This document shows, piece after piece, positions 1-32,264 of a stretch of 32,264 nucleotides of DNA. The position numbers were made by a program, and so were the translations under genes. The notes under the pieces are model-generated. The model ran no database searches and was not told the origin of the DNA. It worked only from the letters and a program-made list of their open reading frames with translations. How positions within the stretch are numbered: position 1 is the stretch's first letter; the number at the start of each line of letters is the position of its first letter. Where the stretch lies: positions 1-32,264 of the forward strand of contig CAMYOI010000005.1 in the NCBI GenBank assembly GCA_947259955.1. The letters are read 5' to 3'. Source of the stretch: an uncultured Gammaproteobacteria bacterium. GTDB taxonomy: Bacteria; Pseudomonadota; Gammaproteobacteria; Arenicellales; JAANXG01.

Positions 1-1
1 A

Positions 2-121
2 CACGGTGGAGTGCTGGATCGGATAGACAGTATCACAGCGGCGGCACCGGTATACGTCACCGGTCTATACCTGGTCGACAGCCGGTTGTCGGCATGCGGT
101 TCAATAGGGGTTCAAATTTGA
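2..121 (+). CDS. cdsA: Phosphatidate cytidylyltransferase (CDP-diglyceride synthase), C-terminal end only
   Basis: This is the last 39 codons of a gene that begins before the window. Read from base 2, the frame opens with HGGVLDRIDS, the end of the CdsA family signature (HGG-x-x-DR-x-D), and runs to a TGA at 119-121. CdsA is an inner-membrane enzyme that makes CDP-diacylglycerol from phosphatidate and CTP for phospholipid synthesis. The segment after the signature (TAAAPVYVTGLYLV) fits the last membrane helix. The tail after that helix is somewhat longer than in the E. coli protein, as I remember it. cdsA directly before rseP is the E. coli order; many other gammaproteobacteria have dxr between them. 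The identification rests on a short but diagnostic motif plus context. Confidence 0.85.
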   Translation, partial: HGGVLDRIDSITAAAPVYVTGLYLVDSRLSACGSIGVQI

Positions 122-215
122 CAATTAGCGATCTCACGCACGCATTTTTCGCCATGCGGGCTCTGGGTGGTTGCTAAAGCGTCGTAGATGTCGAGGTATT
201 TAGCTTTGTTAAAAA

Positions 216-228
216 AACAACGGTTGTT
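216..228. repeat. 13-bp palindrome AACAAC-G-GTTGTT upstream of rseP
   Basis: This is a perfect 6-bp inverted repeat around one central base, directly after a run of seven A's, about 37 bp before the rseP start. It lies in the 143-bp cdsA-rseP gap, where I see no other feature and no convincing promoter. It could be an operator half-site pair or chance in A/T-rich DNA. Confidence 0.3.
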
Positions 229-264
229 CGTAGCGTCCATCCAGGTGGGAAATGTGGGCTAGTT

Positions 265-1635
265 ATGGGTGAATTCTTATACAGTGCAATGGGATTTGTC
301 GTGGCCCTGGGGATCCTTGTTACGGTTCACGAATTCGGCCACTTCTGGGTGGCGCGCAAGCTTGGTGTCAAGGTGCTCAAGTTTTCCGTAGGTTTCGGTA
401 AAGCCATCTGGTCCAGGACAGCGGGCCCGGACGATACTGAATATGCGATCGGCGCGATCCCCTTGGGTGGTTATGTGAAGATGCTGGATGAGAACGAAGA
501 CGAAAACGGCATTTCCGAAGCGGAGCTGCCCAGGGCGTTCAACAGGCAACCCTTGTGGAAAAGAACGTCCATTGTCCTCGCCGGTCCCATGTTCAATTTT
601 ATTTTCGCCATCCTTGCCTACTGGATTGTTTTCAGCATGGGTGTGGACGGTATCGCTCCGGTTGTCGGCAAGGTGGTGGACGACTCCATCGCAGCGGCGG
701 GCGGATTCAGAGCGGGTGATGAAATCACTCATATCGACGGCAGGCCGAACAGAAGCTGGGACGAGCAAAGGCTTTACCTATACAATCAGGCATTCAGCAG
801 AAAACGCATCGAGGTCGACGTAATCGACACGAGCGGGATGCAGCAGCATCGAATTATGGACCTGAGCGGGCTGTCGCTACACCAGATAAATCCCGGATTG
901 CTCGAGTCTGGGATAGGCCTGATTGGCTTCATTCCGGAAATACCAGCGCAAATCGGTAGCGTGGATCCCGGTTCACCCGCCGATCTGGCTGGTTTGCGGA
1001 CAGGGGACACGGTGCTCTACATAGACGGGGAGACGGTGTCCGCGTGGCAGGATATGGTAATCCTGGTCCAGGCACGGGCCGGAAAATCCGCTCGGTTCGA
1101 CGTGATTCGGGAAGGAGAGGTAGTCGCCGTTTCGATCATTCCGGCTCGAATTGAACAGGACGGGCGCGTCTTCGGGCGCATAGGCGTGCGACCAGCGCCC
1201 ATCGAACTGCCCGACGAGGTGCTGGTCCATGTGGAGTACGGCCCCCTGGAGGCCTTCGGCCGCAGTGTGGAGAACGTATGGATCATGTCCTCGGTTACAT
1301 TGAAGATGCTCTGGAAGATCCTTCGTTTTGAGGTTTCGGCCAAGAATATCAGCGGACCGCTGACCATCGCTCAGTATGCGGGGCAGACCGTGCGCGTGGG
1401 TATCGACAGGTTCCTTCTGTTCCTGGCCGTGGTGAGTATCAGTCTGGGCGTGATCAATCTCCTGCCCATACCCCTGCTGGACGGGGGGCACCTGCTCTAT
1501 TATGCGATCGAGCTGTTTACAGGCGGGCCCGTGTCCCGGGAGGTGATGTTGTGGGGCCAGCAAATCGGGATCGTCGCACTGTTCGGACTGATGAGCCTCG
1601 CTTTTTATAATGATATAGTCCGCTTATTTGGATGA
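265..1635 (+). CDS. rseP: RseP, site-2 intramembrane zinc metalloprotease
   Basis: RseP is an inner-membrane S2P-family protease that cuts the anti-sigma factor RseA within the membrane after its first cleavage by DegS, releasing sigma-E. It also clears remnant signal peptides. The 456-residue length is close to the E. coli protein (450). The zinc motif HEFGH is at residues 22-26 in the first membrane helix, and the third ligand motif LLPIPLLDGG ends at about residue 408, with Asp406 as the likely ligand. Two PDZ domains lie between (roughly residues 115-310), each with a GxxAGLRxGD-like stretch. Two further hydrophobic segments follow. A purine-rich stretch (ggtggga) lies upstream of the ATG. 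Its substrate rseA and the sigma factor rpoE are encoded about 24 kb downstream in this window. Confidence 0.97.
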   Translation: MGEFLYSAMGFVVALGILVTVHEFGHFWVARKLGVKVLKFSVGFGKAIWSRTAGPDDTEYAIGAIPLGGYVKMLDENEDENGISEAELPRAFNRQPLWKRTSIVLAGPMFNFIFAILAYWIVFSMGVDGIAPVVGKVVDDSIAAAGGFRAGDEITHIDGRPNRSWDEQRLYLYNQAFSRKRIEVDVIDTSGMQQHRIMDLSGLSLHQINPGLLESGIGLIGFIPEIPAQIGSVDPGSPADLAGLRTGDTVLYIDGETVSAWQDMVILVQARAGKSARFDVIREGEVVAVSIIPARIEQDGRVFGRIGVRPAPIELPDEVLVHVEYGPLEAFGRSVENVWIMSSVTLKMLWKILRFEVSAKNISGPLTIAQYAGQTVRVGIDRFLLFLAVVSISLGVINLLPIPLLDGGHLLYYAIELFTGGPVSREVMLWGQQIGIVALFGLMSLAFYNDIVRLFG

Positions 1636-1684
1636 TTCGATATTCTTCATGCGTCGCGCCATGTCACTGACCCGGCGGTTAATA

Positions 1685-3964
1685 ATGAAAAAACGATTAG
1701 TTACATTCCTGTTGCTGTTGGCAAGCGCTTCGGCGTTTGCGCTGGAGCCGTTTATCGTATCGGATATAAGGGTGGATGGACTTCAGAAGATCGCGCCGGG
1801 CACGGTATTCAACTACCTCCCGGTCAAGGTGGGTGATCAGATCGACGACGAGATCGCAAAAGAATCCGTCCGCGCTCTTTTTAAGACCGGGTTTTTCAGG
1901 GATGTCCGGCTCGAACAGGAGGGAACCGTTCTGGTCGTCAAGGTGGCCGAGCGTCCGTCTATTGCCAGCATCGAATACGTGGGTAACCGGGAAATAAAGG
2001 ACGATGACATCAAAGCGGCGGTGGCGCAGATAGGTCTGGTCGAAGGAAGGGTGTTCGACAGAAAGGTGCTCGATCAGGTCATTTCGGAACTGAAAAAGCA
2101 ATACTTCGTGCTGGGAAAGTATGGTGCCAAGATCACCGACACCGTGACGCCCCTGGAGAGGAACCGGGTGGCAATTAAACTCGAATTCAATGAAGGCGAA
2201 ACTGCGAAAATCAAACAAATCAATATCGTCGGTAACAAGGAGTTCGATGAAGACGACCTAACGGATGAATTCAAACTCAGCCCCACCGCCGTGTTTTCAT
2301 TTTTTACACGCAAGGACCGCTACTCGCGACAGCAGCTGCAAGCGGACCTGGAAAGCCTGCGCAGTTTTTATCAGGACCAGGGTTACCTCGATTTCAGGAT
2401 CGAATCAACCCAGGTCACCATCTCGCCTGACAAGAAGGACATATTCGTTACCATTAATATCTCGGAGGGAGAACAATACACCGTTACGGATTTCTCCATC
2501 GAAGGCAAGATGATCATTCCGGAAGATGATTTGGTGCCCCTGGTTTCCATCTCTCCTGGTGGTATTTATTCAAGGAAGGACGTTGCGGCCAGTGAAAAGG
2601 CAATATCAGATGCGCTTGCAAACGAGGGATATGCGTTCGCCCAGGTGAATGCCGTGCCCGATGTGGATCAGGAGAGCCGCACCGTGTCGTTTTCGATTTT
2701 TATAGACCCAGGCCGGCGAGTGTACGTTCGCAGGATCAATATCGCAGGTAACAACATCACCAGAGACGAGGTCATTCGCAGGGAAATGCGACAGTTGGAG
2801 GGTGGCTGGTATTCGGCGCAAAAAGTACAGCGGTCAAGGGTGCGCCTGGAGCGGCTGGGCTTTTTCGATAACATCACGATCGAAACGCCCGCGGTGCCGG
2901 GCAGTCCCGATCAGGTCGATGTCAACATCGAGGTCGTGGAGCGGCAAACGGGCAGCCTGCTGTTCGGCGTAGGATGGTCGGACGCTGATGGATTGCTGTT
3001 CCAAGCCGCAATTACGCAGAAGAACCTGTTCGGCACAGGTAAGGAACTCGATCTCAGCTTCGACAACTCATCGGTGACCGATGTCCTGCGGTTGAGCTAT
3101 CTCAACCCCTACCACACGATTAACGGCGTCAGCCGGGGCTTCACAATTTTTCGCAGGACGGTCGATGCGTCCCGGGCAAATACGGCGAGCTACCTCACTG
3201 AAACCACGGGTGCCGGTATAAATTACCGGTTTCCGTTCTCGGAGTTCAACAGCCTCGGTGCGGGTTTGAATGCGGAGCGCGTCGATCTCGAGACCACCGA
3301 CGAAACGCCGCCCGGAATAAGAGAGTTCATCGACGAAAATCCCAGCAACGATCTGCTTACCCTTCTTGGCTTCGGTTCTCACGATACCCGGGACAGCGTG
3401 CTTTTTCCAACCCGCGGGAACATTCATCGATTGAATTATGAGGTAACCGTGCCCGGCAGTGACCTCGAGTTCTTCAAGTTGAGCTATCGCGGCGTGCGTT
3501 ATTGGCCGATCAGCAAGACATTTACCTACAAAATCGGCGGCGAACTCGGCTACGGTGACGGCTACGGCGACACCAATGCGCTGCCTTTTTTCAAGAACTT
3601 CTTTGCCGGCGGTGCGACGAGCGTGCGGGGATACAAAGCGCGTTCGCTTGGCCCTAAGGATCTGGGAGATTCGCCCGAACCGATTGGTGGCGATCGAAGG
3701 GTGCTGGTCAATACGGAACTTCTGTTTCCTCTTCCCGGATCAACCGGGAAGGACAAGCGCTTTTCGTTGTTCGTGGACGGAGGGCAGGTGTATGGGCCAG
3801 GTCAGGATATCGACCTTGGCGAGATGCGATTTTCTGCGGGTGTGGCATTCAACTGGTATTCTCCGGTCGGTCCGTTGTCTTTATCCATAGCTGAACCCCT
3901 CAACGACAGGCCTGGTGATGAAATAGAACGCATTCAATTCACGCGCGGACGCTTTTTCAACTAG
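1685..3964 (+). CDS. bamA: BamA, outer-membrane protein assembly factor
   Basis: BamA is the central Omp85 subunit of the BAM complex, which folds beta-barrel proteins into the outer membrane. I chose the ATG at 1685 because the protein then begins MKKRLVTFLLLLASASAFA, a standard signal peptide cleaved before LEPF. The open frame itself extends back to 1628, overlapping rseP, but that would add 19 residues ahead of the signal. The mature protein shows five POTRA-like repeats (about residues 20-420) and a 16-stranded barrel. The lid-loop motif VRGY is at about residues 647-650, a variant of the usual VRGF. The 759-residue length is slightly shorter than in E. coli (810). The chain ends RGRFFN, so the last residue is Asn rather than the usual aromatic of the beta-signal. 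bamA is a known sigma-E target, but I see no sigma-E site here. Confidence 0.97.
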   Translation: MKKRLVTFLLLLASASAFALEPFIVSDIRVDGLQKIAPGTVFNYLPVKVGDQIDDEIAKESVRALFKTGFFRDVRLEQEGTVLVVKVAERPSIASIEYVGNREIKDDDIKAAVAQIGLVEGRVFDRKVLDQVISELKKQYFVLGKYGAKITDTVTPLERNRVAIKLEFNEGETAKIKQINIVGNKEFDEDDLTDEFKLSPTAVFSFFTRKDRYSRQQLQADLESLRSFYQDQGYLDFRIESTQVTISPDKKDIFVTINISEGEQYTVTDFSIEGKMIIPEDDLVPLVSISPGGIYSRKDVAASEKAISDALANEGYAFAQVNAVPDVDQESRTVSFSIFIDPGRRVYVRRINIAGNNITRDEVIRREMRQLEGGWYSAQKVQRSRVRLERLGFFDNITIETPAVPGSPDQVDVNIEVVERQTGSLLFGVGWSDADGLLFQAAITQKNLFGTGKELDLSFDNSSVTDVLRLSYLNPYHTINGVSRGFTIFRRTVDASRANTASYLTETTGAGINYRFPFSEFNSLGAGLNAERVDLETTDETPPGIREFIDENPSNDLLTLLGFGSHDTRDSVLFPTRGNIHRLNYEVTVPGSDLEFFKLSYRGVRYWPISKTFTYKIGGELGYGDGYGDTNALPFFKNFFAGGATSVRGYKARSLGPKDLGDSPEPIGGDRRVLVNTELLFPLPGSTGKDKRFSLFVDGGQVYGPGQDIDLGEMRFSAGVAFNWYSPVGPLSLSIAEPLNDRPGDEIERIQFTRGRFFN

Positions 3965-4025
3965 CTACATTTCATCTTGGTGACGGTAATGATGAGAGTT
4001 TTTCTGGGAATATCAGGATTTTTTA

Positions 4026-4081
4026 TGCTTGGACTCGTGTCGACGACATTTTCTGCTTGGACTCGTTTCGATCACGAATGC
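4026..4081 (+). repeat. 28-bp imperfect tandem duplication inside the skp signal-peptide region
   Basis: Two copies start at 4026 and 4054. The first 13 bases (TGCTTGGACTCGT) are identical, and 17 of the first 18 match; after that the copies diverge. The offset of 28 is not a multiple of three, so it moves the reading frame by +1 between the predicted signal peptide (ATG at 3989/3992) and the mature Skp sequence. Removing one copy would restore one continuous frame reading MLGLVSITNAQ across the junction. Confidence 0.85.
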
Positions 4082-4538
4082 GCAGGTGTCCGAACTCAAA
4101 ATTGCTTATGTCAACATGGCAAAGGCAATCGAGACATCCACGCACGCGGAAACCGTACTCCAAAAGCTCAAAGCGGAATTCGATCCAAAAGACCAAAAAC
4201 TCACCGGGCAAAGAGAGAAGCTGAAGAAAATCGAGTCCGAACTCGAGAAAAAAGCCCTGGTGTTGGCCGAGTCGGACCGCAAGGAACTGGAAAAGGACGT
4301 GCGAGACTTGCGACGCAAAATAAAGCGCGATACGGAAGAATTTAGGGAAGAACTGAACGTGCGCCAGAACGAAGAACTGAGAAAACTGGAAAGGGTGGTG
4401 CTGAAAGTTGTTGCCAAGATCGCCGAGACCGAAAAGTACGACCTCATTATTCATCAGGGGGCAATATACGCAAGCAACCGCATCGACATCACGGACAAGG
4501 TGCTGGCGGCACTCTCCAAGACGAAAGTGGATGAGTAG
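4029..4538 (+). CDS. skp: Skp/OmpH periplasmic chaperone with a disrupted N-terminus
   Basis: Skp is a trimeric periplasmic chaperone that holds unfolded outer-membrane proteins for BamA. The mature part (from QVSELKIAYVNM) has the family's start, a long charged coiled-coil hairpin (about residues 45-125) and the closing strand. The given frame has no ATG before the mature region; the only start is the TTG at 4029, giving LDSCRRHFLLGLVSITNA, a poor signal peptide with a hydrophobic core of about seven residues. A much better signal peptide (MMRVFLGISGFFMLGLVS) starts at 3989/3992 in another frame. The two are joined only if the 28-bp duplication at 4026-4081 is collapsed. The gene may therefore be damaged, switchable, misassembled, or expressed from the TTG. 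It sits in the usual place after bamA. Confidence 0.8.
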   Translation: MDSCRRHFLLGLVSITNAQVSELKIAYVNMAKAIETSTHAETVLQKLKAEFDPKDQKLTGQREKLKKIESELEKKALVLAESDRKELEKDVRDLRRKIKRDTEEFREELNVRQNEELRKLERVVLKVVAKIAETEKYDLIIHQGAIYASNRIDITDKVLAALSKTKVDE

Positions 4539-4632
4539 TGGGAGCATGGTCGGGGCCCGAAAAGGCCAACGCCGGTTAACAAGTAACGTTCCCCAAGTAA
4601 CGGATCAGCACTGAAGCGCAATAGGGATATCC

Positions 4633-5067
4633 ATGGATATTCACGAAATCAAGAATTACCTGCCTCATCGATACCCTTTCCTGCTGGTTGACCGCGTGCT
4701 GGACTATAAAAAGGGCGAGTATCTGATCGCCAAGAAAAACGTCACCGCCAATGAACCGTACTTTGCCGGTCATTTCCCGCATCGCCCGGTAATGCCGGGG
4801 GTGCTCATCGTGGAGGCCATTGCCCAGGCATGCGCCATCATGGCTAGCAAGGAGCTGGGCGAGGAAAGCAGCGACAAGCGTGTCTACCTGTTCACGGGTA
4901 TCGACAAGGCCAGGTTCAAAAGGCCGGTCGAACCCGGCGATACCATCGATATAAATGTTCAGCCTCTGAGGCGGATCAGGAATATGTGGAAGTGCGCTGG
5001 TCAGGCAAAGGTAGAGAATCAATTGTGCTGTTCCGCTGAATTGATGTTTACGTATAAGGACCTGTGA
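4633..5067 (+). CDS. fabZ: FabZ, (3R)-hydroxyacyl-ACP dehydratase
   Basis: FabZ dehydrates beta-hydroxyacyl-ACP to trans-2-enoyl-ACP in fatty-acid elongation and competes with LpxA for hydroxyacyl-ACP. The 144-residue hot-dog-fold protein has the catalytic motif GHFPHRPVMPG with His47, and Glu61 in VEAIAQ. The ATG at 4633 has an AGGGA ribosome site five bases upstream. Its stop (5065-5067) directly abuts the lpxA GTG, implying translational coupling. A 94-bp gap precedes it, where most proteobacteria carry lpxD; nothing resembling lpxD is left there. Confidence 0.97.
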   Translation: MDIHEIKNYLPHRYPFLLVDRVLDYKKGEYLIAKKNVTANEPYFAGHFPHRPVMPGVLIVEAIAQACAIMASKELGEESSDKRVYLFTGIDKARFKRPVEPGDTIDINVQPLRRIRNMWKCAGQAKVENQLCCSAELMFTYKDL

Positions 5068-5838
5068 GTGATACATGAACGCGCCATTGTCGATGCAGGG
5101 GCGCAAATTGGAGATAACGTTTACATAGGCCCCTACTCGGTCGTGGGGCCGGATGTAAAAATCCAGGACGGGGTGTGGATCGGGCCGCATGTCGTAATCA
5201 ACGGTGATACCAATATTGGCAGCGACACCAGGATCTATCAGTTCTGCTCCATTGGGGAAGCGCCGCAGCACCTCGGATACAAAGATGAAAAAACGAGGCT
5301 GGATATCGGGCAGCGCAACTTGATCCGGGAGTACTGCACTATCAATCGAGGTACCGCACAAGGCGGCGGGGTTACGCGTATTGCTAATGACAATTTTTTG
5401 ATGGCCTACGTTCATATAGCCCACGATTGCCAGGTGGGGTCGAGGACCATCTTTGCAAATTGCGCCAGCCTGGCCGGGCATGTCAGTGTGGGGGACTATG
5501 CCGTGCTCGGCGGTTTTTCTCTGATCCATCAGTTTTGTAGAGTTGGCGAGCACTGTATTACCGCAATCGGTTCAGTGTGTTTTCAGGACGTCCCGCCTTA
5601 CGTCGTGGCCGCCGGCAACCGGGCCTCGCCTCACGGTGTCAATACCAAGGGGATCAGGCGCAGGGGCTTTACCGATAAGGATATTTCCGAACTCAAGAGC
5701 GCCTATAAAATCATCTACCGAAACGGATTATCATTGCAGGACGCGATTTCAAGACTAAAGGATCATGCCTGGCAAGGGCGGTACGTGCCACGGCTTGTCG
5801 ATTTCGTGACGACATCCGAGCGCGGCATCATACGTTAG
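5068..5838 (+). CDS. lpxA: LpxA, UDP-N-acetylglucosamine O-acyltransferase
   Basis: LpxA transfers a 3-hydroxyacyl chain from ACP to the 3-OH of UDP-GlcNAc, the first step of lipid A synthesis, in the cytoplasm. The 256-residue protein shows left-handed beta-helix hexapeptide repeats over about residues 1-190, the catalytic HIAHDC motif (His119 matching E. coli His125) and the LpxA-type HQFCRVG segment. These separate it from LpxD. It starts at GTG 5068 immediately after the fabZ stop. lpxB follows 10 bp downstream. Confidence 0.97.
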   Translation: MIHERAIVDAGAQIGDNVYIGPYSVVGPDVKIQDGVWIGPHVVINGDTNIGSDTRIYQFCSIGEAPQHLGYKDEKTRLDIGQRNLIREYCTINRGTAQGGGVTRIANDNFLMAYVHIAHDCQVGSRTIFANCASLAGHVSVGDYAVLGGFSLIHQFCRVGEHCITAIGSVCFQDVPPYVVAAGNRASPHGVNTKGIRRRGFTDKDISELKSAYKIIYRNGLSLQDAISRLKDHAWQGRYVPRLVDFVTTSERGIIR

Positions 5839-5848
5839 CCGCGGCCCC

Positions 5849-6982
5849 ATGAGAGTCGGAGTCGTTGCCGGCGAACCGTCGGGTGATTATCTTGGCGCCG
5901 GATTGATCGAGGCGTTGTCTCGCCGCATACCGGAAATCGAACTCGTTGGTGTTGGCGGGCCTCTGATGGAACGGGCCGGGATGAAAAAGCTCTACGATAT
6001 GGAGCGCATCTCTATCATGGGCCTGGACGAACTGCTGCAGAGTGTGCGAGATATTCTGAAAATTCGACGCGCACTGTACAGATATTTCCTGGAACAGGAA
6101 ATATCGCTGTTCGTTGGAATAGACGTGCCTGATTTCAATCTTGGTCTGGAGGGAAAACTGCGACAAAAGGGCGTTACCACCGTGCACTACGTCAGCCCTA
6201 CGGTTTGGGCTTGGCGAGGCTACAGGATAAGAAAAATCAAGCGGTCCGTATCACACATGCTGACCCTTTTCCCTTTCGAGGCCAGTTACTACGAGCGACA
6301 TGGAGTCCCTGTGGACTTTGTCGGTCACCCTATCGCCGACGAGGTCGACAAAGATTACGACAAGGCCGAAATCAGGGCAGGGCTTGGCATGCCAACGGAG
6401 GGGACCAGGATTGCCGCACTTTTACCCGGCAGCAGGATGATCGAGTTGCAGAAGCTGGGGGAGTTGTTCATCGAGGTCGCCAGGGAACTCGGCAGGCGGA
6501 TCCCGGACATCAGATTTGTCGCCCCGTTTGCGAACAACGAAACCAGATCGTATTTTCAGTCACTGCTCGAGAAAAATCCCGGCGTCCGGGTAGACGTCGT
6601 GGATGGCATGTCCAGGACAGTTATCGCCGCCTCCGACGCCGCTCTCCTGGCCTCTGGCACCGCGGCGCTCGAAGCTGCGCTTCTGAGGGTGCCCATGGTC
6701 GTGACGTACAAGGGGTCGTGGGTATCTGCGGTCCTGGTCAGGATGCTGGCCCACGTCGACTATTTCTCCATGCCCAACCACCTCCTCGACGAGCCGATAG
6801 TTCCGGAGTTTTTCCAGGCCGATGCCACGGTAGAAAATCTGGTCGGCGCAATGTCTCGCTACCTGCTCGACCAGGAGTATTCCAGGACGGTCTCGGATTC
6901 GTTCGGTGCTATCATATCAGCGCTTTGCTGCGGCGCTAACGAAAGGGCGGCGGAGGTGGTGGCGAGTTTGATTACCGATTGA
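5849..6982 (+). CDS. lpxB: LpxB, lipid A disaccharide synthase
   Basis: LpxB is a peripheral membrane GT19 glycosyltransferase that joins UDP-diacylglucosamine and lipid X to form the lipid A disaccharide. The 377-residue protein has the N-terminal VAGEPSGDYLGA motif, YVSPTVWAWR near residue 117, FVGHPIADE, and the nucleotide-binding LLPGSR. The ATG is 10 bp after lpxA with no clear ribosome site, so it is probably translated by coupling. rnhB starts 4 bp after its stop. Confidence 0.97.
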   Translation: MRVGVVAGEPSGDYLGAGLIEALSRRIPEIELVGVGGPLMERAGMKKLYDMERISIMGLDELLQSVRDILKIRRALYRYFLEQEISLFVGIDVPDFNLGLEGKLRQKGVTTVHYVSPTVWAWRGYRIRKIKRSVSHMLTLFPFEASYYERHGVPVDFVGHPIADEVDKDYDKAEIRAGLGMPTEGTRIAALLPGSRMIELQKLGELFIEVARELGRRIPDIRFVAPFANNETRSYFQSLLEKNPGVRVDVVDGMSRTVIAASDAALLASGTAALEAALLRVPMVVTYKGSWVSAVLVRMLAHVDYFSMPNHLLDEPIVPEFFQADATVENLVGAMSRYLLDQEYSRTVSDSFGAIISALCCGANERAAEVVASLITD

Positions 6983-6986
6983 TCGG

Positions 6987-7571
6987 ATGACGATGATTGT
7001 TGCAGGTGTGGACGAAGTTGGACGCGGACCCCTGGCCGGCCCAGTGATTGCGGCAGCCGTCATACTGCCAGAAGGCTATGAACTGGCGGGATTGACGGAC
7101 TCCAAGAAGCTGTCCCCAGAAAAGCGGGAAATTCTGAGTGAATTGATAAAACACCAGGCCGTTGCCTGGAGTACGGGGCGTTGTGACGTCGATGAAATAG
7201 ATCGGATCAACATCCTTCAGGCAGCCCTTCTGGCCATGAAACGAGCGGTCGAATCGCTTTCCGTCATGCCGGATGTCAGCCTGATCGATGGATGCTTTGC
7301 CCCAGAGCTGGCGTGCAGGGCGGTAACCATCGTCAAGGGCGATCTGAGTGAACCGTCGATATCCGCGGCCTCCATCGTGGCGAAAGTGGCACGTGACCGG
7401 GAGATGTGCATGCTGCACGAGGCCTATCCAAAATACGGATTCAACCGTAACAAGGGGTATGCTACATCCCGGCACCTGGAAGCGCTCAGGCGCGATGGGG
7501 CATGCGAAATCCACCGGCGCAGCTTTTCCCCGGTTCGAGAGGCGCTGTGGCAACGGCAACTGGATCTGTAG
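6987..7571 (+). CDS. rnhB: RNase HII
   Basis: RNase HII cleaves RNA in RNA-DNA hybrids and removes single ribonucleotides misincorporated in DNA. The 194-residue protein has the DEVGRGPLAGPV motif at residues 9-20 and candidate metal-binding acids Asp9, Glu10, Asp101 and Asp137. The family GYATxxH stretch is present near the C-terminus. Either the Met at 1 or the one at 3 could be the start. The stop overlaps the dnaE GTG by one base. The placement lpxB-rnhB-dnaE is standard for gammaproteobacteria. Confidence 0.96.
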   Translation: MTMIVAGVDEVGRGPLAGPVIAAAVILPEGYELAGLTDSKKLSPEKREILSELIKHQAVAWSTGRCDVDEIDRINILQAALLAMKRAVESLSVMPDVSLIDGCFAPELACRAVTIVKGDLSEPSISAASIVAKVARDREMCMLHEAYPKYGFNRNKGYATSRHLEALRRDGACEIHRRSFSPVREALWQRQLDL

Positions 7572-10500
7572 TGACCGCTCAGTTCGTCCACCTGCACCTC
7601 CACTCGGAGTATTCCCTGTCCAACAGCACGGTTCGCGTGCGGGATGCGATAGCCGCGGCACGAAAATTCGGAATGCCTGCCATGGGGTTGACCGACCAGG
7701 CCAATATCTACGGCGTGGTGAAATTCTACAGGGCCGCGCTGTCAGCGGGCATCAAACCGATCATCGGAGCGGATGTGTGGATACATAATGAGCAGAAATC
7801 GAACGCGCCGACCCGGCTGTCCCTGCTCGTAAAGGATCAGTCGGGATACAAGAACCTGTGCCGCCTGCTGACACGGGCATATCGCTCGGAACAGCACAAT
7901 GGTAAAGCCTGCATCAGAAAGCCATGGTTCAGGGAGCACGGCAAAGGGTTGATCGCGCTATCGGGTGCGCAGGAGGGTGACCTCGGAATCGCTTTGCTTC
8001 AGGCAACCACGGATCGGGTGAATCAGCTGATCGATGATTATTCCGAGTACTTTGGAGACAAGTTTTACATCGAGTTGAGGCGCGTCGGGAAACCGTATGA
8101 GGAGGACTACTTAGCTGAGGCCACGTCGCTTGCGGCATTGAAGGGCGTGCCGGTTGTGGCAACGAATGATGTCAATTTCCTCCATCGTGAAGATTTCCAG
8201 ATTCATGAAATCCGTGTCTGTATTCACGAGGGAAGAATACTGAGCGATAACAGAAGACCGCGAAATTTCACGGAGCAGCAATTTTTCAGGTCGCCGCAGG
8301 AAATGTCGGAACTTTTCCGCGACATCCCGGAGGCAATCCAGAACACCGGCGAAATAGCGAAACGCTGCAACTACATGATGAATTTGGGAGATTATTTTTT
8401 GCCCAGGTTCAAAGTAGCCTCGTCCACCACGGTAGATGCAACCCTCGAGGAGCAGGCCCGGCAAGGCCTGCGAATGAAATTTGAAGCACATGAGCAACGA
8501 TTGAATGACGCGGAAGCATATCAACGGCGTCTGCAAGAGGAAATCGACATCGTTACGAGTATGGGTTTTTCCGGGTATTTTCTTATCGTTGCCGATTTCA
8601 TCAACTGGGCGAAGCAAAAAGATATTCCGGTTGGGCCCGGCAGGGGATCGGGGGCCGGGTCACTGGTAGCCTGGTCACTCGGAATCACGGAGCTGGATCC
8701 CATTGAACACGGTTTACTGTTCGAACGCTTCCTCAATCCCGAACGGGTTTCGTTGCCGGATTTCGACATCGATTTCTGCATGGAGGGGCGCGACAGGGTG
8801 ATCGAGTACGTGACGCGGAAATACGGCCGCGACAAGGTTTCGCAGATCGTTACTCATGGCACCATGGCCGCGAGAGCGGTGGTGAGGGATGTCGGCCGGG
8901 TGCTCGGCATGCCGTACGGCTTCGTCGATCAGATCGCAAAGCTCATCCCGTTCGAAGTGGGCATGACACTCGACAAGGCGCTGAAGCAGGAGGAATTGCT
9001 GGCCGAGCGCTATGAAAAGGAGGAGGAACTCAGGGAGATGGTGGATATCGCTCGCGGCCTCGAAGGCCTTGCCCGAAACGTCGGAAAGCACGCCGGTGGC
9101 GTCGTCATCGCCCCGTCGGAACTAACCGACTTTGCCGCCCTGTACTGCGAACAGGGCAGCGACCAGATGGTGACGCAGTTCGACAAGGACGACCTCGAGG
9201 CGGTGGGACTGGTCAAATTCGATTTTCTCGGGCTGCGAACACTGACCATAATCGACCGGGCGGTAAAGGCCATAAACGACAGTGACGTTGGCAGCGAGCA
9301 CGGCATGGTCTCGCTGAAGGAATTGCCGGCGGACGATCCCCCGACTTTTGATCTGCTGAAGAGATGCCAGACCACGGCTTTGTTCCAGCTCGAATCAAGG
9401 GGCATGAAAGACCTGATCCAGCGCATGCAACCAGATTGTTTCGATGATCTGGTCGCGCTGGTCGCACTGTACCGTCCGGGTCCGCTGCAATCCGGCATGG
9501 TCGACGATTTCATCGATTGCAAGTACGGCCGGGCGACGATTAAATACGCCCACCCACTGTTGGAGCCCATACTGAAACCAACCTATGGAGTCATTCTATA
9601 TCAAGAGCAGGTAATGGAAATCGCAAGGGCGCTGGCGGGATATTCGCTGGGCTCGGCGGATTTGCTCAGAAGCGCAATGGGCAAGAAGAACGAGAGGAAA
9701 ATGGCCACTCAAAGGGAAGTTTTCGTGGACGGATCGGTAAAGAACGATATTGCCGAGAAGACGGCGACACATATTTTCGATTTGATGGAAAAGTTTGCCG
9801 GGTACGGATTCAATAAGTCGCATTCAGCAGCCTATGCGGTAATCACTTACCAGACGGCATGGCTCAAGGCGCACTATCCGGCCCACTTCATGGCCGCCTC
9901 ATTATCCGCGGATATGGAGAACACCGACCGGGTGGTTACGCTCATTGCCGAATGCCGGGATATGGGGCTCGAAATCGAGGAGCCCAACATAAATACCTGT
10001 CGATACGATTTTAAGGCGACGGGTGACGGCAGTATCACCTACGGTCTCGGCGCCATTAAAGGGCTTGGCTTTGCCGTTATCGAGGCCCTGATCCATGCAA
10101 GAAACGAAAAGGGAAAATTCACTGATTTGTTTGATATGTGTACACGCGTTGATACGAAGCGCATCAACAAAAGAGCGCTTGAATCGCTTGTTCAGGCCGG
10201 CGCGCTGGACGATCTTGGAACACACCGCGCGAGTCTCATGGCAACGCTGCCGCTTGCACTGGATCTCGCCGAGCAGAAATTCCAGAATAGAAGGGTGGGT
10301 CAGTCGGATCTGTTCGGGATCGAGGCCTCCCATGAAACCGCGGCCAGATATGCGGAGACCGAGGAATGGAGTGAAGAACAAATCCTGAATGCGGAAAAAG
10401 ACACGCTTGGGCTGTACCTTAGCGGCCACCCCATCGACGGTTTCCGCGAAGATCTTGATCAGATCATTCATGCCAGACTGGCCGACCTGAATCCGGATCG

Positions 10501-11059
10501 CGACCGGGCGCTCGTGGTGGCTGGCCTCGTCGTCGCTATGCGCATTATGAATACCCGCCGAGGCGGAAGGATGGCTTTTGTTACGCTGGATGACCAGACC
10601 GCGAGGCTCGAGCTGGCGGTTTTTTCGGAACTATTCTCCCGGCACCGGGATGTGATCAGGAAAGACAGCCTGCTCGTTGTCTACGGGCAGGTCAGCGTGG
10701 ACGAATATACCGGCGGATACAAAATGGCGGCGGAATCCGTTTACAGCCTCGAACAGGCAAGAGAAGCATTTGCCGATACGCTGATACTCTCTATCAGCAG
10801 GTCATCCGCGGATTTGGCTGTGATCGACAGCTTGGCGGACTTGCTGAAACGAGCATCGGGAGGGGACTGCAAGGTAATGTTGCAGTATGCTACCAACAAC
10901 GAGGAAGGCCGGTTCGAGATAAATGATGGAGCACGGATCCGACTGGATGGAGGATTGCTGGCGTCGCTGCGCGAGTTGGTGGGTGATGACTGCGTAATGG
11001 TTTCGTATCGCAAGACACCGTTAGCGTCAACAGATGGAAGTATAGAATCAGCAGCTTGA
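7571..11059 (+). CDS. dnaE: DNA polymerase III alpha subunit
   Basis: This is the catalytic subunit of the replicative polymerase. The open frame extends back to 7502 inside rnhB, but the GTG at 7571 overlaps the rnhB stop by one base and gives VTAQFVHLHLHSEYS, matching the family start and a 1162-residue length (E. coli 1160). An N-terminal PHP domain is followed by the palm, with catalytic acids in PDFDIDFC (Asp397, Asp399) and VKFDFLG (Asp551), equivalent to E. coli 401/403/555. A helix-hairpin-helix region and an OB fold (about residues 985-1060) follow. This is the DnaE1 housekeeping type. Confidence 0.98.
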   Translation: MTAQFVHLHLHSEYSLSNSTVRVRDAIAAARKFGMPAMGLTDQANIYGVVKFYRAALSAGIKPIIGADVWIHNEQKSNAPTRLSLLVKDQSGYKNLCRLLTRAYRSEQHNGKACIRKPWFREHGKGLIALSGAQEGDLGIALLQATTDRVNQLIDDYSEYFGDKFYIELRRVGKPYEEDYLAEATSLAALKGVPVVATNDVNFLHREDFQIHEIRVCIHEGRILSDNRRPRNFTEQQFFRSPQEMSELFRDIPEAIQNTGEIAKRCNYMMNLGDYFLPRFKVASSTTVDATLEEQARQGLRMKFEAHEQRLNDAEAYQRRLQEEIDIVTSMGFSGYFLIVADFINWAKQKDIPVGPGRGSGAGSLVAWSLGITELDPIEHGLLFERFLNPERVSLPDFDIDFCMEGRDRVIEYVTRKYGRDKVSQIVTHGTMAARAVVRDVGRVLGMPYGFVDQIAKLIPFEVGMTLDKALKQEELLAERYEKEEELREMVDIARGLEGLARNVGKHAGGVVIAPSELTDFAALYCEQGSDQMVTQFDKDDLEAVGLVKFDFLGLRTLTIIDRAVKAINDSDVGSEHGMVSLKELPADDPPTFDLLKRCQTTALFQLESRGMKDLIQRMQPDCFDDLVALVALYRPGPLQSGMVDDFIDCKYGRATIKYAHPLLEPILKPTYGVILYQEQVMEIARALAGYSLGSADLLRSAMGKKNERKMATQREVFVDGSVKNDIAEKTATHIFDLMEKFAGYGFNKSHSAAYAVITYQTAWLKAHYPAHFMAASLSADMENTDRVVTLIAECRDMGLEIEEPNINTCRYDFKATGDGSITYGLGAIKGLGFAVIEALIHARNEKGKFTDLFDMCTRVDTKRINKRALESLVQAGALDDLGTHRASLMATLPLALDLAEQKFQNRRVGQSDLFGIEASHETAARYAETEEWSEEQILNAEKDTLGLYLSGHPIDGFREDLDQIIHARLADLNPDRDRALVVAGLVVAMRIMNTRRGGRMAFVTLDDQTARLELAVFSELFSRHRDVIRKDSLLVVYGQVSVDEYTGGYKMAAESVYSLEQAREAFADTLILSISRSSADLAVIDSLADLLKRASGGDCKVMLQYATNNEEGRFEINDGARIRLDGGLLASLRELVGDDCVMVSYRKTPLASTDGSIESAA

Positions 11060-11113
11060 TGCTGATGAAAAATCAGGACTATTGTACGGCACGATAATGG
11101 GACGGTAAAAAAT

Positions 11114-12073
11114 GTGAATCTTAATTTCCTTGATTTTGAACAACCCATTGCTGAACTCGAGGCAAAGATCGAAGAACTTAAGCTTGTAGGTTCGGAAGGG
11201 GGGGTAAATATTTCAGATGAGATCGCACGCCTGCAGAAAAAAAGCACGAAGCTGACCGAATCGATATTCAGCTCACTAACGTCCTGGCAGATCTCTCGGC
11301 TGTCCCGTCATCCTCAGCGGCCCTACACTTTGGACTACATAGAAAGAATATTCGATCATTTCCATGAACTGCACGGGGACCGAATGTTTGGGGACGATCA
11401 TGCGATCGTCGGCGGATTGGCGCGTCTGGGTGCACGATCCGTGGTGGTGGTCGGACATCAAAAAGGGCGAGACACCAATGAAAAGGTTTTCAGAAACTTC
11501 GGAATGCCCAGGCCGGAAGGATACCGCAAAGCGCTGCGCCTGATGCGTATGGCAGAAAAATTCTGTATGCCCATCGTAGCATTGATCGATACTCCGGGCG
11601 CATATCCCGGCGTTGGCGCCGAAGAACGCGGACAAAGCGAAGCGATCGCCCGTAACCTATTCGTTATGGCGGAGCTCTCGATACCGGTCGTTGCCGTTGT
11701 CATCGGGGAAGGCGGGTCCGGAGGCGCGTTGGCGATCGGTGTAAGCGATCGATTGTTGATGCTGGAGTTCGCTACTTATTCGGTGATTTCGCCGGAGGGA
11801 TGTGCTTCGATTCTCTGGAAGAGCGCGGACAAGGCGGCGGACGCGGCCGAGGCCATGGGAATGACGTCTAAAAAACTACACCAATTGGGATTGATCGACG
11901 AGATCATTTCGGAGCCGCTCGGCGGCGCGCATCGAAACCCGGAAGCGATATCGGAAATACTGAAAAGCGCTGTTGTGAGAAACCTCGACATCCTTTGCTC
12001 GAAGCCGGTCGAAGAGTTGCTCGAAGAACGCCAGTCACGCCTGATGCAATACGGTAACTACGCGACAGGGTGA
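11114..12073 (+). CDS. accA: Acetyl-CoA carboxylase carboxyltransferase, alpha subunit
   Basis: AccA pairs with AccD to transfer carboxyl from biotin on AccB to acetyl-CoA, the committed step of fatty-acid synthesis. The 319-residue protein starts [19 protein letters not shown], the usual AccA N-terminus, which fixes the GTG at 11114 as the start. The oxyanion-hole region with [12 protein letters not shown] is present. An ATG one frame over (11112-11114) is followed at once by TGA, so the GTG start is overlapped by a start-stop AUGUGA. A GATAAT hexamer 20 bp upstream could be a -10 box, but no -35 accompanies it. Confidence 0.97.
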
Positions 12074-12109
12074 GCCGTTTCCATCGATGGGGTTAGACAT
12101 GTCAACGGA

Positions 12110-12183
12110 GTCAGACGCGATTGATTCGTTTGATTCTGCAATAGGGCATGGTCTCTGCTGCGAAATAATCAATCTTGTCTGAC
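12110..12183. repeat. Long imperfect inverted repeat in the accA-tilS gap
   Basis: The arms 12110-12126 and 12167-12183 are complementary at 15 of 17 positions (GTCAGAC-nn-GATTGATT against its reverse complement) around a 40-base loop. It fills most of the 120-bp gap and ends about 10 bp before the tilS ATG. In RNA it would form a long stem able to affect tilS translation or stop accA transcription. No T-run follows, so an ordinary terminator is unlikely. It could also be a small mobile-repeat relic. Confidence 0.65.
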
Positions 12184-12193
12184 CCAATTGTTC

Positions 12194-16157
<3,964 letters not shown>

Positions 16158-16208
16158 CCCGCATTTCTTGCCAGGCGAATTTGACTTCCTGCGAAGAACT
16201 TGACAATG

Positions 16209-16416
16209 CTAGTGTAATGTTTCACAAGTGGTTATCTGTTTTGATACCAGGCGGGTGTAAATAGTGTGTTTTACTGGATTGTTTCTCTGCGCTCGCAATG
16301 ACTGCGGTTGTCATCGCGAGGCGCTTAGCGACGTAGCGATCCAGTCAAAATCTGTACTCCGCGGGATACAATCGACTCAATACAAATGCAAAGCTATTTT
16401 TGAAACATTACACTAG
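16209..16416. mobile_element. MITE-like element with perfect 16-bp terminal inverted repeats
   Basis: CTAGTGTAATGTTTCA at 16209-16224 is exactly reverse-complemented at 16401-16416, bounding 208 bp with no usable reading frame. A TA dinucleotide sits at each end inside CTAG, which fits insertion at TA as seen for IS630/Tc1-mariner-type elements. An imperfect palindrome (16269-16350) lies inside. The element occupies the 481-bp kdsA-eno gap. The bases before it (16158-16208) show nothing I can name. No transposase is present in the window, so it would be non-autonomous. The family cannot be named from sequence alone. Confidence 0.7.
16269..16350. repeat. Internal palindromic repeat nested in the MITE-like element
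   Basis: The left arm begins ACTGGATTG and ends GCTCGCAATGAC. The right arm begins GTCATCGCGAGGCGC and ends GCGATCCAGT. They pair along about 30 bases with small bulges around a TGCGGTT loop. The composition resembles, from memory, the common intergenic palindromes reading GTCATTGCGAGG...GCAATCCA seen in many bacterial genomes. As RNA it would form a strong hairpin. Confidence 0.65.
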
Positions 16417-16422
16417 GTTATT

Positions 16423-16451
16423 TTGCTTCGACTGTAAAAATGGTCTGTATT
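16423..16451 (+). promoter_or_regulatory. Weak candidate sigma-70 promoter upstream of eno
   Basis: TTGCTT (16423-16428) and TGTATT (16446-16451) are spaced by 17 bases. They lie just outside the right end of the MITE-like element and about 190 bp before eno. Matches to consensus are modest (3 of 6 and 4 of 6). The rest of the gap up to 16638 shows no clearer promoter. Confidence 0.25.
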
Positions 16452-16575
16452 GACGACGCCCATCCCGACGCTGGCGGGTCCAGGCCCCGCTGTAAGGGTT
16501 TACGATGCTGGTCGGCCGCCCCCGGCCTTGGCGCAATCCACAGGTCAGAGCCGCCAAACCGGCAAAAGTTGCTAG

Positions 16576-17937
<1,362 letters not shown>

Positions 17938-17987
17938 CTAATATACAAAACCTAATGCATTTCAATCTGTCAAGCATCGGAGGCGGG

Positions 17988-18296
17988 ATGCGCGCCATTC
18001 TGGCGTCGCTAGCCCTGATGTTTCTGGCACTCCAGTACACGGTTTGGCTGGGTGATTTTGGCTACGTTCGTCTGACGGCGCTGGAGGCTGCCGTTATGGT
18101 GCAGGAAGACACCAATGCGGCACTCGAAAAACGAAATCAGCGCCTGAGGGCGGACGTGATCGACCTCAAACGGGGTACCGATGCTCTGGAAGAGCGGGCC
18201 AGAGTCCAACTCGGTATGATCAAGGAAGGCGAGGTGTTTTTTCAGGTCATCGAGCCGATGCAGGAAGGCTCCGTCGTCCAGCCCATATTGCCGTAG
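17988..18296 (+). CDS. ftsB: FtsB, cell division septum protein
   Basis: FtsB is a small bitopic inner-membrane protein that forms the FtsQLB complex in the divisome. I chose ATG 17988 because it has a GGAGG four bases upstream and gives MRAILASLALMFLALQYTVW, the expected short N-terminus and membrane helix. The open frame reaches back to an ATG at 17955 without a ribosome site. A coiled coil spans about residues 30-70, ending in the family's ALEERARVQLGMIKEGEVFF segment. It is 102 residues long. It converges on ygfZ, and a T7 run lies between them, but I see no strong hairpin. Confidence 0.93.
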   Translation: MRAILASLALMFLALQYTVWLGDFGYVRLTALEAAVMVQEDTNAALEKRNQRLRADVIDLKRGTDALEERARVQLGMIKEGEVFFQVIEPMQEGSVVQPILP

Positions 18297-18319
18297 GCCG
18301 CGCCGCTTTTTTTCCTTCG

Positions 18320-19357
18320 TTACTTGCCGGAGGCAGCATCGTCCAGGGTGTATGGCATATCCAACAGCTCAACGTGTGCGCCCGATCTTTCGTTCAGCCT
18401 GAGCTCGCCGCCTTCAAGGTATTCGATACGTACCGTGGTCAGGATATCGTAACCTCGATCTGCGGGCACGGCGTTGACCAGCATGCCGATGCTCTGATCC
18501 TTGTCGGATGCGTAGAGCCTATCGCCCGGAGCCGGTAGCGAATCAGCGTCCACTCTCGCGCGGACCATACGGTATTTGGGCTTTCCCAGATATTGCATGC
18601 GGGCGACGATCTCCTGCCCCGGATAACAGCCCTTGTGGAAATCGACGGCCTTTACAAGGTCCATATTCAGGCTGTGCGGAACGAATTTCTCTGTCGTTTG
18701 TTCGAAGATTACGGGCTGGCATTGTTCGACATCTAATGATGCCCATGCCCAGCTGCCTGCCCTGGGCCACGCGCCGAACAGTTCGTGTCGCAAAGGGTCC
18801 AGAGAAGCCGGTGGGCCGATGACCTGATAACGCTCCGGTGTGGCCGGGGTATGGCAGATTATGGTGACTCCCGCTGTCGCCAAGACTCCGTCCGCCTGTT
18901 CAGGAACACCGCCGGTCAATTCCGCCAGGGCCCGGCCGCATTCGCTTCCGACCACCCCCATACTCTCGATGTCATTGCTGTATTCCAATTCGACCTTGGC
19001 ACGCAGAACGAAACGTCGCAGTGTCTCGAGCGAGGAGGGCAGAACGGACTTATTTGCCTGCAGCAGAACTTTGCCGTCGTCGAGGTGCGCCCGGAATATA
19101 CAAACCACTCTGCCTTTGGGTGTGCAATAGCCGGTAAGTTGTGAGTCACCGCCCCCGAGGTTTTGCAGATCGTTGGTTAGTTGGCCGTGCAGGAAAGAAA
19201 TCGCGTCAGGTCCCGCCGCGATGGCAAATCCAAGGTGCGAAAGATCGCAAATGAATCTTTCTTGACGCTGGATGCCGTTCTCCGCGACTTCAGAGCCAAA
19301 ATAACTGTATCCCGTGGGCCCGAATCCCAGACCGTCGTGAAGCGAATTTTCTTTCAC
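18320..19357 (-). CDS. ygfZ: YgfZ, folate-binding iron-sulfur cluster maintenance protein
   Basis: YgfZ (IBA57-related, aminomethyltransferase-like fold) helps assemble or repair certain Fe-S enzymes using tetrahydrofolate. The 345-residue protein has the diagnostic KGCYPGQE motif in DFHKGCYPGQEIVARMQYLG (cysteine conserved) and the N-terminal FLHGQLTNDL segment. Its start is GTG at 19357. It is divergent from the small SDHAF4-like gene and the sdh operon, whose SdhB subunit carries Fe-S clusters. In Pseudomonas, ygfZ is also near sdhE and nadB. Confidence 0.93.
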   Translation of the reverse strand: MKENSLHDGLGFGPTGYSYFGSEVAENGIQRQERFICDLSHLGFAIAAGPDAISFLHGQLTNDLQNLGGGDSQLTGYCTPKGRVVCIFRAHLDDGKVLLQANKSVLPSSLETLRRFVLRAKVELEYSNDIESMGVVGSECGRALAELTGGVPEQADGVLATAGVTIICHTPATPERYQVIGPPASLDPLRHELFGAWPRAGSWAWASLDVEQCQPVIFEQTTEKFVPHSLNMDLVKAVDFHKGCYPGQEIVARMQYLGKPKYRMVRARVDADSLPAPGDRLYASDKDQSIGMLVNAVPADRGYDILTTVRIEYLEGGELRLNERSGAHVELLDMPYTLDDAASGK

Positions 19358-19448
19358 GCCGCACCCCGCACATAGTCCGTTTGAATCATTCGCAGCTTGT
19401 TTTTCAAAACGTTACAGTACAGAATACAAGTTTTTATTGCACCGCACA

Positions 19449-19613
19449 ATGATGAAGAAAAGGCTTAAAAATCGAACCGGCGAGGCGCCACCCCCCATGC
19501 AACCCAAGCGGGACTCAAAAATTGGGCGCCAGAAGGAAACCGGCGGGCCCTCGGGCCCAGAACCTACCCGTTACGGCGACTGGGAGCGCAAAGGTCGTTG
19601 TATTGATTTTTGA
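19449..19613 (+). CDS. Small DUF1674 / SDHAF4-like succinate dehydrogenase assembly factor
   Basis: This 54-codon frame runs from ATG 19449 (or 19452) to TGA 19611. Its C-terminus reads GPEPTRYGDWERKGRCIDF, the hallmark of DUF1674, the bacterial counterpart of mitochondrial SDHAF4 (Sdh8), which binds the flavinylated SDH flavoprotein subunit and aids its assembly. The N-terminal half is basic, proline-rich and probably disordered (MMKKRLKNRTGEAPPP). It lies 67 bp before sdhC on the same strand, which supports the role. With no signal peptide it should act in the cytoplasm. Identification of the family is strong; its function in this organism is inferred. No clear promoter is seen in the 91 bp upstream. 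Confidence 0.9.
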   Translation: MMKKRLKNRTGEAPPPMQPKRDSKIGRQKETGGPSGPEPTRYGDWERKGRCIDF

Positions 19614-19622
19614 AGGTGTTTT

Positions 19623-19646
19623 TCAACGAGTATGTCAACGAGTATG
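19623..19646 (+). repeat. Perfect 12-bp tandem duplication before sdhC
   Basis: TCAACGAGTATG occurs twice head to tail in the 67-bp leader between the SDHAF4-like gene and sdhC. It could be a regulator's paired site or a simple slippage duplication. Confidence 0.7.
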
Positions 19647-19680
19647 TTCTAGTGTCCTGTCGTAAGATCCATCCGAGAAA

Positions 19681-20070
19681 ATGACAAACAGACCCCTATC
19701 ACCTCACCTGCAGATCTACAGACCACAACTGACGTCTATATTGTCCGTCGCCCACCGGGCCTCGGGGATTTTCTTGAGCCTGGGTATTCCGTTTTTCGTT
19801 TACTGGCTCTGGTCACTAGAGTCTGGTCAAGAAGCGTATTCTCATGCCCGGGAATACCTAGGCTCCTTTATCGGGCGTGCGCTGCTGCTGCTCTGGTCTC
19901 TCGCGTTCTACTATCATTTGTGCAATGGAATCCGTCATCTGTTCTGGGATGTCGGCATGGGATTGGAACTGGATGACGCCTATCGCAGCGGCCGGGCGGT
20001 CATCGCCGCCGCGGTTGCGCTGACTCTTTTGACGTGGATAGCGGCATACATGGCAAGGGGGGCAGGCTGA
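19681..20070 (+). CDS. sdhC: Succinate dehydrogenase cytochrome b556 subunit
   Basis: SdhC is one of two membrane anchors of complex II and helps form the heme b and ubiquinone sites. The 129-residue protein has the RPLSPHLQIYR start, the SILSVAHRASG segment (quinone-site Ser and Arg) and YHLCNGIRHLFWD, in which His79 is the likely heme ligand. Three hydrophobic helices are visible. The stop overlaps the sdhD ATG (TGATG). Confidence 0.96.
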   Translation: MTNRPLSPHLQIYRPQLTSILSVAHRASGIFLSLGIPFFVYWLWSLESGQEAYSHAREYLGSFIGRALLLLWSLAFYYHLCNGIRHLFWDVGMGLELDDAYRSGRAVIAAAVALTLLTWIAAYMARGAG

Positions 20071-20450
20071 TGGCGCTCAAGACTCCGCTTGCACGCGTCC
20101 TGGGCCTTGGCTCGGCTAAATCGGGCGTCGATCACTGGTGGTGGCAGCGCATTACGTCAATCGCCCTGATCCCGTTGGGGATCTGGTTCGTCTGGTCTGT
20201 AATTTCGCTGGCCGGCTCGAGCCATGAGGTCGCGTCCGGGTGGCTGCAGTCCCCGCTAAATGCCGCTCTGTTCGTATCGTTTGTACTGGCGGTCTTCTGG
20301 CACGCCGCACTTGGTTTGCAGGTTGTCGTGGAAGACTACGTCCACACAGAGTGGTTAAAAATGGCTGTGCTTATTGCGATCAAACTGTTGGTCGCGTTGT
20401 TTTCGGTAATAGCGGTCCTTTTGGTTCTGCGAATTTTTCTGGGAGTCTAG
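20070..20450 (+). CDS. sdhD: Succinate dehydrogenase membrane anchor subunit
   Basis: SdhD is the second membrane anchor of complex II. I chose the ATG at 20070 overlapping the sdhC stop; the open frame extends back into sdhC at 20034. The 126-residue protein has the [14 protein letters not shown] start typical of the family, three membrane helices, and [15 protein letters not shown], carrying the heme His and the quinone-site Asp-Tyr pair. sdhA begins one base after its stop. Confidence 0.95.
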
Positions 20451-20451
20451 C

Positions 20452-22239
20452 GTGCAAGGAGACTACACGATTATCGACCACACCTACGACGTGGTTGTGG
20501 TAGGTGCGGGCGGGGCAGGTCTGCGATCAGCCTTCGGCACGGCGTCGGCCGGCTTGTCCACGGCCTGCATCACCAAGGTTTTTCCAACCCGGAGCCATAC
20601 GGTCGCCGCACAAGGCGGCATGAGCGCCGCTCTGGGAAATATGGGTGAAGACGACTGGCGCTGGCACATGTATGACACGGTCAAGGGCTCTGACTGGCTC
20701 GGCGATCAGGACGCTATCGAGTACATGTGCCGGGAGGCACCGGCCGCGGTCGTGGAACTCGAACACTACGGTGTCCCGTTCTCCAGAACGGACGAGGGCA
20801 AGATCTACCAGCGCGCCTTTGGTGGTATGACCACACATTTCGGACAAGGCCAGGCCATGCGAACCTGTGCGGCGGCGGATCGCACCGGACATGCGATTTT
20901 ACATACGCTCTACCAGCAGGCACTGAAGCACGCTGCCACCTTCTACATCGAGTATTTCGCGCTGGATCTGATCATGGAAGACGGCGAGTGCCGCGGCGTG
21001 ATGGCCTGGTGCCTGGAAGACGGTACCCTGCACCGTTTCCGCGCGAAGATGACCGTGCTTGCCACGGGTGGATACGGCAGAGCGTATTTTTCCTGCACCT
21101 CGGCACACACCTGTACCGGCGACGGTAATGCCATGGTACTGCGCGCGGGGCTGCCGTTGCAGGATATGGAATTCGTTCAGTTTCATCCGACCGGCATATA
21201 TGGCTCGGGCTGCCTGATAACCGAGGGTGCGCGCGGTGAGGGGGGGTACCTGACCAATTCCAGTGGCGAGAGGTTCATGGAGCGCTACGCGCCCAACGCC
21301 AAAGATCTTGCCTCCCGGGACGTGGTCAGCCGTTCGATGACGCTCGAAATTCGAGACGGGCGTGGCGTCGGGCCGGAATCGGATCATATCCAACTCCACC
21401 TGGAGCATCTCGGGCCGGAATTACTGGCCGAAAGGCTCCCGGGCATATCGGAGTCCGCGAAGATATTCGCTGGAGTAGACGTTACCAGGGACCCCATACC
21501 CGTCATCCCTACCGTTCACTACAACATGGGTGGCATACCAACCAACTTTCAGGGCGAAGTCGTCACACTCAAGGACGGCGACTACGATGCGGTGGTGCCC
21601 GGGCTGATGGCTATCGGGGAGGCCGCGTGTGTGTCAGTGCACGGCGCAAACCGGCTGGGTTCGAATTCTTTGCTGGATCTCATCGTCTTCGGCAGGGCAT
21701 CGGCTCACCGGGCGACCCAGGTCGTGGATCGTGATGCCGCGCAGCGCCCGCTGCCCAAGGATGCCGGGCACAACACCATCGAGCATCTTGACGAACTGCG
21801 CCACGCCAAGGGTGGAAGCACGACAGCGGATATCCGGCTGGAGATGCAAAAAGTAATGCAGAGCAACTGTGCGGTATTTCGTACCGGCGAAGTACTGCAG
21901 GAAGGCGTCAAAAAAATGTCGCAGGTCCGCGAACGCTACGGCGACGTAAACGTAAGCGACAGAAGTATGATTTGGAATACGGATCTGGTCGAAACCCTGG
22001 AACTGGAAAACCTGCTTGGTCAAGCGACGGTCACCATTCACTCCGCCATAAACCGTCAGGAAAGCCGGGGTGCGCATGCTAGGGAGGACTATCCGGACCG
22101 GGACGATGAGCACTGGATGAAACATACGCTTGCCTGGCTTCGGGAAGGCGATACCCCCAACCTGGATTATCGGCCGGTACACGATTTTACCCTGGGAGAC
22201 GAAATCGACCCGATACCTCCCAAGGCCCGCGTGTACTAG
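20452..22239 (+). CDS. sdhA: Succinate dehydrogenase flavoprotein subunit
   Basis: SdhA oxidises succinate to fumarate with covalently bound FAD. The 595-residue protein has a Rossmann motif [11 protein letters not shown] (about residues 15-25) and the flavinylated His49 in [13 protein letters not shown]. The active-site [21 protein letters not shown] and [14 protein letters not shown] segments are present. It starts at GTG. Flavinylation is expected to need SdhE, encoded downstream, and the SDHAF4-like protein upstream probably binds this subunit. Confidence 0.98.
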
Positions 22240-22310
22240 TCGTCGCAGGCAAGTAATCGATGCCGCAAACGAACGCACTGACAAACGCTTTAATCGAGTA
22301 ATGATCAACT

Positions 22311-23090
22311 ATGGCTGAATTTACACTGCCGAAAAATTCGAAGATCGTCAAAGGTAGAACTTATTCGAGCCCGACCCAGACCGGCAACCTGAAGACCTTT
22401 GAAATCTACAGATGGGATCCGGATGGCGGCGAAAATCCCCGACTGGACAGCTATCAGATAGACCTGGATGCCTCCGGGCCGATGGTCCTGGATGCGCTGA
22501 TCAGGATTAAAAACGATTCGGACGCCACGCTGACCTTTCGAAGATCGTGCCGGGAAGGGATTTGCGGTTCATGTGCAATGAATATCGACGGCACCAATAC
22601 CCTGGCATGCACCAAGCCGATCGACGAAATCAAGGGAAAAGTCAAGATTTATCCGCTGCCCCACATGCCGGTAGTGAAGGACCTGGTTCCTGATCTGACG
22701 AATTTCTATGCCCAGTATGCCGCCATCAAGCCCTGGCTGCAGACGAAGACGCCGCCACCTCCAGATCGTGAGCGATTGCAGTCGAAAGACGAAAGGGCGG
22801 AACTCGACGGACTGTACGAGTGCATAATGTGTGCGAGTTGTTCGACGAGCTGCCCCAGCTACTGGTGGAACAGCGACCGGTATCTCGGTCCCGCGGCCCT
22901 GCTGCAGGCATACCGTTGGATCTCCGACAGCCGGGACGAAGTGACGGGGGATCGTCTGGATGAACTCGATGACCCATTCCGGCTGTATCGTTGTCACACC
23001 ATCATGAACTGCACGAAGACCTGTCCCAAGGGTTTGAACCCGGCCAAGGCCATTTCAGAAATCAAAAAACTCCTCGTCGCCAGGCGCTGA
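22311..23090 (+). CDS. sdhB: Succinate dehydrogenase iron-sulfur subunit
   Basis: SdhB passes electrons from FAD to quinone through three clusters. The 259-residue protein has the [2Fe-2S] cysteines in [16 protein letters not shown] plus a later Cys, and ferredoxin-like cysteine clusters in [16 protein letters not shown] and [17 protein letters not shown] for the [4Fe-4S] and [3Fe-4S] centres. It has a somewhat extended N-terminus before the usual start of homology. It is 71 bp downstream of sdhA; I see no feature in that gap. Confidence 0.97.
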
Positions 23091-23107
23091 TTGGCGCTAA
23101 ATATACG

Positions 23108-23365
23108 GTGGCAAATGCGGACAGTTTCAAATCGAGACTGCGCTGGCATTGCCGCCGGGGCACGAAGGAGCTGGACGTGCTGCTTGGTGGATTTCTGGAG
23201 CGGCGGTTCGACGAACTGGACGAATCGCACCAGACGGCCTTCTCGAAACTGGTAGAACAACAGGACCCGGCAATCGCAGACTGGATCTGGGGCAGGACAC
23301 CCATTCCCGATGGTGAAATCGGCAGAATCATAGCGATGATCCGGAAAGACGGGGGCCTCGATTAG
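23108..23365 (+). CDS. sdhE: SdhE, FAD assembly factor for succinate dehydrogenase
   Basis: SdhE (SDHAF2/Sdh5 homologue) promotes covalent attachment of FAD to SdhA. The GTG at 23108, 17 bp after the sdhB stop, gives an 85-residue protein of normal size with the conserved RGTKELD motif (family RGxxE) near residue 17. The open frame extends back into sdhB but that part has no homology. Its stop overlaps the convergent nadB stop by four bases. Being last in the sdh operon fits its role. Confidence 0.94.
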   Translation: MANADSFKSRLRWHCRRGTKELDVLLGGFLERRFDELDESHQTAFSKLVEQQDPAIADWIWGRTPIPDGEIGRIIAMIRKDGGLD

Positions 23366-25011
23366 GAGCGAGACCAGCTGGGATCTAGTTGACGGCCGAC
23401 GAAGTTCGATGGCACGAGCACGGTGTCTTTTGAGTTCTCAGCAATTTTTCCCGGAAAGTCCAGGGTATAGTGCAGACCACGGCTCTCCTGCCGGGCCAGT
23501 GCACATTGTACGATCAGGTCGGAAACGAGTACCAGGTTTCTGAGTTCGATCAAATCGTTGTTGATTCTGAAATTGCTGTAGAAGTCACGGATCTCGTCGG
23601 TAAGCAGTTTTATGCGATGGTGCGCCCGCCGCAGGCGTTTGGTCGTGCGCACAATGCCGACATAGTCCCACATGAAGCGCCGAAGTTCGTCCCAGTTGTG
23701 TGATACTACGATCTGCTCGTCCGGGTCACTGACCCGGCTTTCGTCCCATGCTGGCAAGGATTTGCCATATTCCAACCAGCCATCGAGGTTGGCGTCGATA
23801 TCGCCCGCAGCGGATTTGCCGAGCACGAGACATTCCAGCAGTGAATTACTCGCCAGCCTGTTTGCGCCGTGCATGCCGGTAGAGGCGCATTCGCCTATGG
23901 CGTACAGACCCGGCAGATCACTTCGCCCCCTGATATCCGTTACTACGCCACCGCAGGTGTAATGAGCGGCCGGCACCGTAGGTATGGGTTGCTTGCGCAT
24001 ATCGTATCCATAGTTGAGGCACGCAGACAGAATGTTGGGGAAATGCTGTTCGATGAACGTATCCGGCTTGTGACTGATATCAAGAAAAACGGAGTCGATT
24101 CCGTGTTTTTTCATCTCGTAGTCTATGGCCCTGGCGACGATATCCCTCGGGGCAAGCTCGGCGCGTTCGTCGTGCCTGGTCATGAACCTGCTGCCGTCGG
24201 GCAACAGCAAGCGTCCGCCCTCACCACGTACGGCTTCGGAGATAAGGAACGTCTTCGCCTGTGGGTGATAAAGGCAGGTGGGGTGGAACTGTATGAATTC
24301 CATATTTGCCACCCGGCATCCGGCACGCCAGGCCATCGCGATCCCGTCCCCGGTGGCGGTATCGGGGTTGCTGGTATAAAGATAAGCCTTGCCGGCCCCG
24401 CCGCTTGCGAGAACGACGCAGCGGGCAGGCAACGCTTGTACGATCCCGGTTTCAAGGTTCAGTGCATACACACCGAGGCAGCGGTTCTGGCTGGCTGGCT
24501 CCACCCGGGATGACGCAATCAGATCGATCGCCAACTGATGCTCGAGGACGCGGATGCGGGGATGCCGGTCAGCCGAGTCGGCCAGGGTCTGTTCGATTAC
24601 CCTGCCGGTAGCGTCTTCAGAGTGGAGGACTCGGCGGTGACGGTGCCCGCCCTCCCGAGTCAGGTGAAAAGATTCGCCTTGATCGTGAATGCGGCTGAAA
24701 TCAACACCCTGTTCGATGAGCCAGTCGATGCCGTCCGGTGCGTTCCTGACGATGAAATCGACGGTTGTCGGGCTGCACAGGCCTGCGCCGGCACCCAGCG
24801 TGTCGTCGATGTGGTCTTTGAACGAATCTGCGGTGCCGATTGCCGCCGCAATCCCGCCCTGAGCGTAATAGCTCGAGCCCTCCGTGACCGACCGCTTGGC
24901 AAGCATCGTGACCTGCCTGCCCGCTTCCGCCAGATGCAGCGCGACTGTCAGACCGGCCAGTCCGGTCCCGACTACCAGGATTTCGTATTGTTGGGTGTCT
25001 GGGGGCGTCAT
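23362..25011 (-). CDS. nadB: L-aspartate oxidase
   Basis: NadB oxidises L-aspartate to iminoaspartate, the first step of de novo NAD synthesis. The 549-residue protein is an SdhA relative but has the NadB-type start YEILVVGTGLAGLTVALHLAE, SSYYAQGGIAAA in place of the flavinylation site, FIQFHPTCLYHP, and HGANRLASNSLLECLV. It ends with the SRGLHYTLDFP segment typical of NadB. It is transcribed away from rpoE, as in Pseudomonas and E. coli. Confidence 0.97.
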   Translation of the reverse strand: MTPPDTQQYEILVVGTGLAGLTVALHLAEAGRQVTMLAKRSVTEGSSYYAQGGIAAAIGTADSFKDHIDDTLGAGAGLCSPTTVDFIVRNAPDGIDWLIEQGVDFSRIHDQGESFHLTREGGHRHRRVLHSEDATGRVIEQTLADSADRHPRIRVLEHQLAIDLIASSRVEPASQNRCLGVYALNLETGIVQALPARCVVLASGGAGKAYLYTSNPDTATGDGIAMAWRAGCRVANMEFIQFHPTCLYHPQAKTFLISEAVRGEGGRLLLPDGSRFMTRHDERAELAPRDIVARAIDYEMKKHGIDSVFLDISHKPDTFIEQHFPNILSACLNYGYDMRKQPIPTVPAAHYTCGGVVTDIRGRSDLPGLYAIGECASTGMHGANRLASNSLLECLVLGKSAAGDIDANLDGWLEYGKSLPAWDESRVSDPDEQIVVSHNWDELRRFMWDYVGIVRTTKRLRRAHHRIKLLTDEIRDFYSNFRINNDLIELRNLVLVSDLIVQCALARQESRGLHYTLDFPGKIAENSKDTVLVPSNFVGRQLDPSWSRS

Positions 25012-25058
25012 CTCGATGAATACCGTTTATGGCAGGTGCTAGCCGCTGAATTTGGGGT

Positions 25059-25084
25059 ATTATATCCCGCCACCAATGATTATA
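25059..25084 (-). promoter_or_regulatory. Two TATAAT boxes on the minus strand, candidate nadB promoters
   Basis: Exact TATAAT hexamers read on the minus strand occur at 25059-25064 and 25079-25084, 48 and 68 bp before the nadB ATG. Neither has a good TTGACA at the right spacing, so they are only candidates. Confidence 0.35.
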
Positions 25085-25122
25085 AGATTTTTCGATTCCT
25101 CATTTCCTTTGTGATTCCAATC

Positions 25123-25149
25123 GAACTTTGTCCGCAAGCGGTTGTCTCT
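25123..25149 (+). promoter_or_regulatory. Sigma-E-type autoregulatory promoter of rpoE
   Basis: GAACTT at 25123-25128 exactly matches the sigma-E -35 core. After a 16-base spacer comes TCTCT (25145-25149), close to the TCTGA -10. Transcription would start near 25156, about 40 bases before the rpoE ATG, as expected for the autoregulated rpoE operon. This also argues against any rpoE start at 25142. Confidence 0.7.
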
Positions 25150-25198
25150 CAACCTAGCGTTGGGCAAATCCCTCGTGAGCGAGTTGAACGGGATTTCT

Positions 25199-25774
25199 AT
25201 GGATAAGCCCGGCGTTGATCTGACCATAGTAAAAAGGGTTCAGGCGGGTGACGATGCTGCGTTCAACTTGCTGGTTAGAAAGTACCAGCACAAAGTAGCA
25301 AATCTGGTGTCCCGCTACGTTTACGATTCGGGATATATCGAGGACATCACGCAAGAAGTCTTTATAAAGGCATATCGTGCGATCGGAGGGTTCCGTGGAG
25401 ACAGTGCGTTTTATACTTGGTTGTATCGGATTGCAATCAATACGGCTAAGAACTACCTGGTTGCCCAGAGCCGGCGCCCGCCGAACACGGATGTTGAGCC
25501 TCAGGATGCCGAGTTGACGGAAGCCGGGCGTAACCTGCGGGATATAAGTACGCCCGAGTCGAATTTGCTCACTCAGGAGCTTGCAGATCGTGTCGCGCAC
25601 TCGGTGCGGGAGTTGCCGGAGGAACTGAAGATGGCAATAACATTGCGGGAACTGGAAGGACTGAGTTACGAAGAGATTGCGGCCGTCATGGATTGCCCGA
25701 TTGGCACCGTCAGATCGCGGATCTTCAGGGCGCGCGAGGCAATCGATCAACAATTGGCACCTTTACTGAAGTAG
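25199..25774 (+). CDS. rpoE: RNA polymerase sigma-E (AlgU) extracytoplasmic stress factor
   Basis: This is an ECF sigma factor for the envelope-stress response. From ATG 25199 it is 191 residues, matching the family. The open frame extends to 25142, but that lies within the promoter. Region 2 has AFNLLVRKYQHKVANLVSRYV and FRGDSAFYTWLYRIAINTAKNYLVAQ; region 4 has ELEGLSYEEIAAVMDCPIGTVRSRIFRAREAID. These segments are nearly identical to E. coli RpoE. It heads the operon rpoE-rseA-rseB-mucD. Confidence 0.97.
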   Translation: MDKPGVDLTIVKRVQAGDDAAFNLLVRKYQHKVANLVSRYVYDSGYIEDITQEVFIKAYRAIGGFRGDSAFYTWLYRIAINTAKNYLVAQSRRPPNTDVEPQDAELTEAGRNLRDISTPESNLLTQELADRVAHSVRELPEELKMAITLRELEGLSYEEIAAVMDCPIGTVRSRIFRAREAIDQQLAPLLK

Positions 25775-25786
25775 ACACATGCGCAT

Positions 25787-26326
25787 ATGAACAATCCCGA
25801 CCAAGTGATACACGAAAAAATTTCGGCTCTGCTGGATGACGAACTCGATTCATCGGAACAGGACGACATTCTTGTGGCGATTAGGGATGACTCGCGCCTG
25901 GCCGATGCGTGGCAGCGTTATCACCTGATACGTGCCGCGGTCAGACGCGAGGCGATCATTCACCTGGCCGATCTGCCGGAAAAGATGGCGCCGGTTTTGG
26001 GATCCAGCGTCAAACCGATTAGGCCGCTGCCATCGCACAGACCCACTGCCGTAAAGTGGATACCCGGGCTGGCACTGGCGGCTTCCATTGCCGGAATAGT
26101 GAGCCTGGGACTGTTCAGTTATCTGCCGGGCCTGGAATCAGGCGAGTCCAGCCGTATCGTACAGGTGGCGGAGATGGACCAGGGCACCAAGTGGGAAACC
26201 ACCTCGCCTGATCTGGAACACACGTTGAATGCTTTTCTGGTGGAACACGGCGAATTTACGCCGATGCCCAACATGCACGGTTTGATGGCTTACGCTAGGT
26301 TCGTAAGCTACGACTCGGAACGCTGA
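25787..26326 (+). CDS. rseA: RseA/MucA anti-sigma-E factor
   Basis: RseA is an inner-membrane protein whose cytoplasmic N-domain holds sigma-E inactive until DegS and RseP cleave it. The 179-residue protein has the RseA_N start (EKISALLDDELDSSEQDDIL), a WQRYHLIRAAVR segment that contacts the sigma factor, one membrane helix at about residues 91-113 and a periplasmic C-domain that should bind RseB. It ends in a MucA-like region. It begins 12 bp after rpoE. Confidence 0.93.
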   Translation: MNNPDQVIHEKISALLDDELDSSEQDDILVAIRDDSRLADAWQRYHLIRAAVRREAIIHLADLPEKMAPVLGSSVKPIRPLPSHRPTAVKWIPGLALAASIAGIVSLGLFSYLPGLESGESSRIVQVAEMDQGTKWETTSPDLEHTLNAFLVEHGEFTPMPNMHGLMAYARFVSYDSER

Positions 26327-26340
26327 AGCCGGCGAATTCG

Positions 26341-27306
26341 ATGCGCTTTATATTGTTCCTGGCCCTTTGGTCCGGCACGGCGGGCGCTGATTCAGTGGAC
26401 GATTGGCTCATGCGCATGAACGATGCTGCTGTAAATTTGAGCTATCAGGGTATATTCGTGTACGTCAACGGCTCCAACCTGGAGACGATGCAGGTAGCCC
26501 ATCAGGTGGATGACGGGATAGTAAGGGAGCGGATCTACTCTCTTAACGGTGCGCCGAGGGAAATCGTCCGTGACGCGGAGCAGGTTTGGTGCTATGTGCC
26601 GGAGCAGAAGATGGGTATGCATGAGTTTCGACAGGTGCCCAAACAGAGCTTTCCCAATATTCTTCCGCACAGACTCGGTCAATTGAGCGACAATTACTCG
26701 TTGACCCTCGGGCGAGAGGACAGAATCGCCGATCGCACCGCGCAGCAGATCCTGATTGCAACCCGGGACGAGTATAGGTACGGCTACGTTTTGTGGGCGG
26801 ATCGGAAGACGGGACTGTTACTGAAGGCCGCCCTGGTTGCGAACAAAAATGAGCCGGTTGAGCAATACATGTTCACCAAGGTAAGTATCGGGGACAAGAT
26901 CGATAGCGTCGATCTCGCGCCGAATACGGGCAAAGAGAATTTAACGTGGTTCGGTCCCGCCGACGGTTCCCCCGGACCGGTAAATGACGAGGTCCTGAAT
27001 CCGGGGTGGGCCGTTGCCGACCTTCCCGATGGTTTCGAACTCTCCAGACAAATCAAGAGGATTTCGCCCATCAACAAGCGTATGATGGAGCACTACGTCT
27101 ATAGTGACGGGCTGGCGGCAGTGTCCGTTTTCATCGAAGTGCTAAATGGCGTCAATACCACTCCGTTGATCAAAGGATCGACCCGTATCGGTGCTGTCCA
27201 CGCGTTTGGGCATACCCAGGATGGTTATCATGTAACGGTCGTTGGAGGGGTTCCGTCACGGACGGTGGATATGATGGCTATGTCCGTCAAGAAACTACTA
27301 GAATAG
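26341..27306 (+). CDS. rseB: RseB/MucB periplasmic regulator of sigma-E
   Basis: RseB binds the periplasmic part of RseA and shields it from DegS until it senses mislocalised lipopolysaccharide. The 321-residue protein has a short signal peptide (MRFILFLALWSGTAGA), an N-terminal LolA-like domain beginning SYQGIFVYVNG and a smaller C-terminal domain ending AVHAFGHTQDGYHVTVVGGVP. No rseC/mucC gene follows; mucD comes next after 27 bp. Confidence 0.93.
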   Translation: MRFILFLALWSGTAGADSVDDWLMRMNDAAVNLSYQGIFVYVNGSNLETMQVAHQVDDGIVRERIYSLNGAPREIVRDAEQVWCYVPEQKMGMHEFRQVPKQSFPNILPHRLGQLSDNYSLTLGREDRIADRTAQQILIATRDEYRYGYVLWADRKTGLLLKAALVANKNEPVEQYMFTKVSIGDKIDSVDLAPNTGKENLTWFGPADGSPGPVNDEVLNPGWAVADLPDGFELSRQIKRISPINKRMMEHYVYSDGLAAVSVFIEVLNGVNTTPLIKGSTRIGAVHAFGHTQDGYHVTVVGGVPSRTVDMMAMSVKKLLE

Positions 27307-27333
27307 ACAGGAAATCTGAACAGCTGGCAAATC

Positions 27334-28740
27334 ATGTGCAACTACTTTGCAAGACTGATATTGGGGCCGATCATGGTGCTCGGCATGCCCATAGCCTGGG
27401 GGCTCGCCGCCAATGATCTCCCGGATTTTGCGGAACTCGTCGCAGCCAATGCGCCCGCCGTGGTCAACATCAGCACCACCCAGACCCTGAAGGGATCGCG
27501 GCCGCGCGGCTTCGAAATGCCGGATCTTCCGGAAGATAGTCCGTTTCACGATTTTTTCAGAAGGTTTCTGGACGAGGACGAGCTTCCCAGGGATGCCCGT
27601 TCACTGGGATCGGGATTCGTTGTCTCCTCTGACGGGTACATTTTGACCAGCGCCCATGTAATTTCCGACGCGACTGAGATCGTCGTCCGCTTCAACGACC
27701 GCCGGGAGTTCAATGCGGAGGTGGTTGGTGCGGACAAGCGCAGCGACGTAGCGCTTCTCAAAGTCAGTGCGGCAGATCTCCCGATCGTCAAAATAGGCAA
27801 TCCTAGTGCACTGGCCGTAGGTGAATGGGTGTTGGCGATCGGATCGCCGTTTGGATTCGAGAGTACGGCCACGGCCGGTATCGTGTCCGCCAAGGGGCGC
27901 AGCCTGCCCAACGAAAATTACATCCCGTTCATCCAAACCGATGTCGCCATAAATCCAGGCAATTCCGGGGGGCCCCTGTTCAATCTCGACGGCGAGGTGG
28001 TCGGGATCAACGCCCAGATCTACAGCCGAACCGGCGGATTCATGGGCTTGTCCTTCGCGGTGCCCATCGATATCGCGATCAGGGTCACCGACCAGCTCAA
28101 GGCCAAAGGCAAGGTGACCCGCGGCTGGCTGGGCGTGCTGATTCAGGATGTGACCGGCGATCTGGCCGAGTCATTCGCCATGAGCAAACCCGCCGGAGCT
28201 TTGGTATCCGAGATACTGCCCGACAGCCCCGCCGCGGAATCCGACCTGAAGCAGGGGGATATCATCGTGAAATACGATGGCAAGGACCTGGATAAAATGT
28301 CCGATCTACCCCCACTGGTCGGCGTCACGCCAATCGATGAGGTCGTTGCGCTGGAAGTCATTCGCCAGGGGAAATCTTTTGACATCGAGGTTAGGATCGG
28401 TGAGTTGCCCGGTGACGCCGAACGGATTCTAGGTGCAGCAGCCCCCGTTGAAAAGGGCCTGGACGTTCTCGGCATGACCGTTGAAGAACTGTCCCAGGAA
28501 CAGAAAGAGAGGCTGCAGATCAATCAGGGGGTGATTGTCACCGAGGTGGGGCCCGGACCTGCGCAAAAAGCCGGCATAGTGGAAGGGGATGTAATCGTGC
28601 AGATCCAGGGCAAAGAGGTTGCCGACCTCAAGGTGCTGCAGGAGATCGTTGACGAATTGCCCGAAAAATCGGTACCGGTTCTGATCAAGCGCGAGTCAAG
28701 ATCGACATTTCTCGCACTGCGCAAGAGTCTCGAAGAGTGA
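27334..28740 (+). CDS. mucD: MucD/DegP-family periplasmic serine protease
   Basis: This is an HtrA-type protease and chaperone that removes misfolded envelope proteins. In Pseudomonas, MucD lies in the same operon and damps sigma-E activation. The 468-residue protein has a signal sequence (to about residue 25) and the trypsin-like triad His108 (TSAHVI), Asp138 (RSDVAL) and Ser211 (GNSGGP). Two PDZ domains follow (about residues 255-350 and 365-465). Having two PDZ domains sets it apart from DegS, which has one PDZ and a membrane anchor. No degS is seen in the window. Confidence 0.94.
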   Translation: MCNYFARLILGPIMVLGMPIAWGLAANDLPDFAELVAANAPAVVNISTTQTLKGSRPRGFEMPDLPEDSPFHDFFRRFLDEDELPRDARSLGSGFVVSSDGYILTSAHVISDATEIVVRFNDRREFNAEVVGADKRSDVALLKVSAADLPIVKIGNPSALAVGEWVLAIGSPFGFESTATAGIVSAKGRSLPNENYIPFIQTDVAINPGNSGGPLFNLDGEVVGINAQIYSRTGGFMGLSFAVPIDIAIRVTDQLKAKGKVTRGWLGVLIQDVTGDLAESFAMSKPAGALVSEILPDSPAAESDLKQGDIIVKYDGKDLDKMSDLPPLVGVTPIDEVVALEVIRQGKSFDIEVRIGELPGDAERILGAAAPVEKGLDVLGMTVEELSQEQKERLQINQGVIVTEVGPGPAQKAGIVEGDVIVQIQGKEVADLKVLQEIVDELPEKSVPVLIKRESRSTFLALRKSLEE

Positions 28741-28762
28741 GTTCAGCGAAGCAAAGCATTAC

Positions 28763-28771
28763 TGATACAAT
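28763..28771 (+). promoter_or_regulatory. Extended -10 promoter candidate for lepA
   Basis: TG-A-TACAAT is a good extended -10 element 87 bp before the lepA GTG. A -35 match is lacking. It would start transcription just before the hairpin at 28785-28808. Confidence 0.4.
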
Positions 28772-28784
28772 ACGGACACCCTGA

Positions 28785-28808
28785 AACGGGGCGCACCAGC
28801 GCCCCGTT
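28785..28808 (+). terminator. Perfect 10-bp GC-rich hairpin between mucD and lepA
   Basis: AACGGGGCGC and GCGCCCCGTT pair perfectly around an ACCA loop, 45 bp after the mucD stop. It is the strongest simple stem in the window. It lacks a T-run (CCATTATG follows), so it may be a weak or factor-assisted terminator for the rpoE operon, an RNA 3'-end protector, or a leader hairpin of lepA. Confidence 0.5.
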
Positions 28809-28857
28809 CCATTATGGGGAGCGCTTTATGCCGGTAATGCATTTGTAGTGAGAATCA

Positions 28858-30654
28858 GTGGACCTTCAGCATATTCGAAACTTCGCGATCATCGCGCACA
28901 TCGACCACGGTAAATCCACGCTGGCGGACAGGTTTATCCAGCTCTGCGGTGGACTGTCCGATCGTGAGATGGACGAGCAGGTCCTCGACAGCATGGACCT
29001 GGAACGGGAGCGTGGGATCACGATCAAGGCCCAGAGTGTGCGCCTGGACTACGAGGCTCGAAATGGTGAAGTCTATAGACTCAATCTCATCGATACACCG
29101 GGCCACGTCGATTTTTCCTATGAGGTTTCCAGGTCTCTTACTGCTTGTGACGGCGCGCTTCTGGTCGTCGATGCATCCCAGGGCGTAGAAGCGCAAACGC
29201 TGGCGGTGTGTTATACCGCCGTTGATCTGGGGCTGGAAGTAATACCGGTGCTCAACAAAATCGACCTGCCGGCGGCGGATCCGGAACGTGTTGCGGAGGA
29301 AATAGAAGAAGTTATCGGAATCGACTGCACGGCAGCGGTGAATGTAAGCGCCAAGACCGGCGAAGGTGTCGTCGAAGTGCTGGAGTCGATCGTGAATAAC
29401 TTACCGGCGCCGTCCGGAGACTCCGAAAAACCGCTCAAGGCCCTGATCATGGACTCCTGGTTCGATAACTACCTGGGTACGATCTCGCTGATCCGGGTGT
29501 TCGACGGAAATTTGGTGTCGAAGCAGAAGATCAGCATGATGTCGAGCGGGCGGAGCTATACGGCGGAGCAGATCGGGGTATTCACGCCCAAGCGGCTGAC
29601 GGTGGGCGAGCTCGAATGCGGTGAAGTAGGTTATGTAATTTGCGGTGTGAAAGACGTTAGGGGCGCCAAGGTCGGCGACACCATTACGTCCACGCGAAAT
29701 CCCACGGCCCATCCCCTGGAGGGGTTCAAGGAAATCAAGCCAAGAGTTTTCGCCGGTTTGTACCCGATAATCGCTGCCGATTTCGAGGCTTTCCGGGGTG
29801 CGCTGGAGAAACTGAGCCTGAATGACTCTTCTCTGCACTATGAACCCGAAACTTCGGCGGCGCTGGGATTCGGATTTCGCTGTGGGTTCCTGGGGATGCT
29901 GCACATGGAAATCGTACAGGAACGGCTGGAGAGGGAATATGGGCTCGAGCTTATCACCACCGCACCTACCGTTGTCTATGAAGTGGTCACTACGGACGGA
30001 CAGGTGATAACCATAGACAACCCCGCGAAAATGCCCGAGCCGGCGCGTATACTGGAAACAAGGGAACCGATAATCGAAGCCCGGATTCTGGTGCCCCAAA
30101 ACTTTATCGGTGCGGTAATGACGCTGTGCATACAGAAGCGGGGGAGTAGAAAGGCCGTGCAATACCTGGGCCGGCAGGCAATGATGATTTTTGAGCTGCC
30201 GCTCAATGAAGTGGTCATGGATTTTTTTGACAAGTTGAAATCGGCCACCAAGGGCTATGCGTCCCTGGACTATGAGTTCATCGGATTTCGCAGCAGCGAC
30301 ATGGTAAAACTCGACGTGTTGATCAACGGAGATCGCGTTGACCCCCTGGCAATACTAGTTCACCGTGATCAAAGCCAGTATCGGGCCCGTGAACTGGTCA
30401 AAAAGATGCGTCAGATCATTCCAAGGCAGATGTTCGATGTCGCGATTCAGGCAGCCATCGGTGCGCGCATCGTGGCAAGGGAAAGCGTCAAAGCCTTGCG
30501 CAAGAACGTTACGGCAAAATGCTACGGTGGAGATATCACCAGAAAACGTAAGTTATTGGAAAAACAGAAGGAAGGAAAGAAGCGAATGAAGCAGATTGGT
30601 TCAGTGGAGATTCCGCAGGAAGCGTTTCTCGCAGTGTTGAAAGTCGGAGAGTAA
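28858..30654 (+). CDS. lepA: LepA (elongation factor 4), ribosome-associated GTPase
   Basis: LepA is a translational GTPase that acts in ribosome assembly and translation under stress. The 598-residue length is standard. It has the P-loop AHIDHGKST at residues 13-21, the DTPGHVDF G3 motif, NKIDLP G4 motif, EF-G-like domains II, III and V, and the LepA-specific C-terminal domain ending [20 protein letters not shown]. It starts at GTG 28858 with GAG upstream. lepB starts three bases after its stop. Confidence 0.98.
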
Positions 30655-30657
30655 TCC

Positions 30658-31437
30658 ATGGATTTTTCCCTCATATTGTTTATAGCCCTGGTCGTGACGG
30701 GCGCAATTACGTTGTGGGATCGAATTGCGAGAAAATCCGATCAGGGGATCGGGGACGGGACCGAGAGGAAAGAACCCTGGCTGATCGAATATTCGAAAGC
30801 TTTCTTCCCGGTGATACTCGTGGTATTTCTGCTCCGGTCCTTCATTGTGGAACCGTTCAGGATCCCGTCAGGATCGATGCTTCCCAATCTCCATATTGGC
30901 GATTTTATTCTCGTCAACAAATTCAGTTACGGTATCAGACTGCCGGTTATCAACAAGAAGGTCATCGATACGTCCGCTCCCGAGCGGGGAGACGTCATGG
31001 TGTTCAGGTTCCCTCATGATCCGTCGATTAATTTCATAAAAAGGGTGATCGGGCTGCCCGGCGATAAGATCGAATACAAGGGCAAGAATCTGTATCTCAA
31101 CGGCGAGCAGGTCAAAACAGAGCCCATGGGCGAATTCGACTTTCAGGAGGTCAGCCAGAATAAGTATCTCGGCAAACGGTATTTGGAGACTCTGGACTCA
31201 AATATGCATGAAATCATCGTCGATCCGAATAAAAGAACGACTGAAACGAGCTACGCTGTACCCGAGGGGCATTATTTCGTAATGGGAGATAATCGCGATC
31301 ACAGCAATGATAGCCGGTACTGGGGTTTCGTGCCCGAGAAAAATATAATAGGAAGGGCATTCTTTATCTGGTTTAGCTGGGATCTCGAGGGTAGTGGCGA
31401 TCTCGCATGGGAGCGGATCGGCAATTCTGTCAACTAA
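30658..31437 (+). CDS. lepB: Signal peptidase I
   Basis: LepB removes signal peptides of exported proteins at the periplasmic face of the inner membrane. The 259-residue protein has two N-terminal membrane helices (about residues 3-20 and 48-65), catalytic Ser73 in PSGSMLP and Lys128 in FIKRVIGLPGD, and the conserved GDNRDHSNDSRYWG box near the C-terminus. It is shorter than E. coli LepB (324), as in many other gammaproteobacteria. Confidence 0.97.
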   Translation: MDFSLILFIALVVTGAITLWDRIARKSDQGIGDGTERKEPWLIEYSKAFFPVILVVFLLRSFIVEPFRIPSGSMLPNLHIGDFILVNKFSYGIRLPVINKKVIDTSAPERGDVMVFRFPHDPSINFIKRVIGLPGDKIEYKGKNLYLNGEQVKTEPMGEFDFQEVSQNKYLGKRYLETLDSNMHEIIVDPNKRTTETSYAVPEGHYFVMGDNRDHSNDSRYWGFVPEKNIIGRAFFIWFSWDLEGSGDLAWERIGNSVN

Positions 31438-31450
31438 ACGGGGGTAAATT

Positions 31451-31819
31451 GTGAAAAATCAGAACGGGTGGACGATTTGGACGTTGCTGCTGACCGTGGC
31501 GGTACTGTTGGCGGTGGTCTTGCTTTTCATGAAACTGACTCCGCATTATCTCGACAACTACAAACTGGAATCTGCGCTGGAACACGTTTCCACCAATTCA
31601 AGGGTGGCCAATATGACGAGGCGGGAGATCCTTCGCGAAATCAAGAACAAGCTGTACATCGACTATGGTGACGAGCTGATCAATCTGGATGAATCCCTGG
31701 TCATAGAAAAACGTCGTGGCGGGATGACTCTTTCTCTGGACTATGAGGTCGTCGTCCCGCTGGTGTCGAATGTCAGTGCCCTGCTGGATTTTAACAACAG
31801 CGCGGACGTCGTCTATTGA
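31451..31819 (+). CDS. DUF4845 membrane protein of unknown function
   Basis: This 122-residue protein begins at a GTG and has one N-terminal membrane helix (about residues 8-27), then a soluble part that should lie in the periplasm, with the REILREIKNKLYIDYG and MTLSLDYEVVVPLVSN segments. It matches the DUF4845 family, which in beta- and gammaproteobacteria is usually found, as here, between lepB and rnc. Its function is not known. A pilin-like N-terminus has been noticed in some members, but I see no prepilin cleavage site here. Confidence 0.85.
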   Translation: MKNQNGWTIWTLLLTVAVLLAVVLLFMKLTPHYLDNYKLESALEHVSTNSRVANMTRREILREIKNKLYIDYGDELINLDESLVIEKRRGGMTLSLDYEVVVPLVSNVSALLDFNNSADVVY

Positions 31820-31822
31820 ACG

Positions 31823-32264
31823 ATGAGCGGACTCGGTGAACTTCAGCGAAAACTATCATACGAGTTCGAAGATACAAACCTGCTGACTCGGGCGCTAACG
31901 CACCGGAGCAAAAGCCCGGACAACAACGAGCGGCTTGAATTTCTCGGCGACAGTATTCTCGGATTTCTGGTAGCAGAGTGGTTATATGCCCGCTTTCCGG
32001 ATGTCGCAGAGGGCAAACTGAGCAGAATGAGAAGCATCGTCGTCCGCAAGCAAACACTCGCTGCCCATGCGCGGAACCTTGAGGTGCCGAAAGTTTTGAT
32101 CCTGGGTGAAGGCGAGCAGAAGAGCGGCGGATTCAATCGCGATTCCATTCTGGCGGATGCCCTGGAGGCGCTGATTGGAGCGGTGTACCTGGACTCGGGT
32201 ATTGAACAGGCAAAACGGGTTGTCATTGGCCGATTCGGAGCCACTCTCGCTTCCCTGAGCCCGG
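31823..32264 (+). CDS. rnc: Ribonuclease III, cut by the window end
   Basis: RNase III cleaves double-stranded RNA in rRNA and mRNA processing. The frame opens at ATG 31823, 3 bp after the DUF4845 stop, and remains open to the window edge, so 147 codons are visible. The signature NERLEFLGDS is present with acidic residues Glu39 and Asp43; Asp112 and Glu115 of the ADALEALIGAVYLD segment complete the metal site. The C-terminal dsRNA-binding domain lies beyond the window. In this block, era and recO usually follow. Confidence 0.95.
   Translation, partial: MSGLGELQRKLSYEFEDTNLLTRALTHRSKSPDNNERLEFLGDSILGFLVAEWLYARFPDVAEGKLSRMRSIVVRKQTLAAHARNLEVPKVLILGEGEQKSGGFNRDSILADALEALIGAVYLDSGIEQAKRVVIGRFGATLASLSP

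Follow-up and report, generated by a model that had tools for sequence, protein, structure and literature searches.

A 54-codon SDHAF4-family gene at the head of a gammaproteobacterial sdh operon with a mitochondrial-type SdhA

The closest described relatives of the gene examined here are the complex II assembly factors SDHAF4 of human and Sdh8 of yeast, which belong to the same family (Pfam DUF1674, PF07896). Human SDHAF4 binds the SDHA-SDHAF2 complex and displaces SDHAF2, and its terminal residues D107-F108 occupy the dicarboxylate site of SDHA, where they contact H407 and R451; with D107/F108 mutants SDHAF2 is not released, and the E84N mutation abolishes detectable binding (PMC10784507). 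SDHAF4 homologues in alpha- and gammaproteobacteria have already been noted (PMC10784507), and a review describes bacterial SDHAF4 as limited in number and as missing from the usual model organisms (PMC10238741). In the mainly open-access literature searched, no description of operon linkage of bacterial SDHAF4 was found. The second relevant factor is SdhE (SDHAF2, Sdh5; PF03937), which assists assembly of the same flavoprotein but acts at FAD attachment and has no sequence kinship to SDHAF4. In bacteria, SdhA and SdhE come apart readily without a further factor, whereas the human complex is stable (PMC10238741).

The window, by which we mean the whole stretch of 32,264 nucleotides analysed, contains a short open reading frame, here called sdhAF4, immediately before sdhC (Table 1). 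The sequence-only reading had described it as an unannotated 54-codon SDHAF4-like gene, and both the frame and its identity were confirmed. The first ATG lies at 19449, a second ATG follows at 19452, and the TGA occupies 19611-19613, directly after the residues D53-F54; the C-terminal end of the product reads GPEPTRYGDWERKGRCIDF. When the protein was searched against Pfam, residues 8-54 matched DUF1674 with 57 bits (E=2.5e-15), well above the curated cut-off of 23.5 bits. In the PDB sequence set, it matched human SDHAF4 as solved in the SDHA-AF2-AF4 and SDHA-AF4 structures (8DYD, 8DYE; E=4.5e-12), with 23 of the 25 C-terminal residues identical, and the Rhodobacter protein RhR2 (2K5K; E=3.1e-8). 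NCBIfam models gave no match to the product, and the source assembly has no DUF1674 gene other than sdhAF4.

Table 1. Genes of the sdh locus in the window, with the evidence for each assignment
Feature	Positions	Strand	Evidence
sdhAF4 (SDHAF4/DUF1674 protein, 54 aa)	19449..19613	+	profile and PDB sequence matches
sdhC, succinate dehydrogenase cytochrome b556 subunit	19681..20070	+	TIGR02970
sdhD, hydrophobic membrane anchor	20070..20450	+	TIGR02968
sdhA, flavoprotein subunit, mitochondrial/alphaproteobacterial type	20452..22239	+	TIGR01816 983 bits, mitochondrial SDHA scores, tree
sdhB, iron-sulfur subunit	22311..23090	+	NCBIfam
sdhE (SDHAF2/Sdh5 family), FAD assembly factor	about 23108..23365, start codon approximate	+	PF03937 78.6 bits
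ygfZ/IBA57-like gene (a probable ygfZ, which is the counterpart of IBA57 in bacteria), GCV_T fold	18320..19357	-	PF01571 E=6.8e-8

Compared with the human and yeast proteins, the window protein has only 54 residues, lacks a mitochondrial targeting region and is encoded in the operon of its likely client, with a function assigned by analogy. The residues on which the human protein depends are nevertheless conserved: Glu30 is equivalent to human E84 and Asp53-Phe54 to D107-F108, and the GGPxGPEPTRYGDWE core is present together with this glutamate. Among 90 gammaproteobacterial proteins, the exact Asp-Phe C-terminus was found in all 90, G49 is invariant, and GDWE, R41, P39 and G36 are nearly so. 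Over the last 25 codons, the 89 homologous genes differ from the window gene 315, 375 and 1331 times at codon positions 1, 2 and 3, respectively, and this skew identifies sdhAF4 as a conserved protein. A chance open reading frame is ruled out by this pattern along with the Pfam and human SDHAF4 matches. The exact start codon is uncertain, because the N-terminus is variable among relatives, even inside the order, two ATGs stand side by side, and no clear ribosome-binding site lies 5' of 19449; TTG 19437 and ATG 19497 are other candidate starts. A promoter scan of the + strand found nothing.

The position of the gene also agreed with what had been read from the sequence: sdhAF4 stands at the head of the operon, 67 nt from its stop codon to sdhC, followed on the same strand by sdhC, sdhD, sdhA and sdhB, and sdhE closes the operon. 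Genes for homologues of two assembly factors of one flavoprotein thus lie in a single operon. With the probable ygfZ beside it, homologues of three factors linked to complex II biogenesis cluster at this locus. A ygfZ/IBA57-like gene was seen within 3 kb upstream in 53 of the 90 SDHAF4 loci, divergent every time. Downstream of the operon lies nadB on the minus strand, and the genes beyond it are read as rpoE and rseAB.

How common this arrangement is was seen in a survey of the class, in which DUF1674 scored above cut-off in 90 of 369 sampled genomes. In the 89 carriers other than the source, whose surroundings were examined, the gene adjoins sdhC in 85, where it has the same orientation and heads the sdhCDAB(E) genes; the order sdhAF4-then-sdhC is plain in 83 of these linked loci, and stop-to-stop frames overlap in the other two. 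The same layout occurs in named records, for example Frateuria sp. STR12, Wenzhouxiangella limi, Marinicella sediminis and Woeseiaceae. The frame is thus conserved in related genomes, as the earlier proposal needed, but a single gammaproteobacterial copy is not special, since such homologues are both published and common. The value suggested for this copy in tracing the origin of the family is restricted, because only about 50 residues can be aligned. In four class genomes SDHAF4 lies away from sdh (L050 and L066, of family f41 with 1.1 Mb genomes, L073 and L088). In E. coli K-12 no such gene precedes sdhC, E. coli gave no match in the control DUF1674 search, and a pattern search for overlooked copies in SDHAF4-negative loci found none. 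SdhE is far wider (316 of 369 sampled class genomes), and it is present in 89 of 90 genomes with SDHAF4 versus 227 of 279 without (Fisher p=3e-6, kinship ignored). The lone SDHAF4 genome without SdhE is G340, an assembly of 71% completeness in which the contig stops just after sdhB.

The presence of SDHAF4 is tied to the type of SdhA. The window SdhA scored up to 940 bits against mitochondrial SDHA chains versus 692 bits against E. coli SdhA, and it keeps the flavin-anchoring His49 and the active-site His356 and Arg401. In the SdhA tree two types were resolved: the clade of E. coli SdhA holds 33 gammaproteobacterial rows, and all SDHAF4 carriers fall in the other clade, together with alphaproteobacteria. 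SDHAF4 accompanies mitochondrial-type SdhA in 85 of 110 gammaproteobacterial rows and E. coli-type SdhA in 0 of 33, a comparison in which kinship is ignored and only top-scoring SdhA proteins represent the SDHAF4-negative genomes. A count of 16 changes in SDHAF4 presence on this tree was set aside, because alphaproteobacterial rows were scored by local absence only. About 25 sampled genomes have mitochondrial-type SdhA and no detectable SDHAF4, and SdhE is present in about 21 of these; SDHAF4 is therefore not strictly required with that SdhA. In the tree, the SdhA of the source order is placed beside that of alphaproteobacteria (support 95 for the 41-row set), within a class that also has an E. 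coli-type SdhA, which may reflect ancient paralogy or operon transfer. Because of this placement, alphaproteobacterial contamination of the assembly was considered; it is unlikely, as the order AF4-sdhCDAB-sdhE-nadB is also found in three genomes of the same order and as the genes across the whole 32 kb contig are arranged in what reads as a typical gammaproteobacterial manner.

We consider it highly probable, by analogy with the human protein, that sdhAF4 encodes a bacterial SDHAF4 which is made from its client's own operon and acts in a hand-off from SdhE to SDHAF4 on SdhA. This reading draws on the homology, the operon position, the invariant C-terminus, the conserved contact residues and the co-occurrence with SdhE observed here, and the binding, the order of events and the displacement of SdhE are carried over from the human system (PMC10784507). 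First, SdhE would most likely bind newly made SdhA and promote covalent FAD attachment. Second, SDHAF4 would bind SdhA-SdhE, and its C-terminal Asp-Phe would enter the dicarboxylate site at SdhA His356/Arg401, where the plug may shield the reactive flavin. SDHAF4 would then displace SdhE and hold SdhA until SdhB docks. The same hand-off is the best explanation because the equivalents E30, D53 and F54, as well as His49, His356 and Arg401 of SdhA, are all kept.

A different emphasis, in which SDHAF4 binds and plugs SdhA chiefly as a redox or stress factor that shields free flavinylated SdhA from autoxidation, more than by displacing SdhE, seems to us unlikely. In its favour, all 90 proteins keep the Asp-Phe plug without variation, the plug has been proposed to limit solvent exposure of FAD and ROS (PMC10784507), and bacterial SdhA-SdhE falls apart readily unaided (PMC10238741); however, SDHAF4 almost never occurs without SdhE (89 of 90), which fits the hand-off better.

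The copies outside the class bear on whether DUF1674 serves some wider function that has nothing to do with complex II. In a phylum draw DUF1674 was found in 134 of 398 genomes, and 36 outside-class loci from 34 genomes (two genomes twice), taken to be alphaproteobacterial, were examined. Most of these copies are divergent to htpX and/or rsmB, none of the 36 is at the head of an sdh operon, and one is separated from sdhCDAB by about 5 kb. Such surroundings would suit a broader role, but we regard it as very improbable, given that the human member was solved in complex with SDHA, that 85 of 89 class genomes have the gene at the sdh head, and that it occurs only in genomes with mitochondrial-type SdhA. 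RhR2 and the alphaproteobacterial members share the family and the DF ending with the window protein, which differs from the outside-class copies in its place at the sdh operon and, from most of them, in ending GRCIDF. Most outside-class proteins end in G-I/L-x-x-DF, with R/K-C-x-DF exceptions at L270, L292, L295, L298, L306 and L315. Human SDHAF4 and nearly all class members end in G-R/K-C-x-DF, and this shared ending, which most outside-class copies lack, is only suggestive as an evolutionary signal. Finally, we reject as negligible the idea that what matters is the translation of the frame and not its product, as in a leader peptide or upstream open reading frame with a regulatory role for the sdh operon: the frame is short and close upstream of sdhC, but its amino acids are conserved while synonymous sites drift, its C-terminus is invariant, four class genomes have it away from sdh, and homologues outside the class are unlinked.

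In conclusion, the family was already known, and our survey adds that gammaproteobacterial SDHAF4 is common, operon-linked and tied to the type of SdhA. It is present in about a quarter of the sampled class genomes, where it nearly always belongs to the sdh operon and is accompanied by SdhE, which corrects the description of bacterial SDHAF4 as limited in number. The survey yields a testable rule, namely that SDHAF4 accompanies mitochondrial-type SdhA, and carriers such as Frateuria, Wenzhouxiangella and Marinicella can be genetic or natural bacterial models for complex II assembly. It is plausible that mitochondrial-type SdhA grips SdhE more tightly and hence needs a release factor. As a tentative proposal, to which we give slightly less than an even chance, the conserved sdhAF4-CDAB-E operon may mark those gammaproteobacteria whose complex II is of the mitochondrial type and is assembled through an SDHAF2-to-SDHAF4 hand-off like that of mitochondria; SDHAF4 would have co-evolved with this SdhE-gripping SdhA and would never have been needed by the E. 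coli type. If this is true, the mitochondrial hand-off would be older than mitochondria.
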